From an uncultured Oscillospiraceae bacterium (GTDB lineage: Bacteria > Bacillota > Clostridia > Oscillospirales > Oscillospiraceae), in assembly GCA_934591845.1 (NCBI GenBank), contig CAKTPO010000001.1, positions 62,001 through 126,000 on the forward strand: a stretch of 64,000 bases of DNA. Reading direction: 5' to 3'. A program made the translations under genes and the position numbers. The notes beneath the pieces are model-generated. The model was given only the letters and a program-made list of their open reading frames with translations, was not told the origin of the DNA and ran no database searches. Below are positions 1 through 64,000 of this stretch, piece after piece; positions within the stretch are counted from its first letter, which is position 1, and each line of letters opens with the position of its first letter.

Positions 1-196
1 TGAAACGGTAGGACGCAAAACGAAGCGCTTCGACTCCTGCTTTTTGCAGGGGGAATTGGATGGGAGAAGAAGACTCGTTAAAATGTTGTCCAGTCCGACA
101 TTTGCAAGTTAAAGTGGCTGACTAATTTGGTGTGTGCCGCCCAGAGCTTTCGTTCCAGGCGGGTGATCCAATGCCGTAGCTGCTTCCAAAGGGTGT
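1..196. other. Unassigned window edge beside tRNA-Ser
   Basis: No gene could be assigned here. A perfect 12-bp palindrome CGAAGCGCTTCG lies at 21-32 and a small hairpin (CCTGC, T5 loop, GCAGG) at 36-50. Short open frames exist on both strands (plus frame 2 to a stop at 110-112; minus frame just after the tRNA), but neither has a ribosome site or a recognisable motif. It could be the edge of a gene outside the window or a decayed remnant next to a tRNA. Confidence 0.3.
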
Positions 197-285
197 TGGC
201 GGAGAGAGTGGGATTCGAACCCACGGCGCGTTGCCGCGTCACTGGTTTTCAAGACCAGCTCCTTAAACCACTCGGACATCTCTCC
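197..285 (-). tRNA. tRNA-Ser (UGA)
   Basis: Read on the minus strand it folds as a class II tRNA: the acceptor GGAGAGA pairs with TCTCTCC, the discriminator is G as expected for serine, and CCA is encoded (197-199). The anticodon loop CTTGAAA gives anticodon TGA. The long variable arm (GACGCGGCAACGCGCC) and the TTCGAAT T-loop fit tRNA-Ser. It lies 38 bases downstream of the next tRNA-Ser in the same direction, so the two are probably co-transcribed. Confidence 0.96.
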
Positions 286-323
286 AAAAAATGCCTGTTC
301 TACAAAAATGTAAAACAGGCAAA

Positions 324-415
324 TGGCGGAGTGAGAGGGATTTGAACCCTCGCGCGCTTTTTAGACGCCTACTCCCTTAGCAGGGGAGCCCCTTCGGCCT
401 CTTGGGTATCACTCC
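324..415 (-). tRNA. tRNA-Ser (GCU)
   Basis: This is a minus-strand class II tRNA with acceptor GGAGTGA/TCACTCC, discriminator G and encoded CCA (324-326). The anticodon loop CTGCTAA gives GCT. A long variable arm with a GCGTCTAAAAAGCGCG-type stem and a TTCAAAT T-loop support tRNA-Ser. It reads AGC/AGU codons and precedes tRNA-Ser(UGA). Confidence 0.96.
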
Positions 416-519
416 GAATCAATAGCTATTCAGCTGACTGCTTGGATATACTAGCATATTCGCCAGGAAATGTCAAGGGTCAATTTTTGGGGCAGCACTT
501 CCCTGCTGCCCCAGTGTGT

Positions 520-939
520 TTATTGTGTGTTACGGAACACCAAAAGCTTGCTGCCAACGTAGTTGATGACGATGACCAAGACCTGGGTAATAAGCTTCCA
601 GATATTGCCGTTTCCCCCCAGGGTATCCACGGCAATGAACAAAATCGCAGTCTCCAATACACCGGAGGAAATGCGGGTGGCAACGAATTTTCCAAATTCC
701 GGAATGACCGTAGCCATAGACCAGTCATGACTCTTAAATACAAAGGGTTTGTTGGTCACATAGGCAAACAGCACGGCCACCACCCAGGCGATGCAATTGC
801 TGACAGCCGCGGACAAGTGCAGCAAATTCAGACACGGCAGATAAATCAAGTAATTGACCACCGTGGTCAAAACGCCAAAAAAGAGGTAAGAGATAATATC
901 CCAATGGGCCTTGATGAGATTCCGGATTTTATCGAGCAT
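520..939 (-). CDS. GtrA-like membrane protein
   Basis: A 139-residue protein with about four hydrophobic segments (roughly residues 13-35, 42-62, 80-103, 112-132) and a basic N-terminus, the size and layout of the GtrA/DPMS_flp family. Family members are thought to help move or flip lipid-linked sugars used in cell-surface glycosylation. The motif region AYVTNKPFVFKS between helices 2 and 3 is typical. The start is ATG with an AGGAG site 10 bases upstream. A promoter is seen at 973-1000. Beyond the stop, 489-512 forms a GC-rich hairpin (GGGGCAGCA/TGCTGCCCC) without a clear U-tract. No glycosyltransferase partner lies next to it, so its substrate is unknown. Confidence 0.82.
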   Translation of the reverse strand: MLDKIRNLIKAHWDIISYLFFGVLTTVVNYLIYLPCLNLLHLSAAVSNCIAWVVAVLFAYVTNKPFVFKSHDWSMATVIPEFGKFVATRISSGVLETAILFIAVDTLGGNGNIWKLITQVLVIVINYVGSKLLVFRNTQ

Positions 940-972
940 TCCAATCTGTCTCCTGTCTTTATAATCAAGGAT

Positions 973-1000
973 ATTATACTCTTTTTTCTAAAAAACGCAA
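973..1000 (-). promoter_or_regulatory. Promoter of gtrA-like gene
   Basis: On the minus strand TTGCGT (995-1000), a 16-base spacer and TATAAT (973-978) precede the GtrA-like gene by about 30 bases. This resembles a SigA promoter with a slightly short spacer. Confidence 0.65.
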
Positions 1001-1098
1001 CCGCTGTTCTTCTATCCGTGATTATTTACAAAAAGTCCTCCTCTTTCTTGTATAGTTTTCCCTATTGCGTCAAAAATAATGATGGAAGTAAAATACTA

Positions 1099-1127
1099 TT
1101 GACAAAGCAGAAATCATTCGTTATTAT
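1099..1127 (+). promoter_or_regulatory. Promoter of D-lactate dehydrogenase
   Basis: TTGACA at 1099-1104, exactly 17 bases, then TATTAT at 1122-1127. This is a near-consensus SigA promoter giving a leader of about 30 bases before the GGAGG ribosome site and the ATG at 1165. Confidence 0.8.
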
Positions 1128-1164
1128 TGTATCGATAAACAAATACTGATGGAGGTAATGAACA

Positions 1165-2154
1165 ATGAAAGTTGCATTTTTTGATACCAAACCCTATGAT
1201 ATTCCCGGTTTTGACCACTATTCCGCCAATTCTGATTTGCAGATCAAGTATTTTGAAACCCGGCTGAACGAGGATACGGTGTCTCTGGCCCAGGGCTATG
1301 ATGCGGTGTGCGTGTTTGTAAACGATACGGTTTCCGCCACTGTGGTGGAGAAGCTCTGCGAAATGGGGGTCAAGGTTCTGGTGCTTCGGTGCGCCGGCTT
1401 TAACAATGTGGACATCCGGGCTTGCCAGGGAAAGCTTCCCGTTTACCGTGTACCCGCCTACTCTCCCTACGCTGTGGCCGAGCATGCCATGGCTCTGCTG
1501 CTGACCATCAACCGCCGGACCCACAAAGCCTATATCCGCACCCGGGACTTCAATTTCAGTCTCCAAGGGCTGGCTGGCTTTGACCTGCACGGAAAAACCG
1601 TGGGCATCGTCGGCACCGGCAAAATTGGCCGTGTCTTTGCCGACATTTGCAAGGGCTTTGGCATGAACATTCTGGCCTATGACAAATTCCCCGTTAAAGA
1701 CAGTGGCCTAAACTACGTGGAGCTGCCGGAGCTTTTTGAAAAATCTGACATTATCTCCCTCCACTGCCCCCTGACCGAGGAGACCCGGCATATTATTGAT
1801 GCCGCCTCCATCGCCAGAATGAAGAAAGGCGTTACCATTATCAACACCTCCCGTGGCGCTCTGGTCAATACTGAGGATTTGATCAACGGCATCAAGGACA
1901 AGAAGGTAGGTGCCGCCTGTCTGGACGTTTACGAGGAGGAAGGTGACTTCTTCTATGAAGACTTCTCTGGTCATATCGTGCAGGATGACAAGCTGGTACG
2001 GCTCATTGCCATGCCCAATGTGATCGTCACTTCCCACCAGGCGTTCCTGACCCAGGAGGCGTTGGACAGCATCGCCAACACCACCATTGACAACCTGACC
2101 CGGTTCTTCCAGGGAAATCCCAACGAAACCACTGAGGTTCGCTATAATTCCTGA
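1165..2154 (+). CDS. ldhA: D-lactate dehydrogenase (2-hydroxyacid dehydrogenase)
   Basis: A 329-residue NAD-dependent D-2-hydroxyacid dehydrogenase, probably reducing pyruvate to D-lactate in the cytoplasm and regenerating NAD+ during fermentation. Visible features: Rossmann motif VGIVGTGKIGRVFADICKG (about 146-164), the catalytic Arg in INTSRGALVNTEDL (about 229), Glu in LDVYEEEGDFFYED (about 258) and His in VTSHQAFLTQEAL (about 292). These follow the LdhA/VanH branch, including the long acidic insert after the Glu. GGAGG lies 8 bases before the ATG. It is a single gene with its own strong promoter and a terminator at 2263-2305. Other 2-hydroxyacid substrates cannot be excluded. Confidence 0.92.
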   Translation: MKVAFFDTKPYDIPGFDHYSANSDLQIKYFETRLNEDTVSLAQGYDAVCVFVNDTVSATVVEKLCEMGVKVLVLRCAGFNNVDIRACQGKLPVYRVPAYSPYAVAEHAMALLLTINRRTHKAYIRTRDFNFSLQGLAGFDLHGKTVGIVGTGKIGRVFADICKGFGMNILAYDKFPVKDSGLNYVELPELFEKSDIISLHCPLTEETRHIIDAASIARMKKGVTIINTSRGALVNTEDLINGIKDKKVGAACLDVYEEEGDFFYEDFSGHIVQDDKLVRLIAMPNVIVTSHQAFLTQEALDSIANTTIDNLTRFFQGNPNETTEVRYNS

Positions 2155-2262
2155 TAGTATTTTTTCCGGATTCGACAGTTTCCCCTTGTAAAAAAGCAGT
2201 CTGATTCGCTACTCTAGTCGATGGCAGACTTCCCCCAATTTTATGCGACAGGTTTGCCAGAA

Positions 2263-2305
2263 GCGCCGCCCCGGCTCTCCCCCGGGACGGTGCTTTGTTG
2301 TTTTA
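2263..2305 (+). terminator. Terminator after ldhA
   Basis: A 12-bp stem (GCGCCGCCCCGG at 2263-2274 with CCGGGACGGTGC at 2282-2293, two G-T pairs) is followed by TTTGTTGTTTT. It lies about 110 bases after the ldhA stop and directly before the 161-bp element. Confidence 0.7.
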
Positions 2306-2306
2306 T

Positions 2307-2467
2307 GGAAGCTCTGATTAAATCGGCAAGAGCTGGCAGTGAGAGATTTTGTTTTCAGGCAAGGTATGGAAAGTGGAGGAATACTTTGTGTATTTCCCAC
2401 TTTTCATACCGCAGACTGGGAGCAAAAGATCCACTGTCCAGCCGCAGGCGATTTATTCAGAGGTTCC
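2307..2467. repeat. 161-bp inverted-repeat element, copy 1
   Basis: The ends are 19-base inverted repeats (GGAAGCTCTGATTAAATCG at 2307-2325 and CGATTTATTCAGAGGTTCC at 2449-2467, 17 of 19 matching). The centre is a long hairpin of about 22 bp around the loop TTTGT (arms about 2363-2384 and 2390-2410), with a further imperfect stem between ends and centre. A second copy of exactly the same length is at 24365-24525. Differences in the central stem are largely compensated (GGTATG/CATACC here, GGTTTG/CAAACC there). The right end abuts the TAA stop (2468-2470) of the SipL-like gene, so on the minus strand it would be its 3' UTR. The flanks TTAT and TTAC only weakly suggest a target duplication. It could be a non-autonomous mobile element or a structured 3'-UTR RNA. 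Confidence 0.85.
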
Positions 2468-3958
2468 TTACGATAGAGGGATCAAAAGCATTTGCCCCTT
2501 GTTTGGCTCCTCAGTCAGTCCGTTTGCCTGGGCAATGGCCGCCATGGTAGAGCCGCTTTCCTTGGCCAGCTCCCACAGCCCTGCATCTCCGGCCCGGCGC
2601 AAAATCAGACTGGGCCGGGACAAATCTCTGGCCACCGGCTCCCCCAGTTCCATGGAAGATACCACATTCAGGCCGTCTTTGGACAGCACGGTCAGATGAA
2701 CACCCAAATCCATGGTGATTTTTCCTGCCCCCGGATTTAATTGGAGAGGGCCCGGGGTCATCCCAGTAACGGCCAGCCGCATCCCTTCAACGGCTTTTAC
2801 TTCGGTGCAGCCCTGCCAGCCTACCGCAAAGTCCTCTATCCCCTGCTCCTGCTGGGAGAGAAGTTCTATGGTTCCCGTGCTTTCCAAGCGGTATCCCCCG
2901 GGGATCGGGTCCCAGAGAGGAAACTCCCAGAGCACGGCCATGTCCGCTTCGCTGTGGATTTCAGCCGGGAGTGCCGCTTCCCCGGCCAGTGTCTCCCACC
3001 GCTGTTCCAGAATGGATGTTGCAGGAAGTACCTGCCGGTTCAGTTTCAGAGGTCTTAGGGTGCTGTAGCCATCCTCCACGACCTGGATTTTTGTTACGTC
3101 ACTGACGGCATACTGGGCCGTAAAGGCAGCTTTTACCACCTTGCTTCCGTCACCGCCTTCCTCAAGCTCTAAACTCGTCACACAAATCTGAACGTCGACC
3201 TCCGCCTCGGAGCCGCAGGCCCGGTCCAGCTCCGCCAGCTGGGAAAACGGGAATGTAAAGTCCCGTCCTACCAGCTCCCCCTCCGGGCTGCAGAACAGCA
3301 CATGCAGATTGACCGCACCCCGGAAGGCGATTTTATCGCCCACCACTTTCTGCTCTGTCAGCACCGGCTGTGCGGTGCTGTAAAAAACCTTTTGTCCCGT
3401 CATGTCCATGCCGGAGGCAGATAAGGGTTCCTCCATGGCAAAGCTTTTTTCGCCCGCCTGGCCAAACAGCCGGAGTGGAACCGTCTTTTGCAGAAGCTGT
3501 ACGTCTTCCGGCACGGCATCCGGTTCCGGAAAGGACAAATTCTCCGGTACCAGGGCCATGAGATTCAGGCCAATACCGCAGCGAACCAGTATCTTTCTGG
3601 GGGACAAAGAACGGCCATCCAGAAAACGGATCAGTGGCTGCACCAGAATACTGCCGTCCCGGCTATCTCTGGGCAGTTCCCATTTTGCCTGAAAAGGCAC
3701 CCAGCTGTCCAGCATTTGCGGTGTCCCCTCCCCTTCCGGCTTATACAGCACCCGAAGCATCAGGCCGCCGGAAACCAATACGGTATCCGTTCGCCATTCC
3801 TTGCTGCGGAGGATCAGCTGCCCCCAGCAACCTAAAATACGGTCAATATCCGGCAGACCCTCCGGCACACGAACCTCCTGGGTCTGCTCCAAATTCCTGC
3901 ATTCCAAAATCACAGGTTCCAGATAGGAAATCTCCCTATTTTTCAATTGCAGCTCCAC
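2468..3958 (-). CDS. SipL-like SPOCS (DUF3794) and LysM domain protein
   Basis: A 496-residue protein with repeated SPOCS/DUF3794-type beta-rich regions (about 30-400) and a C-terminal LysM domain (about 450-495, containing GDAGLWELAKESGSTMAAIA and ending in LLIPLS). This order matches SipL, which in Clostridioides difficile binds SpoIVA through its LysM domain and is needed to assemble the spore coat around the forespore. The start was set at GTG 3958 because AAGGAG lies 8 bases upstream; an earlier in-frame GTG overlaps that site. No signal peptide is visible, in keeping with a mother-cell cytoplasmic role. The family also occurs in Clostridia not known to sporulate, so the role is inferred. 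Confidence 0.75.
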   Translation of the reverse strand: MELQLKNREISYLEPVILECRNLEQTQEVRVPEGLPDIDRILGCWGQLILRSKEWRTDTVLVSGGLMLRVLYKPEGEGTPQMLDSWVPFQAKWELPRDSRDGSILVQPLIRFLDGRSLSPRKILVRCGIGLNLMALVPENLSFPEPDAVPEDVQLLQKTVPLRLFGQAGEKSFAMEEPLSASGMDMTGQKVFYSTAQPVLTEQKVVGDKIAFRGAVNLHVLFCSPEGELVGRDFTFPFSQLAELDRACGSEAEVDVQICVTSLELEEGGDGSKVVKAAFTAQYAVSDVTKIQVVEDGYSTLRPLKLNRQVLPATSILEQRWETLAGEAALPAEIHSEADMAVLWEFPLWDPIPGGYRLESTGTIELLSQQEQGIEDFAVGWQGCTEVKAVEGMRLAVTGMTPGPLQLNPGAGKITMDLGVHLTVLSKDGLNVVSSMELGEPVARDLSRPSLILRRAGDAGLWELAKESGSTMAAIAQANGLTEEPNKGQMLLIPLS

Positions 3959-4029
3959 GGAACTCACTCCTTCATGATCGCAGTTCGATTCTGGGTAACT
4001 CTATGTGCCTCCAAGGGTGTTTATGCCCT

Positions 4030-4179
4030 CTATCGCCGCCCTACAATGCAGCAGCCCAATACCAGCAGCGTTAGACCTGCCAGTACACAAAGGAAAACGG
4101 AATTCACCCACTGCCCCACCAGCATTCCCAAACCCAAGCAGACCAAACATCCTCCACGCATCTGGTTTTTCCGGCACAC
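4030..4179 (-). CDS. Small membrane protein, 49 residues
   Basis: A short ORF upstream of and co-directional with the SipL-like gene. From GTG 4179 it encodes 49 residues with two hydrophobic stretches separated by GQWVNS (cores CLVCLGLGMLVG and VFLCVLAGLTLLVLGCCIV) and ending in the basic GRR. An AGGGGG ribosome site sits 9 bases before the GTG; an internal ATG (4161) would give 43 residues. The ribosome site coincides with the 3' arm of the livF terminator, so any read-through from livF would fold the site into a hairpin. The function is unknown. Support comes from composition, position and spacing only. Confidence 0.5.
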   Translation of the reverse strand: MCRKNQMRGGCLVCLGLGMLVGQWVNSVFLCVLAGLTLLVLGCCIVGRR

Positions 4180-4181
4180 GT

Positions 4182-4223
4182 AAAAACACCCCCTGCCACA
4201 AAGTATGCAGGGAGTGTTTTTTT
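4182..4223 (-). terminator. Terminator of the liv operon
   Basis: On the minus strand, eight bases after the livF stop, AACACTCCCTGC pairs with GCAGGGGGTGTT and a T-run follows. The loop is about 10 bases. It closes the livKHMGF transcript. Confidence 0.85.
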
Positions 4224-4230
4224 ATGACCG

Positions 4231-4929
4231 TTATCCGCCCAAATAGGCCTTGCGCACCGCATCGGACTTGGCAAGCTCCGGGCCGGTGCCGCTGAGGGTA
4301 ATGGAGCCGGTTTCCAGAACGTAAGCCCGGTCCGCAATTTGCAGGGCCTTTCTGGCGTTCTGCTCCACCAAAAGAATGGTGGTGCCGGATTTGTGAAGCT
4401 CTTTGATGATTCCAAAGACCTGATCCACAATGATGGGGGCCAGACCCATAGACGGCTCATCCAGCATCATCAGCTTGGGATGGGACATCAGCGCACGGGA
4501 CATGGCCAACATCTGCTGCTCACCGCCAGACAGAGTCCCGGCGATTTGCTTCCGGCGTTCTTGAAGTCTTGGGAAGTAATTAAAGACCATATCCAGGTCC
4601 TCCTGGGATACGGATTTATTGATATACGCACCCATTTCCAGATTCTCCTGCACCGTCATTTCCAGGAAGATCCGGCGGCCCTCCGGCACATGGGCAAGAC
4701 CGGTCCGGAGCAGCTTATAGGCCTCTGTATGGGTGATATTCTGGTCGCAGAAGGTGATACTGCCATTTCTGGGGTGCATCAGGCCGGAAATGGTTTTTAG
4801 AATCGTACTTTTTCCGGCGCCGTTGGCACCGATCAGGGCTACGATTTCCCCCTCTCCTACCTGAAAAGAAACATTCTTGACGGCGTGAATGGCGCCGTAA
4901 TATACATCGATGTTTTCAATTTTAAGCAT
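4231..4929 (-). CDS. livF: Branched-chain amino acid ABC transporter ATP-binding protein LivF
   Basis: A 232-residue ABC ATPase at the cytoplasmic face of the LivHM permease, powering uptake of leucine, isoleucine and valine or related amino acids. It shows Walker A GANGAGKST (about 36-44), Q-loop, the signature LSGGEQQM (about 136) and Walker B MMLDEPSMGL (about 158), then the switch LLVEQNA. LivF-type sequence is clear from GGEQQMLAMSRALM and from pairing with LivG. The start is ATG 4929, which overlaps the livG stop by eight bases (ATGCTTAA), indicating translational coupling. It is the last gene of the operon and is followed by a terminator. Confidence 0.95.
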   Translation of the reverse strand: MLKIENIDVYYGAIHAVKNVSFQVGEGEIVALIGANGAGKSTILKTISGLMHPRNGSITFCDQNITHTEAYKLLRTGLAHVPEGRRIFLEMTVQENLEMGAYINKSVSQEDLDMVFNYFPRLQERRKQIAGTLSGGEQQMLAMSRALMSHPKLMMLDEPSMGLAPIIVDQVFGIIKELHKSGTTILLVEQNARKALQIADRAYVLETGSITLSGTGPELAKSDAVRKAYLGG

Positions 4930-5773
4930 GGCCCTCGCCCTCCTCTTTACCAAGATAGGCTTCAATGACCGCCGGATCTGACCGAATTTCATCCGGCGTT
5001 CCCTTGGCGATGATCCGCCCGTAGTTTACCACGGCGATGGCCTCACAGACGTTCATCACCAGATTCATATCATGCTCGATCAGGAAAATTGCCACGTGGA
5101 ACGTGTCTCGGATGCGGCGGATCTGGTGCATCAGTTCCGTGGTCTCACTGGGGTTCATACCGGCGGCAGGCTCATCCAGCAAAATCACAGAGGGATTGGT
5201 AGCCAGGGCCCGGACAATTTCCAGGCGGCGCTGCACACCGTAGGGAAGGCTCCCGGCCTTGGTATGGGCATATTCCCCAAGCCCCATGAAATCCAGCAAC
5301 TCCATGGCCTTGTCGTTGGCCATTTGCTCGGATCTATAATAGCTGGGCAAGTGCAGGACACTGGAAAAGAAGCTGCACTTGATGTCATTGTGCATACCGA
5401 CTTTTACGTTGTCCAGCACGGACATATCCGTAAACAGGCGGATATTCTGGAAAGTCCGGGCAATACCAAGTTTGTTGACCTTATGAACGGGCATTCCCTT
5501 AATGTCAATCCCATTGACCAGCACGCTTCCCCGGGTGGGCTGGTAAACACCGGTGAGCAGGTTGAAAATCGTAGTTTTACCAGCACCGTTAGGGCCGATC
5601 AGACCGGAAATCTCGGTAGGGCCGATGGTGATATTAAAGCTATCCACCGCTGTGAGGCCGCCAAAATCAATGCCCAGATTCCGTACATCCAAAACCGGCT
5701 GCTTGCCCTGGTCCTGTTCCCGGACGAAAGTAACGGTAGGCACTTTCAGAATCTTTTTGGAATAATCATTCAT
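4922..5773 (-). CDS. livG: Branched-chain amino acid ABC transporter ATP-binding protein LivG
   Basis: A 283-residue ATPase that pairs with LivF. It has Walker A GPNGAGKTT, the atypical signature LPYGVQRRLEI usual for LivG, Walker B VILLDEPAAGMNPSET and the switch IFLIEHDMNLV. An N-terminal extension of about 30 residues precedes the ABC core. The start ATG 5773 was preferred over one seven codons upstream because AGGAGG lies 9 bases before it. The start overlaps the livM stop by eight bases, as at the livG-livF junction. Confidence 0.95.
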   Translation of the reverse strand: MNDYSKKILKVPTVTFVREQDQGKQPVLDVRNLGIDFGGLTAVDSFNITIGPTEISGLIGPNGAGKTTIFNLLTGVYQPTRGSVLVNGIDIKGMPVHKVNKLGIARTFQNIRLFTDMSVLDNVKVGMHNDIKCSFFSSVLHLPSYYRSEQMANDKAMELLDFMGLGEYAHTKAGSLPYGVQRRLEIVRALATNPSVILLDEPAAGMNPSETTELMHQIRRIRDTFHVAIFLIEHDMNLVMNVCEAIAVVNYGRIIAKGTPDEIRSDPAVIEAYLGKEEGEGHA

Positions 5774-6836
5774 TGGAAGCTGCCTCCTTTCCATTCTTGC
5801 AGAACATGCACTTGATCTTATCCGTTACCACAGACACCATATCCTTTGCCTTGGGAGACCAGGTAAAGAGCATGACCAGAATCAAAACCACGGCGTAAAT
5901 GATCATCCGGTAATCCTGCAGCCCACGCATGGCCTCGGGCAGGATGTACAGCACCGTGGCGGAGATAATGGAGCCAAGAATATTACCCATGCCGCCCAGA
6001 ACAACGAACACCAGAATATTGATCGAGGTGTTGAAATTAAACTTGGAGGCGGTAATGGAGCCATAGTTCATGGCATACAGGGCACCGGCCATACCAGCAA
6101 GAAATGCGGATACCACAAAAGCTTTCATACGAAACGCCGTTACATTGATGCCCACGGACTCTGCAGCGATGCGGTTGTCCCGAACAGCCTTAATGGCCCG
6201 GCCCTCTTTGGAATTGATCAGATTCTGGACAACAAACAAGGTAAAGAGAATCAGGGCAAAACCCATGGCGAAGGTAGAGAGCTTGGTAATGCCCGTTGCG
6301 CCCCGGGGTCCGGAAATAATCATCTTTCCGCCCTCGGCCAGCGTCAGGCCATCGGAAGCGATGGTTGCGTGGAGTCCGTTTTCATCTACGCCCAGATACA
6401 GATTGCCAAAGATGTTTTTCATAATTTCACCAAAGGCAAGGGTCACAATGGCCAGGTAATCGCCCCGCAGCCGCAGTACCGGAATGCCTACCAAAAAAGC
6501 GATGGCACCGGCCAGCATGCCGCCAACCATCATTCCGATGGTCAGGCGCGCAACGCCATTGGGTACGGCCTGGGTAAGAAGAGCGGTAACAATAATGCCG
6601 GTAAATGCGCCAATGCCCATGAATCCCGCATGGCCCAGGCTCAGTTCTCCGCAGATGCCCACAAGCAGATTCAGGGAAACTGCCAGTACGATATAAGCGC
6701 AGGCAGGAACAAGAAAGCCCTTGGTGGTGCTGTTCAGCTTGCCCTGAGAGGCCAGCAATTGGAGGACAACGAAAGCAACCGTTACCAGGATATATGTAGA
6801 AGCGTCTTTAATTTTATTGCGATTTTGCTTTTTCAT
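5766..6836 (-). CDS. livM: Branched-chain amino acid ABC transporter permease LivM
   Basis: A 356-residue inner-membrane permease with about ten hydrophobic segments. The LivM/LivH family loop GRAIKAVRDNRIAAESVGINV (around residue 230), which contacts the ATPase, is plain to see, as is the NLLVGICGELSLGHAGFMGIG region near the N-terminus. The basic N-terminus KKQNRNKIKD and the GAGGTGAG ribosome site support ATG 6836. It lies 10 bases after livH and overlaps livG. Confidence 0.94.
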   Translation of the reverse strand: MKKQNRNKIKDASTYILVTVAFVVLQLLASQGKLNSTTKGFLVPACAYIVLAVSLNLLVGICGELSLGHAGFMGIGAFTGIIVTALLTQAVPNGVARLTIGMMVGGMLAGAIAFLVGIPVLRLRGDYLAIVTLAFGEIMKNIFGNLYLGVDENGLHATIASDGLTLAEGGKMIISGPRGATGITKLSTFAMGFALILFTLFVVQNLINSKEGRAIKAVRDNRIAAESVGINVTAFRMKAFVVSAFLAGMAGALYAMNYGSITASKFNFNTSINILVFVVLGGMGNILGSIISATVLYILPEAMRGLQDYRMIIYAVVLILVMLFTWSPKAKDMVSVVTDKIKCMFCKNGKEAASNE

Positions 6837-6846
6837 AGCTCTCACC

Positions 6847-7728
6847 TCAAACCTTTTCCTGGACTTGCTTGCCAAGCAACCCTGCCGGTTTTACCAAAAG
6901 GATCAGAATCAGGACCAAAAATACAATGGCATCACTAAACTGGGGACTTAAATAGGCCTTGCTGAAGGTCTCAATAATTCCCAGCAGAATACCGCCCAGC
7001 ATGGCACCGGGAATGGAGCCAATGCCTCCCAGCACCGCCGCCGTAAAGGCGCGAATGCCAGGCATGGAGCCGGTGGTGGGCTGCAGGGTGGGAACGGTGG
7101 AGCACAGCAGAACACCCGCAATGGCCGCCAAGGCAGAGCCAATGGCAAAGGTGGTAGAAATGGTTCTGTTCACATTGATGCCCATGAGCTCCGCCGCCTC
7201 CCGGTCTTCGGAAACAGCCCGCATGGCCTTTCCGGTGCGAGTGCTGCCGGTAAACCAGGTCAGGCCCAACATAATGATGACCGAGGCGATGATGGTCACA
7301 ATGACCTCACCGGTGATGACCAGCTGCCCATCTAGCAGCCGAATGGGCTGGAACGTCACAATGCTGGTGTAGTTTTTGGGGCTGGAAGACCAAATCAGCT
7401 GGGCAGCGTTCTGCAGAAAATAGCTGACACCGATGGCGGTGATCAAAACCGCCAAACTGGGCGTCCCCCGCAAGGGCTTATAGGCCAGGGCCTCAATGAG
7501 CATACCCAAAACGGTACAAACCGCCATGGCCGCCAGAATGGAAACCGTCACCGGCAGACCCAGATAATTGGTCACACAAAAGGAGATATAAGCACCTACC
7601 ATAATAATATCGCCGTGGGCAAAATTCAGCATTTTCGCAATGCCGTAAACCATGGTATAACCCAGAGCAATAATGGCATAGACAGAGCCAATGCTGATAC
7701 CGTTGATCAGATACTGAATAATTTTCAT
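6847..7728 (-). CDS. livH: Branched-chain amino acid ABC transporter permease LivH
   Basis: A 293-residue permease with about eight membrane segments. Family marks are INGISIGSVYAIIALGYTMVYG at the N-terminus (positions about 9-30), LNFAHGD, and the EAA-like loop GKAMRAVSEDREAAELMGIN (about 185). It forms the membrane channel with LivM. The start ATG 7728 follows an AGAGGGG site. A strong hairpin at 7811-7839 separates it from livK, a usual way to let the binding protein be made in excess over the permease. Confidence 0.95.
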   Translation of the reverse strand: MKIIQYLINGISIGSVYAIIALGYTMVYGIAKMLNFAHGDIIMVGAYISFCVTNYLGLPVTVSILAAMAVCTVLGMLIEALAYKPLRGTPSLAVLITAIGVSYFLQNAAQLIWSSSPKNYTSIVTFQPIRLLDGQLVITGEVIVTIIASVIIMLGLTWFTGSTRTGKAMRAVSEDREAAELMGINVNRTISTTFAIGSALAAIAGVLLCSTVPTLQPTTGSMPGIRAFTAAVLGGIGSIPGAMLGGILLGIIETFSKAYLSPQFSDAIVFLVLILILLVKPAGLLGKQVQEKV

Positions 7729-7810
7729 AAAAACCCCTCTTTCTCAACCTCAACAGCCTATGACAGCGGCAAAACCTTGCTGCTCTCATAGACTGCTGAT
7801 TCCGTTTTCA

Positions 7811-7839
7811 GGGATGAAGGGCGGAACGCCCTCCATCCC
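7811..7839 (-). promoter_or_regulatory. Intercistronic hairpin between livK and livH
   Basis: GGGATGGAGGGCG pairs with CGCCCTTCATCCC (one G-T pair) around a TTC loop, with no U-tract after it. The likely roles are 3' protection of livK mRNA or partial termination; this is inferred from position. Confidence 0.55.
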
Positions 7840-7860
7840 CGTGATAGAAACGTTTTTGAA

Positions 7861-9060
7861 TTAAGCCATGGGAACGTACACGCCGTTCTCAATGACCACA
7901 GCAGCGGGAGCCTTGGAGATCATGCCGTTCTCATCCCAGTGCATACCGGTGCCGGTAAGACCATCTACGGTCATGGTGGTAAACTGAGCTTTCAGCGCAT
8001 CACAGATTTCGGAAGCGGACTCGGTGCCGGTGACACCGGCGGCGGTCAGAGCGTCATAGATGGCGTAAATTACATCGTAGCCGTCAGCAGCGAACTGATT
8101 GGGAACCAGGCCATCCATCTTTGCCTTGAACTTGGTGACAAAGGACTGAATCGCCTCATCAGAAGCATTGGCATCGAAAGGAGTCATCAGAGCCAGACCC
8201 TCAGCCAGAGCGGTGTCAAAGCCCTCAACAGTCAGGATACCATCCATGCCGTCACAGCCGAAGAACTTGGGGGTGTAGCCGATTCTGTTGGCGTAGCTCA
8301 GGATCTGAGCAGCCTCAGTGTAGTAGATGGGCAGGAACACCAGATCCGCACCGGCCTCCTGGCACTTGGTCACCTGAGTGGACAGGTCCGCCTTGTTGTC
8401 AGCGGTAAAGGAAGTGGTAGCTACGATTTCAACGCCCATGGTAGCGGCATTTGCGGAGAAGCCCTTGTACAGGCCGCTGGAATAGTCGTCAGAGGAATCG
8501 TAGATGATGCCGACCTTGGAGCCAGCATACTTGGTGGAAACCAGTTCTGCGGCACTGGCGCCCTGGTTGGGGTCGGTGAAGCACATCTGGAAGATGTTGT
8601 CACCGGTGGTAGCCAGAGACTCAGCAGAAGCAGAGGGAGTCAGGTTGAACATGTTGTCAGCGAAAGACTCAGGCGCAACGGCCAGAGCGGCACCGGTGGT
8701 GACCTGACCGGCCATGACCTGCATGCCCCAGTCTTTCAGAACATTGTAAGCGGAAACAGCCTTTTCGCCATCGGCTTCATCATCCTGGGCGTTGAACTCC
8801 AGCTGCAGGCCGTCCTTGGCGTTGATCTCCTCAACGGCGATCTCCATGCCAGCCTTGACAGCCAGGCCATAAGCGGAGGCACCGCCGGTCAGAGGGCCGG
8901 ACATGCCAATTTTAACGGTGCCGTTACCCTGAACAGCAGCGGCGGTTTCGCCAGCGGCGGCTGTGGTCGCAGCAGCGCTGGTAGAGGAACTGTTGCCGCA
9001 GCCAGCGAAGGAAGCGGCTACCATAGCCAGAGCCATGGTGAATGCAAGTACCTTTTTCAT
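7861..9060 (-). CDS. livK: Branched-chain amino acid ABC transporter substrate-binding lipoprotein
   Basis: A 399-residue periplasmic-binding-type (Leu/Ile/Val-binding fold I) lipoprotein anchored outside the membrane. The signal peptide KKVLAFTMALAMVAASFAGC ends in a lipobox (FAGC, Cys 20), followed by a Ser/Thr/Ala-rich linker to about residue 45. The binding domain begins VKIGMSGPLTGGASAYG and includes KVGIIYDSSDDYSSGL. The start ATG 9060 is set by AAAGGAG 9 bases upstream. The gene is preceded by a 46-codon ORF and hairpins at 9099-9154. The exact ligand cannot be told from sequence. Confidence 0.94.
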   Translation of the reverse strand: MKKVLAFTMALAMVAASFAGCGNSSSTSAAATTAAAGETAAAVQGNGTVKIGMSGPLTGGASAYGLAVKAGMEIAVEEINAKDGLQLEFNAQDDEADGEKAVSAYNVLKDWGMQVMAGQVTTGAALAVAPESFADNMFNLTPSASAESLATTGDNIFQMCFTDPNQGASAAELVSTKYAGSKVGIIYDSSDDYSSGLYKGFSANAATMGVEIVATTSFTADNKADLSTQVTKCQEAGADLVFLPIYYTEAAQILSYANRIGYTPKFFGCDGMDGILTVEGFDTALAEGLALMTPFDANASDEAIQSFVTKFKAKMDGLVPNQFAADGYDVIYAIYDALTAAGVTGTESASEICDALKAQFTTMTVDGLTGTGMHWDENGMISKAPAAVVIENGVYVPMA

Positions 9061-9098
9061 TTTTCTTTTCTCCTTTACATAGAAACTTGGAAAACTAT

Positions 9099-9154
9099 AA
9101 AAAAGCGGCTGCACCCGCAGTCGCCTCTTCATACAACATGAAGCCCCGACTGCG
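9099..9154 (-). promoter_or_regulatory. Possible attenuator between small ORF and livK
   Basis: On the minus strand a two-part hairpin (CGCAGTCG 9147-9154 with CGACTGCG 9116-9123, plus inner CTTCAT/ATGAAG) starts just past the small-ORF stop. Its 3' arm overlaps a shorter hairpin, GCGG (9115-9118) with CCGC (9105-9108), followed by six T (9099-9104), which looks like a weak terminator. The two cannot form together, the usual layout of an antiterminator/terminator pair. The first hairpin begins four bases after the small-ORF stop, so a ribosome at the stop would mask it. This is inferred from pairing only. Confidence 0.4.
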
Positions 9155-9157
9155 CAA

Positions 9158-9298
9158 CTACCCCATAATTCGCAGACTCAGCGCACACAGCTCAACGACC
9201 CGCAAACCGGCTAGCAACAATACGGGAATTATCAAGCAAGCGGCAACGGGCCATGCAAGCTGATACTCTACTTTTTCATTGTGCATTTTCTGAAACAT
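9158..9298 (-). CDS. Small membrane-type ORF (46 residues) leading the liv operon
   Basis: ATG 9298 follows a strong AAGGAGG site (7-base spacing) and lies about 30 bases after a near-consensus promoter, so translation is likely. The product has a charged N-terminus (KMHNEKVEYQ), one hydrophobic segment (PVAACLIIPVLLLAGL) and a second short one. It holds many Leu, Ile and Val codons (about 17 of 46), which could make it a leader peptide sensing branched-chain amino acids, but hydrophobic segments carry these anyway. It ends 97 bases before livK. Alternatives are a small subunit of the transporter or an attenuation leader. Confidence 0.6.
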   Translation of the reverse strand: MFQKMHNEKVEYQLAWPVAACLIIPVLLLAGLRVVELCALSLRIMG

Positions 9299-9328
9299 AG
9301 CCGTTACCTCCTTGTTGAATGTGAACAT

Positions 9329-9357
9329 ATTGTATCTCTCACAAGGACATTTGTCAA
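9329..9357 (-). promoter_or_regulatory. Promoter of the liv operon
   Basis: Minus-strand TTGACA (9352-9357), a 17-base spacer and TACAAT (9329-9334) form one of the strongest promoters in the window, 30 bases before the small ORF that leads livKHMGF. Confidence 0.85.
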
Positions 9358-9463
9358 CAAGGTAAACACCACTAATGTTATTTTATAATTCCTTCATTTT
9401 TTGTACAAAAACCACAATATGTCATCTGTCAGCGCATCTCGGACACCTGTCCGCCCACCGTAG

Positions 9464-9501
9464 CAAAAATCCCGGAGCGATCAAAAAGCTCCGGGATTTT
9501 T
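9464..9501 (-). terminator. Terminator after the PBP gene
   Basis: AAAAATCCCGGAGC and GCTCCGGGATTTTT form a 14-bp stem flanked by A and T runs, one base past the PBP stop on the minus strand. It also separates this operon from the liv promoter. Confidence 0.88.
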
Positions 9502-9502
9502 A

Positions 9503-10879
9503 TCATCTGTGTTGGTCCAATTCCGTCTTGCACACCGGAAGGACCTGGGAAAGCACTGGTACACAGGCCGCGCTGCCATAGCCGCCGTTTTCAACGACCA
9601 CAATAAAGGCAAGCGGATATGCTTCATCTGCCAGGAAGCCCGCAAACATGGCGTTGGACTTCTGCCCCCCGCCCAGCTGGCTGGTGCCGGATTTGGCACA
9701 GACGGAAAGGCCGGGGAAATGGCCGTCACCATAAATGGTCTGTACGTCGTTACGAAGATAGCTTTTCAGTTTCTCCGCGGTTTTCTCGCTCATAATCCGT
9801 CCGGTGGTCTTTGCCTGGGCTTCATATACGGTTTCTCCGTTCCGCTCCACAGAGGCAACCAGATATGGCTCTACCCCTTTTCCCCCTGCGGCGATGGTTC
9901 CCAGGAAAGTCATAAACCGTGCCGGGTTGATCAGGTCCGAGTGCTGCCCGATGCAGCTCCAGGCAAAGGATGCGCCGCCGGTATTGGAAATATCGTAATT
10001 TCCCCTGGCACTGGTCACACCGTCAAAGGACACCGGCTCTGTAATGGCATATTTGGAAACGTACTTTTCCATGTTCTTTCTGCCCACCAGCTTGGCGATT
10101 TGCGCAAAGCTGCAATTGCAGGAATGGGCCAGTGCGCCTTTTAAGTCCAGGGTGCCGTGGGCAGTCTCACAGGTCACAGCCTCGGTGCCGTATTCATAAG
10201 CCCCGTCACAGTAGAAAGTCATGCCCTCAATTCCGGGTACGCATTCCAGCGCAGCCGCCACGGTGACGACTTTATAAATGGACCCCGGCACATAAGTAGA
10301 CTGCAAAAAGCGGTTCAGGTAAACACCCTCATATTTTCCGGAGGAATCCCCCTCAATATCCGGTATATTGTCCGGGTCATAGGTGGGAGACGTGACGGCA
10401 CATAGGATCTGGCCGGTTTGGTAGTTATAGATGCCAACGGTACCCTTGCGGCCATTGAGGGCTTCCAGTGCCGCATTCTGCACGGCGGCCGACAGTCCCA
10501 GACGGATCACACCCTCACTTCCGCTGTAGTCGTACAGGCCGCTGACCTTGTCGTAGCCAGCCATCATGGCGGCGTAATTTGTAACGGCCCCCGCCTGAAT
10601 GCTGCCATTCCGATCGCCCAGCCAGTGCATGGTAGAGGCACGGGTCTGGGCGTTGTCTGAATAGGTTCTGCCGTCGGTCATATCCAGCAGCAGCACCCCA
10701 TCCCGATCCACTACAGTCCCTCGGCCCAGATTGCTGTTTTTGTAAATATGGGGCGAGCCTGTGGAAACGATCCATCGGTCCGCTTGCAGCACATACTCCC
10801 CTACAAAAAAGCCCATTCCTCCCAGAAGCAGCCCCACGAAAAGGAACATCATCCAGGTTCTTTTGGTTACTCTGTTCAT
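9503..10879 (-). CDS. Penicillin-binding transpeptidase (PbpA/FtsI-like)
   Basis: A 458-residue class B-type PBP that cross-links peptidoglycan outside the membrane. It has one N-terminal membrane anchor (WMMFLFVGLLLGGMGFFVG, about 8-26), a short N-terminal domain without a PASTA tail, and the three active-site motifs: SxxK in PGSIYKV (about 215), SxN in HSCNCSFAQ and KSGT in CAKSGTSQLGG (about 400). It follows an FtsW/RodA-type gene with 10 bases between, the usual SEDS-PBP pair in which the SEDS protein polymerises and the PBP cross-links. The start ATG 10879 is set by AGGAG; about 14 upstream codons in frame were rejected. A role in division, elongation or sporulation cannot be told apart. 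Confidence 0.9.
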   Translation of the reverse strand: MNRVTKRTWMMFLFVGLLLGGMGFFVGEYVLQADRWIVSTGSPHIYKNSNLGRGTVVDRDGVLLLDMTDGRTYSDNAQTRASTMHWLGDRNGSIQAGAVTNYAAMMAGYDKVSGLYDYSGSEGVIRLGLSAAVQNAALEALNGRKGTVGIYNYQTGQILCAVTSPTYDPDNIPDIEGDSSGKYEGVYLNRFLQSTYVPGSIYKVVTVAAALECVPGIEGMTFYCDGAYEYGTEAVTCETAHGTLDLKGALAHSCNCSFAQIAKLVGRKNMEKYVSKYAITEPVSFDGVTSARGNYDISNTGGASFAWSCIGQHSDLINPARFMTFLGTIAAGGKGVEPYLVASVERNGETVYEAQAKTTGRIMSEKTAEKLKSYLRNDVQTIYGDGHFPGLSVCAKSGTSQLGGGQKSNAMFAGFLADEAYPLAFIVVVENGGYGSAACVPVLSQVLPVCKTELDQHR

Positions 10880-10889
10880 TGGTATACTC

Positions 10890-12599
10890 CTATTTGTTAA
10901 ATCGCACGGCAAAACTGGCATTCTGGCGGGTATCCGCCGCTTTTACAAAAGCCAGCAGTCCCCAGGCACCAATCATGCTGGTTCCGCCATTGGAAAGGAA
11001 TGGAAAAGTCACGCCGGTAAAGGGCAAAACATCTACCGTGCCCAGGCAATTGAGGGATGCCTGTATCAGAAGGATCCCCGCCGCCGTACAGCCACCGATG
11101 CAGTAAAAACTGCTGCGGGAAACCCGGGAGGTGCGCATGGAGAAAAGTCCCAGCACGGAAATGGCCAAAACCGCCTGCAGTGCCATCAGCAGCCCCCATT
11201 CCTCAGAGATGGTGGCAAACACAATGTCTGAGTCTGCGGCAAACACCTTTTGCAGATAGCCATTCCCCGGCCCTAAACCGTAGAGGCCGCCGGAGGCAAT
11301 GCACATGATGGCCTGGGTCTGCTGATAGCCGGAGGTATAGGGGCTTTCCCAGATATGCCGCCAGTTGGCAAACCGGTTCATGGCATGGGGCGCAATTTGA
11401 ATGGCCAAAACTCCGGCAAAAGCCAAAGCCGTACAGGCCAAAGCGATGGTGCCCACGCTGCCGGAACGAAGATAGGCAATGATCAGGAATGCACAGAAGA
11501 AAATCATTGCCGTGCCAAAGTCATTCATAATGGCCAGCAATCCACAGATCACAACGGAATAGGCGATGAAAAGAATCAGATTCCGTTTATTCATGATCCG
11601 GTCCATGGTGGAAGCGCCAGCGTAGACAAAGCACACCTTGGAAAGCTCCGAGGGCTGTAGGGACATGCCGCCGATCACCAGCCAGTTTTTGGCACCGTAG
11701 TATTCCTTGCCAAACAGCAAGGTCACCACCAGGAAGCCAACACCTGCCAGCACCGCCAGGTAACGCACCCGCTTGGCCCGCTCCAAGTCCCGCAGAGACC
11801 AACCGATCACCAGGAACATGATGACCCCTAAGAACATGGCCGCAGACTGCTTTCCCAGTTCTCCCGGCTTTACCGTGGCAATGGCCGCCACGCCAATGGT
11901 ACAAAGGAAGAATGCCAGCGTTTCCACCTCAAAGGAACTTCTGCGAATCATCAGATAGAAGACAAACAGCAGCCACTGGCAGGCCATTACACTGCCAAAA
12001 CCCAGCAGATAGAGCGGATACTCCTCTGCAGGTCCGTTCAGCAGGAAGCCGATAAACATAGTCATTTGCAGCAGCGTCAAAATCAGCAACCCCAATAGAC
12101 CACTCCAACCGCTGGAACCCTTGGTCCGCAGCTGTGATTGCAGTTGCTCCTGCCGTTTGGTGATGGGCTGTAGGGTCATATCCACGCCGCCGATGGAAAC
12201 CGTATCTCCCTCATGGAGGGCGCAGATGTCTACCCGGTCTCCGTTGACCCAGGTGCCGGTTTTGGAACTGGCATCTGAAATGGTCCAGCTGCCGTCATCA
12301 TACCGGGTCAAAACGGCATGGTTCCGGGACACTGTAGAAAGGGCAATGGTAATATCGCTGCTTTTGCTTCTGCCAATGACATTTTCCCAGTGGGTCACCG
12401 CCACCTGGGAGCCATCGGAAAACTTGAGCCACGCCCATATTTCCGGCTCCCTGCGGAAAGAAATCAGGGGCCGGGCACAGTGCAGCAGCAGCCACAGGCC
12501 CAGGGCCGGAACCAAATACCGGGATATGGCCAGAAAAACCGCCGCATATGTATCTCTGGATGAAAGAACCAGATCAAATAGTTCATGTAATTGGTTCAA
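10890..12599 (-). CDS. FHA domain plus FtsW/RodA/SpoVE-type SEDS protein
   Basis: A 569-residue fusion. Residues 1-45 hold a membrane segment, about 50-145 a forkhead-associated domain (VIGRSKSSDITI and SRNHAVL match the FHA phosphothreonine-binding core), and about 160-560 a SEDS polymerase with about ten helices. The SEDS part has GGMSLQPSELSKV, NDFGTAMIFF and PFLSNGGTSMIGAW. SEDS proteins polymerise lipid II into glycan. The FHA domain suggests docking to a Ser/Thr-kinase-phosphorylated partner. The start is TTG 12599, overlapping the endonuclease stop (TTGA), with GGAG 8 bases upstream. The PBP follows. Confidence 0.9.
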   Translation of the reverse strand: MNQLHELFDLVLSSRDTYAAVFLAISRYLVPALGLWLLLHCARPLISFRREPEIWAWLKFSDGSQVAVTHWENVIGRSKSSDITIALSTVSRNHAVLTRYDDGSWTISDASSKTGTWVNGDRVDICALHEGDTVSIGGVDMTLQPITKRQEQLQSQLRTKGSSGWSGLLGLLILTLLQMTMFIGFLLNGPAEEYPLYLLGFGSVMACQWLLFVFYLMIRRSSFEVETLAFFLCTIGVAAIATVKPGELGKQSAAMFLGVIMFLVIGWSLRDLERAKRVRYLAVLAGVGFLVVTLLFGKEYYGAKNWLVIGGMSLQPSELSKVCFVYAGASTMDRIMNKRNLILFIAYSVVICGLLAIMNDFGTAMIFFCAFLIIAYLRSGSVGTIALACTALAFAGVLAIQIAPHAMNRFANWRHIWESPYTSGYQQTQAIMCIASGGLYGLGPGNGYLQKVFAADSDIVFATISEEWGLLMALQAVLAISVLGLFSMRTSRVSRSSFYCIGGCTAAGILLIQASLNCLGTVDVLPFTGVTFPFLSNGGTSMIGAWGLLAFVKAADTRQNASFAVRFNK

Positions 12600-13444
12600 A
12601 ACGTAGTCTCCTTGTAAATGCTCCCCATCCTGCGCAGCATTTTGATTTCTCGTTCGTAGCCATCCAGGTTGTTAGGGGTCTCCAAAATCATGGGTTTTCC
12701 ATTAAGGGCAGGATCATCTAAAATGTACTGAAAAGCATCTATCCCGATTTTGCCCTGCCCGATGCGCTCATGTCGGTCTTTGTGACTTCCGCAGCTATTC
12801 ATAGAGTCATTTAAGTGCAGCGCTTTCAGTCGCTCCAAACCGACCACCCGGTCAAATTCCTCGAAAACGCCAGCTACATTCCCAGCCAAATCATATCCGG
12901 CATCAAACACATGACAGGTATCCATACAAACGCCGACCTTGGGACTGCCGACGGCATCCAGAATCATGCGCATCTCCTCAAAACTTCTTCCGAGTTCGCT
13001 CCCCTTCCCAGACATGGTTTCCAGCAGGATGGTCACAGGGTAGTCCGGTTCCAGGGCCTTCCGCAGCGCCTGGACAATGTACTCGATTCCCTGCTCTACA
13101 CCCTGACCCACATGATTTCCGGGGTGGATGTTATAGAAAGATCCAGGGAAAACCGAAAGCCGACGAAGATCATCCTCCAAAATCTCCTCTGCGAATCCCC
13201 GGACCTCCTCATTTCTGCCGCAGAGATTCATAATATACGGACCGTGGGCAACCATGGGGCCTATCTGGTAGTGGTGCATCAACTGCAATGCGGCTGAAAC
13301 GTCATAAGGGTCCTGGGGCTTACATCGGCCGCTCCGGGGATTTCTCGTGAAGAACGCAAGGGTATTGGCATCCATGACCTTGCATTGACGAACCATAACC
13401 CCATAACCGCTTACAGAAGACATATGGCATCCCAGTACCAGCAT
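12596..13444 (-). CDS. nfo: Endonuclease IV (AP endonuclease)
   Basis: A 282-residue TIM-barrel deoxyribonuclease IV that cuts the DNA backbone 5' of abasic sites in base-excision repair. The zinc-ligand segments of the family are visible: YNIHPGNHVG (about 105), LLETMSGKGSELG (about 140), VCMDTCHVFDAGYD (about 172-185), LHLNDSMNSCGSHKDRHE and LETPNNL. The length is normal. An AAGGGGG site precedes ATG 13444. Its stop overlaps the TTG start of the FHA-FtsW gene. The three genes down to the PBP probably form one transcript despite unrelated roles. Confidence 0.93.
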   Translation of the reverse strand: MLVLGCHMSSVSGYGVMVRQCKVMDANTLAFFTRNPRSGRCKPQDPYDVSAALQLMHHYQIGPMVAHGPYIMNLCGRNEEVRGFAEEILEDDLRRLSVFPGSFYNIHPGNHVGQGVEQGIEYIVQALRKALEPDYPVTILLETMSGKGSELGRSFEEMRMILDAVGSPKVGVCMDTCHVFDAGYDLAGNVAGVFEEFDRVVGLERLKALHLNDSMNSCGSHKDRHERIGQGKIGIDAFQYILDDPALNGKPMILETPNNLDGYEREIKMLRRMGSIYKETTF

Positions 13445-13531
13445 TCCAGATTCCCCCTTTCAGGAACTTTTGCCATATGGTATCATATTTTTTCAAAAAA
13501 ATCAAATTATCGTTTTCTTCAGTTCCAATCT

Positions 13532-13542
13532 TGTGCTATAAT
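13532..13542 (+). promoter_or_regulatory. Extended -10 promoter of WYL regulator
   Basis: TGTGCTATAAT (extended -10 TGN-TATAAT, TATAAT at 13537-13542) lies about 35 bases before the WYL gene. The -35 region is poor (TTTTCT). The same 11 bases occur at 18286-18296 and 48691-48701. Confidence 0.6.
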
Positions 13543-13575
13543 AGAGGGGAGAAAGATGGAGAGGAAGTGGCATTC

Positions 13576-14577
13576 ATGGCAAAATCCGATAAGCAGAAGC
13601 TGATCATCCTGTATATTTGGGATTACCTGCAAAAAAACTCCCACCAGAACCATCCGGTGAGAGCAATAGAGTTACAGCAAATGCTGGAAAAAAAGGACAT
13701 TCTCTGTAATCGAAAAACAATCTATTCCACCATTGCCGTTTTGCAGGAATTTGGTGTAGATATTCTGATTTATCGTGGCAAAAACGGCGGTTATTACATT
13801 GGCCAGCGGGACTTTCAGCTGCCGGAAATCAAGCTGCTGATTGCCGCTGTCCAGTCCAGCCGGTTTCTGACAGAAGACAAATCCCTGGAACTGATTCAGA
13901 AACTTTGCAGTCTCACCAGCCAGCAGGAAGCGGAACAGGTCTGCCGGAATGTGGTGGTGGCCGGACGTATCAAGAACATGAACCAATCCATTTATTATGA
14001 TGTAGATACCATCCAGGAGGCCATTGTCAAAAACTGCCAGATTTCCTTCCGCTATTTTGACTGGGGCCTGGATGGCAGGCCCCGGTTTCGGGACAAAGAA
14101 TATACAGCCAGCCCTTATGGCATCTACCAGGACAATGAAAACTGCTACCTTCTGGCCCTGTCTCCCCGCCACGGCGTGACCAATTACCGGGTGGACCGCA
14201 TGAACCAGATCCAACTTCTGCCAACCCGCCGGGATCCCTGCCCAGAGTTGACCGGGCAGGCACTGAATGACTACGCCCAAAAGCAATTCCATATGTTTAA
14301 CGGCAAAACGGTGCAGGTCAAAATGCGCTTCCATAAAAGCCTGACCAATGTGGTAGTGGACCGGTTTGGCACCAGTGTGATGCTGTTTCCAGACGGAGAA
14401 GACCATTTTGTATTTACCGCTGACGTGGCCCAAAGTCCCATGTTTTTAAGCTGGGTCATTGGCTTTGGAGACAAGGCAAAAATTCTCTATCCTGCCAGTG
14501 TTCAGAAAGCCTGTCTGGAACTGTGCCGTCAGGTCAGTGCCCAGTATCAGGCCAGCGAAAAGGAAGAAAAAACCTGA
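13576..14577 (+). CDS. WYL-domain transcriptional regulator
   Basis: A 333-residue regulator with an N-terminal winged-helix DNA-binding domain (about 5-80; ELQQMLEKKDILCNRKTIYS is the recognition region), a WYL domain (about 140-220; FDWGLDGRPRFRDKEYTASP and the ALSPRHGVTNYRVDRM strand) and a C-terminal WCX region. WYL domains bind ligands such as nucleic acids or nucleotides and often control DNA-damage or defence genes. ATG 13576 was chosen over one 33 codons upstream because an AGAGGAAG site precedes it and the upstream stretch overlaps the promoter. It is divergent from nfo. Its 3' end overlaps the convergent lipoprotein gene by 31 bases. Confidence 0.85.
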   Translation: MAKSDKQKLIILYIWDYLQKNSHQNHPVRAIELQQMLEKKDILCNRKTIYSTIAVLQEFGVDILIYRGKNGGYYIGQRDFQLPEIKLLIAAVQSSRFLTEDKSLELIQKLCSLTSQQEAEQVCRNVVVAGRIKNMNQSIYYDVDTIQEAIVKNCQISFRYFDWGLDGRPRFRDKEYTASPYGIYQDNENCYLLALSPRHGVTNYRVDRMNQIQLLPTRRDPCPELTGQALNDYAQKQFHMFNGKTVQVKMRFHKSLTNVVVDRFGTSVMLFPDGEDHFVFTADVAQSPMFLSWVIGFGDKAKILYPASVQKACLELCRQVSAQYQASEKEEKT

Positions 14578-15035
14578 CTCCAAACGATTTGAGTGTCTTC
14601 GTTTCCATCTGCCGGACGTTGAACCGTCAGACAGTAATGGTAGTTTCCATCATCCAAAACTGTCCCCCGGCCCAGCAGCTCCCCGGTTTCCCCTGTAGCA
14701 GCCCATACAAACTCATACCGTTTTATCCCATCTGCCGCCGTTTCCATGACGGTCAGGTCTTCCCGTTTGCGGCCGCAAAGAGTTTTCAGTGTGGCATCCA
14801 AATCTCCGGCTTCCAGCACTTCCACGCTGATCTCATAGTCCTCAGACAGGTAGAATTGCCCTGTAGCCGTTTCCAGAATCTCCTGCCCGTCTTCCCCCGG
14901 AAGGTCTACCAGGATTTCCCGGGGCTGGGCCACCGCCGGGACATCCAATACATCCGCCACCGTTTCAAAAGTCTCCTGACTGCCGCACCCGGCCAAAAGC
15001 AGCAGCAGTATTCCCAACAGCACGCTCTTTTTCAA
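14547..15035 (-). CDS. Putative lipoprotein, unknown function
   Basis: About 162 residues: a lipoprotein signal (KKSVLLGILLLLLAGC, lipobox LAGC), an acidic linker and an alpha/beta-looking domain without a recognised motif. It ends in SQVFSSFSLA. The start is probably TTG 15035, because GGAGG lies 7 bases upstream; the ATG two codons earlier nearly abuts the site. It is divergent from the DUF1294 gene and convergent with the WYL gene, overlapping its end by 31 bases. A cell-surface lipoprotein is the safest statement. Confidence 0.7.
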   Translation of the reverse strand: MKKSVLLGILLLLLAGCGSQETFETVADVLDVPAVAQPREILVDLPGEDGQEILETATGQFYLSEDYEISVEVLEAGDLDATLKTLCGRKREDLTVMETAADGIKRYEFVWAATGETGELLGRGTVLDDGNYHYCLTVQRPADGNEDTQIVWSQVFSSFSLA

Positions 15036-15062
15036 AAACATCCCTCCAGAAAGGTCCTTTCC

Positions 15063-15344
15063 ATGAAAGAAATCTTAATCCTGTATCTGCTTTTAATCAA
15101 TGCCGTTGCCTTCCTGCTTATGCTAATTGACAAGTGGAAAGCGAAGAAAAATCTATGGCGCATCTCAGAAGCCACTTTGATGTCCACCGCTATTCTTGGC
15201 GGCGGCATTGGCGCACTGCTGGGAATGTACGCCGTTCACCACAAGACCCGGCACCTCAAGTTTACCCTGGGCATTCCACTGATTCTGGCAGTGCAAATTG
15301 GCATTTGTCTGTTTCTTTTCGCAAAATACAAGGGCTACTTCTGA
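15063..15344 (+). CDS. DUF1294 small membrane protein
   Basis: A 93-residue protein with three hydrophobic segments and the DUF1294 pattern: NAVAFLLMLIDKWKAKKNLWRI followed by SEATLMSTAILGGGIGALLG and HHKTRHLKFTLGIPLIL (positions about 13-80). The family is widespread and uncharacterised. In other proteins the domain is joined to cold-shock or nucleic-acid-binding parts, here absent. The start ATG 15063 has a weak AAAGG site. It shares a 27-base divergent region with the lipoprotein gene. Confidence 0.82.
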   Translation: MKEILILYLLLINAVAFLLMLIDKWKAKKNLWRISEATLMSTAILGGGIGALLGMYAVHHKTRHLKFTLGIPLILAVQIGICLFLFAKYKGYF

Positions 15345-15366
15345 ACTTTACATCCACTTTCATCAA

Positions 15367-15406
15367 AACATCCCGAATCTTCAAAAAAAGGAAGGTTCGG
15401 GATGTT
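15367..15406. terminator. Bidirectional terminator
   Basis: AACATCCCGAATCTTC (15367-15382) pairs with GAAGGTTCGGGATGTT (15391-15406), 15 of 16 positions, between the convergent DUF1294 and FAD-dehydrogenase genes. T residues follow the stem mainly on the minus strand. Confidence 0.75.
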
Positions 15407-15408
15407 CA

Positions 15409-16989
15409 TCATTTATGCTGCATTTCCTCCAAAATCGCCTCGGCGGTCTGGATCCCGTCGATGGCGGCGGACATAATGCCCCCTGCGTAGCCAGCCCCCT
15501 CGCCGGTGGGATAGAGCCCCCGGATGGGGGATTGTCGGGTCTCGTCCCGCAAAATCCGCACAGGCGAGGAACTTCTGGTTTCCGGAGCCGTCAAAACCGC
15601 ATCCGGGTCTCCAAAGCCGTGCAGCTTTCGTTCAAGTTCCGGCAGAGCCTCCTCCAAGGCCTTTGTGATTTTCTCAGGCAGGCACTGATGGAGGTCTGTC
15701 CAAACCACCCCCGGGCGGTAGGTGGGGGTAACGCCGCCAGGGCCACAGCTTGGTCTGCCTGCCAGAAAGTCCCCCACCCTTTGGGCCGGGGCCTGGTAGC
15801 TGCCAGTCAGGCGGTAAGCCGCTTCTTCGATTTTCCGCTGCCAGACCATGCCCCCCAGAGGGCCCGGCTCCGGGAATTCCTGGGGGTTCACCGTGACCAG
15901 CAACGCCGCATTGGCATTGTCGCCGCTCCGGGCACAGTAGCTCATTCCGTTTGTTACGGTTCTGCCCTCCTCAGAGGCCGCTGCCACCACATAGCCGCCG
16001 GGACACATGCAGAAGGTGTACACCGTGCTGTCCTGCAAATGCTGCACCAGCTTGTAATCCGCCGGGGGCAAATGGACATTCTGTGTGCCATACTGGGAAG
16101 CATTGATTTTTTCCTGTAACTGTTCAATACGGACACCCATGGCAAAAGGTTTTGGCTCCATCGGTACCCCCTGGGACAGCAGGGTTTCAAAAGTATCTCT
16201 GGCACTGTGGCCAATGGCCAGCACCGCACGGTCACAGGGAATCGTTTCCCCGGTGTCCAGTTCCACACCCGTAAGCTGTTCTCCCTCTAAATGGAGTTTT
16301 GTGACCTGGCTGCAAAACCGCACTTCCCCACCCAGTGCCTGAATTCTGCCCCGGAGATTCTGAACGACCTCCAAAAGGACATCCGTCCCAACATGGGGCT
16401 TGGCATCATACAGAATATCCTCCTGGGCACCGGCAGAGACGAATTGCTGTAAGATCCACTGGATTCTGGGGTTGTTGACGCCGGTATTCAGTTTTCCGTC
16501 AGAAAAGGTACCGGCACCCCCTTCTCCAAACTGTACGTTTGTTCGACTGTCCAAAACACCTGTTTCCCAGAAAGCCTCCACCTTTTCGTGGCGGCTTGCA
16601 GCATCCTCGCCCCGCTCCAAAACAATGGGCCGCTGACCGGCCATGGCCAGAATCAGGGCCGCAAAAATACCGGCAGGGCCGAAGCCAATGACCACGGGCC
16701 GTTTATCTTCCCCAGGCCGAAACTTGGGGGGCCGGTAACCCTGGACAGGGGCTTGTGCCACCCGCTTGTTTCCGCATTTTTTGAGCACCCTTCCCTCTCC
16801 GCTTTTCAGGGCCACGTCTACCGTATAGATGATTTTTACATCCGGCTTCTTTCTTGCATCCACAGAACGCCGGGCAATTTGAAGGGAGCAGATCTCCGAA
16901 GCAGAGATGCGCAGCGCCTTTGCCGCCTCATACACCAAGGCCCCCTCGTCTTGCCCGGGATACATGGAAATATCTCGTATTCTAAGCAT
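15409..16989 (-). CDS. FAD-dependent dehydrogenase (COG2509 family)
   Basis: A 526-residue flavoprotein. An N-terminal domain of about 90 residues is followed by the FAD-binding Rossmann motif VVIGFGPAGIFAALILAMAG (about 99-118), the family-specific VQFGEGGAGTFSDGKL (about 150) and the C-terminal FAD motif GLYPTGEGAGYAGGIMSAA. This matches the uncharacterised COG2509 group, often annotated as NAD(P)/FAD-dependent oxidoreductase; the substrate is not known. ATG 16989 lies three bases after the stop of the next upstream flavoprotein gene, with AGAGGAA as ribosome site, so the two are co-transcribed. A shared redox role is possible but unproven. Confidence 0.88.
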   Translation of the reverse strand: MLRIRDISMYPGQDEGALVYEAAKALRISASEICSLQIARRSVDARKKPDVKIIYTVDVALKSGEGRVLKKCGNKRVAQAPVQGYRPPKFRPGEDKRPVVIGFGPAGIFAALILAMAGQRPIVLERGEDAASRHEKVEAFWETGVLDSRTNVQFGEGGAGTFSDGKLNTGVNNPRIQWILQQFVSAGAQEDILYDAKPHVGTDVLLEVVQNLRGRIQALGGEVRFCSQVTKLHLEGEQLTGVELDTGETIPCDRAVLAIGHSARDTFETLLSQGVPMEPKPFAMGVRIEQLQEKINASQYGTQNVHLPPADYKLVQHLQDSTVYTFCMCPGGYVVAAASEEGRTVTNGMSYCARSGDNANAALLVTVNPQEFPEPGPLGGMVWQRKIEEAAYRLTGSYQAPAQRVGDFLAGRPSCGPGGVTPTYRPGVVWTDLHQCLPEKITKALEEALPELERKLHGFGDPDAVLTAPETRSSSPVRILRDETRQSPIRGLYPTGEGAGYAGGIMSAAIDGIQTAEAILEEMQHK

Positions 16990-16992
16990 TTT

Positions 16993-18201
16993 TTATTCCT
17001 CTCCGGCACTTTGGCCAGCCAATCTTCCGGAACTCCAGGCCCACTGAAGATTATACCCGCCGCAGTCCCCATCTACATCCAGCACCTCGCCGCAGGCATA
17101 AAGCCCGGGAACCAGTTTGCTTTCCAGGGTATTGCTATAAAACTCTGCCGTTACAATGCCTCCGGCTGTGACCTGGGCACTGTCCATGCCCAAGGCCTCC
17201 GTTAAATGGACCGGAAAGCACTTCGCCGTTTTTGCCGCCAGTTTCAGGTCTTCCCCGGAAAGCCGGGCAATTTCCCGATTGGCACTGATACCGCATTCCT
17301 GGGTCAGAACCCTTCCCAGACGGTTGTGGAGGATGCCTGTAAACAACTCGGAGGCAGGCAGATTGGTCTCCCGACGGGCTTCCAGCAAAGAACCCACTGC
17401 TTCTTCCTCCATCTGGGGCAGCAAATCCAGCGTACAGACCCAGTTTCCTTTCTTCTGACATACGTCTCTGGAAATTTCGAACATGACAGGCCCGGAAAGG
17501 CCCCATTCCGTAAACTGAATTTCCCCTGTGCTTCCGGACCAAAAGGCACCGTCACAAGTGATTTCTGCCTTGCACTGCGCCCGCACCCCTTTCAGAGCAG
17601 AAATACCGGGCCAGTCCGTTTTGATTTGAACAAGGGTCGGCCGCAGACGGGTGCAGCTGTGGCCAAAGCTTCGCAGCAGCTTGTAGCCGGACATGGAGCC
17701 GCCCAGCTTGGTACCAGCAAGGCCCCCGCAGGCTATGATCAGCCTGTGACAGAAAAACGCCCCCTGGGTGGTTTCCAACAGAAAGCCATCTGCTTCCCGC
17801 TTCGCTTTTTGAACCTCCACCCCAGTCACCAGCCGGACATTGGGCTTATCCAGAGCAAAGCGCAGGATGTCTACCACGGAATTTGCCTGATCTGAAAAAG
17901 GGTAGACCCGGCCGGAAGCCTCCGTCACCGTCACAAGGCCCATGCGCTCAAACCATTTTAAGGTATCTGCAGGAGAAAACCGTTCCAGAGCATATTGGGA
18001 GAATCCACTGTCCTCCCCATGGTAGCCCCCCTCCAGGGCATGTAGATTCGTCAAATTGCAGCGGCCATTTCCCGTTGCTTGTAGCTTCCGTCCTACCCTT
18101 TGCTGCCGCTCCAGCAAGAACACCTGGTTTTCAGGGTGCTCTGCTGCCGCCAGTGCCGCCGCCATTCCGGATGCGCCGCCGCCAATAATTCCGATGACCA
18201 T
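16993..18201 (-). CDS. HI0933/BaiN-like flavoprotein oxidoreductase
   Basis: A 402-residue protein beginning with the FAD dinucleotide motif IGIIGGGASGMAAALAAAEH, then ERQQRVGRKLQATGNGRCNL (about 32-51), the diagnostic stretch of the HI0933/YhiN/BaiN family. The C-terminal VPGLYACGEVLDVDGDCGGY completes the FAD site. In some gut Clostridia a member (BaiN) reduces bile-acid intermediates, but most members have no known substrate and there is no bai context here. ATG 18201 is preferred over the longer frame because AAAGGA precedes it. It is divergent from ylmH. Confidence 0.88.
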   Translation of the reverse strand: MVIGIIGGGASGMAAALAAAEHPENQVFLLERQQRVGRKLQATGNGRCNLTNLHALEGGYHGEDSGFSQYALERFSPADTLKWFERMGLVTVTEASGRVYPFSDQANSVVDILRFALDKPNVRLVTGVEVQKAKREADGFLLETTQGAFFCHRLIIACGGLAGTKLGGSMSGYKLLRSFGHSCTRLRPTLVQIKTDWPGISALKGVRAQCKAEITCDGAFWSGSTGEIQFTEWGLSGPVMFEISRDVCQKKGNWVCTLDLLPQMEEEAVGSLLEARRETNLPASELFTGILHNRLGRVLTQECGISANREIARLSGEDLKLAAKTAKCFPVHLTEALGMDSAQVTAGGIVTAEFYSNTLESKLVPGLYACGEVLDVDGDCGGYNLQWAWSSGRLAGQSAGEE

Positions 18202-18267
18202 ACCGAATTCCTTTCTCCGTTTTTTCGTATTATACACGATTGTGCCCCTCGGCACAAGAAAAACTTC

Positions 18268-18296
18268 TTTTCACCGGGGAAAAGATGTGCTATAAT
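18268..18296 (+). promoter_or_regulatory. Promoter of ylmH
   Basis: TTTTCA (18268-18273), a 17-base spacer and TATAAT (18291-18296) within TGTGCTATAAT, 16 bases before the ylmH ATG. The leader is very short. Confidence 0.65.
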
Positions 18297-18312
18297 GTAA
18301 ATTGGTGATGCT

Positions 18313-19098
18313 ATGGACCGCAATCAAATCAATAAAATTGCAAAAACCGGAGAAGAAAAGCTGTTGCTTGCCAAGCTCTGGGATAAAATCAACGCCGGTA
18401 ATCTAAAAAATGTTCCGGCGAACACCTGCTTTTTGTCTCCCAGAGAACTGGAACTTTCTAATTTCCTCTTTGGCGATCTGCCAGGACTGTACCGGTTTGG
18501 CGGCTATGCCGATGCGGAGCGAAAGATGCTTGTCTACCTGCCGGACTATATGGAGGAAGATGCACTGTTGTGGCCCGATGGTCCCCTGGTGTGTCTGGAA
18601 GCCAGTTTCTTTGCAGAAGATTCTCTGACCCACCGGGATATTCTGGGGGCGTTGATGGGTGCGGGCATTGGCCGGGAAACCGTTGGAGATATTTGTATCG
18701 AGCCGGGGCGGTGCCTGTTCTTTGTGACAGCGGAAATCGCCCCCTATGTGCTGGATAATCTGCGCTGCGCCGGACGCACCGCACTGCACCTGTGCTCCAT
18801 CCCTTTGACGGAGCTTCGGATGCCGGAACCAAAGTTTCAAGAAATACGGGATACCCTGGCTTCTCTGCGGCTGGATAGTGTGATTTCCTCCGGTTTTCGC
18901 ATTGGCAGGTCTCTGGCTGCCAGCTACGTCACCACCGGAAAGGCGGCCATTGACGGGTTGCCCTGCGAAAAGCCCGACAAACAGGTTACGGAGGGTTCCA
19001 AAATCTCTGTTCGGGGCCTGGGCAAAATCCGGCTAAGCCAAATCGGCGGAAAAAGCAAAAAAGACCGTTACTGTGTAACGATTCAGAAATATGTGTGA
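18313..19098 (+). CDS. ylmH: YlmH-like S4-domain RNA-binding protein
   Basis: A 261-residue protein. The N-terminal two thirds match the YlmH domain (CFLSPRELELSNFLFGDLPG, HRDILGALMGAGIGRETVGD at about 100). The C-terminal S4 RNA-binding domain (about 182-255) has LRLDSVISSGFRIGRSLAAS, ending in SKKDRYCVTIQKYV. In Bacillus, YlmH acts in ribosome-associated quality control, binding stalled 50S subunits with RqcH-type activity. It sits outside the usual divIVA/sepF cluster here. The DUF896 gene follows immediately. Confidence 0.88.
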   Translation: MDRNQINKIAKTGEEKLLLAKLWDKINAGNLKNVPANTCFLSPRELELSNFLFGDLPGLYRFGGYADAERKMLVYLPDYMEEDALLWPDGPLVCLEASFFAEDSLTHRDILGALMGAGIGRETVGDICIEPGRCLFFVTAEIAPYVLDNLRCAGRTALHLCSIPLTELRMPEPKFQEIRDTLASLRLDSVISSGFRIGRSLAASYVTTGKAAIDGLPCEKPDKQVTEGSKISVRGLGKIRLSQIGGKSKKDRYCVTIQKYV

Positions 19099-19106
19099 GG
19101 TTCATT

Positions 19107-19316
19107 ATGGAAATGCAAGATGTGATTGCACGGATCAACGTGCTGGCAAAAAAAGCAAAACAAGGCTCCCTGACCCCGGAGGAAACCGAGGAGCGGGACC
19201 GGCTGCGCAGAATTTATATTGATTCTGTCAAGGCCAATCTCGTAGGACAGTTGGAGAACACCTATATTCTCCAGCCTGACGGCACCAAAAAGAAGGTCGA
19301 GAGAAAGAAAAACTGA
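19107..19316 (+). CDS. DUF896 family small protein (YnzC-like)
   Basis: A 69-residue helical, highly charged cytoplasmic protein. The family core INVLAKKAKQGSLTPEETEE and RLRRIYIDSVKANLV is unmistakable, followed by a basic tail KKKVERKKN. The function is unknown; Bacillus YnzC/YneA-region members are linked loosely to the SOS response. ATG 19107 follows the ylmH stop by eight bases with GAGG as ribosome site, so it is co-transcribed with ylmH. Confidence 0.88.
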   Translation: MEMQDVIARINVLAKKAKQGSLTPEETEERDRLRRIYIDSVKANLVGQLENTYILQPDGTKKKVERKKN

Positions 19317-19388
19317 CCGTAGAACACCCCCTTTCATGCCCGCCACAGGGTTTTGGAATACGGTCAAAAAGAAGCAACGGAGAATACT

Positions 19389-21368
19389 ATGGATTTTTTA
19401 CCCATTACCAAGCAGGAGCTGCAGGACCGAGGGATCCTGCAGCCGGATTTTGTCTATGTGATCGGTGACGCTTATGTAGACCACCCCTCCTTCGGTCATG
19501 CCATTATCAGCAGAATTCTGGAAAGTCGGGGATACAGCGTGGGGATCATCTCCCAGCCGGACTGGCGTGACCCCAAATCCATCAATGTTTACGGCCCTCC
19601 CCGGCTGGGCTTTCTGGTCAGCGGCGGCAATATGGACTCCATGGTGAACCACTATTCCGTCACCCGGCACCGCCGGAAAACGGATTCTTTCACCCCCGGC
19701 GGCATCATGGGCAAGCGTCCGGATTACGCCACCACCGTCTATTGCAATTTGATTCGGCAAACCTATAAAGACATTCCCATTCTCATCGGCGGCATTGAAG
19801 CCAGTCTCCGGCGGTTGGGCCACTATGACTATTGGTCCGACAGCATGAAACGCTCCATCCTGCTGGATTCTCAGGCGGACCTGCTGATGTACGGCATGGG
19901 TGAAAAGAGCATCGTAGAAATTGCCGATGCCTTAAACGCCGGAATGGATGTTAAGGATATTACTTACATTGACGGTACGGTCTTTAAGACTAAAGAGCTA
20001 GACGAGAGCCTACCCACCATTGTGCTGCCCTCCTTTGAGGAAATTCAGAAAAACAAGCGCAGCTATGCCCAATCCTTTAAGACGCAGTATTCGAACTGCG
20101 ACCCCTTTACGGCCAAACGGCTGGCAGAACCCTACGGCAAGGAGTTTGTGGTACAGAATCCCCCGCAGAAGCCATTGACCATGGAGGAAATGGACGAGGT
20201 TTACAGCCTCCCCTATTGCCGAACCTATCATCCCAGCTATCAAAAGCTGGGGGGTGTGCCTGCTATTGAAGAAGTGAAGTTCAGCCTGGTCAGCAACCGG
20301 GGGTGCTTCGGAGCCTGCTCGTTCTGCGCCCTGACCTTCCACCAGGGCCGGATCGTCCAGGTACGGAGCCATGAATCCATTCTTTCCGAGGCAGAAAAAA
20401 TGGTAAAGGATCCGGATTTTAAGGGTTATATCCACGATGTAGGCGGACCCACCGCCAACTTCCGGCACCCCGCCTGTGAAAAGCAGATGACCAAGGGTGC
20501 CTGCGGCGGGCGGCAATGCCTGTTCCCCACCCCCTGCAAAAATATGAATGCAGACCACTCTGACTATGTGGCACTGCTTCGGAAACTGCGGAAGATTCCC
20601 GGCGTGAAAAAAGTATTCGTTCGCAGCGGCATCCGGTTTGATTATCTGCTGGCGGATAAAAAGGACACTTTCTTTAAAGAGCTGGTGCAATACCATATTT
20701 CCGGTCAGCTGAAAGTAGCCCCGGAGCATGTTTCCGATGCCGTCCTCAGCCGCATGGGGAAACCCCGGAACGCCGTATACAATCGGTTTGTGGACAAGTA
20801 TTTTGCGCTCAACAAGCAATATGGCATGAACCAATTCCTGGTTCCCTATCTCATGTCCAGCCACCCCGGTTCTACCATGAAAGAAGCTGTGGAGCTGGCG
20901 GAGTACATTCGGGACATGGGATATAACCCGGAACAGGTTCAGGACTTTTATCCCACACCCTCTACCTTGTCCACGGTGATGTATTACACAGGCTTAGACC
21001 CCCGGACCATGGAAAAGGTCTATGTCCCAACGGACCCCCACGAAAAGGCCATGCAGCGGGCACTTATTCAGTATCGGGACCCCAAGAACTACTACCTGGT
21101 GCGGGAAGCCCTAATGGCAGCCCACCGGGAAGATCTGATCGGGTCCGGCCCCAAATGTCTGATTCGGGCAGTTCCCCCCAAAAAGGGCGGCTACAGCTCT
21201 CCACCCAGAGCCATGGAGAAGAAACCCGGCTCTAAGGTAGCACCGCAAAAGGGCAGGAAGCCCCCTGTGCCTGTCAAAGCTTCCAAACCGTCCAAACCGT
21301 CCTCTGCTCCCAAAAGCAGCCCCGGCAGACCCAAAACAAGTCCTCAGCAAAAAGTCCGCCGCAAATAA
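19389..21368 (+). CDS. YgiQ family radical SAM protein
   Basis: A 659-residue radical SAM enzyme. Residues 1-290 hold the N-terminal UPF0313 region, including [18 protein letters not shown]. The [4Fe-4S] motif Cx3Cx2C is GCFGACSFC (about 310), followed by the radical SAM barrel, a DUF3362-type C-terminal part, and a Lys/Pro/Ser-rich disordered tail of about 60 residues. A second cysteine group, [21 protein letters not shown], is present near residue 380. The reaction is unknown. The ATG at 19389 is preceded by CGGAG. The gene is 72 bases after the DUF896 gene, possibly in the same transcript. Confidence 0.88.
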
Positions 21369-21374
21369 ACAATA

Positions 21375-21418
21375 AAATCCCCTGGAATCTTGAACTGACC
21401 AGATTCCAGGGGATTTTT
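21375..21418. terminator. Bidirectional terminator
   Basis: AAATCCCCTGGAATCT pairs with AGATTCCAGGGGATTT around a 10-base loop, with T and A runs on the two sides. It separates the convergent ygiQ-like and purine permease genes. Confidence 0.9.
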
Positions 21419-21435
21419 AGGTTTTTCGTTCTGGT

Positions 21436-22875
21436 TTATACAGCCAGGAAGAACTTCACCAGGAACAGCAGGGAGATGGCGTAGGTCAGCAGAGAGACCT
21501 CCTTGGCCTTGCCGCCGAATACCTTGATGATGGTGTAGGAAATGAGGCCAATACCGATGGCATGGCCGATGGAGCCGGAAACGGGCATACCAATGAGCAT
21601 CAGGGACACAGGAACCATCTGGTCCATATCCTCAAAGTTCACGTTTTTCAGGCCCATGAGCATGAGAACGCCTACGTAAATCAGAGCGGAGGAAGTGGCA
21701 GCAGCGGGAATAATGGCCGCCACAGGGGCCAGGAACATACAGGCCAGGAACAGCACACCGGTGGTGGCAGCAGTCAGGCCGGTACGGCCGCCGGCCTCCA
21801 CGCCGGAAGCAGACTCTACGAAGGTGGTCACCGTGGAAGTACCGGTGCAAGCACCGGCCACGGTACCGATGGCATCGGACAGCAGCGCCTCTTTCATGTT
21901 GGGCATATTGCCGTTCTCGTCCACCATACCGGCCCGGGAAGCAGTGCCAACCAGGGTGCCGATGGTGTCAAACATGTCGATGATGCAGAACGTAACGATG
22001 AGGGTCACAGCAGTAAACCAGCCGATTTCCAGGAAGCCGGCAAAATTGAAGTGGAACAGGGTGGTCTTTGCCATATCCGCAAAAGGAGGCACAAAGGAAG
22101 CGGTGGCCAGAGAAGCAAAGGGATTGGTATGCAGGAACACAGACTCCCCTACCCAGTAAATCACAGAAGCAACCAGCATACCATACAGCACAGAACCTTT
22201 TACATTCTTCTTGGACATGGCCACAATGGCAAAGAGACCGGCAAACATGGTCACCACCGTCAGAACCATGGTGGCGTAACCGGCATCGCCCATGTTGCTC
22301 CGGAGAACACTGGGGGTCAGGGCACCGAAGAAATCCCGCATGACAAAGAAAGGCGCGGAAAAGCCGTTGCCCTCTGCGTAGACGCCAACGTTGGAGCCAA
22401 GGCCGATGTTCATCAGCATCAGACCAATGGCAGGAGAAATGCCCAGCCGCACACCAAGAGGAATGGACTCAACGATCTTCTCCCGGACATTCAGCACAGA
22501 CAGGAACAGGAAAATAATGCCCTCGATCAGGATGATCACCAGAGCGGCCTGGAACGAGGCCACATAGGTCATGCCGGTCATGGCCACAATGTTGCCAACC
22601 ACCACAGCAAAGAAGCTGTTCAGGCCCATGCCGGGAGCCAGCGCAAAGGGCTTGTTGGCAAGAAATGCCATGGCAAACATGCCCACGGCAGAGGCCAGAC
22701 AGGTCGCCAGGAATACACCGTTCCACAGCTCCTGGCCCTCAGCACCGAAACCGGTCAGCAGATTGGGGTTCAGGGCGATGATGTACGCCATGGTCATAAA
22801 GGTGGTAAGTCCGGCGATCAGTTCCGTTCTTACCGTTGTCTTGTTTTCAGACAAATGGAATAGCTTTTCAAACAT
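21436..22875 (-). CDS. NCS2/AzgA-type purine (guanine/hypoxanthine) permease
   Basis: A 479-residue transporter with about 12-14 hydrophobic segments. It matches the AzgA/PbuG branch: ELIAGLTTFMTMAYIIALNP at the start, FALAPGMGLNSFFA (about 75), FDTIGTLVGTASRAGM (about 310) and TTFVESASGVEAGGRTGL (about 358). It would bring hypoxanthine, guanine or adenine in by proton symport, feeding salvage enzymes such as the Hpt encoded at 42935. The start is ATG 22875 with AGAAGGG upstream. No purine riboswitch could be recognised in the 136 bases before it, where one is common in related genes. Confidence 0.92.
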   Translation of the reverse strand: MFEKLFHLSENKTTVRTELIAGLTTFMTMAYIIALNPNLLTGFGAEGQELWNGVFLATCLASAVGMFAMAFLANKPFALAPGMGLNSFFAVVVGNIVAMTGMTYVASFQAALVIILIEGIIFLFLSVLNVREKIVESIPLGVRLGISPAIGLMLMNIGLGSNVGVYAEGNGFSAPFFVMRDFFGALTPSVLRSNMGDAGYATMVLTVVTMFAGLFAIVAMSKKNVKGSVLYGMLVASVIYWVGESVFLHTNPFASLATASFVPPFADMAKTTLFHFNFAGFLEIGWFTAVTLIVTFCIIDMFDTIGTLVGTASRAGMVDENGNMPNMKEALLSDAIGTVAGACTGTSTVTTFVESASGVEAGGRTGLTAATTGVLFLACMFLAPVAAIIPAAATSSALIYVGVLMLMGLKNVNFEDMDQMVPVSLMLIGMPVSGSIGHAIGIGLISYTIIKVFGGKAKEVSLLTYAISLLFLVKFFLAV

Positions 22876-23011
22876 TCGTTTTGACCCTTCTTCTTTCTAT
22901 TCTCTGGTACGCTTACCAAGTGTCTACCATTTTATCATGGCTTTCACCATAAGAATATAGGCGATTGTCCCAACAAATCAGGCATTTTTCTCTAAAGAAT
23001 TCACAAATTGG

Positions 23012-24241
23012 TCATTTTTTCTCCGGACGCTTCCGGCACAGGTATTCATCCAGCTTTTGCTTCATGTTCTCCGGCATGGTTTTGGCCACCGGGCAGCGTT
23101 TGGCGTTGGCGAAACGGTTTGCAAAAGCGATGATAAAGTCAATATCCGCCTCCATCTGGCTGCCGCTCATCACAGCCATGGTATCATAGCTATTGTGAAT
23201 CGTGGCGGTATTGCCCGGGGCCAGACGGGCAAAGGACACCGCAGGGACACCCTTATCCGCAAAGGGGGTGGAATCGCTGGAATACACATCCTGGCTGACC
23301 TCAATGCCGAAGCCCAGCTCCGAACCCAAGTAGGAAATATAATGGCAGAGCTTTTCCTCGCCGGTGACACAGCCGATGAATTTGCCCATAATGCAGCCGA
23401 TCATATCCAGATTGATATTCAGGGCGATTTTTCCCAATTCTTCCTCATGCTGGGCGCAGTAGGCCTTGGAACCAAGCAGCCCTCGCTCCTCGCTGCCGCA
23501 CCAGACAAAGCGCAGACCGCAGCTATGAGGATGACTGGCAAAGAACTCCGCAATGGCCAAAAGTCCCACAGAACCGGACATATTGTCGTAAGCACCCTGG
23601 GAAAGAGAGGTAGAATCATAGTGGGCGGTAAAGACGATCACATCCTCCCGCTCTCCCGGCAAGTCCAGAATCACATTATGGGACTTCCCAGTATACTCGT
23701 TCTGCTTTAAAACGATTTTCGCCGTTTTGCCGCTGTCCCGGATCAGGGCAATGGCATCCTTGGCATTGATATTCACGCCAGGGAGCTTGTTTCCCTGGGA
23801 GACATAGCTGCGAAGTTCCCGCTGGTCAATGTCCCGGTCCGTATAATTGGCGTTGCCGTCATAGGTGATGTAGCCCAAGGCCCCATTGGAAAGCAAGTCC
23901 TGATACCGCCAATAGCCAAGATAGCCGTCAATCATCACGATTTTACCTTTGCAGCGGCTCAGAGAATAGTCATCGGTATTGCGCAGATAATAGAGTTCTG
24001 CCTCTACGGCAGCGTTTCCGGCGTTTTTATAGCCCTTGCAAGGGATGGTTTTCCCGTCAACGGTAAGTTCCGCTTCCAGAATCTCCGCCATATCCACTTC
24101 AAAAGCTTCCAAGGAACCGGTCAGGCCACAGGCATGCAGCCGGGACAGCAAATATTCCGCAGTTTTCAGTTCTTCCGGGCTTCCGCCGGTCCGCACATAG
24201 GCGGTATCGGAAAAAATACCCATGATCTCGTTTGCGTTCAT
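23012..24241 (-). CDS. M28 family metallopeptidase
   Basis: A 409-residue zinc aminopeptidase-like protein. The catalytic domain shows the ordered ligands FTAHYDST, AYDNMSG, CGSEERGLLG, NINLDMIG and a final His in TIHNSYDT. An inserted protease-associated-like domain (about 90-175) precedes it. No signal peptide is visible, which suggests cytoplasmic peptide breakdown. ATG 24241 was chosen because GGAGGTG precedes it; 24 upstream codons in frame were rejected. It is next to pepD in the same direction but separated by a terminator and the second 161-bp element. Confidence 0.88.
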   Translation of the reverse strand: MNANEIMGIFSDTAYVRTGGSPEELKTAEYLLSRLHACGLTGSLEAFEVDMAEILEAELTVDGKTIPCKGYKNAGNAAVEAELYYLRNTDDYSLSRCKGKIVMIDGYLGYWRYQDLLSNGALGYITYDGNANYTDRDIDQRELRSYVSQGNKLPGVNINAKDAIALIRDSGKTAKIVLKQNEYTGKSHNVILDLPGEREDVIVFTAHYDSTSLSQGAYDNMSGSVGLLAIAEFFASHPHSCGLRFVWCGSEERGLLGSKAYCAQHEEELGKIALNINLDMIGCIMGKFIGCVTGEEKLCHYISYLGSELGFGIEVSQDVYSSDSTPFADKGVPAVSFARLAPGNTATIHNSYDTMAVMSGSQMEADIDFIIAFANRFANAKRCPVAKTMPENMKQKLDEYLCRKRPEKK

Positions 24242-24321
24242 ACGCGCACCTCCAAAAATAGATAGTCCTATGTTACCGCACAGTCTGGCCTTTTGCAAGT
24301 AGTAAAGAATCAAAAAAGGTC

Positions 24322-24355
24322 AAAAATGACCGGCACCCAGAAAGGCACCGGTCAT
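24322..24355 (-). terminator. Terminator after pepD
   Basis: On the minus strand ATGACCGGTGCC pairs with GGTGCCGGTCAT (12 bp with two G-T pairs) and is followed by TTTTTGA. It lies 10 bases past the 161-bp element, so that element is inside the pepD 3' UTR. Confidence 0.8.
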
Positions 24356-24364
24356 GGTATCTAT

Positions 24365-24525
24365 GGAAGATCTGATTAAATCGACAAGAGCTGACGGCGA
24401 AAGATTTTGCTTCCAGGCAAGGTTTGGAAAATGAGGGAATACTTTGTGTATTTCCCATTTTTCAAACCGCAGACTGGGGGCAAAAGATTCGCTGCTCAGC
24501 CACAGACGATTTATTCAGAGTTTCC
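24365..24525. repeat. 161-bp inverted-repeat element, copy 2
   Basis: This copy has the same length and layout as 2307-2467. The ends GGAAGATCTGATTAAATCG and CGATTTATTCAGAGTTTCC match 16 of 19 in inverted orientation, and the central hairpin has the identical loop region ATACTTTGTGTAT. The stem has changed in pairs relative to copy 1 (AAAGTG/CACTTT to AAAATG/CATTTT). It is flanked by a direct repeat CTAT (24361-24364 and 24526-24529), which fits a 4-bp target duplication. It starts three bases after the pepD stop and is followed by a terminator. Confidence 0.85.
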
Positions 24526-24528
24526 CTA

Positions 24529-25971
24529 TTATAGCTCTTTCAGCACTTCCAGCAGGAAGTCCCAGGTGCGCTTGGTAGAGGCGATCTCCAGCTTTTCACG
24601 GCTGGTATGGATGTCGTGCATCTGCGGTCCAATGGACACGCAGTCCAGGCCCGGAAGCTTTTCGCCCAGCAGACCGCACTCAAGGCCCGCATGAATGGCC
24701 AGGACCTGCGGCTCTTTCCCAAACATCTTTGTATAAACGGATACCATCACATCCCGAAGCTTGGAGTCCTTTTTGTACTCCCAAGCGGGGTAAGTACCCA
24801 TCTGGCTGTAGGAAGCACCGTAGAAGTCCGCCAACTCCCGGAGTTTTCCGGTCAAGGCATCCTTCTCCTGGTTGACGGAGCTGCGGACGGAGAACGTCAC
24901 ACTGAAAGTCTCCCCCAGCTTGGCAACGCCCAGGTTCAGGCTGGTCTGCACCAGCTCCGGCATATCCGGGCAATAGGCCTGGACACCGTTTGGAACGGTA
25001 CACAGCAAAGAAATCACATCGGCGGTGGCAGTGGTGGTCAGGGCATTTCCGCCCAGTGCGTCTACGTCAAAGGCCTGAATTGTTGCCTCCGGCTCGTCAT
25101 AGGTCTGCCGGATCTCCTGCTGAAGCTCTGCAGCAATGTCGTTGATTCGCTCGATTCCAATACCCATGGCAACCACGGTAGCCTGGCAGGAACGGGGAAT
25201 GGCGTTGTCTTTGCTGCCGCCGGAGAAAGAGGTCAGACACAAAGGCATGAGCTTTTGGATACGGCCCAGGAACTCGCCCATGACCTTATTGGCATTGGCA
25301 CGGTTCTTGTCGATCTCCTGTCCGGAGTGACCACCCTGAAGATTCTCTACCGCCAGACGGACGCAGGGACCGTAAACCGCCTTTCGCTCCGCTTTCAGAG
25401 AAATGGTACTCCTTGCGCCACCGGCGCAGGATACCGTAAAGACGCCCTCGTCCTCAGAATCCAGATTCACCATAGTCCGCCCCTTCAGAGAGGACAGGTC
25501 AACAGCCGCCGCACCCAGCATGCCGATTTCCTCGTCCACCGTGATGATCACTTCCAGAGGTGGGTGGGCAATGGAAGGGTCATCCAAAATGGCCAGAGCG
25601 TAGGCAACAGCAATGCCGTCGTCGCCGCCCAGGGTGGTGCCTCGGGCGTAAACGGACACCCCGTCATGGGCCAGATCCAGCCCATCCGTGGCCATATCCA
25701 GGGTGCAGGCGGTATCTTTCTCACATACCATGTCCATATGGCCCTGAAGAATCACCGGCGCATGGTCCTCCATGCCGCAGGTACCGGGGGCAAAGAGGAT
25801 CACATTGTTGCTCTCATCCTGAATATAGGAAAGGTCATGGGCCTGGGCGAAGGCTACCAGGTAATCACTGATGGCCTTTGTATTGCGGCTGCCATGGGGA
25901 ATGGCGCAGATTTCTTCAAAATAACGGAAAACCGCCTGAGGCTCCAGCCCCTCCAGCTTTCTATCGGACAT
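24529..25971 (-). CDS. pepD: Aminoacyl-histidine dipeptidase PepD (M20)
   Basis: A 480-residue cytoplasmic zinc dipeptidase of the PepD/M20C type. Ligand motifs: LQGHMDMV (about 80), GGDDGIAVAYALAI (about 118), TVDEEIGMLGAAAVDL (about 150), NLDSEDEGVF and a final His in IHAGLECGLLGEKLPGLD (about 420). It cleaves unspecific dipeptides such as Xaa-His. ATG 25971 has AAAGGGG 9 bases upstream. Together with the M28 enzyme and the Liv transporter it points to growth on peptides and amino acids. Confidence 0.93.
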   Translation of the reverse strand: MSDRKLEGLEPQAVFRYFEEICAIPHGSRNTKAISDYLVAFAQAHDLSYIQDESNNVILFAPGTCGMEDHAPVILQGHMDMVCEKDTACTLDMATDGLDLAHDGVSVYARGTTLGGDDGIAVAYALAILDDPSIAHPPLEVIITVDEEIGMLGAAAVDLSSLKGRTMVNLDSEDEGVFTVSCAGGARSTISLKAERKAVYGPCVRLAVENLQGGHSGQEIDKNRANANKVMGEFLGRIQKLMPLCLTSFSGGSKDNAIPRSCQATVVAMGIGIERINDIAAELQQEIRQTYDEPEATIQAFDVDALGGNALTTTATADVISLLCTVPNGVQAYCPDMPELVQTSLNLGVAKLGETFSVTFSVRSSVNQEKDALTGKLRELADFYGASYSQMGTYPAWEYKKDSKLRDVMVSVYTKMFGKEPQVLAIHAGLECGLLGEKLPGLDCVSIGPQMHDIHTSREKLEIASTKRTWDFLLEVLKEL

Positions 25972-25992
25972 CAAAACAAACCCCTTTCATCC

Positions 25993-26065
25993 GGAAACTC
26001 CGAATAACCCATTTGCGGTCAGAATCTGATGTTTCAGACTCTGACCGGTGGAGGTTGGAGCTTCC
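25993..26065. repeat. Small inverted-repeat element related to the 161-bp ends
   Basis: The outer arms GGAAACTCC (25993-26001) and GGAGCTTCC (26057-26065) are inverted with one mismatch. The left arm plus GAATAA resembles the 161-bp element end (GGAAACTCTGAATAA). Inside is an almost perfect hairpin, GGTCAGA-A-TCTGA / TCAGA-C-TCTGACC (26017-26046), with a TGTT loop. It lies between secG and pepD. It may be a shortened relative of the larger element, or chance. Confidence 0.45.
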
Positions 26066-26114
26066 CTATTTATTTTCTTCTATACTACCACAAGCAGCTT
26101 CAAAAGTCACTGGG

Positions 26115-26150
26115 CAAAAATAACAAAGACCATGGATGGAATCCATGGCC
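26115..26150 (-). terminator. Terminator after secG
   Basis: GCCATGGAT and ATCCATGGT form a stem with a three-base loop, followed on the minus strand by CTTTGTTATTTTT. It begins 23 bases after the secG stop. Confidence 0.8.
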
Positions 26151-26172
26151 TTCTGTTCATTTATTCTGGGAA

Positions 26173-26409
26173 TCACACCAGGCTCAGAGCCAGGGTCAGC
26201 AGGATCCAGGCAATTGCGATCCACTTGGTAGAGGAAGCAAGAACATGGTCCAGACCAGCCTTCTTGTTTTTGCTCAGGTAGGAATCAGAGCCACCGGTCA
26301 GAGCGCCGGACAGGCCAGCCTCCTTGCCGGACTGCAGCAGAACTACCACAATCAGAGCAATGCTTGCGATTGCCTCCAGGACAACCAGAATCATCTGTAA
26401 AACATTCAT
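26173..26409 (-). CDS. secG: Preprotein translocase subunit SecG
   Basis: A 78-residue protein with two membrane helices (about 5-25 and 56-76) joined by the Gly/Ser-rich loop GLSGALTGGSDSYLSKNKK, the standard SecG layout. The motif VVVLLQSGKEAGLSGA is diagnostic. SecG joins SecYE to ease protein export. The start ATG 26409 follows GGAGGGAGGT. It has its own promoter at 26482-26510. RNase R and SmpB, which often follow secG, are not here. Confidence 0.93.
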   Translation of the reverse strand: MNVLQMILVVLEAIASIALIVVVLLQSGKEAGLSGALTGGSDSYLSKNKKAGLDHVLASSTKWIAIAWILLTLALSLV

Positions 26410-26481
26410 CGTGACAAACCTCCCTCCGCTGATTCGCGGAATGCGAACGGTATTGGGCCAGTAGCCTCAAATAGCCTATCA

Positions 26482-26510
26482 AGTATAGCACAGCTTCCCG
26501 CAAAATGCAA
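26482..26510 (-). promoter_or_regulatory. Promoter of secG
   Basis: Minus-strand TTGCAT (26505-26510), a 17-base spacer and TATACT (26482-26487) within TGTGCTATACT. The -35 box overlaps the 18-bp palindrome at 26509-26526. Confidence 0.75.
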
Positions 26511-26526
26511 GAACGAATTCGTTCTT
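26509..26526. promoter_or_regulatory. 18-bp perfect palindrome at secG promoter
   Basis: AAGAACGAATTCGTTCTT is perfectly self-complementary, lies between the prfB stop and the secG promoter and touches the -35 box. It could be an operator or a hairpin ending prfB transcripts, though the T-run after it is weak (GCATTTTG). Confidence 0.5.
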
Positions 26527-26541
26527 TTCCGGGGAAAATCC

Positions 26542-27669
26542 TTATTTTTGTACCCAGTTGCCGGTAGCCAGACAATTGAGATAGCTTTCAATAAAGGGGT
26601 CCAAGGCCCCATCCATGACGGCGTTTACATTAGAAGTCTCACAGCCGGTGCGGGTATCTTTTACCAGGGTATAGGGCATAAATACATAGTTGCGGATCTG
26701 GCTGCCCCACTCGATCTTTTGCTGGACACCCTTGATATCGGAAATCTTATCCAGATGCTCCCGCTCCTTGATCTCCACCAGCTTGGAGCGCAGCATTTTA
26801 AGACAGGTTTCCTTATTCTGGAACTGGCTACGTTCCGTCTGGCAGGATACCACAATTCCGGTGGCCTTGTGGATCAAGCGCACAGCAGAGGAGGTCTTAT
26901 TGATATGCTGACCGCCGGCACCGGAGGAACGGAACACCTGCATTTCGTAATCCTCCGGACGGATGTCTACATCCTGGCTGTCATCCTCGATTTCGGGAAT
27001 GACCTCAATGGCAGAGAAAGAAGTCTGCCGCCGGGCGTTGGCATCAAAGGGAGAAACCCGAACCAGACGGTGGACACCGTTTTCGCCTTTCAGAAAGCCA
27101 TAGGCGTTTTCGCCCTCGATCATAATATCCGCAGACTTGAGGCCCGCCTCGTCCCCCTCCAGATAGTCCAGGATCTTATAGGTAAAGCCGTGGCGCTCTG
27201 CCCAGCGGGTATACATCCGGTATAGCATCTGGCACCAGTCCTGGGCCTCGGTGCCGCCGGCACCGGCATGGAAGCTCATCAGGGCGTTATTCTTGTCGTA
27301 GTGACCGGTGAGCAGGGTTTCCAGACGGCAGGTCTCCATCTGTTCCTCCAGAAGCTCAAAGCCCTCTTTCAGTTCTTCCAGCATGGAGTCATCGTCTTCC
27401 TCGGCGGCCATCTCGCAAATGGTCATCATATCGTCCCAGGAAGAAAGCATTTTCTCATAGCGCTCGATTTTTGCCTCGGTCTGCTTTACTTTAATGGCGA
27501 CCTTCTGGCTCTTTTCCGGGTCATCCCAAAAGCCGGGGGCCTCCTGCATGGCGTGAAGCCGCTCCAACTCGTTGCGCATACCGGAAAGGTTCAGGGATTC
27601 TGCCAGTCCGTCCAGAGCGGGACGGCAGTCATTCAGTTTCTGCTTATAGGTATCAAACTCAATATTCAT
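26542..27669 (-). CDS. prfB: Peptide chain release factor 2
   Basis: A 375-residue class I release factor. The SPF tripeptide in RLVRVSPFDANA (about 205) marks RF2, which reads UGA and UAA. GGQ in SSGAGGQHINKT (about 250) is the peptidyl-tRNA hydrolysis motif. The frame is continuous from ATG 27669; the N-terminal stretch LAESLNLSGMRNELERL shows no internal TGA, so the usual programmed +1 frameshift site is absent. It has its own promoter (27709-27737). Length and domains are complete. Confidence 0.95.
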   Translation of the reverse strand: MNIEFDTYKQKLNDCRPALDGLAESLNLSGMRNELERLHAMQEAPGFWDDPEKSQKVAIKVKQTEAKIERYEKMLSSWDDMMTICEMAAEEDDDSMLEELKEGFELLEEQMETCRLETLLTGHYDKNNALMSFHAGAGGTEAQDWCQMLYRMYTRWAERHGFTYKILDYLEGDEAGLKSADIMIEGENAYGFLKGENGVHRLVRVSPFDANARRQTSFSAIEVIPEIEDDSQDVDIRPEDYEMQVFRSSGAGGQHINKTSSAVRLIHKATGIVVSCQTERSQFQNKETCLKMLRSKLVEIKEREHLDKISDIKGVQQKIEWGSQIRNYVFMPYTLVKDTRTGCETSNVNAVMDGALDPFIESYLNCLATGNWVQK

Positions 27670-27708
27670 AAAATACTCTCACTTTTCATGGATTGCACAG
27701 ATAATTGC

Positions 27709-27737
27709 ATTATATAAGAAAGCCACGGTTCTGTAAA
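27709..27737 (-). promoter_or_regulatory. Promoter of prfB
   Basis: Minus-strand TTTACA (27732-27737), a 17-base spacer and TATAAT (27709-27714), about 40 bases before the prfB ATG. Confidence 0.75.
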
Positions 27738-27751
27738 GAGGAAAATAAAAT

Positions 27752-29281
27752 TTATGTCCTAAATTTTTGCTTTACGCTGGGATAGAGGCTTTTGTTTGTA
27801 TGGGGAATGAAATTGGCCGCCATCATGTTTTCCAGAAACAAATCCATTTCCGCAAAATGCAGGTATTCCCCGGTTTCCAGAAACCAGCGTACCCGATCCA
27901 GGCAAGACCCATCCAGCAGCAGCTTCCTGGCCCCCGCCAGGGAGGTGTTGCCCAAAAGCTTCATTTTGCTCCTGTCAATATCCGGATAAATGCCCACGGT
28001 CACAGCGGATTCCAAGTTAATATGGGTTCCAAATCCTCCGGCCAAATAGACATTTCCCACATCTTCCAAGGTCAGGCCACAGTAGTCAAGCAGGGTGACC
28101 ACCATGGTATGGGCCGCTGCCTTACAGCGAATAAATTCCTGAATATCCGCCTGGGTGAAATAAAGGGCCTTATCCCCTTTGCGATAATAGACGATGGCCG
28201 GGATGCTGCGCATGCTCGCCTCGTCCCAGACCTCTATGGCATGGTCCCCTGCCCGGTCAAAATCAACGGTGCCATTCCCCTGTATCCAGCCCCAGAGGTA
28301 GCACTGGGCCACCAGGTCAAAGATACCGGTGCCACAAATGCCCTCGGGTTCTCCACCACCGATGACATCCAGATGGAATATACCCTTCGCATCCAGACTC
28401 AGGTGCCGGATGGCCCCTGTCTGGGCCCGCATACCGTATTTGCTTCCGAAGCCCTCCAAGGCAGGCCCTGCTGCCCCGGCACCCATCAAAAGATAATCCT
28501 TGCAGCCAAGGCACAGCTCCCCGTTGGTGCCGATGTCCAGAAAAATTGATGGCTTGTCTGCCGTATCCAAATCCGTCAGCAGCAGCCCCGCCGTAATGTC
28601 TCCCCCAAGGTAATTGGCTTTGGCTGGGAAACAGAACACATTGCACACAAGGTTCACGCCCAACGCAGGGGCGGCGTGGATACCCGGGTCAAAAAATGCC
28701 GGGGCGTATGGATTCTGGAACACCAGCCAAGGGTCACACCCCAGAAAGAAATGGATCATGGTGGTGTTTCCGCCGATAACCAAAGCAGAAATCTCCTCCG
28801 GCAGCACCAACCCATCCGTTGCCTGGCTGATCAATCGGTTCACATCTCCAACCACCAGGCGGCGTAGGTCTTCCAAATGCTCCCGGTTTTCTTTTACTGC
28901 CAGAATGCGGTCTAAAATGTTGAGTCCAAAGGAGACCTGACTGTTTACGCACCCCACATTGCGAAGAACAGCACCGGTGTTCATATCCACCAGTTCCATT
29001 TCCAAAGTGGTGCTTCCAATGTCCAGCGCAAGGCCGTAAAGCCGATCTGTTGTATCCCCCGGTTCTACCCGAACGACTTCCATCCCCATGCTTCCGGGAC
29101 ACAGTGTTACCGTAACGGCATAGTCTGCCTGGGAAAGCAGAGGATAGAGTGTTCTCATGGCCTCCAGGGTCATTTGGGCAGGCAGGGGCTTCAGGGCATC
29201 CAATATCCGCTCCCGGTCTCCCCGAAAGTCCTCTTTGGTGGGCTTGGGAAGACGGAGAAATCTTTTATAGGCAAATGTCAT
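27752..29281 (-). CDS. RACo-like ASKHA-domain protein (DUF4445)
   Basis: A 509-residue protein of the RACo family (reductive activators of corrinoid proteins). The ASKHA ATPase parts are clear: ALDIGSTTLEMELVDMNTGA (about 95), VIGGNTTMIHFFLG, FLDIGTNGELCLG, AGPALEGFGSKYGMRAQTGA and VYLAGGFGTHINLESAVTVG. Characterised members use an N-terminal [2Fe-2S] domain and ATP to reduce Co(II) corrinoid proteins. Here the N-terminal 90 residues lack the cysteine pattern of that domain. No corrinoid protein or methyltransferase is nearby. ATG 29281 follows AGGGAG. The MATE transporter gene lies just upstream in the same direction (27 bases). Confidence 0.82.
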   Translation of the reverse strand: MTFAYKRFLRLPKPTKEDFRGDRERILDALKPLPAQMTLEAMRTLYPLLSQADYAVTVTLCPGSMGMEVVRVEPGDTTDRLYGLALDIGSTTLEMELVDMNTGAVLRNVGCVNSQVSFGLNILDRILAVKENREHLEDLRRLVVGDVNRLISQATDGLVLPEEISALVIGGNTTMIHFFLGCDPWLVFQNPYAPAFFDPGIHAAPALGVNLVCNVFCFPAKANYLGGDITAGLLLTDLDTADKPSIFLDIGTNGELCLGCKDYLLMGAGAAGPALEGFGSKYGMRAQTGAIRHLSLDAKGIFHLDVIGGGEPEGICGTGIFDLVAQCYLWGWIQGNGTVDFDRAGDHAIEVWDEASMRSIPAIVYYRKGDKALYFTQADIQEFIRCKAAAHTMVVTLLDYCGLTLEDVGNVYLAGGFGTHINLESAVTVGIYPDIDRSKMKLLGNTSLAGARKLLLDGSCLDRVRWFLETGEYLHFAEMDLFLENMMAANFIPHTNKSLYPSVKQKFRT

Positions 29282-29308
29282 GGGTATTCTCCCTTTCCTC
29301 CTCAACCA

Positions 29309-30685
29309 TCAGTGGAGCTCCACGGTCTCTAACCGGTGCAACAGTTTTTTCTTCCGAAGCAGGAAATAGCTGACCTCAATAAGGCAGCAGGAAACCCAGC
29401 CCACCGGATAACCAAAGCCGACGATCAGGGCGGTGTTGCGGACAAACCGGGTCACATAGTACAGATAAGACTGCCGCACCGCCACAAAAGCGAAAATCAT
29501 AATCAGCATGGGCCCCTTGGAATCGCCCATTCCCCGGAGGGCACCGGCCAGAACATGGTTGACACAATTAAACAGCAAAAACAGCACATTGAGCCGGATA
29601 AACATGGCTCCGTAAGAAATCACATCCGGGTCCTGGGAAAAGAGTTCCACCGCAGGGGCGGCAAGAATCATCAGCAGCGCAACGATCACGCCGGTGATCA
29701 GAAGCGTCAGGCCAACGGTTGTATAGGTACCCTTTTCCGCCCGTTTTGGCTGGTGCGCCCCGACATTCTGGCTGACAAATGTGGTAGAAGCCATAGCCAT
29801 GCTCTGCATCGGCAGCATTACAAACTGATCCAGTTTGTTGTAGCAGCTCCAACCGGCCATGCAGCTGGATCCGAAGAAATTGATGTAGGACTGCACAAAT
29901 ACGTTGGAAAAAGCGGTGATCACAGCCTGAATACCGGCTGGAAGTCCCACGGAAAAAATATGTGCCAGAATACCGCCGTCTATGGTCAAATCCCCCCAGG
30001 TCAGTCTGTAAATGTCCTTGGAGGTGCTCAGCAGCAGCAATACCAGCCCCGCCGACACAAACTGGGACAGAATGGTCGCATAGGCCACACCGGCAATGCC
30101 CATTTTGAACACCAGTACAAACACCAGATCCAGCACAATATTCAGAATGCTGGTGAGAACCAGGAAATACAGGGGCCTGGTGGTATCTCCCACAGAGCGG
30201 AGAATACCGCTGCCCATATTGTAAATCAGCAATCCGGAGAAGCCTGCAAAATAGATTTGCAAATAGGTGGTGGCCTCCGGAAATACATCTTCCGGCGTGG
30301 ACATGAACCGCAGCATGGGTCTGACCCCGAAAAAGCCTAGAAGGGTAAACAAAATACTCATTATAAAGGTGACGGCCATAGTGGTCTCCACGGCTTTATG
30401 GAGCTTTTCCATATTTTTTGCACCAAAATGCACACCGATCACCACACTGGCACCGATGGAAAAACCGTTGAAGAAAAACACCAGCATATTGACGATCATG
30501 GTCGTGGAGCCCACCGCCGCCAGGGCCTGGGTGCCGACGAACTGCCCCACGACTACGGAATCCACCGTATTATAAAGCATCTGGAAGATGTTTCCCAGCA
30601 TCAGCGGCAGAGAAAACAACAGTACTTGCTTGACAATGTTTCCCTTGGTCATGTCTCTTGTGGTGGTTGCTGATCGGTGTGTCAC
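29309..30685 (-). CDS. MATE family efflux transporter
   Basis: A 458-residue transporter with about 12 helices. MATE marks: LLFSLPLMLGNIFQMLYNTV near the N-terminus, DSVVVGQFVGTQALAAVGS and the mirrored half ending in LRGMGDSKGPMLI. It would export drugs or metabolites using Na+ or H+ gradients. The start is probably GTG 30685 with AGAGGG 6 bases upstream; MTKGN, 15 residues on, is an alternative ATG. It is likely co-transcribed with the RACo-like gene. Confidence 0.9.
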   Translation of the reverse strand: MTHRSATTTRDMTKGNIVKQVLLFSLPLMLGNIFQMLYNTVDSVVVGQFVGTQALAAVGSTTMIVNMLVFFFNGFSIGASVVIGVHFGAKNMEKLHKAVETTMAVTFIMSILFTLLGFFGVRPMLRFMSTPEDVFPEATTYLQIYFAGFSGLLIYNMGSGILRSVGDTTRPLYFLVLTSILNIVLDLVFVLVFKMGIAGVAYATILSQFVSAGLVLLLLSTSKDIYRLTWGDLTIDGGILAHIFSVGLPAGIQAVITAFSNVFVQSYINFFGSSCMAGWSCYNKLDQFVMLPMQSMAMASTTFVSQNVGAHQPKRAEKGTYTTVGLTLLITGVIVALLMILAAPAVELFSQDPDVISYGAMFIRLNVLFLLFNCVNHVLAGALRGMGDSKGPMLIMIFAFVAVRQSYLYYVTRFVRNTALIVGFGYPVGWVSCCLIEVSYFLLRKKKLLHRLETVELH

Positions 30686-30718
30686 AATATTCCCTCTTTC
30701 TATATTCCAAAGAAAAAG

Positions 30719-30781
30719 CAAAGGACAACAGATAACAGAGAAACTGGAACTTCCAATTCTCTATTCTCTATTATCCTTTGC
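30719..30781 (-). terminator. Long hairpin / terminator after tRNA-Ser(CGA)
   Basis: On the minus strand GCAAAGGA pairs with TCCTTTGC and the stem continues almost unbroken for about 30 bp, with several G-T pairs, to a centre at TGGAA/TTCCA. T5CT3 follows. It fits a terminator for the tRNA but is unusually long, so it may be a small inverted-repeat element. It lies between the tRNA and the MATE gene. Confidence 0.6.
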
Positions 30782-30792
30782 TTTCACAAAAT

Positions 30793-30883
30793 TGGCGGAG
30801 AGTCAGGGATTTGAACCCTGGCGACGCTTCCACGCCCTACGAGATTTCGAGTCACGCCTCTTCGACCACTTGAGTAACTCTCC
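30793..30883 (-). tRNA. tRNA-Ser (CGA)
   Basis: A minus-strand class II tRNA: acceptor GGAGAGT/ACTCTCC, discriminator G and encoded CCA (30793-30795). The anticodon loop CTCGAAA gives CGA, reading UCG. The long variable arm (GTAGGGCGTGGAAGCGTCGC region) and the TTCAAAT T-loop agree. This is the third tRNA-Ser in the window. Confidence 0.96.
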
Positions 30884-30956
30884 GTATCTACCTACGTTAG
30901 TATAACAGTTTTTTTGTAAAAATCAAGTATTTTCCATGTATTCCCTATTTTGCATA

Positions 30957-31001
30957 AAAGAGTCCCGGGAAAGAGGCTTTCTTTTGCTCTTTCCCGGGAA
31001 A
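30957..31001 (-). terminator. Terminator after degV
   Basis: TCCCGGGAAAGAG (30963-30975) pairs perfectly with CTCTTTCCCGGGA (30987-30999), just past the degV stop, followed on the minus strand by CTCTTTTATG. Confidence 0.8.
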
Positions 31002-31005
31002 TCGT

Positions 31006-31848
31006 TTACGCTTTGCGGAAGAAAGCCACCGCCACCGCACCAGGGCCGGCGTGGGTACCAATAACGCTGCACATCAGACACCGTTCCAGCTTCTCTGTAT
31101 GGCCCTGCCACAGGTCACTGCTGTCTGCCTCATACTTATCCAGCAGTGCAGAGGTCAGGCCTGTATATCCAAGAAGAACGGGTTTGGAAAAATCCACGCC
31201 GCCGCTTTCGTTGATTTTCTCCACCAGTAGGTTGTTGCCGTTCCGGGAGCCTCTGGCCTTGCCGATGAGCTGCACCTGGCCATTTTCAAGGGTCACAACG
31301 GGCTTGATATTCAGCACCCCTCCGGCAAAGGCCACCGTCTTGGAGATTCTGCCGCCTTTTTTCAGATATTCCAGGGTGTCCAGCAGGGCAATCACCCGAA
31401 CATCTTCCCGCTTCATGGCTACTTCTTCTGCAATTTGCTCTGCATCCATGCCGCTCTCAGCCAAATCCACGGCAAATTCCGCCAGAACACCGGTACCGAT
31501 GGCCACCGTCATACCATCTACCACGTGAATATTCTCGTAACTCTCCGCTGCCAGACAGGCACTCTGATAAGTGCCGGAAAGCGTTGAGGCCAGAGTGATC
31601 ACCACCGCACTGTCCCCTGCTGCGGCAACATCCCGGAAAACCTCGTCAAAGGCAGCCGGGGTTGCCTGACTGGTGGTGGGCAGCACATCGCTTTCCACCA
31701 GCTTTTTGTAAAAATCCTGCTTATCCAAAGTAACGCCGTCCAAATACTCGGTCTGTCCAAAGCAAACCGCCAGAGGCACCACCCGGATTTTATTCCGATA
31801 GGTTTCTGAAACGTCCGTAGAAGAATCTACAATAATGCGAACCGCCAT
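31006..31848 (-). CDS. DegV family fatty-acid-binding protein
   Basis: A 280-residue cytoplasmic protein of the DegV fold. It has the N-terminal IIVDSSTDVSE motif, the ligand region TTSQATPAAFDEVF, LASTLSGTYQSA (about 90) and the C-terminal GTHAGPGAVAVAFF motif. DegV proteins bind long-chain fatty acids; in Firmicutes some (FakB) present them to the kinase FakA. No fakA is nearby. ATG 31848 is four bases after the marR-like stop, so the two are co-transcribed and the regulator may control it. Confidence 0.92.
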   Translation of the reverse strand: MAVRIIVDSSTDVSETYRNKIRVVPLAVCFGQTEYLDGVTLDKQDFYKKLVESDVLPTTSQATPAAFDEVFRDVAAAGDSAVVITLASTLSGTYQSACLAAESYENIHVVDGMTVAIGTGVLAEFAVDLAESGMDAEQIAEEVAMKREDVRVIALLDTLEYLKKGGRISKTVAFAGGVLNIKPVVTLENGQVQLIGKARGSRNGNNLLVEKINESGGVDFSKPVLLGYTGLTSALLDKYEADSSDLWQGHTEKLERCLMCSVIGTHAGPGAVAVAFFRKA

Positions 31849-31852
31849 AGCT

Positions 31853-32299
31853 TTATCTCCTTGTTTTATCCGTTAGTGCATCTAGATTGCTGCTGATTTT
31901 TTCCAGGGCTCCATACATGATCTGACGTTCTTCGTCGGTAAGTCCCTGGCTTGCCTGGGCCAGCATTTGTTCGACCCGTTCGGAAACTTCCCGGCCTGCC
32001 TGCTGCCCCTTGGTGGTCAGTACCAGAGGTGTCTTGTACTTCCTGGTTTTTTCCCTTTGACAGACCAGATAGCCCTTTTGTTCCAAAAATTCCAAAGATC
32101 TGGAAATGGCAGCCTTGTCCTCCTCGCACCGGTCGCAAAGCTCCGCGGCGGTCAGAGGGCCCGAACTGTACAGATAGTACAGGCAGGAAACGTGAGGTCC
32201 TTTCAGGTCCAGCTGTGCCATTTGACAGGTTTTTAAGCGTTTGATGTTTCTGCTGATTTTCCCGATCAGCACCGTAAAGGTTTCAAATCGCCCGTCCAC
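31853..32299 (-). CDS. MarR family transcriptional regulator
   Basis: About 148 residues with a winged helix (SSGPLTAAELCDRCEEDKAA then RSLEFLEQKGYLVCQREKTR with the wing RKYKTPLVLTTKG) and helical dimerisation ends, as in MarR. The start is GTG 32299, set by AAGGAGG 6 bases upstream; 11 more codons in frame lie inside the leader. It heads a two-gene unit with degV, an arrangement resembling FabT-type control of fatty-acid genes, though a FabT identity cannot be shown. An 11-bp palindrome overlaps its -10 box. Confidence 0.88.
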   Translation of the reverse strand: MDGRFETFTVLIGKISRNIKRLKTCQMAQLDLKGPHVSCLYYLYSSGPLTAAELCDRCEEDKAAISRSLEFLEQKGYLVCQREKTRKYKTPLVLTTKGQQAGREVSERVEQMLAQASQGLTDEERQIMYGALEKISSNLDALTDKTRR

Positions 32300-32329
32300 A
32301 GGATACCTCCTTGCTTGTTGTAAAATCAA

Positions 32330-32366
32330 CATTCAGAATGATACTCTATATTTGTTGTTTTGTCAA
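32330..32366 (-). promoter_or_regulatory. marR-degV promoter with palindromic operator
   Basis: Minus-strand TTGACA (32361-32366), 17 bases, TATCAT (32338-32343). The perfect palindrome CATTCAGAATG (32330-32340) overlaps the -10 and start site, a likely autoregulatory MarR operator. Confidence 0.7.
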
Positions 32367-32383
32367 TAACTATTTTTTATAAA

Positions 32384-32416
32384 AGCTGGGACCTCCCATG
32401 ATGCGGAAGTCCCAGC
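32384..32416 (-). terminator. Terminator after dacF-like gene
   Basis: AGCTGGGAC-TTCC and GGAGGTCCCAGCT form a stem with a CATGATGC-type loop; TTTTAT follows on the minus strand. It lies six bases after the carboxypeptidase stop. Confidence 0.82.
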
Positions 32417-32422
32417 TGACCG

Positions 32423-33670
32423 TTATTTTCGTTTTTTGTTTTGCAAAACCGCCATGGCAAGCGACCCCAGAACCACCAGGCCGACAAGGCCCAGGGGAAT
32501 CCAGCCCAAGGCGTGGGGCTGACCTGTGACAGATGCCATCAACGCCTCCGGTTCCCCATTGGATGCATTGGAAACGCTTACATTCAGCAGCTCCTCCCGT
32601 AAAAGAAGGACTTCCCCTGCTTTATTCCGGGCCACCACTGAAATGGGAATAGTTGCGACTCCGGAACTGGGGTCAAAGCCTCCGGGAATAACCAAGCGGA
32701 CATCCTCCTCCTGAAGCTCTTTGGGGATCAATATTGAAAAGGGTTCAAAGTTCTCCAGGCTCACATCTGTCAAATGTTCCTCAGACAGCTGGGCAAGAAT
32801 GTAGGTTTCATCCACTGTAAAGCGGTGAAACTCCTCAAAGCCGTAATCAAAGAGCTTCTGGGTATCGATGTACTTATCATCCATCATAGGGGATTTCAGT
32901 GTCACAGCGATCAGCGTGGTCCCGTCCCGTCTGGCGGCGGAAACCAAGGTGCCCTGGGCGGCCGTCGTCCAGCCGGTTTTGCTGAATAAAAGTCCCTGGC
33001 AGATGCGCTGGCCATCAATAAACTGATTTTTAGCGGTCAGATTCCGGGGTCCGGATAAATTGGTAGCAGGGATCACATAGGCCCCACTGCCAAAATACCG
33101 CAGAAAATCCGGTTCTTTCAGGGCCCGGGCCGTGATCAGGGCCATATCATAGGCTGTGGTATAATGCTCCACAGATGGCAAACCGTTGGGGTTTACAAAG
33201 TGGCTGTTCAGCACCCCCAATTCGGAGGCCTCCTGATTCATCAGCTCTGCAAAAGCTTCTACACTGCCGGAGATTTCCTCCGCGATGGCCACCGCTGCAT
33301 CATTGGCCGAGGAAATGGCAAGGGCGTACAGCGCATCACCCATGGTGATTTTTTCACCCGGCTGGAGGGCAATATGGGAAGACGACCGGGGAACCTGGGC
33401 AAGAACCTGGTCAGACACCGTAAGCTCCTGCTCCGGATTTCCGTGTTCCAGAGCCAGCAGGCCCGTCAGCACCTTTGTAATACTGGCAGGGTACATGACC
33501 AAATAGGCGTTTTTATCATAAAGGATCTGGCCGGTCTGCGCATCCATTAGAACTGCAGCCTCTGAGGCAAGCTCTATCTGCAATGCTTCTGCTGCCCCAT
33601 AGGGGGCCAAGGACACGCCACAGGAAACAATCAACAGCCATAGAAGGCAGCGGCAAAATAGTCGGCGCAA
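32423..33670 (-). CDS. D-alanyl-D-alanine carboxypeptidase (DacF/PBP5-like)
   Basis: A 415-residue secreted, membrane-anchored D,D-carboxypeptidase that trims the terminal D-Ala of peptidoglycan stems. It has a signal peptide (about 1-27), SxxK in YPASITKVLTG (about 63), SxN in AISSANDAAVA (about 117) and KTG in LFSKTGWTTAAQG (about 230). A beta-rich C-terminal domain ends in a single membrane helix (GLVGLVVLGSLAMAVL) and a basic tail. The start is TTG 33670 with GGAAG upstream. In Clostridia, DacF/DacB types also act in spore cortex; which applies here is unknown. Confidence 0.92.
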   Translation of the reverse strand: MRRLFCRCLLWLLIVSCGVSLAPYGAAEALQIELASEAAVLMDAQTGQILYDKNAYLVMYPASITKVLTGLLALEHGNPEQELTVSDQVLAQVPRSSSHIALQPGEKITMGDALYALAISSANDAAVAIAEEISGSVEAFAELMNQEASELGVLNSHFVNPNGLPSVEHYTTAYDMALITARALKEPDFLRYFGSGAYVIPATNLSGPRNLTAKNQFIDGQRICQGLLFSKTGWTTAAQGTLVSAARRDGTTLIAVTLKSPMMDDKYIDTQKLFDYGFEEFHRFTVDETYILAQLSEEHLTDVSLENFEPFSILIPKELQEEDVRLVIPGGFDPSSGVATIPISVVARNKAGEVLLLREELLNVSVSNASNGEPEALMASVTGQPHALGWIPLGLVGLVVLGSLAMAVLQNKKRK

Positions 33671-33798
33671 AATAAGGTACTTCCTTTCCTGATACTGCCC
33701 ATTATTTTACCGAAAAAGGATTGTTTTGTCAAATAGTTCACATAATTTCCGATAAACTTGGATTCTTGTCCCTTTTTCATATTCCGCTACCGGCCCGG

Positions 33799-33840
33799 TT
33801 GAAGTATCCTAAAAATATGATATACTGTTTCCGAGGAAAC
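33799..33840 (+). promoter_or_regulatory. Promoter and 14-bp palindrome of unusual regulator gene
   Basis: TTGAAG (33799-33804), 16 bases, TATACT (33821-33826). Immediately downstream, at the expected start site, is the perfect palindrome GTTTCCGAGGAAAC apart from its two-base GA centre (33827-33840). It is a candidate operator, perhaps for the regulator itself. Confidence 0.5.
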
Positions 33841-33868
33841 TCTGAATCTCAGGAAAGGAGTTCTATTG

Positions 33869-35185
33869 ATGATCACCGTTGCCATCGTTACGCCATATCG
33901 TTTTTTGGAAACGATACAAAAAGTGATTACGGAACACGATTTTGACTGTGCTTTCCGATCCTATACCTATGACAGTCTGACGGACATTGACGACATTTAT
34001 GCCGACTGCCGGAGCAGCTGCGACATTATCCTGTTTTCCGGGGAACTGGGTTACCACTATATGCACCGGCACTATCCGGACAGCCCGATTCCCTGCGTGT
34101 TTACGGTTTACAGTATTGCGGATGTATTGAGCATTCTTCTGAATTTTCATTTGCGGCACCCGGAGGTAGAACTGAACCGGCTGTATCTGGATTTTCTCAC
34201 CCCGCAAAACAACTATCTGAATCTACAGGCTTATTTGCCCAAAGACCAGCTGCCCTATTTTTTTGAGGAGCCGGATTATGACTATGCCCACATTACCCAG
34301 CGGGGTGCAGAGCTTTGGCAGGCCGGAAAAATCGACTATGTGGTGAGCCGCAGCATCAGCAACCTTTCCCAGTGGGAAAAGCTGGGCATCCCCTATGAGC
34401 CGGTGAACCCCACCGAGCAAATGGTTAACGGTGCCATTACAGAGGCAGTCAACCAGGAACGGCTCAAAAGCATCCGGGACAGTAGCGTGGTGACCGTCAT
34501 CATCCACCTGCCCGAAAATGAAGGGCATTCTGAGGAGGAGCGGGAATACAGAACAGCCACCCTCTATAAATTTCTGGTGGACTTCCGGAAGGAACGTGAC
34601 CTGTCGTTCAGCATTGACCACAGCTTTGACCGCTTTGTGGCCCGTGCCACCCTGCCCAACGAGGACTGTAAGAAACTGAATCTGCAAAAAATGATGGCCA
34701 TTTTGCGAAAAAATCTTTCCTTCCCCTTCTCCGTAGGCATTGGCATCCACCCCAGTGAGCAGACCAGCCAGTATCATGCCGAGCGGGCGCTGCTGGAAAG
34801 TACCCGCTATGGTCTGAACGAAGGCTTTCTGGTCAGTGGGGAGCCGGAAATATTGACCGGTCCTTTGAGCCGGGCCCAATCTATCCGCTACAGCTATCAG
34901 GACGGAAATGCCATTCAGTTTGCCCACCGGCTTGGGATCGACAATACCAATCTTTTGCGGCTGGTGGGACTGTACCGGAAAGACCCCAAAACCGTTCTGA
35001 CCGCCTCGGAACTGGGCCCCATTCTGGGTGTTACCCTCCGCAGCAGCCGGAGGATTTTACAGAAGCTCTATGATTTGGGCATGATAAAACCTCTGCCCAC
35101 CCCCACAGGGGCAGGCAGAGGCAGACCGGAGCATCGATATGTATTTGTACCGGAGGCTATTGAGCACGCCTTGTCCCAGCCCTGA
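33869..35185 (+). CDS. Predicted transcriptional regulator with GGDEF-like and winged-helix regions
   Basis: A 438-residue protein not assigned to a named family. Residues 1-190 look like an alpha/beta sensor with a PrpR_N-like flavour (CDIILFSGELGYHYM, DYVVSRSISNLSQWEKLGIP). Residues about 205-320 resemble a degenerate GGDEF fold: FVDFR-type strand, then FPFSVGIGIHPSEQTSQYHA and ERALLESTRYG, with no GGDEF signature, so no cyclase activity is expected. Residues about 370-438 form a winged helix (LTASELGPILGVTLRSSRRI, GRGRPEHRYVFVPEA). ATG 33869 has AGGAG 8 bases upstream. It converges on the GT4 gene with one base between stops. The target is unknown. Confidence 0.6.
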   Translation: MITVAIVTPYRFLETIQKVITEHDFDCAFRSYTYDSLTDIDDIYADCRSSCDIILFSGELGYHYMHRHYPDSPIPCVFTVYSIADVLSILLNFHLRHPEVELNRLYLDFLTPQNNYLNLQAYLPKDQLPYFFEEPDYDYAHITQRGAELWQAGKIDYVVSRSISNLSQWEKLGIPYEPVNPTEQMVNGAITEAVNQERLKSIRDSSVVTVIIHLPENEGHSEEEREYRTATLYKFLVDFRKERDLSFSIDHSFDRFVARATLPNEDCKKLNLQKMMAILRKNLSFPFSVGIGIHPSEQTSQYHAERALLESTRYGLNEGFLVSGEPEILTGPLSRAQSIRYSYQDGNAIQFAHRLGIDNTNLLRLVGLYRKDPKTVLTASELGPILGVTLRSSRRILQKLYDLGMIKPLPTPTGAGRGRPEHRYVFVPEAIEHALSQP

Positions 35186-35186
35186 A

Positions 35187-36365
35187 TCAAATCTCCGCAA
35201 AAGCACTTTGGTGCGCCTCAATTGCCGCACAATAACACTGTTCGATTCGTTTGGCGAACTGCTCCGTGCTGTAGGGCTTGGCAGCCTCCACCGCATTGAA
35301 GCGAATGCTTTTCCCAACAGGGCTAAAGGCCAGTACCAAACTCGTCAGCAGTTCCTCATCGGACTCCCCTGCCAATATAGCACTGACACCGTCCTGAAAC
35401 ACGCCTAATAGGCAAGGGTCGTTTACTGCACAAACGCACAGCCCGGAAGCCGCCGCCTCAATATAGGTCAGGCCCTGGGTTTCTGAGTGAGAGGCGCTGA
35501 CAAATACGTCTCCGATAGCATAATACCTGTCGATCTTCTCCCAGGGCTTTGCCCCTACAATGGATACGCTGTCCTCTACCCCCAGCTCCCGGGCCTGATT
35601 CCAAAGGCTCTGTTTAAGGGGGCCCTCCCCGATAATGACCAGATGTACATCCGGACAACGCTCCACCAGAGGCGGAAACACCCGGAGGATCTTTTCCATA
35701 TTCTTTTCCTTTGCCAACCGGCCAATGTAGAGCAGGACTCTTTTTCCCGCCGGTACGCCGCACTCTGCCCGGGCGGCCTCCCGTTCCGGCAGGCTGTGGC
35801 ATTCCGGCGAAAAACGGCGCAGATCCATGCCGCTGGGAATGATTTCAATAGGGGCCTCTACCCCATACTGCCGCAGCAGATTCTCTGTTTTTGCCGTAGG
35901 CACCACCACCCGGTCAAAATGGTCACACCACCACTCACTGTATCGCTTGGTCAAGTTTTTGGCGGCACTGTCTCCAACGCCGTGGGTGATGTAATAGGTA
36001 TAGTCCTCCCAGGCGGTGTGGTAGGTGTGTACCCGGGCGCAGCCCGTGTGTCTTGCCACATACCGGCCCAGAAAACCCATAACGAACTCACTGTTGGTAT
36101 GTACCACATCAAAGTGCATATCCAGTGCCTGACGAATGGTGCCGTACCCGGGCAAAGCCACATTCCGGTCTTTAAGCAGCAAAAACTGGGCAGACTCCAG
36201 ATAGTGCAAATGGGAACTCTGAAAGTTTTCCCACCCCTTGCATTTGGGTCCGTAGACATGAACCTCATGGCCCTGTCGTTCCAGTTCCTTATAAAGATTC
36301 AGGCAGGACGTGGCCACACCGTTCACTTCCGGATAAAATGTATCTGTAAAAATTCCGATTTTCAT
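35187..36365 (-). CDS. GT4 family glycosyltransferase
   Basis: A 392-residue GT-B fold enzyme. The N-terminal half begins KIGIFTDTFYPEVNGVATS, the hallmark of diacylglycerol glucosyltransferase/PimB-like GT4 members. The C-terminal half has LLYIGRLAKEKNMEKILRVF (about 215) and the nucleotide-sugar EX7E motif ETQGLTYIEAAASG (about 310). Likely role: adding a sugar to a membrane lipid such as diacylglycerol at the cytoplasmic face. It is divergent from cardiolipin synthase, which also suggests a lipid link. The start is ATG 36365 and the promoter 36396-36424. Confidence 0.85.
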   Translation of the reverse strand: MKIGIFTDTFYPEVNGVATSCLNLYKELERQGHEVHVYGPKCKGWENFQSSHLHYLESAQFLLLKDRNVALPGYGTIRQALDMHFDVVHTNSEFVMGFLGRYVARHTGCARVHTYHTAWEDYTYYITHGVGDSAAKNLTKRYSEWWCDHFDRVVVPTAKTENLLRQYGVEAPIEIIPSGMDLRRFSPECHSLPEREAARAECGVPAGKRVLLYIGRLAKEKNMEKILRVFPPLVERCPDVHLVIIGEGPLKQSLWNQARELGVEDSVSIVGAKPWEKIDRYYAIGDVFVSASHSETQGLTYIEAAASGLCVCAVNDPCLLGVFQDGVSAILAGESDEELLTSLVLAFSPVGKSIRFNAVEAAKPYSTEQFAKRIEQCYCAAIEAHQSAFAEI

Positions 36366-36395
36366 AACGTCACTCTTTCCCTATTCTCTTAGAGA

Positions 36396-36424
36396 ATTAT
36401 AACATATGGATTTTCAGAAAGCAA
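36396..36424 (-). promoter_or_regulatory. Promoter of GT4 gene
   Basis: Minus-strand TTGCTT (36419-36424), 17 bases, TATAAT (36396-36401), 30 bases before the ATG. Confidence 0.7.
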
Positions 36425-36477
36425 ACCATCTGATAAAAATTAAGAGTTCTTTCTTTTTGAGCGCTGGAAAAAACTGA

Positions 36478-36506
36478 TTGCATTCGTTTTCTCTTTTGAC
36501 TATAAT
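36478..36506 (+). promoter_or_regulatory. Promoter of cardiolipin synthase
   Basis: TTGCAT (36478-36483), 17 bases, TATAAT (36501-36506), 36 bases before the ATG. It is divergent from the GT4 promoter. Confidence 0.75.
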
Positions 36507-36542
36507 AAAAGGGAAGTTTCACAGGAAAAGGAGGCGGTTCGG

Positions 36543-38120
36543 ATGTACCCAAAGGAGCGGAATGACCTGGGGTTATCCCTGCTGGAAAAGGGAAAGAAAA
36601 ATTTCTTGCGCATATTTTTTGGGCGCAATGCCATTCTGCTGTTCTCCTTGTTGATACAAGCTGTACTTCTATTGGCCCTTTTCTTCTGGTTTGAAGATCA
36701 GATGCCTCTGGTCTTGGGAGGCGGCGCCTTATTTACCGTTTTGGTTCTGCTGGTTCTGGTGAACAGCTCCATGGACCCCTCCGCAAAAATCACGTGGCTG
36801 CTGATCATCTATGTGCTGCCGATTTTCGGCTGCTTTTTCTACGTGTGGACTCAAAGCGAATGGGGCCGACGGACACTGAAAGCCCTGGTGGACCGCAGCG
36901 AGGCCATGTCCCACCACCTGGTCAAACAGGAGCCGGAAATTTTGGAGGCCCTTCGTCAGGAGGACCCGGGGGTTGCAGGCCTCAGCCAATACATTGCTTC
37001 CTGCGGTAGCTTCCCCGTTTACACCAACACGGAAGTCACCTATTTTCCCCTGGGTGAAGATAAATGGGCAAAAATGCTGGAAGAACTGCGCAAGGCGGAA
37101 CGCTTTATCTACCTGGAATATTTTATTGTCAGAGAGGGCCTGATGTGGGGCCGCATCCTGGAAATCCTGGCTCAAAAGGCCCAGGAGGGGCTGGACGTGC
37201 GGATGATGTATGACGGCACCTGTGAGCTTACCACCCTGCCCTATGATTACCCCCGGCGGCTGGAAGCCCTGGGCATCCGCTGCAAAATGTTCTCTCCCAT
37301 CGAGCCCCTGATCTCCTCTCACTATAATTACCGGGACCATCGGAAAATTCTGGTCATTGACGGACAAACCGCCTTTACCGGCGGTGTAAATCTGGCGGAT
37401 GAATATATCAATCAGGAGGTTCGGTTCGGCCACTGGAAGGACACGGCCATTATGCTCAAAGGTGATGCGGTGCAGAGCTTCCAGTTGATGTTTCTGCAAA
37501 TGTGGAATATCGACGAAAAGTATCCCGATTTCCCGGAAACCCTGGTCTCCCCTGTCCCCGCTTCTGCTGGTCACGGCTATGTGATCCCCTATGCGGATAA
37601 TCCTCTGGACAAGCAAAAACTGGGCGAAATGGTCTATATTGACATTTTGAACCGGGCAACCCAATATGTTTATATCATGACCCCTTATCTGATTCTGGAT
37701 GGAGAAACGGAATCTGCCATCAAGTTTGCCGCCCAGCGGGGTGTGGATGTACGGCTGATTTTGCCGGGAATTCCGGATAAGAAAATACCCTACGCCTTGG
37801 CCAAAACCCACTATAAGGCATTGCTGGCCGCCGGAGTAAAGATTTATGAATATGAACCGGGGTTTGTTCACGCCAAAGTCTTCCTCAGCGACCAGCGGGA
37901 AGCCGTGGTGGGCACCATCAATCTGGACTACCGCAGTCTTTACCACCACTTTGAGTGCGCCGCCTATCTGAAAGACACCAGCTGTCTTGAAGACATTCGG
38001 AAGGATTTTCTAAACACCTTTATGAAGTGCCGCAAGGTCACATTCCAGACCTGTCGGGAGGAAAAGCTGGTGGTAAAACTCACCGGCTATCTGGTCAAGG
38101 CCATTGCGCCGCTGCTGTGA
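36543..38120 (+). CDS. cls: Cardiolipin synthase
   Basis: A 525-residue phospholipase D-type enzyme that joins two phosphatidylglycerols into cardiolipin at the membrane. Two N-terminal membrane helices (about 28-52 and 58-78, plus a third near 88-105) precede two HKD motifs: HYNYRDHRKILVIDGQTAF (about 270) and FVHAKVFLSDQREAVVG (about 440), each followed by a GG/GT-N-x-D motif (GGVNLADEY, GTINLDYRS). ATG 36543 follows AAAGGAGG. The next gene is 29 bases downstream in the same direction. Confidence 0.94.
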   Translation: MYPKERNDLGLSLLEKGKKNFLRIFFGRNAILLFSLLIQAVLLLALFFWFEDQMPLVLGGGALFTVLVLLVLVNSSMDPSAKITWLLIIYVLPIFGCFFYVWTQSEWGRRTLKALVDRSEAMSHHLVKQEPEILEALRQEDPGVAGLSQYIASCGSFPVYTNTEVTYFPLGEDKWAKMLEELRKAERFIYLEYFIVREGLMWGRILEILAQKAQEGLDVRMMYDGTCELTTLPYDYPRRLEALGIRCKMFSPIEPLISSHYNYRDHRKILVIDGQTAFTGGVNLADEYINQEVRFGHWKDTAIMLKGDAVQSFQLMFLQMWNIDEKYPDFPETLVSPVPASAGHGYVIPYADNPLDKQKLGEMVYIDILNRATQYVYIMTPYLILDGETESAIKFAAQRGVDVRLILPGIPDKKIPYALAKTHYKALLAAGVKIYEYEPGFVHAKVFLSDQREAVVGTINLDYRSLYHHFECAAYLKDTSCLEDIRKDFLNTFMKCRKVTFQTCREEKLVVKLTGYLVKAIAPLL

Positions 38121-38149
38121 AAACGGAACTTGAAAGGAGATTTCAATTT

Positions 38150-38767
38150 ATGAATGTTTTGATTCTCAATGGAAGCCCCCGCAAGGGCGGCAATACGGAG
38201 TTTGCCCTGGGAGAAATGAAAAGAATCTTTGATGAAAACGGTGTAAGCTACACCCAACTGGATGTGGGCATGCAGAACATCCGGGGATGCATTGCCTGCA
38301 ATCAGTGCGGAAAACTGGGAAAATGTGTCTTTGATGATATGGTAAATCAGGCAGCCCCGCTTCTGTCCCAGGCCGACGGCGTTGTCGTCGCCAGCCCTGT
38401 TTATTATGCCTCTGCCAACGGAACCCTGATTTCTTTCCTGGATCGGCTTTTTTATAGTTGCCATTCCGACCTGACCATGAAAGTGGGTGCCAGTGTGGTC
38501 TGTGCCAGACGGGGCGGGTGCAGCGCCACCTTTGACGAACTGAACAAGTATTTTACCATTTCCGGTATGCCCCTGGCTTCCAGCCAGTACTGGAACAGCA
38601 TCCATGGCCGTCTTCCGGGAGAGGCAGATCAGGACGAGGAAGGAAAGCAGACCATGCGGGCATTGGCCAGAAACATGGTATTCCTGATGAAAAGCATTGC
38701 CCTTGGAAAGGAAGCTTTCGGGCTTCCTGAGAAAGAACCCAGAGTATTCACCCACTACATCCGCTGA
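38150..38767 (+). CDS. Iron-sulfur flavoprotein / NADPH-dependent FMN reductase-like
   Basis: A 205-residue flavodoxin-fold protein. NVLILNGSPRKGGNTEFAL is the FMN phosphate-binding start, SPVYYASANG (about 85) the second FMN loop. The cysteine run CIACNQCGKLGKC (about 47-59) matches the compact [4Fe-4S] motif of archaeal/clostridial iron-sulfur flavoproteins. It would carry electrons to small oxidised compounds in the cytoplasm. ATG 38150 has AAAGGAG 10 bases upstream. It is probably co-transcribed with cls and ends at a bidirectional terminator. Confidence 0.87.
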   Translation: MNVLILNGSPRKGGNTEFALGEMKRIFDENGVSYTQLDVGMQNIRGCIACNQCGKLGKCVFDDMVNQAAPLLSQADGVVVASPVYYASANGTLISFLDRLFYSCHSDLTMKVGASVVCARRGGCSATFDELNKYFTISGMPLASSQYWNSIHGRLPGEADQDEEGKQTMRALARNMVFLMKSIALGKEAFGLPEKEPRVFTHYIR

Positions 38768-38773
38768 AAAAGC

Positions 38774-38803
38774 AGCGCCCCCTGTTCATTTACAGGAGGC
38801 GCT
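38774..38803. terminator. Bidirectional terminator
   Basis: AGCGCCCCCTG pairs with CAGGAGGCGCT (one mismatch) between the convergent flavoprotein and surface-protein genes. A run of five A on the left serves as the T-run on the minus strand. Confidence 0.82.
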
Positions 38804-38809
38804 TTGAAT

Positions 38810-40207
38810 TTATCTTGCGTATTTTCCGCCCTTTTTCGGGTTATACCGTTTTTCGTGCTTGGCCTTTTCCCGGGGCTTTCCAAAGGAAAGCAGAACCACA
38901 ATGGCAGCCACCGCCACCACAAGGACACCAACCATCACCCAAACCCACACCGCACTGTAGATTTTAAGGCTTGCGGCATTCTCTGCCGTCAAAGCCAGGT
39001 CATCCGGCTTATTTTCCTGCTGGGTCTCCTCCGGCGTAGTCAGCACCGGGTCTACCCGTTCCACGGTTTCCCCGCAAACGTCACAAATGCCGGTACTCAG
39101 GCCGGTTTCAGACTCTGTAGCAGCCTTTTCTGTGGTCCATTGGTGAACTGTGTGGGCATGGAGCTGATAATGATCCCGGAAGCTGTAGCCGCAGGTGTCA
39201 CAGGTATATTCCGTATAGCCATAGTTCTGACAATCCGAGGCAACCACGTTTTCCGTATAATGGGGGTTGGCACACTTTTCCGGGCGAAGCTCCGTGTCAT
39301 AGGTTTTTACTTCATTCTTCCGGAGGGTTTTGGTGTTGTTATTGATGCCGTAATTGAAATTCATGGTTTTGAGCAGTTCGCCCACCACTTCCCCGCAATA
39401 GGCCCGCCGTTTGGCACTATGTTCAAAGAACGTAATGGAGGCATCAACAGTATTGCCGGTGATCTGGGAGCTTTTTCCCATGCCGATGGGGTATTGCAGC
39501 AGCATACCGGCCACGCCGCCGCTGTGGACAAAGCCATGCTCGGAGATATAGGCATCCAACCGGATATTACTGTCGGTAACAGACATAAAGCCAGTGGCAA
39601 ATGCACCGCCTAAAAACTGCTCGTCACTGGTCTGGGCATCGGTATCCACACAAATAAGGGTCACATCCACGGTGCAGCCGTCAATGGTGCCCACGCCATA
39701 GCCTAAAACACCTGCCACACCCAGAATGCCCTCATGCGCCCGCAACTCCAACTGGCCGGTAACTGTACATCCGGAAACCGTACTATCCATGCTGTAACCG
39801 GCGATACCGCCCAGGAAGCAAGGCTGGTCTGTTTCCACCAGGGCCCGGATATTAACAAGGTTCAGATTCTTGACCTCTGCCCCTTCCAGCTTGGCAAAGA
39901 GTCCTGCGTATACCGCCGGATACTCCTTCTGGTTCCCATCCAGAGCTGTTTCCGTATTTTCGCCAGGCTGGGTCACAGACAGATTCAGAATGCTGTGACC
40001 GTTTCCGTCCAGAGTGCCGGAAAAATCAAAGCAGTTCCAGGTGATGCCCTCCATGTCCAGATCCTCCGTAAGAACATAGCTTCCGGAAGGATCATTGGCC
40101 ATGGCTGCCAAATCCTCAGGTGTGGAGATTTCCGTGGGCGCCCCCTCTGCCCATGCAGGCATCGCCAAAGCCAGCAGAAGCATCACAAAACAAAACAACT
40201 TTCTCAT
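38810..40207 (-). CDS. Surface-anchored protein with GLUG-like beta-helix repeats
   Basis: A 465-residue exported protein. The signal peptide is MRKLFCFVMLLLALAMPAWA. Residues about 25-300 show repeated Gly-rich strands such as GGIAGYSMDSTVSGCTVTG, GVAGVLGYGVGTIDGCTVD and SGGVAGMLLQYP, like GLUG/beta-helix surface proteins. Then come Cys pairs (CDTCGYSF near 340, CDVCGETV near 385) that may bind metal or form disulfides, a Glu/Pro linker, one membrane helix (VWVWVMVGVLVVAVAAIVVL) and a basic tail. It is thus anchored by its C-terminus with the body outside. ATG 40207; promoter 40250-40278. The function is unknown, perhaps adhesion or wall interaction. Confidence 0.7.
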   Translation of the reverse strand: MRKLFCFVMLLLALAMPAWAEGAPTEISTPEDLAAMANDPSGSYVLTEDLDMEGITWNCFDFSGTLDGNGHSILNLSVTQPGENTETALDGNQKEYPAVYAGLFAKLEGAEVKNLNLVNIRALVETDQPCFLGGIAGYSMDSTVSGCTVTGQLELRAHEGILGVAGVLGYGVGTIDGCTVDVTLICVDTDAQTSDEQFLGGAFATGFMSVTDSNIRLDAYISEHGFVHSGGVAGMLLQYPIGMGKSSQITGNTVDASITFFEHSAKRRAYCGEVVGELLKTMNFNYGINNNTKTLRKNEVKTYDTELRPEKCANPHYTENVVASDCQNYGYTEYTCDTCGYSFRDHYQLHAHTVHQWTTEKAATESETGLSTGICDVCGETVERVDPVLTTPEETQQENKPDDLALTAENAASLKIYSAVWVWVMVGVLVVAVAAIVVLLSFGKPREKAKHEKRYNPKKGGKYAR

Positions 40208-40228
40208 TTCACTTTTCCATCCCCATCC

Positions 40229-40278
40229 GATTTATTCAGAGTTTATCTTATCATAACAGATTAGGAACCGTTTTGCAA
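40229..40278 (-). promoter_or_regulatory. Promoter of surface protein with element-end motif
   Basis: Minus-strand TTGCAA (40273-40278), 17 bases, TATGAT (40250-40255). Starting about five bases past the -10 the leader reads AAACTCTGAATAAATCG (to 40228/40229), identical to the end of the 161-bp element copy 2, though no element body follows. Confidence 0.6.
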
Positions 40279-40362
40279 CACCGGAAAGTGCAAGCTTCTG
40301 CGCTCCTCTTATATTTTTAAACCAGGAACAAAATAGATTGCCCTTTTTTCCGGAAAATAGAA

Positions 40363-40391
40363 TTGCCACAAACCGTGTTTTGTGGTAAAGT
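40363..40391 (+). promoter_or_regulatory. Nitroreductase promoter with internal operator
   Basis: TTGCCA (40363-40368), 17 bases, TAAAGT (40386-40391). The spacer is nearly filled by the perfect inverted repeat CCACAAA-N6-TTTGTGG (40366-40385), a good candidate repressor site. Confidence 0.7.
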
Positions 40392-40423
40392 GAACGTATC
40401 CACTAATGAAAGGATGATTTTCC

Positions 40424-40978
40424 ATGGAGAACCTATTGGACTTTTTGAAAAGCCGGAGAAGCACCCGAAAATTTCTTCCCAAGGCCGTTCCCGCCGCGCT
40501 GCGAGATCAGGTTGTGGAGGCCGGACGGTTTGCGCCCAGCGGAATGAACTTGCAGCAGACCCGGTTTTTGGTCATTGAAAACAGGGATGTAATGGATATT
40601 CTTGCAGAATTGGTTCGTCAGGGATTCCAAAAGGCCGGTGTTTCCAGGCCGGAAGATTATGTTTTTCACTACGCCCCTCCTGTTTTTATTGTTGTCTGCA
40701 ATCGAATCGACAACCCCAACAACCAGGCCGATTGCAGCTGCGCCCTGGAAAACATGATGCTCATGGCGAGTTTCTTGGAACTGGGCAGCTGTTGGATCAA
40801 TCAGCTGAAAACCCTCAATGATGATACAGAGATTCTCCATTATCTTGAAACCCTGGGCATGGACCCGGCGGAAAAGCCCTACGGTGCCTTGGCCCTGGGC
40901 TACCCGGATACGCAGAACGGCCTGCCCATCCACGAGAGCAAGCCCCGGACCGGAAACCCGGTGGTGTACATTCCGTAA
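40424..40978 (+). CDS. Nitroreductase family protein
   Basis: A 184-residue FMN-dependent nitroreductase-fold protein. The N-terminal KSRRSTRKFLPKAVP carries the RRSxRxF FMN-binding motif, followed by AGRFAPSGMNLQQTRF (about 40), ENMMLMASFLELGSCWI (about 105) and the C-terminal PYGALALGYPD. It reduces nitro groups, quinones or flavins with NAD(P)H; the natural substrate is unknown. A palindrome in the promoter spacer implies repression. ATG 40424 has AAAGGATG upstream. It is single and convergent with ftsH. Confidence 0.9.
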   Translation: MENLLDFLKSRRSTRKFLPKAVPAALRDQVVEAGRFAPSGMNLQQTRFLVIENRDVMDILAELVRQGFQKAGVSRPEDYVFHYAPPVFIVVCNRIDNPNNQADCSCALENMMLMASFLELGSCWINQLKTLNDDTEILHYLETLGMDPAEKPYGALALGYPDTQNGLPIHESKPRTGNPVVYIP

Positions 40979-41025
40979 AAAAAGACGAGATCAGGATGGC
41001 TTTTGTCATCCCGATCTCGTTTTTT
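40979..41025. terminator. Bidirectional terminator
   Basis: ACGAGATC-AGGATG and CATCC-CGATCTCGT form a long stem, with A-run before and T-run after. It ends both the nitroreductase gene and the ftsH operon. Confidence 0.9.
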
Positions 41026-41044
41026 ACTGTATTCAGCGTTCGCT

Positions 41045-42919
41045 TTATTCCTCCGGCTCCTCGTAGCCGTCCGTCAGGGATGTGGCGGAGGTATCAGAAA
41101 TCTGGCGGCCTTCCATCAAATCCGCAAACTGCGCGCCGCTCATGGTCTCATTGGCCATCAAGTAGTCCACCACCTGATGCAGCTTCTCCCCATCCTGGGT
41201 CAAGATGGCCTTGCAGTCCTCGTAAGCCCGGTCAATGAGGATTTTAACCTCCTCGTCAATGGTTCCGGCGACCTTTTCGGAATAGCTCTTGGTATTCTGG
41301 TAATCCCGACCAATGAACACCTCGCCATCGTCCAGATAGGAAACGGTACCCAGCTTTTCGCACATGCCGTAACGGGCGACCATATCCTTGGCCAGCTTGG
41401 TGGCTCGCTCAATGTCGTTGGAAGCACCTACGGAAATATCCCCTACATACAGCGCCTCTGCCACACGGCCACCCAACAGGCCCACGATTTGTTCGTACAT
41501 TTCATTGCGGGTCAGATTGGAGGAGTCATCCTTAGGCAGGTACCAGGTGGCACCCAGGCTTCTGCCCCGGGGTACAATGGAGATCTGACGCACCGGGTCA
41601 TGGGAGGGCAGTCGATACATGGCCACCGCATGGCCCGCCTCGTGAATAGCAGTGGTCTTCAAATCCCGGCGGGACTGCACATGGCTGTGCTTGGCAGGTC
41701 CTGCCACGATTTTCATAAGGGCCTCGTTGATGTCCTCCATATTGAGAACCATTCTGTCTGCCCGAGCCGCCATAATGGCCGCTTCGTTCAGAAGATTGCT
41801 CAAATCCGCACCGGTAAAGCCGGAAGTCGCCCGGGCGATGGTCCGCAGATTCACGGAATCGTCCAGCTTTTTGTCCTTGGCGTGGACTTTCAGAATTTCT
41901 TCCCGGCCTTTCACATCCGGGCGGTTCACCTGGATCTGCCGGTCGAATCGGCCGGGCCGCAGCAAGGCCGGATCCAGAATGTCCGGACGGTTGGTGGCAG
42001 CAAGCACAATGATCCCCTCGGTATGGCCAAAGCCATCCATTTCCACCAGCAACTGGTTCAAGGTCTGCTCTTTTTCATCATGGCCGCCGCCCAGTCCGGT
42101 GCCGCGCTTGCGGCCAACGGCATCGATCTCGTCAATGAATACAATGGCGGGAGCCAACTTTTTGGCCTGCTCAAACAGGTCCCGGACACGGCTGGCACCA
42201 ACGCCCACATACATTTCAACAAAATCAGAACCGGAAATGGACAGGAACTGTACACCGGCTTCTCCGGCTACAGCCCGGGCCAGCAGGGTCTTGCCCGTAC
42301 CGGGAGGGCCCACCAGCAAAATGCCGTGGGGAATTCTGGCACCGATCTGGGCGAACTTGCCGGGTGCCCGCAAAAAGTCTACGATTTCCTGCAATTCCTC
42401 TTTTTCTTCATCCGCACCGGCTACATCCGCAAAGGTGACTTTCCGTCCGTCAGGAACGCCCAGAACCGTCCGGGCCTTTCCGAAGTTTGCCATGGGATTG
42501 GTGCCGTTCATTTTACCCATCAGCATGGTCCACAGCACCAGCAGCACCACGCCGACGATCAGCAGGGGCAGCACAAAGTCATAGGCAGAAAAGGCCTTTC
42601 CCGGAATCAGGTCGTAGCTTTCCAGCACGCCCTTTTCCTGCTGCTCCCGAAACAGGTCCTCATACTCCTGGAAGAAGCGTTCCGGCTGGGCAAGATTGGC
42701 CTTGATTTCCGTTTGACCCTTCACCGGGGTGTTCAGCTCCATGGTAATGGTATTCTCCCGGACCACAAAGCTTCTGACCTGCTCCTGCTGGATCAGTTCC
42801 ACCACCTGGGAATAGGGTACCGATGGCCCACCGGTGGTCATCAACCCGCTGGCCCAGGAAAGTACCAGAAACAGCGCTGCCAAATACAGCACCGATGGTA
42901 TCAGCTTTTTATAGTTCAA
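41045..42919 (-). CDS. ftsH: ATP-dependent zinc metalloprotease FtsH
   Basis: A 624-residue membrane protease that unfolds and degrades membrane and regulatory proteins. Two helices (about 8-25 and 113-135) flank an extracytoplasmic domain. The AAA module has [19 protein letters not shown] (about 210), [16 protein letters not shown] and the second region of homology [14 protein letters not shown]. The zinc site HEAGH is at about 433. The start is TTG 42919 with AAGGAG 8 bases upstream. It is the last gene of the gdpP operon and follows hpt by 15 bases, the tilS-hpt-ftsH order conserved across Firmicutes. Confidence 0.96.
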
Positions 42920-42934
42920 AATAGAAACTCCTTA

Positions 42935-43477
42935 TTAATCGCAATATACTTCCGGCTTCAAAACACCGATATAGGGAAGATTGCGATAGTATTCGTTGTA
43001 ATCCAGGCCATAGCCCACCACAAACTCATTGGGGACGGTGTAGCCCACATAGTCGGGTTTCAGGGTAATACCGGGCTTCCGACGCTCGGGCTTATCCAGG
43101 AACGTACAGATTTTCAAAGATGCAGGCTCTTTGGACAGAAGATGCCGATAGGTAAAGTCCAGAGAATTGCCGGTATCATAAATGTCTTCCAATATCAGCA
43201 CATGGCGACCCTTAATATCAGAGGAAATATCCCGCTTGACCTCCATATTGCCCGTGGAAGCAGTTCCGGCATAGGACGAGATCCACATAAAATCCATCTG
43301 GCAGGGGGTCTTGATTTCCCGGATCATATCCGCATAGAAAACCACCACGCCTTTGAGAACACCCACGATCACAGGGGACTTGCCCTCATAATCCCGGGTC
43401 AGTTCCTCGCCCAGTTCCCGAACACGCTGACGGATCTGTTCTTCGGTAAGCAGGACCTTCAGAATATCATTTTCCAT
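42935..43477 (-). CDS. hpt: Hypoxanthine phosphoribosyltransferase
   Basis: A 180-residue purine salvage enzyme making IMP or GMP from hypoxanthine or guanine and PRPP. The PRPP motif VLILEDIYDTGNSLDF (about 95) and VVFYADMIREI are typical. ATG 43477 has GGAGG 8 bases upstream and lies inside the end of tilS (11-base overlap), so the two are translationally coupled. The purine permease at 21436 could supply its substrates. Confidence 0.95.
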   Translation of the reverse strand: MENDILKVLLTEEQIRQRVRELGEELTRDYEGKSPVIVGVLKGVVVFYADMIREIKTPCQMDFMWISSYAGTASTGNMEVKRDISSDIKGRHVLILEDIYDTGNSLDFTYRHLLSKEPASLKICTFLDKPERRKPGITLKPDYVGYTVPNEFVVGYGLDYNEYYRNLPYIGVLKPEVYCD

Positions 43478-44768
43478 TCTCCGTACCTCCATTATTCTTC
43501 TCTTGATTGTTTGACACCAGCCGCACCCACACAGCGGGCAGTGTCAAAGCCCGGCGTTCCTCGGAAACACCCAGGCCAAAAACCGCCAGAACGCCCCTGT
43601 CATCCGCCAGAACAGGAACCATTGGGCGTTTTGATGCAGGGATCTTGCGGTCGATATACAGTTTTTTCAAGGATTTTGTTCCACCGGAAAGGGTCATGCA
43701 GTCACCGGCCATCCGGCTTCTCAGCACAAGGGTTCCCTGTGGCTGAATATAAAAGCCATTCCCACCGGAAAGTGTATCTGCCGGGGTGCATTGGACTGTC
43801 ACCCCGAGTTCTGGGATTTCCGTGCATCCCGGACATTGCAACGGGTAAGCTAGAAGTGTCTGCACCCGTTCCCGCTTCACCAGCCGGTCATATTCTCTGC
43901 CAATGGTGACTCCACCGGGAAACTGCATGGAAGCCGAGGGATTCCAGTGAAACACCAACGATTCCATTTGAAGGATGTGTACCTGTTCCGGTTCCTTTAC
44001 CCCGCTGTCTTTTAGGAAACGCTCCAAAAGTCGATGGCGAATGGGCCCGGGCAGTTCTTTCAGCTGGGATACCGGCGGCATGGTTTCCGGCAGTAAGGAC
44101 TGCAAAAAGGCTTCCTCCTGCCGCAAGTTCTGCGCCATGGCCGACAGGTTTTCACCGATTCTTGGATTCTCCTGCCGCAAAAGGGGCATGATCTCATGGC
44201 GAACCCGGTTCCTCAAAAAGGCATTTTCTCCGTTGGAACTGTCCTCTACATGGGAAAGGGCATATTCCTCCAAGAACGCCTCCACTTCTTCTCTGGTAAT
44301 GGAAAGCATGGGGCGAATAATATTCCCGTTGACCGGTGCAATAGCCCCCAGCCCCTTTAATCCGGTGCCTCGCAGCAGCCGCAGCAGAACGGTTTCGGCA
44401 TTATCATCCGCCGTGTGGGCTGTTGCCACCTTGCCGGGAAGACTTCGCAGGAAAGCGTATCGGGCCTCTCTGGCCGAGGCCTCCAGACCCTTTTTCCCGG
44501 GCAATACCTTGGCCCCGGAGACATGGAGAGGAATGCCGTAGCTTTGGCAGAACGCCCGGACAAAGGCTTCATCCCGGTGGGATTCTTCTCCACGAAGATG
44601 GTGGTTAAAGTGGGCGGCTTCCAGGGTAATGCCCAGTTCTTCCTTTAATAGGTAAAGCCCAAAAGTCAGGGCCACCGAGTCCGCCCCGCCGGACAGGGCC
44701 ACGATCACCCGGTCTCCCGGCTGAATCATGCGGTTGGTTTTCAGGAAAGCCCGGAGTTTACTCAGCAT
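43467..44768 (-). CDS. tilS: tRNA(Ile)-lysidine synthetase
   Basis: A 433-residue PP-loop enzyme that turns C34 of the AUA-reading tRNA-Ile into lysidine using ATP and lysine. The ATP pyrophosphatase motif VALSGGADSVAL is at about 27-38. HFNHHLRGEESHRDE, TAHTADDNAETVLLRLLRGTGLKGL and RPMLSITREEVEAFL follow, then C-terminal TilS domains. ATG 44768 overlaps the dnaB stop (ATGCTGAGTAA). It overlaps hpt at its end. Confidence 0.94.
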   Translation of the reverse strand: MLSKLRAFLKTNRMIQPGDRVIVALSGGADSVALTFGLYLLKEELGITLEAAHFNHHLRGEESHRDEAFVRAFCQSYGIPLHVSGAKVLPGKKGLEASAREARYAFLRSLPGKVATAHTADDNAETVLLRLLRGTGLKGLGAIAPVNGNIIRPMLSITREEVEAFLEEYALSHVEDSSNGENAFLRNRVRHEIMPLLRQENPRIGENLSAMAQNLRQEEAFLQSLLPETMPPVSQLKELPGPIRHRLLERFLKDSGVKEPEQVHILQMESLVFHWNPSASMQFPGGVTIGREYDRLVKRERVQTLLAYPLQCPGCTEIPELGVTVQCTPADTLSGGNGFYIQPQGTLVLRSRMAGDCMTLSGGTKSLKKLYIDRKIPASKRPMVPVLADDRGVLAVFGLGVSEERRALTLPAVWVRLVSNNQEKNNGGTENGK

Positions 44769-46095
44769 GTTTCCACTCCCGGTCCGCAAAGGACTGATAT
44801 TGGCCGATCCACTGGAGCTTTACCGCACCGGTTTCGCCGTGACGGTTTTTGGCCACGATGCACTCGGCAATACCCTTATCCTCGGTATTGGGGTTATAAT
44901 ACTCATCCCGATAAATGAACATCACGGAGTCCGCATCCTGTTCAATGGCACCGGATTCCCGGAGATCCGACAGTATGGGCCGCTTGTCAGTACGGCTTTC
45001 CACCGCACGGGAGAGCTGACTCAGGCAAATCACCGGCACATTCAGTTCCTTGGCCATGATTTTAAGAGAACGGGAAATCTCACCTACAACGACCACTCGG
45101 TTTTCACTGTTCTTTCCGTAGCCGGAGCCTTGCATCAGCTGCAAATAATCGATGATGATCAGGCCCAGATTGTCCAGGCGGCGGCATTTTGCGTTAATAT
45201 CCGCAACCGTTACCGTGGGATTGTCGTCAATACGAATATCCATCCGGCTCAGTTCATCGGAAGCCATGCACAGTTTGGTCCATTCCTCATCCGTCAGCTT
45301 GCCGGTTGCCAGCTTTTGCAGTTCCACATAGCTCTTATTGGCCAGCAAACGCATGGCCAGCTGTTCCCGGGACATTTCCAGGTTGAAAATCGCCACGGTT
45401 TTCTTGTAGGTATGGGCTACATTGGCACCGATATTCAAAGCAAAGGAAGATTTACCCATGGCAGGGCGGGCTGCGATCAGCAGAAGGTCGGACTTGTTCA
45501 GGCCGTTGATCTTGCTGTCCAGATCTTTTAGTCCCGTGGACATGCCTGCAATGGCAGAATCCGACTGGGATAGCTCGTCCAGGCGGTCAAATACCTTGTG
45601 CAGTGTGGTACCGATATGCTCCAGACTGTCCCCCCGCTCGCCTTTCCGGAGGGCGTAGATTTTCTTTTCCGCCGTTTCCAGAATCTCTCCGGCAGTACCT
45701 GTCTGCTCGTAGACCATCTCGGAAATATCGCCCGCCGCCTGGCCCAGACCACGGAGCATGGACTTTTCCTGGACGATATTGGCATAGCGCACCACATTGG
45801 CAGCGGTGGGCGTGATCTCCATCAGCTGCATCACGTACTCTTTGGAGTTGTCGTGATAATAGCCCAGCTCTTTGAGCTTATCCAGAACGGTCACAGGGTC
45901 GATGGTCTCGGAGAAATTGAACATGGTATAAACCGTTTCATAAATCTCCCGGTTCTGTTCCAGGTAAAAATCCTCCGGCTTGAGGATCCCGATGACCTCT
46001 GCTACGCACCGGCTATCGATGAGAATAGAGCCTAATACGGCCTGCTCTGCCTCCAAGGACTGGGGCTGCTGTCTGGCCAACAATTCTTCATCCAT
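44758..46095 (-). CDS. dnaB: Replicative DNA helicase DnaB
   Basis: A 445-residue hexameric helicase that unwinds DNA at the replication fork. The N-terminal domain (about 8-110) starts PQSLEAEQAVLGSILIDSRC. The RecA-like part has Walker A ARPAMGKSSFALNIG (about 210), LEMSREQLAMRLL and IIIDYLQLM (about 305), with LSQLSRAVESRTDKRPILSD following. The length is normal with no intein. ATG 46095 follows AAAGGAG. It lies between rplI (33 bases) and tilS (overlap). Confidence 0.96.
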   Translation of the reverse strand: MDEELLARQQPQSLEAEQAVLGSILIDSRCVAEVIGILKPEDFYLEQNREIYETVYTMFNFSETIDPVTVLDKLKELGYYHDNSKEYVMQLMEITPTAANVVRYANIVQEKSMLRGLGQAAGDISEMVYEQTGTAGEILETAEKKIYALRKGERGDSLEHIGTTLHKVFDRLDELSQSDSAIAGMSTGLKDLDSKINGLNKSDLLLIAARPAMGKSSFALNIGANVAHTYKKTVAIFNLEMSREQLAMRLLANKSYVELQKLATGKLTDEEWTKLCMASDELSRMDIRIDDNPTVTVADINAKCRRLDNLGLIIIDYLQLMQGSGYGKNSENRVVVVGEISRSLKIMAKELNVPVICLSQLSRAVESRTDKRPILSDLRESGAIEQDADSVMFIYRDEYYNPNTEDKGIAECIVAKNRHGETGAVKLQWIGQYQSFADREWKHAE

Positions 46096-46128
46096 AGCTT
46101 CTCTCCTTTGCGCAACTATAATCGGGCA

Positions 46129-46575
46129 TTATGCCTCTACGATTTTTACCGTCAGAGGCGCTGTGATCTCGTAACCCAGCTTGCAGGTCACGGTGTAAGT
46201 GCCAACGTTCTTAATGGCATCGGCAATGACGATTTTCCGCTTGTCCAGGGTGATTCCGGCGGCTGCTTTCAGTGCATCCGCAATTTCCTGGTTGGTGATG
46301 GAGCCGAACAGCCGCCCGTTTCCACCGCCCTTGGCCGTAACGGTGACCGTCAGTTCCCGGAGCTTCTTGGAGGTTTCCATGGCCTCTGCCTTCTCCTTGG
46401 CAATCCGCTCCTGGGTGGCCTTATCGTTCATGCGCATGGTGTTCACCGCATCGGCAGTAGCCTCAATGGCGATTTTTCTGGGCAGCATATAGTTCCGGGC
46501 GTAGCCGTCAGAAACTTCCAACATCTGGCCTTTCTTGCCCTTTCCACGAACATCTTGCAGTAAAATAACTTTCAT
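46129..46575 (-). CDS. rplI: 50S ribosomal protein L9
   Basis: 148 residues with the L9 N-domain [20 protein letters not shown] and [20 protein letters not shown], a long connecting helix and the C-domain [17 protein letters not shown]. It binds 23S rRNA and stabilises reading frame. The start was set at the third ATG (46575), which has AAGGAG 9 bases upstream; the earlier ATGs are too close to or before that site. It lies 13 bases after gdpP. Confidence 0.95.
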
Positions 46576-46588
46576 TTTCATATTCTCC

Positions 46589-48556
46589 TTATTCTTCATA
46601 GAACGCATCAATTGATGCGATCAGTTTATCCAACGCATCCTTTACGCTGACACCCTGCATCTGTGCCCCGGCAGTTGCAGCGTTTCCGCCGCCGCCCAGG
46701 GGTTCCAGAATCACCTGCACGTTGGCAGAGCCAATGCTGCGGGCAGAAATGATGGTCACATCTCCATCGGGGTACAGCACAAAGGAAGCAGTGATACCGG
46801 AAATATTCAGCAGTTCATCTGCCGCCTGGGCAGCCAGGATTCTGCTTGTGGTCTGCTCCAAAGCCGCAATGGCCAGTTCATCCCGATAGAGCTTGGCTTC
46901 CTTAATGATTTGGTACTTTTCCAGGGTGTCATGGAAGTCGTTTTGCAGCAGAAGCTTCACTTCCGTGGTATCCGCACCCAGGCGGCGAAGCACTGCTGCC
47001 GCTTCAAAGGTACGCTCCCCGGTCCGGACATTAAAGAACTTGGTGTCCAGGCAGATACCGGCCATCAGGCTCTTGGCTTCAATGGGCAGTACATCCCGGC
47101 CTTCCACCGCATAGGTCACAAGTTCCGTTACCAGCTCCGAAGCGGAGGAGGCGTAGGTTTCGTGAAGATTGACCACCACGGGGTTGATATAATCTGCGGC
47201 CCGGCGGTGATGGTCCACCACACAGACCTTGGAAATGGCTTCCAGCAGAGGCTTAAACTCCACCTGATCCGGCCGGTTGGTATCCACCACGATCAGAATG
47301 CTCTTGTTGTCACAGGCAAGCAGGGCATCCTGGCCGGAAATAAACACGTCCCGATACTCCGGCACATTCCGAAGCTCTTCCAGCAGTCTGGGACAGGCGT
47401 TGTTTTCCAAATCAATGACAATGCTGGCCTTCTTGCCCTTCTTCCGGCACAGGCAATTGATGCCCACGGCAGCACCCAGAGAATCCAGATCCGCACTTCG
47501 GTGGCCCATTATAAATACATGGTCGCTTTGGGCGATCAGCTCCATCAAAGAATTGGCTGTCACTCTGGAACGGACCTTGCTGCGGTACTCGGTTTCCTTG
47601 CTGCGGCCGCCGTAGAAATCAAAGTTGAACCGGTCCTTGATAACCGCCTGGTCACCGCCCCGGCTCAGGGCCATTTCAATACTCAATGCCGCAAAGCTGT
47701 AGCCTTCTTCAAAATCCGCACCGTCTACGCCCAGACCGATGGAAATAGAGGCGGCCAGGCCAGAGGGGCTGGCAATTTTATGGATTTTTTCCAGCAGAGA
47801 GAATTTATCCGCCTTGGCCCGTTCCAAATCCCGTTTTTCAAAAATAAACAGGAACCGGTTTCGCTCTAACCGGCGCAAAAGGCCCCGGTAATCCTCTGTC
47901 CACTGGGTAATGGTGTCGTTCAGATTGGCGTTCAGCTTGGAAATGGCACTTTCCGTCAAATTCTGGGTCATTTCCTCGTAGTTATCAATGAGAATAATGG
48001 CAACCACAGGACGGGAGCGGATATATTCATCCCGCACCTGGTACATTTCCGTTAAATCGCTGAGGTACAAAACCGCCAATCTGCTTCCGGCAGAGCGGAG
48101 CATGGTCCCGTAAACCCGGTAACGGCCCTTGCCCAGCATCACGTCCTGGGGGGCTTCATTTTTTCCCGCTGTCAGAAAATCCAAGGTAATACCGGGCAGC
48201 ACATCCCCAAGCTTTTCATCGGACAGTGCCTTCAAGCCGCCGCTGAGCTGGGAGAAACGGTAATTCTCCCAAACAACGGTTCCGTCGTCCATCTGTACCA
48301 TCAGAGCCGGCAGCGGGCCATCCCCTTTGCAGACACTCTCCATGGAATCCGGGTCCGATTGCAGATACTGCTGCAAAGCCCGCTTCCGGTATTGCCGCTC
48401 CACCAGGTAAAACACCAGGGTCAGCAGAGCGACCACCAGCTCCCCCACGCCGATCCATGTTTTACCCGTCAAAAAAGCAAGGGCGCAAAAGCCAAACAGT
48501 ATTATAAAATAGATACCCTTCCCGGGTTTCAGCAGTCGCTCCAGCTTCTTCTCCAT
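46589..48556 (-). CDS. gdpP: Cyclic-di-AMP phosphodiesterase GdpP
   Basis: A 655-residue membrane enzyme hydrolysing c-di-AMP, the second messenger for potassium and osmotic balance and wall stress. Two N-terminal helices (about 14-52), a PAS-like region (about 60-150), a degenerate GGDEF domain (about 165-300) and DHH-DHHA1 modules follow. The DHH site shows [18 protein letters not shown] (about 342), the VVDTNRPDQ motif and [14 protein letters not shown] (about 425). The C-terminal [15 protein letters not shown] is the DHHA1 substrate loop. ATG 48556 has AAGGGG upstream. It is the first gene of the operon running to ftsH. Confidence 0.94.
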
Positions 48557-48594
48557 TGTCCGGCCCCTTCCTGTATGCAATTATAGGTTATTTT

Positions 48595-48623
48595 ATTATA
48601 GCAAACAAGCCGCCTATTGGCAA
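48595..48623 (-). promoter_or_regulatory. Promoter of the gdpP operon
   Basis: Minus-strand TTGCCA (48618-48623), 17 bases, TATAAT (48595-48600) with an upstream TTTGC, giving an extended -10. It lies 39 bases before gdpP. No other good promoter was noticed before ftsH. Confidence 0.8.
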
Positions 48624-48690
48624 CTGTTTTTCTGCGCTTTTTCGCTTCTAAAAAAGTTTTCAAAAATAAATGTATACTTTTTGAGGAAGC

Positions 48691-48701
48691 TGTGCTATAA
48701 T
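48691..48701 (+). promoter_or_regulatory. Extended -10 promoter of RNase J leader
   Basis: TGTGCTATAAT, with TATAAT at 48696-48701; the -35 at 17 bases is weak (TATACT). The predicted start near 48708 gives a leader of about 275 bases before rnj. Confidence 0.6.
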
Positions 48702-48707
48702 ACCTGA

Positions 48708-48982
48708 CGAATTGCGCAGGTAGGCAGACCTGGCAGACAAAACAGAAGGGCACTTCGTGCCCCCAAAGAAGCCCCTTTTCTTTTGGTTCCCCGCAATTGC
48801 CTCCGGGCACCCAGGCGGACCGGCCGGAATGAAAAATGCCTGTCCATACGGCAGGGGTAACTTTATTTGGAATATATGCAGGCGTTTCTCGGAGAAAAAC
48901 GGCGTTACAGGGCCATCTTTTCCCGACACGGCTGCTTTGTTTGCTATGTAATTTTAGAGTATTGATGTTTTGAAAGGAGTTA
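48708..48982 (+). promoter_or_regulatory. Long, structured-looking leader of RNase J gene
   Basis: About 275 bases without a convincing gene. Visible pairings: AATTGCG (about 48710-48716) with CGCAATT (about 48793-48799), enclosing CAGGT/ACCTG, the tetraloop hairpin GGGCAC-TTC-GTGCCC and CCAAAGAA/TTCTTTTGG. Further hairpins follow, such as CCTG/CAGG and CGTTTCTC/GAGAAAAACG. A 40-codon ATG frame at 48830 lacks a ribosome site. It may be an autoregulatory 5' UTR, since RNase J/E genes often control their own mRNA, or a separate small RNA. Confidence 0.45.
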
Positions 48983-50647
48983 TTGAACAAATTGGCTGAA
49001 AAATTGAAAATTATCCCCCTGGGTGGACTGGATGAAATCGGTAAAAACATTACCGTTCTGGAATACGGAAAAGACATGATCGTAGTGGACTGCGGCGTAG
49101 GCTTCCCGGATGAAGATATGTACGGTGTTGACCTGGTGATCCCCGACTTTTCTTATCTGGTGTCCAACCAGAAGAAACTCCGTGGAATGTTCATCACCCA
49201 TGGCCACGAAGACCACATTGGCTCTATCCCCTACTGCATGCGCCAGGTAAACTGCCCCATCCACGGCACCGCCATGACCAACGGCCTGATCAAACTGAAA
49301 CTGGAGGAGCACCATCTGGCAGACACCGTCAAACTGGTGACCCACAAGCCCGGTGACGTGGTGAAAGCCGGATGTTTCAGCGTGGAGTTCATTCACGTAA
49401 ACCATTCCATTGCCGATGCGGTGGCCTTTGCCATTAAAACCCCTGTGGGTACCGTGATCATGACCGGTGACTTCAAAATTGACCCCACCTCCGCTGACGG
49501 CATGATGAACCTGGCCCGGCTGGGTGAGCTGGGCAACCAGGGTGTTCTGGCCCTGCTGGCAGACTCTACCAATGTAGAGCGTGCCGGTTATACCCCCAGT
49601 GAAAACGTGGTAGCGGAGAGCCTGGACCGGCAGTTCCGCAACTGCGACCAGCGGATCATCATCACCACCTTTGCCTCCAACATGCACCGGATCCAGAGTG
49701 TCATCGCCACTGCCCAACGCTATGGTCGGAAAGTGGCCGTTACGGGCCGCAGCATGGAAAACATGCTGAAAGTTGCCCAGGAATTGGGATACCTGAAGGT
49801 CAAGCCCGGCACCATTGTGGACTTGAATACCATCAAGAGCATTCCCAAGAACAAGCTGGTCATTGTTTCCACCGGCTCTCAGGGCGAAAACATGTCCGCC
49901 CTTTACCGCATGGCTTTCTCCACCCACAAGCAGGTAGACGTTACTTCCGGGGACCGGATCATTATTTCCGCTTCTGCCATTCCCGGAAACGAAAAGGCCA
50001 TTTCCCGGATCATCAACGAGCTTTATCGGAAAGGTGCCGATGTGGTTTACGAAAAGAGCGAGGGTCTCCATGTATCCGGTCACGCTTGCCAGGAGGAACT
50101 GAAAATCGTCCACGGTCTGGTAAAGCCCCGGTTCTTCCTGCCCCTCCACGGGGAGCAGCGGCATTTGCAGATCCACGCCAAACTGGCCCAGTCCATGGGG
50201 ATGAGTCCTCGGAACATCCATATTGGAGAAATCGGCACCGTCTTTGAGTTTACCGGAAAATCCTGCAAGGTTAACGGCACGGTTCCCGCCGGAAAGGTCT
50301 TTGTGGACGGCACCGGCGTGGGTGATGTGGGCAGTGTGGTGCTGCGGGACCGGAAGCATCTGGCCCAGGACGGCATGATCGTTGTCTGTGTCAACCTCAG
50401 CAGCCAGGACGGCAGCGTGGTTTCCGGCCCGGACATCATCACCCGGGGCTTCATCTACGTGAAGGAGTCCGAGGAACTGATGGAAGATCTGCGGCAGGTG
50501 GCTATTGAAGCCATTGAACGCTGCCAACGCAAGCGGGTAAGAGACTGGTCTGCCATTAAGTCTGCCATTAAAAATGACATCAGCGGTTACCTGTTCAAGA
50601 CCACCAAGCGCAATCCCATGATCCTGCCCGTGATCATGGAAATCTAA
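48983..50647 (+). CDS. rnj: Ribonuclease J
   Basis: A 554-residue metallo-beta-lactamase/beta-CASP nuclease with 5'-to-3' exonuclease and endonuclease activity in mRNA decay and rRNA maturation. The zinc motif HGHEDHIG is at about 74-81, preceded by LKIIPLGGLDEIGKNITVLE. The beta-CASP parts ADSTNVERAGYTPSE (about 195), TTFASNMHRIQSV and VSTGSQGENMSAL follow, then the C-terminal domain with LPLHGEQRHLQIHAKLAQS. The start is uncertain: TTG 48983 has its AAAGGAG only three bases upstream, TTG 48992 is the in-frame alternative at 12 bases. It has a long leader and its own terminator. Confidence 0.94.
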   Translation: MNKLAEKLKIIPLGGLDEIGKNITVLEYGKDMIVVDCGVGFPDEDMYGVDLVIPDFSYLVSNQKKLRGMFITHGHEDHIGSIPYCMRQVNCPIHGTAMTNGLIKLKLEEHHLADTVKLVTHKPGDVVKAGCFSVEFIHVNHSIADAVAFAIKTPVGTVIMTGDFKIDPTSADGMMNLARLGELGNQGVLALLADSTNVERAGYTPSENVVAESLDRQFRNCDQRIIITTFASNMHRIQSVIATAQRYGRKVAVTGRSMENMLKVAQELGYLKVKPGTIVDLNTIKSIPKNKLVIVSTGSQGENMSALYRMAFSTHKQVDVTSGDRIIISASAIPGNEKAISRIINELYRKGADVVYEKSEGLHVSGHACQEELKIVHGLVKPRFFLPLHGEQRHLQIHAKLAQSMGMSPRNIHIGEIGTVFEFTGKSCKVNGTVPAGKVFVDGTGVGDVGSVVLRDRKHLAQDGMIVVCVNLSSQDGSVVSGPDIITRGFIYVKESEELMEDLRQVAIEAIERCQRKRVRDWSAIKSAIKNDISGYLFKTTKRNPMILPVIMEI

Positions 50648-50654
50648 ACAAGCC

Positions 50655-50684
50655 AAAGGGGCGGCTTTCGGGCCGCCCCTTTTT
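50655..50684 (+). terminator. Terminator after rnj
   Basis: GGGGCGGC pairs with GCCGCCCC around TTTCGG and is followed by T5, eight bases after the rnj stop and only 12 before the dus ATG. Confidence 0.9.
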
Positions 50685-50696
50685 GAGGAATGCTTT

Positions 50697-51641
50697 ATGG
50701 AATACTATTTTGCCCCCATGGAGGGCTTGACGGACAGCGTATACCGCCATCTGCACCACACCTATTTTCCCGGTGTGGACAAATACTATATGCCCTTCTT
50801 CTCCCCTACCGTTCACAGAAGTCTGACCCCCAGAGAGTCCCGGGAGCTGCCCTTTGCGAACCAGGAATCCTTTCAGGCTGTACCCCAGATTCTATGCAAA
50901 AATCCGGAGGATTTTTTATGGGCGGCAGAGCAATGCAAGGACCGGGGATACCGGGAGGTAAATCTGAATCTGGGCTGTCCCTCCGGCACGGTCTTCTCCA
51001 AAGGAAAAGGTTCCGGGATGCTCCGGGACCCGGAGACCCTGGACCGGTTTCTGGAACAAATCTACACCTCCGCGCCCCTGCCTGTTTCCCTGAAAACCCG
51101 TCTAGGTGTCGAAAAGCCGGAAGAATTTGAAACGCTTCTGGAAATCTACAATCGCTATCCGGTTTCCCTGCTGATCATTCACCCCCGGGTACGGACCGCC
51201 TTTTATAGCGGACCCGTGCATTTGCAAGTCTTTAAGACCGCATTGGAAAACAGCAAAAATCCGGTGTGCTACAACGGAAATCTCAACGCGCTCCAAGAGA
51301 TTGACGACTTTTCCCGGCAGTTTCCCACCGTAGAAAAAGTTATGCTGGGTCGGGGGCTTATAGGCGACCCTGGAATGCTCACCCCGGTGGGAACCACCGC
51401 TGCCGCCCTGGAAAAGTTTTACGACGATCTGTTGGAACAGTACATTGCTCTGTTTGGAGGCTCCCGGAATGCTATGTTCCGACTCAAAGAGAACTGGCGT
51501 TATCTGCTATGCCGGTTTGATGGAGCGGAAAAATTGGGTAAAAGGCTAAAGAAAACCACCGATGTAAACGAATACCGGGCCCTCACCCACGAAATATTCC
51601 GCAGCTGTCCACTGCTTCCCCGGCTCACACCGGACTGGTGA
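50697..51641 (+). CDS. dus: tRNA-dihydrouridine synthase
   Basis: A 314-residue FMN enzyme reducing uridines to dihydrouridine in tRNA D-loops. The TIM barrel begins YYFAPMEGLTDSVYR. The catalytic Cys lies in NLNLGCPSGTVFSKGKGSGM (about 94). LPVSLKTRLGVE, IHPRVRTAFYSG (normally HxRTxxQxY-like) and VMLGRGLIGDPGML complete the FMN and phosphate sites. The start is ATG 50697 with GAGGAA upstream, directly after the rnj terminator, so its expression may depend on read-through or a promoter not recognised. Confidence 0.9.
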   Translation: MEYYFAPMEGLTDSVYRHLHHTYFPGVDKYYMPFFSPTVHRSLTPRESRELPFANQESFQAVPQILCKNPEDFLWAAEQCKDRGYREVNLNLGCPSGTVFSKGKGSGMLRDPETLDRFLEQIYTSAPLPVSLKTRLGVEKPEEFETLLEIYNRYPVSLLIIHPRVRTAFYSGPVHLQVFKTALENSKNPVCYNGNLNALQEIDDFSRQFPTVEKVMLGRGLIGDPGMLTPVGTTAAALEKFYDDLLEQYIALFGGSRNAMFRLKENWRYLLCRFDGAEKLGKRLKKTTDVNEYRALTHEIFRSCPLLPRLTPDW

Positions 51642-51660
51642 TATTTTTGCAATGCCATAT

Positions 51661-51693
51661 TTTTGGGCGTGACCGTTCCGGTCACGCCCTTTG
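51661..51693. terminator. Bidirectional terminator
   Basis: GGGCGTGACC pairs with GGTCACGCCC between the convergent dus and hydA genes. T-runs occur on the left (TTTT) and right (TTTG). Confidence 0.82.
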
Positions 51694-51697
51694 AAGT

Positions 51698-53383
51698 TTA
51701 TTCAGGATTGTGCAGCAGTTCGTGGGCCTTGCCCTTGAAATAACCGTTGTAGAACACATCCATCAGGGGGTTCTCATCGGACTTCCGCAGGATACGGTCT
51801 TTGTCTGCTTTGTAAAGGCCCTTGGCCCGGGCAGCCTTGTGTCTGGGACCGGCAGGGATGGGCTGTCCACCGCCCATGATGCAGCCCCGGCGGCAAGCCA
51901 TGACTTCAATCAGGTGGTACTCCTTCTCGCCGGACTCCACCTGCTCCATGACCTTTCGGGCGTTGGCCAGGCCGGAGACCACGCAAATCTTGACATCCAT
52001 CCCGTTATAGGGAATGGTGGCTTCCTTGATGCCCTCGTCGCCACGGATGCCGCAGGCAGCAATGGCGTTCAGGGTCGCCGCATTGTGGTCATCCGCCAGA
52101 CGGCGCAGGACAGCTTCGGTAACACCGCCGGTGACACCGAAAATCACACCGCCACCGGAACTCAGGCCGAAAGGCATATCACAAGCCTCGGGCTCGATCT
52201 TATCAAAGGCAATGCCAAAGTTCTTGATCATCCGGGTCAGTTCCGTGGTGGTCAGAACCACATCCGTGTCCTGCTCGCCCTTGGTGAAAGAGTTGGGCCG
52301 AATGGCCTCCATCTTCTTGGCGGTACAGGGCATAATGGACACAACAAAGGTCTTTTTGCCGCCAGAATGAGCGGGATCACGGTAGTAATCCTTGATGACC
52401 GCAGAGAACATTCCCTGGGGAGACCGGCAGGTCGATACATTTTCTTTCATTTCCGGGAATTCGTTGTCCACGAACTTCACCCAGGCGGGACAGCAGGAGG
52501 TCAGCAGCGGCAGCTTTCCGCCGTTTTTCACCCGATCCAGGAACTCTGCGGATTCTTCCATGACCGTCAGGTCGGCGGAATAGCTGGTATCAAACACTTC
52601 GTCAAAGCCCATGGCGTGGAGAGCCGCCACGACTTTCCCCATGGCGTTTTCGCCGTTGGGCAGGCCAAAGGCATCGCCCACCGCCACCCGAACGGCAGGG
52701 GCGATCTGGGCCACGACCCGGATATTGGGGTCACCCAGGGCGGCGTAAACCTCGTCCATATGGGTGCGGATGGTCAGAGCGCCGGTGGGGCAGAATACAC
52801 GGCACTGGCCGCAGCTGACACACTGGGTCTGGGACAGCTTCTTATTGAAAGCAGGCGTTACCTCCGCCTCGGTGCCACGGTGGGCAAAGCCCAGAACGCC
52901 GACGCCCTGGATTTCCGAGCAAACCCGGACACAGTTGCCGCAGAGGATGCACTTATTGGGGTCCCGGACAATGGAGGGAGAGCTGTAGTCTACAGGTTTG
53001 AGCTCCTTGTAGTCCTGGAAGCGGACCTCCCGGATGCCCATTTTGTGGGCCAGGTCCTGCAAGACACACTCGCCGGACTTAACACAGGTGGTGCAGTCCC
53101 GGCAGTGGGCAGCCAGCAGCAGCTCCACGATCAGCTTCCGGTGACGGCGCAGGCGCTCCGTATGGGTATAGATGACCATGCCGTCTCTGGGCTCCTCGGA
53201 ACAGGAGGCGAAGCACTGGCCCCGGTCATTCTCTACGGTACACAGGCGGCAGGCACCAAAGGTGCTCAGTTCCGAATGATAGCACAGCGTTGGCATATCA
53301 ATGCCGGCCTTGCGGATAATGGTCAGAACATTTTTTTCATCGGTAAATTCAACTTTTTTTCCGTTAATCGTAATGGTTCCCAT
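51698..53383 (-). CDS. hydA: [FeFe]-hydrogenase catalytic subunit HydA
   Basis: A 561-residue catalytic subunit making H2. An N-terminal [2Fe-2S] domain (Cys 34, 45, 48 and 61 area) is followed by a His-Cys3 [4Fe-4S] site (HCRDCTTCVKSGEC, about 93-106), two [4Fe-4S] clusters (CILCGNCVRVC, CVSCGQCRVFCP) and the H-cluster domain with TSCCPAWVKF (L1), MPCTAKKMEA (L2) and CRRGCIMGGGQP (L3). It lacks the extra C-terminal [2Fe-2S] domain of the Thermotoga enzyme. With hydB and hydC it should form an electron-bifurcating or NAD(P)H-linked cytoplasmic hydrogenase. Assembly genes hydEFG are not in the window. Confidence 0.94.
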   Translation of the reverse strand: MGTITINGKKVEFTDEKNVLTIIRKAGIDMPTLCYHSELSTFGACRLCTVENDRGQCFASCSEEPRDGMVIYTHTERLRRHRKLIVELLLAAHCRDCTTCVKSGECVLQDLAHKMGIREVRFQDYKELKPVDYSSPSIVRDPNKCILCGNCVRVCSEIQGVGVLGFAHRGTEAEVTPAFNKKLSQTQCVSCGQCRVFCPTGALTIRTHMDEVYAALGDPNIRVVAQIAPAVRVAVGDAFGLPNGENAMGKVVAALHAMGFDEVFDTSYSADLTVMEESAEFLDRVKNGGKLPLLTSCCPAWVKFVDNEFPEMKENVSTCRSPQGMFSAVIKDYYRDPAHSGGKKTFVVSIMPCTAKKMEAIRPNSFTKGEQDTDVVLTTTELTRMIKNFGIAFDKIEPEACDMPFGLSSGGGVIFGVTGGVTEAVLRRLADDHNAATLNAIAACGIRGDEGIKEATIPYNGMDVKICVVSGLANARKVMEQVESGEKEYHLIEVMACRRGCIMGGGQPIPAGPRHKAARAKGLYKADKDRILRKSDENPLMDVFYNGYFKGKAHELLHNPE

Positions 53384-53395
53384 GACTGCCCCTCC

Positions 53396-55282
53396 TTACG
53401 CTTCTACATAGATGGCATCAAAGGCGCAGTTTTCCTTACAGGCGCCGCACTTGATGCAGACGGTGGGATCGATATGATAAGGATTCTTGACCTTGCCGGA
53501 GATGGCGTTCACAGGACAGTTCCGAGCACACTTGCCACAGCCCTTACAGAAATCAGGGTTAATGACATATTTGCGCAGAGCGGTACAGACCTTGGCCCGG
53601 CACTTCTTATCCACGATATGCTCAATATACTCATCCCGGAAGGTGCAGAGGGTAGAAATAACGGGAAGAGGCGCGGACTTTCCAAGGCCGCACAGGGCCA
53701 TGGTCTTAACCATGGTTGCCAGTTCTTCCAGCTTGTCCAGGTCTTCCAGTTCTCCCTGGCCGTTGACGATCTTCTCCAGAATCTCCAGCATCCGCTTGGT
53801 ACCCTCCCGGCAGGGAACACACTTGCCACAGCTCTCCCGCTGGGTAAAGGACATGAAGAAACGGGCCACTTCCACCATACAGGTATGCTCATCCATGACC
53901 ACCATGCCGCCGGAGCCGACGATGGCGTTGAACTTCTTCACGGAGTCAAAGTCCAGAGGCTCGTCCAAGTGCTGCTCGGTCAGGCAGCCGCCGGAGGGGC
54001 CGCCGATCTGGACCGCCTTAAAGGTGGCACCGTTTTTCAGGCCGCCGCCAATATCGAAAATGATTTCCCGGAGGGTGGAGCCCATGGGCACTTCGATCAG
54101 GCCCGTATTCTCAATGGCACCGGTCAGGGAGAAGGTCTTGGTGCCGGGGCTTCCGGCAGTACCAATGGAGCGATACCAGTCCGCACCCTGGAGGATGATC
54201 TTGGGTACGTTGGCATAGGTTTCTACGTTGTTCAGCACCGTAGGCCGCTCCCACAGGCCCTTTTCAACGGTTCTGGGAGGCTTCACACGGGGCATACCAC
54301 GGTTGCCTTCAATGGATGCAGTCAGCGCAGAGCCTTCACCGCAGACAAAGGCACCGGCACCACGATTGATGTGCAGGTGGAACGAGAAGTCAGAGCCCAG
54401 GATGTTGTCACCCAGCAGTCCCCGTTCTTCCAGCAGGGCGATGGCATGGCGCAGACGGGCAACGGACATGGGATATTCGGCACGGACGTAGATGTAGCCG
54501 TCAGAGGAGCGGACTGCATAGCCGGCAATCATCATGCCCTCGATCAGCTTAAAGGGGTCGCCTTCCATAACGGAGCCGTCCATAAAGGCACCGGGGTCAC
54601 CCTCGTCACCGTTGCAGACCACATAGCGGATGGGGTCTTTCTGCCGGGCCACCTGCTTCCACTTCTTGCCGGCAGGGAAGCCACCGCCGCCACGGCCACG
54701 AAGGCCGGACTTGTCGATTTCCTCAATGATCTGATCCCGGTCCATCTGGAACATGGCCTTTTCCAGAGCCTTGAAACCGCCGGAGGCCAGATATTCATCC
54801 AGGGACTCGGCATCCAGCTTGCCGCAGTTTTCCAGAACGATGCGGGTCTGCTTGGCAATAAAGGGGATCTCCTCAGGACCGACGTACTTCTTTTCACCCT
54901 TGTGGTACAGCAGCCGCTCGATCACGTCGCCGCCCAGGATGGTCTTTTCATAGATTTCTTTGCAGTCCTCCGGCTGGACCTTGACGTACTGAACCATCTT
55001 GTCGCCTTTCTGGATGCGAACCAGGGGGCCAAGCTCACAGAAGCCCTGGCAGCCGGTCTTTTTCACGCCGATATTGGGCCGGTCATGGTCATCATGGGGC
55101 GCAAAGACCAGATCGATTTCAGGGTTATCCGCAATCAATTCTTCCAGCAGCTTGTGGATTTTATCAGAGCCGGTGGCAATACAACCGGTACCGGAGCAAA
55201 CCAGCACACGGCAATCATAGCCGTTCAATTCCGCAACGGCTTTTTCCCTTTCACGGGACAGATCTTCAATATTCTGGATCAT
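53396..55282 (-). CDS. hydB: Hydrogenase NADH-binding subunit HydB (NuoF-like)
   Basis: A 628-residue NuoF-type flavoprotein. Residues about 20-120 form a thioredoxin-like [2Fe-2S] domain (CSGTGCIATG, CQGFCELGPL). The FMN/NADH part has GLRGRGGGGFPAGKKW (about 190) and CNGDEGDPGAFMD, then SLBB and the [4Fe-4S] motif ESCGKCVPCREGTKRML (about 475). Two ferredoxin-like clusters end the protein (CKGCGKCARNCPVNAI, CIKCGACKENCAFDAI). This layout matches HydB/HndC, where electrons from NADH and ferredoxin meet. The start ATG overlaps the hydC stop by one base. Confidence 0.94.
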   Translation of the reverse strand: MIQNIEDLSREREKAVAELNGYDCRVLVCSGTGCIATGSDKIHKLLEELIADNPEIDLVFAPHDDHDRPNIGVKKTGCQGFCELGPLVRIQKGDKMVQYVKVQPEDCKEIYEKTILGGDVIERLLYHKGEKKYVGPEEIPFIAKQTRIVLENCGKLDAESLDEYLASGGFKALEKAMFQMDRDQIIEEIDKSGLRGRGGGGFPAGKKWKQVARQKDPIRYVVCNGDEGDPGAFMDGSVMEGDPFKLIEGMMIAGYAVRSSDGYIYVRAEYPMSVARLRHAIALLEERGLLGDNILGSDFSFHLHINRGAGAFVCGEGSALTASIEGNRGMPRVKPPRTVEKGLWERPTVLNNVETYANVPKIILQGADWYRSIGTAGSPGTKTFSLTGAIENTGLIEVPMGSTLREIIFDIGGGLKNGATFKAVQIGGPSGGCLTEQHLDEPLDFDSVKKFNAIVGSGGMVVMDEHTCMVEVARFFMSFTQRESCGKCVPCREGTKRMLEILEKIVNGQGELEDLDKLEELATMVKTMALCGLGKSAPLPVISTLCTFRDEYIEHIVDKKCRAKVCTALRKYVINPDFCKGCGKCARNCPVNAISGKVKNPYHIDPTVCIKCGACKENCAFDAIYVEA

Positions 55283-55758
55283 CAGCCTTTACCTCTCAAT
55301 TCCGCAATCAGTGCCAGGGCCTTTTCCGGCGTCATGGCCGGATAGACCTGCTCGTTGACCATCATGGTAGGTGCCAAACCACAGGCACCCAGACAGGAAA
55401 CCGTTTCCACCGTGAACATCATGTCATCGGTGGTGCGTTTCTTTTTGCTCAGGCCCAGTTCTTTCCAAAGGGCTTCCAGAACCGGGGTGGAGTGGCGCAC
55501 ATGGCAAGCCGTGCCGTCACATACCTTAATGACATATTTTCCCTTGGCTTCAAAAGAAAAGTTTTCGTAGAAAGTAGCAACACTGTAAGCTTTTGTCTCG
55601 GTAATTCCGATCTGCTTTGCAATGTAGGCGAGGAGCTCACCGGGCAGGTAGCGGTATTCCGCTTGAACATCCTGCATGATGGGGATCAATGCCTTGGCCT
55701 CTCTGCCGTAGTGGGCAATGATCTCATCCGTCTTCCGGTAGTAGGATTCATCCAGCAT
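55282..55758 (-). CDS. hydC: Hydrogenase subunit HydC (NuoE-like)
   Basis: A 158-residue [2Fe-2S] thioredoxin-fold subunit. An N-terminal helical part (IIAHYGREAKALIPIMQDVQ) is followed by the cluster ligands CDGTACHVR (about 85-90) and SCLGACGLAPTMMVNEQVY (about 125). It completes the three-subunit hydrogenase. ATG 55758 was chosen because AAAGGAGG lies 8 bases upstream; about 46 codons further upstream in frame cross the promoter. Confidence 0.94.
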   Translation of the reverse strand: MLDESYYRKTDEIIAHYGREAKALIPIMQDVQAEYRYLPGELLAYIAKQIGITETKAYSVATFYENFSFEAKGKYVIKVCDGTACHVRHSTPVLEALWKELGLSKKKRTTDDMMFTVETVSCLGACGLAPTMMVNEQVYPAMTPEKALALIAELRGKG

Positions 55759-55789
55759 ATCATATTCCTCCTTTGATATAGGCGGACTC

Positions 55790-55818
55790 ATTATAGCAAA
55801 TTTTACGGTCTTTCGCAA
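55790..55818 (-). promoter_or_regulatory. Promoter of hydCBA
   Basis: Minus-strand TTGCGA (55813-55818), 17 bases, TATAAT (55790-55795) with TTTGC before it. It lies 31 bases before the hydC ATG. The further upstream stretch to 56018 shows no gene. Confidence 0.78.
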
Positions 55819-56018
55819 CATCCGTTTTGTGCATTTTGTCAGAATAGATCCTTTTTTATGCAAACTGCCTATTTTATACCAGTATTTTTCTCGCAAAAAA
55901 TTAGCGTATCCTAACTCTTTGCTTTTTCAAAAACAGGAAACACACAAACTTCCATGTGCCTACGAAATATATTCGGCACACCGGGCCATTTCCCCTTTCG
56001 CAGAACCGCTTGCCTATT

Positions 56019-56046
56019 AAAAAAGCACCGCCGAAGCGGTGCTTTA
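56019..56046 (-). terminator. Terminator after the C39-like/SleB gene
   Basis: AGCACCGC pairs with GCGGTGCT around CTTCGG-type loop bases, and TTTTTT follows on the minus strand, six bases past the stop. Confidence 0.88.
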
Positions 56047-56051
56047 GAGAA

Positions 56052-57188
56052 TTATTTATCAAGATAATGCCAGGGGTAACAGAAGATATGTCCACCGATC
56101 TCCCCCCAGACACTGTCAGTGGTGCGGACACGGCCATAAAACTGTACGTCCTTGGGAAGCACGTATGGCCCATACAGGGCACGGTCGATGGCCTCATACT
56201 GGGCCTGACCAGGTTTTGCCGCAACGATCAGTTTGTGGGGAACAAATTGGCTTTCATCGTTGATCATGGCCGTAATGGACGTACCAAAATTGCCGGAGGT
56301 CAGGCGGTTGAGTACCACTTCCGCAATAGCCTGTTGACCATCTTCGCTTTCTCCCCGGGCTTCCACCCAGACGAGCTTTGCCAGAAGCTTTGTCTCCTCG
56401 TCTGTCAACTTTAACCCATCGTAGCGGGGTTCTACATAGGGCCGAACCGGCGGTTCATAGATAAAAGGCTCCTCCGGCATTTTTGCCGGGTCAAAAATAA
56501 AGGCTCCATCATAGCCCCAGCAGATCTCATCTGTGGTAAAACCGTTTTCAAATCCGTCTTTCAACCGCCAACTGATCCGGTTGGATACAGAGGGGTCATA
56601 GACCATGATTTTTCCCTCTTCATTAAAGCCTTTCAGCAGAATAAAATGCTGGGCTTTTGTAAAAAGGGATCTGCCGTTCATCAGCTGAATGACGACCTTT
56701 CCCTCCATCAGGGCTTCCTTGACAAAGATATAATTCTCCGCCTCTGTCATAGGCAGCTGCAAGGCTCTGGCCATGTAACGAATTCTGTCTACATTGTTTT
56801 CCGCCTTGGATCCAAACCATCGGGCCAGTTCGTCCGGGTAATACTGGCGGCCTGTTAAGAATGTTGCCACGCTGGCCATACAGCATACACTACAGCCGTT
56901 ATCTTTAATGGTGCCGGAACCGTACATCACATCGGCATAATCATCCAGGGTATAATCCGGGAAAAAATGTTCCGGCTGAGACGGTTCTTCCGAAATTTCT
57001 TCCTCCTGGGTATCCTCTGCATTGGGAAAAGTTTCTTCCTGAATTGTTTCTTTCTCAGAGTCAGAGTCCTTTGTCTCCTCCGCCAAAGTGAGGAACGGGA
57101 CTGTTTGAACAAGCAGCATCAGTGCTACGAAAACAGAAAGCAGCTTTGGCATCCGCATTCTGGTATTGACTTTGGAATAGATGCCCAT
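56052..57188 (-). CDS. Secreted C39-like peptidase fused to SleB-type cell wall hydrolase
   Basis: A 378-residue exported protein. A signal or anchor segment (LLSVFVALMLLVQTVPFLTLA, about 15-35) and an acidic linker are followed by a C39-like papain-fold domain (about 85-235): Cys in NGCSVCCMASVATFLTG, His in AQHFILLKGFNEEGKI, Asp in VYDPSVSNRI. The C-terminal SleB/CwlJ (Hydrolase_2) domain (about 265-378) shows LLAKLVWVEARGESEDGQQA with the catalytic Glu and AEVVLNRLTSGNFG. SleB enzymes are lytic transglycosylases acting on spore cortex or wall. The join of the two domains is uncommon to me. ATG 57188; promoter 57244-57272. Confidence 0.82.
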   Translation of the reverse strand: MGIYSKVNTRMRMPKLLSVFVALMLLVQTVPFLTLAEETKDSDSEKETIQEETFPNAEDTQEEEISEEPSQPEHFFPDYTLDDYADVMYGSGTIKDNGCSVCCMASVATFLTGRQYYPDELARWFGSKAENNVDRIRYMARALQLPMTEAENYIFVKEALMEGKVVIQLMNGRSLFTKAQHFILLKGFNEEGKIMVYDPSVSNRISWRLKDGFENGFTTDEICWGYDGAFIFDPAKMPEEPFIYEPPVRPYVEPRYDGLKLTDEETKLLAKLVWVEARGESEDGQQAIAEVVLNRLTSGNFGTSITAMINDESQFVPHKLIVAAKPGQAQYEAIDRALYGPYVLPKDVQFYGRVRTTDSVWGEIGGHIFCYPWHYLDK

Positions 57189-57243
57189 ATTGCTTTCCGA
57201 ACTTCCTTTCAGAGCTTCCGCAAGCTCATGCGAAACTGACAGA

Positions 57244-57272
57244 ATTATACCACGCAGAGTGTGTTATTTCAA
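57244..57272 (-). promoter_or_regulatory. Promoter of the C39-like/SleB gene
   Basis: Minus-strand TTGAAA (57267-57272), 17 bases, TATAAT (57244-57249), with a leader of about 50 bases. The SigA-like boxes argue against purely sporulation-sigma control. Confidence 0.75.
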
Positions 57273-57333
57273 CCAGGATTATAAAAAATTAAGAATTGGA
57301 AAGCTTAAGAATTGCTTTAGATTTCAATGCTTT

Positions 57334-58464
57334 TTAAATTCTTCTCGCCAGTTTTTCCGAGTATTCCGCCCGGAACTGGGCGAATGTCCCGTTGTCCAAG
57401 GCATCCCGGATACGTTCCATGAGTTTGTTATAAAAATACAAATTGTGCATGACGGACAGCCGCATGGCCAGCATTTCGTCGGCAATAAACAGATGCCGGA
57501 TATATGCCTTGGAGTAGCGGCGGCATACCGGGCAATCACACTTGGGATCGATGGGGCTGGAATCCAGCTGATATTTGGCGTTTTTCAGGTTGATGGCCCC
57601 CTCCCAGGTAAAGAGTCGGGCATGGCGGGCATTCCGGGCGGGCATCACGCAGTCAAAGAAGTCCACGCCCCGGGCCACGGCCTCAATAATATTGGTGGGA
57701 GTACCCACACCCATGAGATACCGGGTCCGGTCTGCCGGCATAAAGGGTTCTACGGCATCGATGATGTCATACATCTCCTGGGCCGTCTCCCCCACTGCCA
57801 AGCCGCCGATGGCATAGCCCGGCAGGTCCAGCTCCGCAATGCGCTTCATATGCTCCACACGAATATCGGCATAGGTGCCGCCCTGGTTGATGCCCCAGAG
57901 CATCTGCTGGGGATTGACGGTACCCGGCAAGCTGTTCAGCCGGGCATTTTCCGCCTTGCAGCGTACCAGCCAGCGGTAGGTTCTGTCCACGCTTTTTTGC
58001 ACATAATCCCGGGGAGAGGGATTTTCAATGCACTCGTCAAAGGCCATGCAGATGTCGCTGCCCAGGTTGGACTGGATCTGCATACTCTCCTCAGGGCCCA
58101 TAAAAATCTTGTGTCCGTCAATATGGGAGGCAAAATACACGCCCTCCTCTTTGATTTTCCGCAGAGAGGACAGACTGAACACCTGGAATCCGCCGGAATC
58201 CGTCAGGATGGGGCCGTCCCAGGTCATGAATTTGTGCAGACCTCCCATCTGCCGCACCACCTGGTCTGTGGGCCGCAGATGCAGGTGATAGGTATTGCTG
58301 AGCTCTACCTGGCAGCCGATATTCTTCAGGTCCGCCGCACTGAGGGCCCCTTTAATGGCCCCCTGGGTGCCTACATTCATAAATACAGGTGTCTGCACCG
58401 TCCCATGGGCGCAGGTAAACACACCCCGGCGGGCTTTTCCCTCGGTTTTTAATAACTGAAACAT
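57334..58464 (-). CDS. tgt: Queuine tRNA-ribosyltransferase
   Basis: A 376-residue enzyme exchanging G34 for preQ1 in tRNAs with GUN anticodons. ILTDSGGFQVFSLSSLRK holds the active-site Asp (about 90). YAIGGLAVGE (about 220) and the nucleophile region in GVDFFDCVMPARNARHARLF (about 275) follow. The zinc site is CDCPVCRRYS plus a downstream His (about 310-340). ATG 58464 lies 18 bases after queA, forming the usual queA-tgt pair. Confidence 0.96.
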   Translation of the reverse strand: MFQLLKTEGKARRGVFTCAHGTVQTPVFMNVGTQGAIKGALSAADLKNIGCQVELSNTYHLHLRPTDQVVRQMGGLHKFMTWDGPILTDSGGFQVFSLSSLRKIKEEGVYFASHIDGHKIFMGPEESMQIQSNLGSDICMAFDECIENPSPRDYVQKSVDRTYRWLVRCKAENARLNSLPGTVNPQQMLWGINQGGTYADIRVEHMKRIAELDLPGYAIGGLAVGETAQEMYDIIDAVEPFMPADRTRYLMGVGTPTNIIEAVARGVDFFDCVMPARNARHARLFTWEGAINLKNAKYQLDSSPIDPKCDCPVCRRYSKAYIRHLFIADEMLAMRLSVMHNLYFYNKLMERIRDALDNGTFAQFRAEYSEKLARRI

Positions 58465-58482
58465 AGCGTCCCTCTTTTATTC

Positions 58483-59511
58483 TCAAATATTGCCAATATA
58501 CATGGCATCCCCAAAGCTAAAGAACCGATAGCGGTTTTCTACGGCGGTCCGGTAGGCATTCAAAACGTGTTCCCGGCCGGCGAAGGCGGAGACCAGCATC
58601 ACCAGGGTGCTTTCCGGCAGATGGAAATTGGTGATGAGGGCATCCATGGCCTTAAAGGTGTAGCCCGGGTAGATGAAAATTTCCGTCCAGCGGGAAGCGG
58701 CCTCAAAGGTTCCGTCCTCTTTGACCAGGGATTCCAGAGTTCGACAGGAAGTGGTGCCAACGCAGATGATCCGGCCACCGGAGGCTTTCGTGTCGTTCAG
58801 GATTTGGGCGGTCTCCTCATTCATCATGCAAAGCTCGCTGTGCATGTGATGCTCCAAGATGTCATCGGCCTTTACGGGACGGAAAGTCCCCAAGCCCACA
58901 TGGAGGGTCACAAAGGCAGTTTTGACACCCTTTTCCCGTATTTTATCCAGCAACTCCTGGGTAAAATGCAGTCCGGCTGTGGGGGCCGCGGCAGAGCCCA
59001 CTTCCCGGGAGTAAACTGTTTGGTAACGCTCCTGGTCCTGTAGCTCCTCTTTGATATAGGGCGGCAGTGGCATTTTTCCCAAACGCTCCAACACCTCCAG
59101 GAAGATGCCGTCGTAATGGAATTCCACCACCCGGTTGCCATCCTCCCGGACTTCTTTTACTACAGCCGTCAACTCACCGTTTCCAAAAATCACTTCGCTA
59201 CCGGGCTGCATCTTTCGTCCGGGCTTGCAAAGGCACTCCCAGCACTTATTCCCCAGATCCCGCAGCAGCAGTACCTCCACTGCACCGCCGGTGGGACGGT
59301 GGCCCAGGAGTCTTGCAGGCAGCACCCGGGAATCGTTCATCACCAGACAGTCCCCGGGGTTTAAGTAATCGATAATATCGTAAAAATGCTTATGCTCCAC
59401 CGCACCCGTGACCCGGTCCAGAGTCATAAGCCGGGAGGCATCCCGCTTTTGCAGAGGGGTCTGGGCGATCAGTTCCTCCGGCAGATCATAATAAAAATCA
59501 TGGGTTTTCAA
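58483..59511 (-). CDS. queA: S-adenosylmethionine:tRNA ribosyltransferase-isomerase
   Basis: A 342-residue enzyme adding the cyclopentane moiety from SAM to preQ1-tRNA, giving epoxyqueuosine. The family start [23 protein letters not shown] is clear (positions about 6-28), followed by [17 protein letters not shown] [35 protein letters not shown] and a C-terminal [19 protein letters not shown]. The start is TTG 59511 with GGAGG 8 bases upstream; the longer frame crosses the promoter. Confidence 0.95.
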
Positions 59512-59541
59512 TACTGTTTCCTCCGAATCGTAGTTCTTTAT

Positions 59542-59570
59542 AGTATAGTGCATTTTCCCTGTTTTTGCAA
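59542..59570 (-). promoter_or_regulatory. Promoter of queA-tgt
   Basis: Minus-strand TTGCAA (59565-59570), 17 bases, TATACT (59542-59547), about 30 bases before queA. It is divergent from dapA. Confidence 0.78.
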
Positions 59571-59616
59571 CAGACAAAATGGGCCGGAAAAGCATAGACT
59601 GCATGGGAGGGATTTT

Positions 59617-60483
59617 ATGACAAAGCCAATTTTTACAGGGGTCTGCACCGCTCTGGTGACCCCGTTTCTGGAAAACCGGCTCAATACCCCCATGCTCCGG
59701 CAGCTGATCCGGCGGCAGGAGTTAGCGGGGGTGGATGCCCTGCTCATCTGCGGCACCACAGGAGAATCCGCGGCTTTAACGGACACGGAAAAGCTGGAAC
59801 TTTTTAAGACTTCCCGGGAAGCCATTCCGGAGGGTGTTCCCTTTATCGCCGGAACCGGCTCCAATAACACAGCCCACGCCGTGGCCCTGAGTCAGGCCGC
59901 CCAGGAATTGGGGGCAGATGCCCTGCTTGTGGTCAGCCCCTACTATAATAAGGCAACAGAAGAGGGCCTGTACCGGCACTACCGCCACATTGCCGAAGCC
60001 GTTTCCATACCGGTGATCCTTTACAATGTTCCCAGCCGAACAGGGCTGGACATTCCTGTCTCCATCTACCAAAAGTTGGCGGAAATCCCCAATATTGTGG
60101 GTGTAAAGGAAGCCAGTGCCGACATTCGAAAAATCGCCTGGACCCGGCACCAATGCCCCCGGGATTTTTCTGTTTGGTGCGGCAATGACGATCTGGCCGT
60201 CCCCGCCCTTTCTCTGGGGGCATCGGGTGTTATTTCTGTTGTTTCCAACGTGGAGCCGGAACTGACCCGGGCCATGACGAAAGCGGCACTGGACGGCGAC
60301 TTTGACACGGCCTCGGACCTGCAATGCAAGCTTCTGCCCTTGATCCAGGCCCTGTTTCGGGAAGTAAATCCGGTGCCTGTGAAAGAAGCCTTGAAGCAGA
60401 TCGGGTTGGACTGCGGCAGCTGCCGTCTGCCCCTGGGCAATGCCAGTCCGGAAACAAAGGAAGCCCTGGCTTCCCTGCTGTAA
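59617..60483 (+). CDS. dapA: 4-hydroxy-tetrahydrodipicolinate synthase
   Basis: A 288-residue TIM-barrel aldolase condensing pyruvate with aspartate semialdehyde, the first committed step to diaminopimelate and lysine, and to dipicolinate in spores. [15 protein letters not shown] (about 42), VLYN-type [16 protein letters not shown] with the proton-relay Tyr (about 132) and the Schiff-base Lys in [11 protein letters not shown] (about 160) are present. GGGAGG lies 6 bases before ATG 59617. It is a single gene ending at a perfect inverted-repeat terminator. Confidence 0.95.
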
Positions 60484-60487
60484 AAAA

Positions 60488-60515
60488 CTACGCCGGAGGG
60501 ATCCCTCCGGCGTAG
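60488..60515. terminator. Bidirectional terminator
   Basis: CTACGCCGGAGGGA and TCCCTCCGGCGTAG form a perfect 28-base palindrome between dapA and tyrS. Six A precede it, serving as the T-run for tyrS on the minus strand. Confidence 0.9.
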
Positions 60516-60521
60516 AACGTC

Positions 60522-61745
60522 TTATTTCAGGATTGCTTTGTGGAATACCTTCTTGCCCTTGCGGAGCTTCACGCCCTGCTGAAGCATTTCCCGGGTCACT
60601 TCAAACTTGATGTCCGTTACTTTCTCATCGTTGACGGACACGCCGCCGCCCGCCACGTTCTTCCGGGCATCGCCGTTGGAGCTTGCCAGACCACAGGCCA
60701 CCATCAGGCTCAGAAGACCGATTTTGCCATCGGTCAGCTGCTCCTCCGTCAGTTCGGTGGTGGGGAGGTTTGCGTCGTTGCCGTCACCGGAGAACAGAGC
60801 CTTGGCGGAAGCCTGGGCTTTCAGGGCCTCCTCCTCGCCGTGAACCAGCTTGGTCAGTTCAAAGGCCAGGATTTCCTTGGCATCGTTGATTTTAGAATCT
60901 TTCCAGCCGTCCATTTCATCAATCTGTTCCAGAGGCAGGAAAGTCAGCATCCGGATGCACTTCATAACATCGGCATCGTCCACGTTCCGCCAGTACTGGT
61001 AGAACTCGTAGGGGCTGGTCTTATTGGGGTCCAGCCACACGGCACCTCTGGCGGTCTTGCCCATCTTCTTGCCCTCGGAGTTGAGGAGCAGGGTGATGGT
61101 CATGGCGTGAGCATCCTTGCCCAGTTTTCTACGAATCAGCTCCGTACCGCCCAGCATGTTGCTCCACTGGTCATTGCCGCCAAACTGCATGTTGCAGCCG
61201 TAGTGCTGGAAGAGGTAGTAGAAGTCGTAGGACTGCATGGGCATGTAGTTGAATTCCAGGAAGCTCAGGCCCTTTTCCATCCGCTGCTTGAAGCACTCGG
61301 CCCGGAGCATGTTGTTCACGGAGAAGCAGGCTCCCACGTCCCGGATGAAGTCAATGTAATTGAGGTTCAGCAGCCAGTCGGCATTGTTCACCATCTGGGC
61401 CTTGCCTTCTCCGAACTCGATAAACCGCTCCATCTGCTTTTTGAAGCAAGCGCAGTTGTGGTCAATGGTCTCCCGGGTCATCATGGAGCGCATGTCGGTC
61501 CGGCCGGAGGGGTCACCGATCATGGCAGTGCCGCCGCCAATCAGGGCAATGGGCTTGTTTCCTGCCATCTGCAGCCGCTTCATAAGGCACAGAGCCATAA
61601 AATGGCCTACATGGAGAGAATCGGCCGTGGGGTCAAAGCCGATATAGAACGTTGCCTTGCCGTTATCCACCATTTCCCGAATTTCTTCCTCGTTGGTCAC
61701 CTGGGCGATCAGTCCACGGGCCACCAATTCATCATAAATTTTCAT
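60522..61745 (-). CDS. tyrS: Tyrosine-tRNA ligase
   Basis: A 407-residue class I synthetase charging tRNA-Tyr. The HIGH-type motif is HVGHF in ADSLHVGHFMALCLM (about 45), the tyrosine/tRNA region DFIRDVGACFSVN, GGNDQWSNMLGG (about 195) and the KMSKS-type motif KKMGKTARGAVWLD (about 235). A C-terminal S4 domain (VAGGGVSVNDEKVTDIKFEV) is present. ATG 61745 has AAAGGA 8 bases upstream. Expression is controlled by the T-box leader. Confidence 0.96.
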   Translation of the reverse strand: MKIYDELVARGLIAQVTNEEEIREMVDNGKATFYIGFDPTADSLHVGHFMALCLMKRLQMAGNKPIALIGGGTAMIGDPSGRTDMRSMMTRETIDHNCACFKKQMERFIEFGEGKAQMVNNADWLLNLNYIDFIRDVGACFSVNNMLRAECFKQRMEKGLSFLEFNYMPMQSYDFYYLFQHYGCNMQFGGNDQWSNMLGGTELIRRKLGKDAHAMTITLLLNSEGKKMGKTARGAVWLDPNKTSPYEFYQYWRNVDDADVMKCIRMLTFLPLEQIDEMDGWKDSKINDAKEILAFELTKLVHGEEEALKAQASAKALFSGDGNDANLPTTELTEEQLTDGKIGLLSLMVACGLASSNGDARKNVAGGGVSVNDEKVTDIKFEVTREMLQQGVKLRKGKKVFHKAILK

Positions 61746-61819
61746 TTTTCTCATCCTTTCCCAGGTCCTGTCCGGAAACTGGCAGCATACCAAACAGCAG
61801 ATTTCGGATTCGGCCTGAT

Positions 61820-62080
61820 AAAAAATAAGCGCCCTCTGTCCATTAAAAGACAGAGGGCGCATAAAGCACGGTACCACCTCAGTTTGGGAGAGCCTCACAA
61901 CCCACCCCTCATGCCGCCCCGCAGGCGGCGACGCTGTATCGGGCGCACCCGTCTTTCCCTACTGTTGCTTCAGGAAAGCCGCTCCGGGAGGTATGTTCTG
62001 CATAGGTTCCTGCCGCCTCGCACCCTCCGGCGGCTCTCTGAAAGGGATTCACTAAGCATACTTTTTCCCATCTCTGCGTT
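61820..62080 (-). promoter_or_regulatory. T-box riboswitch leader of tyrS
   Basis: On the minus strand the T-box core GAGGTGGTACCGTG lies at 61867-61881; TGGT would pair with the ACCA end of uncharged tRNA-Tyr. Downstream is the terminator stem GCGCCCTCTGTC/GACAGAGGGCGC (61829-61860) with a T-run (61819-61826). Upstream arms at about 61900-62060 include GC-rich stems as in stem I to III. Two Tyr triplets, UAC (61991-61993) and UAU (62002-62004), are candidates for the specifier. Confidence 0.92.
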
Positions 62081-62087
62081 GTGACGT

Positions 62088-62116
62088 ATTGTAACAGAAG
62101 CCCAGCCCTTTGTCAA
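62088..62116 (-). promoter_or_regulatory. Promoter of the tyrS T-box transcript
   Basis: Minus-strand TTGACA (62111-62116), 17 bases, TACAAT (62088-62093), just upstream of the T-box region and 20 bases past the recN stop. Confidence 0.85.
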
Positions 62117-62136
62117 GCAGCAAAATGCCGAAGTTT

Positions 62137-63789
62137 TCAGGGTTGTAATAGCATTTCTTCTGCACTTTTTAACGTAATTTCTGTAATATTGGTTCCTCCA
62201 ATGATTCTGGCCAGTTCTTGCTTCCGGCCCTCTCGGTCCAAAGGAGTCACCGTTGTAAAGGTTCTTCCGTCGTGCTCAGACTTGGCAATGAGCATATGGG
62301 TATCCGCCAGGGCGGCCAATTGGGGCAGATGGGTCACGCACAGCACTTGCTTATGCTTTGCCAGAGAGCGCAGCTTTTCCGCAATGCGCTGGGCGGCTCT
62401 GCCGGATACACCGGTATCCACCTCGTCAAAAATCAAGGTATCCACCGCATCCTTTTCCGCCAGAACGTTTTTCATAGAGAGCATGATTCGGGCCAACTCG
62501 CCGCCGGAGGCCACCTTGCTCAGAGGCTTCAAATCCTCACCGGCATTGGCAGACAGATAAAAGGCCACCAGATCCGCACCGTCAGCCCCCAGTTCCGTTT
62601 CCCGGAACCGGCACTGAAACTGCACCCGGGGCATATCCAGCTGCCGCAGCTCCGAAAGGATTTTTTCTGCCAGCACTTTCCCTTTTTCCTGACGGTCCTT
62701 CCGCAGGAGCATGGCCGCCTCCCAGGCGGCTTTTTCCTTTGCGGAAAGCTTCTTTTTCAGCTGCTCCACCCGGTCGTCCGCAAACTCGATTTCATCCAGT
62801 TCTTTCCGGGCATTTTCCAGGTATTCCAGGATTTCCTGGCAGGTGGTGCCGTATTTCCGGCGAAGTCTGTGAATGATGTCCAGCCGGGACTCGATTTGTT
62901 CCAGCTCGTCGGCGGAATAGCTCAGCTCCTCCAACGCATCCCGAACTTCGTCGGCAATATCCTGAACCTGGTATTTAAGGTCTGTAAGCCGCTCCTGAAA
63001 CGCCGTATAATCATCACTGTATCGGGCAATGCGGCCCAGGGCATAGGCCGCTTGGGCAAGCAATGCCGCCGCACCGTCAGAGTCATCGCCACCCAAAAGG
63101 GACTCTGCGGCTTCTTCCAGCCCTTGAGAAAGTTTCTCGGAATTTTGCAGCAGTTTTCTGCGCTGCTCCAATTCCTCGTCCTCTCCTGCCTTCAAATCCG
63201 CCTTTTCGATTTCCTCTACCTGATACTTGAGGGTCTCCATCCGGCGAAGTTTCTCCCCCTCGTCCATGGTCATCCGGTCGATTTCCCGGCGAAGGGCACT
63301 GACGGCGGCGAATTTTTCCCGATAGTCCTGCAAAAGGGACTCGTTATCCGCAAAGGCATCCAGAAAACGCAAGTGGTTTTCTTCATCAAACAGTGTGGCA
63401 GAATCATGCTGACCGTGAATATTGATAAGCTCAAGTCCCAGCTTCTGCAAAATGGACACGGTAACCAGGCTGCCGTTTACCCGGCAGACATTTTTACCGT
63501 CCATGAAAATATCCCGCTGGATCACGGTTTCTTCATCATACTCCACGCCATTCTCCCCAAACCAGGGAAAGTTCGGAACGTTGGTAAACACCGCCCGGAC
63601 GGATGCTTTATTGGTTCCGGTGCGGATCATGTCCCGGTAGGCCCGTTTGCCCAGAATGGCGGAGATGGCATCGATCACAATGGATTTACCGGCACCGGTC
63701 TCACCGGTGAGAACGTTAAAACCCGGGTCAAAGGAGATGTCCGCCTGCTCAATTACCGCAATATTTTCAATGTGCAATAGGCTCAGCAA
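62137..63789 (-). CDS. recN: DNA repair protein RecN
   Basis: A 550-residue SMC-like ATPase recruited to double-strand breaks. It has an N-terminal Walker A in LTGETGAGKSIVIDAISAIL (about 30), a coiled-coil middle (about 160-370, rich in Glu/Lys/Leu) and the C-terminal signature VASGGELARIMLSMKNVL plus Walker B LIFDEVDTGVSG (about 465). The start is TTG 63789 with AGGAG 8 bases upstream. It follows argR in the conserved argR-recN order of Firmicutes. Confidence 0.95.
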   Translation of the reverse strand: MLSLLHIENIAVIEQADISFDPGFNVLTGETGAGKSIVIDAISAILGKRAYRDMIRTGTNKASVRAVFTNVPNFPWFGENGVEYDEETVIQRDIFMDGKNVCRVNGSLVTVSILQKLGLELINIHGQHDSATLFDEENHLRFLDAFADNESLLQDYREKFAAVSALRREIDRMTMDEGEKLRRMETLKYQVEEIEKADLKAGEDEELEQRRKLLQNSEKLSQGLEEAAESLLGGDDSDGAAALLAQAAYALGRIARYSDDYTAFQERLTDLKYQVQDIADEVRDALEELSYSADELEQIESRLDIIHRLRRKYGTTCQEILEYLENARKELDEIEFADDRVEQLKKKLSAKEKAAWEAAMLLRKDRQEKGKVLAEKILSELRQLDMPRVQFQCRFRETELGADGADLVAFYLSANAGEDLKPLSKVASGGELARIMLSMKNVLAEKDAVDTLIFDEVDTGVSGRAAQRIAEKLRSLAKHKQVLCVTHLPQLAALADTHMLIAKSEHDGRTFTTVTPLDREGRKQELARIIGGTNITEITLKSAEEMLLQP

Positions 63790-63803
63790 GGTTCTCTCTC
63801 CTT

Positions 63804-64000
63804 TTAGCGGATCACCGCTTTGATCTCTCCACAGAAAGCAGCCGCAGCGGCGGCATCCCGCATAACGATGACCACCGTATCGTCACCGGCCAGAGTGCCC
63901 AGAACCACACTGATTTTCATGGCATCCAGGGCAGACCCGGCAGCACTGGCCAGACCCGGCAGGGTATGAATGACGATGAGGTTTTCCGCATAGTCAATGC
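63804..64000 (-). CDS. argR: Arginine repressor ArgR, C-terminal part
   Basis: The last 64 residues of a protein running off the window. They match the ArgR arginine-binding, hexamer-forming domain: AENLIVIHTLPGLASAAGSA (close to the family ENLxVIKTxPGxA) and VVLGTLAGDDTVVIVMRDA, where the GTLAGDDT Asp pair binds arginine. The N-terminal winged helix is outside. ArgR represses arginine synthesis and activates catabolism. It ends 14 bases before the recN start, so the two are co-transcribed. Confidence 0.92.
   Translation of the reverse strand, partial: IDYAENLIVIHTLPGLASAAGSALDAMKISVVLGTLAGDDTVVIVMRDAAAAAAFCGEIKAVIR

Follow-up and report, generated by a model that had tools for sequence, protein, structure and literature searches.

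A small MITE-like hairpin element of Oscillospirales whose internal module appears to be selected on one strand

A 161-bp hairpin occurs twice in the analysed window, which is a 64,000-nucleotide stretch of the genome of an uncultured Oscillospiraceae bacterium. Its mobility and selection on one strand of its interior were both supported by the data. The joint reading, which we consider probable, is that of a small non-autonomous, MITE-like element that would be mobilised in trans by IS5-type transposases, carries a module selected on one strand, most likely as RNA, and may benefit from folding harmlessly. The features of the window that bear on this reading are given below, where L542 is a locus of the related genome G773, R1 and R2 are models of the module, and A2 and A7 are alignments.

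1165..2154, + strand: 2-hydroxyacid dehydrogenase gene, converging on copy 1 (Pfam; L542 protein 88% identical over 327 aa)
2260..2304, + strand only: intrinsic terminator of the dehydrogenase (hairpin and T tract), between that gene and copy 1 (terminator scan; conserved in L542)
2303..2306, no strand: TTAT, left target-site copy of copy 1 (sequence; TTATACC at the corresponding place in L542)
2307..2467, + strand (better-folding strand): first copy (copy 1) of the 161-bp mobile hairpin (direct repeat, fold; R1 match 2329-2446, E 1e-23; absent in L542)
2307..2325, + strand: left end of copy 1, GGAAGCTCTGATTAAATCG (sequence; same end type in other genomes)
2330..2445, + strand: internal structured module of copy 1, 116 nt (alignment A2, pair counts, models R1 and R2)
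2378..2397, + strand: apical hairpin GGAATACTTTGTGTATTTCC, the search key (sequence; 20-mer scan)
2449..2467, - strand: right end of copy 1, reverse complement GGAACCTCTGAATAAATCG (sequence)
2468..2471, no strand: TTAC, right target-site copy of copy 1, of which 2468-2470 is the SipL stop on the minus strand (sequence)
2468..3967, - strand: SipL-like gene (SPOCS domain), stop abutting copy 1 (Pfam PF12673, E 1.3e-17)
24322..24355, - strand: intrinsic terminator (hairpin and T tract) in the dipeptidase direction, beyond copy 2 (terminator scan, sequence)
24361..24364, no strand: CTAT, left target-site duplication of copy 2 (sequence)
24365..24525, + strand: copy 2, 161 bp (repeat, fold; R1 match 24387-24504, E 9.4e-22)
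24388..24503, + strand: internal structured module of copy 2 (A2 alignment, pair counts, R1 match)
24526..24529, no strand: CTAT, right target-site duplication of copy 2, last base within TTA 24529-24531 (sequence)
24529..25974, - strand: M20 dipeptidase-like gene, upstream of copy 2 (TIGR01893, E 2e-159)
40216..40244, + strand: stand-alone stretch similar to the element's right end and lacking a module (repeat family D4, 83% identity; alignment A7)

The two copies lay within a 173-nt repeat of 86% identity. Each was predicted to fold from end to end as RNA, copy 1 at -90.7 kcal/mol on the plus strand and -65.6 on the minus strand (z -13.9 and -9.1), and copy 2 at -81.9 and -63.2 kcal/mol (z -11.7 and -8.8); none of 200 shuffled sequences folded as well in any of the four tests. 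An earlier note on this DNA had described two stretches of equal length folding end to end, which agrees with these values, and the paired changes that it reported (GGTATG/CATACC to GGTTTG/CAAACC and AAAGTG/CACTTT to AAAATG/CATTTT, around a fixed loop) are present in the sequence. The 19-base inverted ends that it described could also be found, although they are imperfect, with 17 of 19 positions pairing in copy 1 by direct reading. Its observation that copy 1 touches the stop codon of the SipL-like gene exactly was confirmed, as the last base of the copy is 2467 and the complement of the stop, TTA, occupies 2468-2470. Copy 2 too adjoins a stop codon, the TTA at 24529-24531 of the dipeptidase-like gene. 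The flanks of copy 2 are CTAT on both sides, a perfect 4-bp duplication (24361-24364 and 24526-24529), and those of copy 1 are TTAT on the left and TTAC on the right, with one mismatch. There is no room for a transposase gene inside the 161-bp element. Elsewhere in the window, the solo end at 40216-40244 closely precedes the start of the minus-strand gene 38810-40207 and may be a remnant with the potential to act as promoter DNA. The window also contains a T-box leader (RF00230, 119 bits, window 61850-62083, minus strand) and three tRNA-Ser genes (197-285, 324-415, and 30793-30883).

Comparison with the related genome showed that copy 1 was inserted at the SipL stop codon in the window lineage, because L542 keeps the terminator and the gene order without the element: the SipL stop, in frame (TTATACC), comes after the dehydrogenase gene and the terminator hairpin without an intervening element, and no R1 module match was found in L542. 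The SipL proteins of the window and L542 are only 49% identical, so this is not a comparison between near-identical strains; G773 was drawn from the genus of G003, to which the window presumably belongs. In the genome JAUNND (G002), six copies of 161 bp had almost identical ends and were flanked by the duplications TTTA, AAAA, TAAA, TTTT, TTTT, and TAAT. Among the 167 distinct matches with enough flank, 54 showed ends pairing at 11 or more of 16 positions together with an exact 4-bp duplication, compared to 0 of 187 with shuffled flanks, a control that tests end pairing and duplication jointly; no recognised duplication was present in 113 of the 167. The sequences are related, and such counts therefore do not represent independent events. 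The commonest duplications were TTAG (11), CTAA (7), and TTAA (6), together 24 of 54. Sixteen of the 54 duplications were self-complementary words (ATAT, GGCC, GATC, AGCT, AATT) and possibly represent extensions of the palindrome, and the six TTAA duplications, also self-complementary, may in principle do the same. An element length of 159–161 bp was observed in 32 of the 54, and an inverted pair of at least 12 of 16 positions within the outer 45–110 nt was observed in 74 of 96 core hits, a count made with no control. The earlier note had left the choice between a structured RNA and a MITE that became a 3'-end module. Its MITE half is supported by the inverted ends, the 4-bp duplications in a subset, the high copy number, the empty site at copy 1, and the mostly different duplications of the six near-identical copies in one genome.

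Several unusual forms were seen among the matches. Very short palindromes consisting almost only of element ends were present in L584 (near 1685-1736, flanked by CTAA/TTAG) and L586 (898-955), and these may be either real deletions or short-read assembly artefacts. Tandem-repeated modules or half-modules were present in L123, L128, L201, and L216, and scanning of their surroundings revealed no inverted ends. A class of about 160 bp with the ends ATAC...GTAT or close variants (L129, L136, L141, L145, L148, L208, L210, L215, L232, and L239) showed no clear target-site duplication.

Relatives of the element are abundant in Oscillospirales, as seen in some of its gut and rumen members. Scanning of the exact 20-mer of the apical hairpin over 84,980 species genomes revealed at least 120 stretches, and the carriers were recorded as Oscillospiraceae, Ruminococcaceae, Clostridia, Clostridiales, Eubacteriales, Ruminococcus, Pseudoflavonifractor, Faecousia, and Scatomorpha, with one given just as Bacillota. 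Matches to R1 were obtained in 25 of 61 genomes of a family sample (E<=1e-3), 44 of 147 of an order sample, and 6 of 249 of a phylum sample (both E<=1e-6), the reference genome G001 being counted in each. Copy numbers from R1 are lower bounds, with at most 60, 25, and 14 candidates scored per genome in the family, order, and phylum samples, respectively; at least 46 matches were present in one draft genome of 2.3 Mb and at least 60 in another. A covariance-model search of relatives, of the kind suggested in the earlier note, yielded many further copies, with strongly covarying pairs. At gathering scores, Rfam gave no match to the element in the window, and in a search of eight loci at E<=1 none of its matches overlapped a module; L136 has a group II intron match (RF00029, 58 bits) at 6-112, some 7 kb away from its module on that contig. 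Neither blastn of the element against plasmids and phages nor megablast of window positions 20000-44000 against plasmids gave a match. Viral contigs contained one exact 20-mer match and at least 120 loci matching a gapped pattern; 5 were retained among 80 checked, and only L001, which has the same element as L142, looks like the element. In a literature search, mainly of titles, none of the titles listed named the element family.

The internal module was analysed in A2, an alignment by sequence of 54 modules in which the strand was set by the 20-mer. It was drawn from 68 dereplicated core hits, of which 14, mostly truncated or rearranged, were omitted before counting (L121, L150, L152, L159, L167, L170, L173 at 7467, L193, L196, L212, L216 at 6360, L219, L225, and L235); several of the omitted rows came from assembly CASFFN and may be assembly artefacts. 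Paired cells amounted to 91.5% compared to 68.8% in shuffled alignments, and both-side changes were observed in 415 cells compared to 125. At least one both-side change was present in 26 of 34 pairs, compared to 21.6 after shuffling, and the covariation score of 0.574 exceeded both the shuffled value (0.171) and that of slid partners (at most 0.133). The apical pairs could not vary in A2 because of the search key. In an alignment of 114 distinct R1-found rows fitted to that model, both-side changes were present in 32 of 34 pairs compared to 24.8 shuffled, with a score of 0.571 compared to 0.170. The mean information was 0.67 bits for unpaired internal columns, 0.69 for paired columns, and 0.24 for outer columns.

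Selection on structure was weighed against a purely DNA-level MITE, in which hairpin-templated repair or replication would copy one arm onto the other with no RNA role. Palindromic repeats can be symmetrised, and the short end-only palindromes of L584 and L586 and the truncated copies, some of them perhaps assembly artefacts, would fit such a process. Arm-copying, however, predicts no strand preference, yet the core strand folded better than its complement in all 54 modules of A2, with means of -55.1 and -41.2 kcal/mol. This result is not circular, because the strand was set by the 20-mer and not by the fold, and it persisted in 54 of 54 modules when the apical 20 bases were replaced by a self-complementary sequence (-52.2 compared to -42.4 kcal/mol). 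Among 218 matches without the 20-mer, 206 folded better on the model-chosen strand, a count that is partly circular. Two unpaired columns were also fixed in 53 of the 54 rows, and G-T/T-G cells outnumbered A-C/C-A cells outside the apical stem (110 compared to 37), which is weaker evidence since the pairs were taken from the fold of the core strand. The DNA-level process is therefore considered unlikely as the whole explanation, and the strand preference points to a single-strand role. The module is probably under selection as a single strand, RNA being the most likely form and single-stranded DNA the other.

The ends of the element vary while this interior is common to them. End types included GGAAGCTCTGATTAAATC, GGCAACACCGCATAATGG, GGCAACCTCTAATAATTC, GTAAACGATGATTAAWTC, and AGGCCTTGTTTGATAAATGG, and further types were GAGCCTGTTTAAAATCT, ATACTAATATTCAATC, ATACGGAAACCTGATG, and GGGCGGCGCAAATTAGGGAT. 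Model R2, built from 20 modules of the GGAA/GGCA group assigned by eye, was run on 41 loci carrying other ends or forms and matched the module in 40 of them, missing L270; the best E per locus ranged from 2.6e-21 to 1.4e-5. The search space was 238,727 bases, in which the strong matches fell on modules, with no unrelated long hairpins as a control. Loci selected by the 20-mer share the apical part by construction, so loci without the exact 20-mer provide the better test, and R2 matched such loci as well (for example L307-L310, L425, and L465). Model matching showed in this way a module of about 116 nt that is homologous across many end types.

A source of mobility was suggested by two loci with insertion sequences. 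L241 and L243 encode IS5-family transposases (NF033581, E 4.2e-99 and 6.7e-91, above cut-off and also recognised by Pfam) in an intact frame. In L241, the transposase lies between CTAA followed by GGCAGCACCGCACA and TGTGCGGTATTGCC followed by CTAA, a duplication recognised by reading, and these ends resemble one end type of the element; in L243, it lies between GGGAACCTCTAATAACT and AGTTTTTAGAGATTCCC, which resemble another end type and show no exact duplication. No R1 module match was found in either insertion sequence, so the module is not a deletion remnant of them. No transposase with the window's own end type was found among the matches listed in the draft genomes G001, G003, G006, and G773, the last of which was searched by end pattern only. 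The IS5-family transposases may recognise the ends of the element and move it in trans; its inverted ends and target sites would suit such transposition, and insertion sequences with resembling ends exist for two other end types. A module that survives the replacement of its transposon ends would presumably do so because it is helpful to the element.

A longer form consists of the module and a second, reverse-oriented hairpin, with ends that mimic a tRNA T-arm (GGTTCGAATCC), and was seen in L157, L260, L261, L262, L270, L195, L224, and L153. A tRNA reading of this form, suggested by its T-arm-like right end, was rejected, as ARAGORN found no tRNA in 18 loci; the right end is instead read as an element end, because the left end is its inverted repeat.

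The placement of single copies relative to genes was evaluated with a custom codon-usage gene caller, which was tried on the window and replaced earlier longest-open-frame calls; those were noisy, placing 33 of 77 'inside', and showed equal orientations (10 vs 10). From 330 matches, 317 remained after removal of opposite-strand shadows and short matches (A3 contains a few opposite-strand shadows, 3 among the 212 of A3 and A4). Among the 317, 58 lay near contig ends, 28 were duplicates, 36 belonged to paired modules, and 13 lacked a called gene on one side; with these set aside, 182 single copies remained, both window copies included. Intergenic positions accounted for 178 of the 182. In tandem contexts, the strong-fold strand was antisense to the genes in 77 cases and sense in 40 (p 8e-4, with no genome baseline); the last sample alone gave 24 antisense and 12 sense (p 0.065). 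A stop codon within 45 nt of the module was present on the antisense side in 51 of 106 cases and on the sense side in 11 of 69 (51 vs 11, p 3e-7), where the 45-nt limit was chosen after the distances of the first sample had been seen; the antisense side led in all five subsamples. A neutral orientation to genes is not supported.

These counts bear on a host-useful structured 3'-UTR RNA family, spread by transposition, which would stabilise or regulate the upstream mRNA. Such a role would suit the covariation of the module, the 62 stop codons (51 and 11) found within 45 nt of the module among the 178 intergenic copies, and copy 2, which lies between a stop codon and a same-direction terminator. 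The orientation excess, however, puts mostly the weaker-folding strand into the mRNA, which leaves a function of the strong strand as RNA within that mRNA unsupported. A terminator beyond the element was found for 8 of 48 abutting genes, in the wrong direction for 3 of 48, and on the sense side for 1 of 10, and was rejected as a general rule. The 3'-UTR position seen for copy 2 cannot be generalised, because the hairpin near copy 1 has its T tract on the dehydrogenase strand only and no terminator was detected in the SipL direction. The SipL locus of L542 does without the element. A host-useful 3'-UTR family is accordingly judged distinctly unlikely. The structured half of the earlier proposal is retained as regards covariation, one-strand folding, and nearly fixed unpaired bases, with the better-folding strand mostly antisense to the abutting gene. 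Its 3'-end module is retained as regards the intergenic position and the many copies starting at a stop codon, and is weakened by the antisense excess, by the few terminators beyond the element, and by the fact that YTAR-type insertion can itself produce the contact.

The favoured reading of a mobile, one-strand-selected element offers another account of the stop-codon contact. The target rule of the IS5 family is 4-bp YTAR, which contains TAA/TAG, so that the contact can be explained as a target-site effect. As YTAR holds stop codons in both directions, it explains the contact and not the orientation. In our reading, the orientation that places the strong fold in the mRNA would have been purged, and the target-site effect and this purging together may account for the stop-codon contact.

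Double forms, in which two modules stand back to back, occurred in several genomes. Adjacent module pairs within 60 nt numbered 38, of which 25 were 2–4 nt apart and 4 were 14–15 nt apart. All 29 of these close pairs read reverse then forward, compared to 3 of the other 9, the remaining 6 of which ran the same way; none of the 38 read forward then reverse. The outer flanks of close pairs often form the opposing arms of a host terminator, as in L307, where AAAAAATACGCTGCATCT precedes and AGATGCAGCGTATTTTTT follows the element. A flank complementarity score of at least 9 was reached by 19 of 25 double forms compared to 11.9% of mismatched flanks, and a score of at least 12 by 8 of 25 compared to 0.85%, several of the 25 coming from the same genomes. 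Insertion into terminator loops was rejected as a general rule for single forms (5 of 200 at a score of at least 9, compared to 2% of controls) and holds for double forms. Neither L573 nor L575 provided an exact pre-insertion terminator for a double form. In L573, whose genome shares its genus with G018, the gene corresponding to the one beside a double form has an ordinary terminator after it and no element, and this is not an exact empty site because the terminator has an unrelated stem; in L575, other sequence that lacks the element comes after the gene. A longer element is apparently nested in the apical hairpin of a double form in L585 (1121-1672), as if hairpin loops attracted insertion.

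The double forms, with their GC-rich apical stems bordered by A and T tracts at split terminators, could themselves be taken as bidirectional terminators. Both neighbouring genes could be called for 29 of the 38 pairs, and 14 of these 29 lay between converging genes, same-direction and looser pairs included. The window copies, by contrast, end in GGTTCC or GTTTCC without a T tract (by reading), neither shows a GC-rich hairpin followed directly by a T tract, and a separate terminator stands beside each. Only 29 of the 182 single forms lay between converging genes and 32 between diverging ones, numbers to be read with no genome baseline. A bidirectional terminator as the nature of the element is thus improbable. 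A single-stranded-DNA element of the REP/RAYT or attC kind, in which the folded strand is the enzyme substrate, is hardly probable either, for the one-strand fold, the conserved unpaired bases, and the stable single-stranded DNA fold of copy 1 (-46.1 kcal/mol) would suit it, whereas the inverted ends and 4-bp duplications suit DDE transposition.

Mobility with selection on one strand of the module, most likely as RNA, leaves the benefit of the fold to be considered. The simplest benefit would be that folding into a closed hairpin does little harm where the element is transcribed beside stop codons and inside terminator loops. A more specific proposal, which is possible and offered only tentatively, is that of an RNA module parasitic on transposon ends. 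Such a module would recur with many ends across Oscillospirales under one-strand selection and would be tolerated since its fold spares stop-codon sites and split terminators, the double form being specialised in terminator loops.

The element shares with IS5-family MITEs inverted ends starting with GG, 4-bp YTAR-like duplications, and the lack of a gene inside, and IS5-family elements with resembling ends are present in related genomes. It differs in its interior, which is not left over from those insertion sequences and stays conserved whichever of the many end types surrounds it. Conserved ends usually define a MITE family, and bacterial MITEs are normally treated as DNA-level leftovers; here the interior is conserved and the ends are variable. 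REP/BIME palindromes with RAYT transposases are hairpins with conserved unpaired bases and occur in inverted pairs. The element resembles them in such unpaired bases, and its double forms in the inverted pairing, and differs in having inverted ends and 4-bp duplications. Group IIC introns insert at terminator hairpins, and the double forms likewise occur at intrinsic terminators; unlike these introns, the element sits inside the loop and forms a DNA palindrome bounded by inverted ends, and Rfam shows no intron match at its modules. The bcr1 element of the Bacillus cereus group, of about 150 bp with mobile features, a predicted stem-loop, and tens of copies, is similar in size, mobility, structure, and copy number as far as the available parts of its descriptions go (PMC6542083, PMC2267715). 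In the same parts, bcr1 mobility is tied to a TTTAT motif and to one host group (B. cereus), and a module common to several end types is not described, whereas the present element has 4-bp duplications and hosts recorded as Oscillospiraceae, Clostridia, and related groups.

These results suggest that small mobile elements can carry and spread RNA-like structure. If transcripts confirm it, the element would represent a mobile RNA-like module that moves between transposon families. If the reading is true, it would also make it possible to examine directly how mobile DNA avoids doing harm in transcribed regions, even inside terminators.
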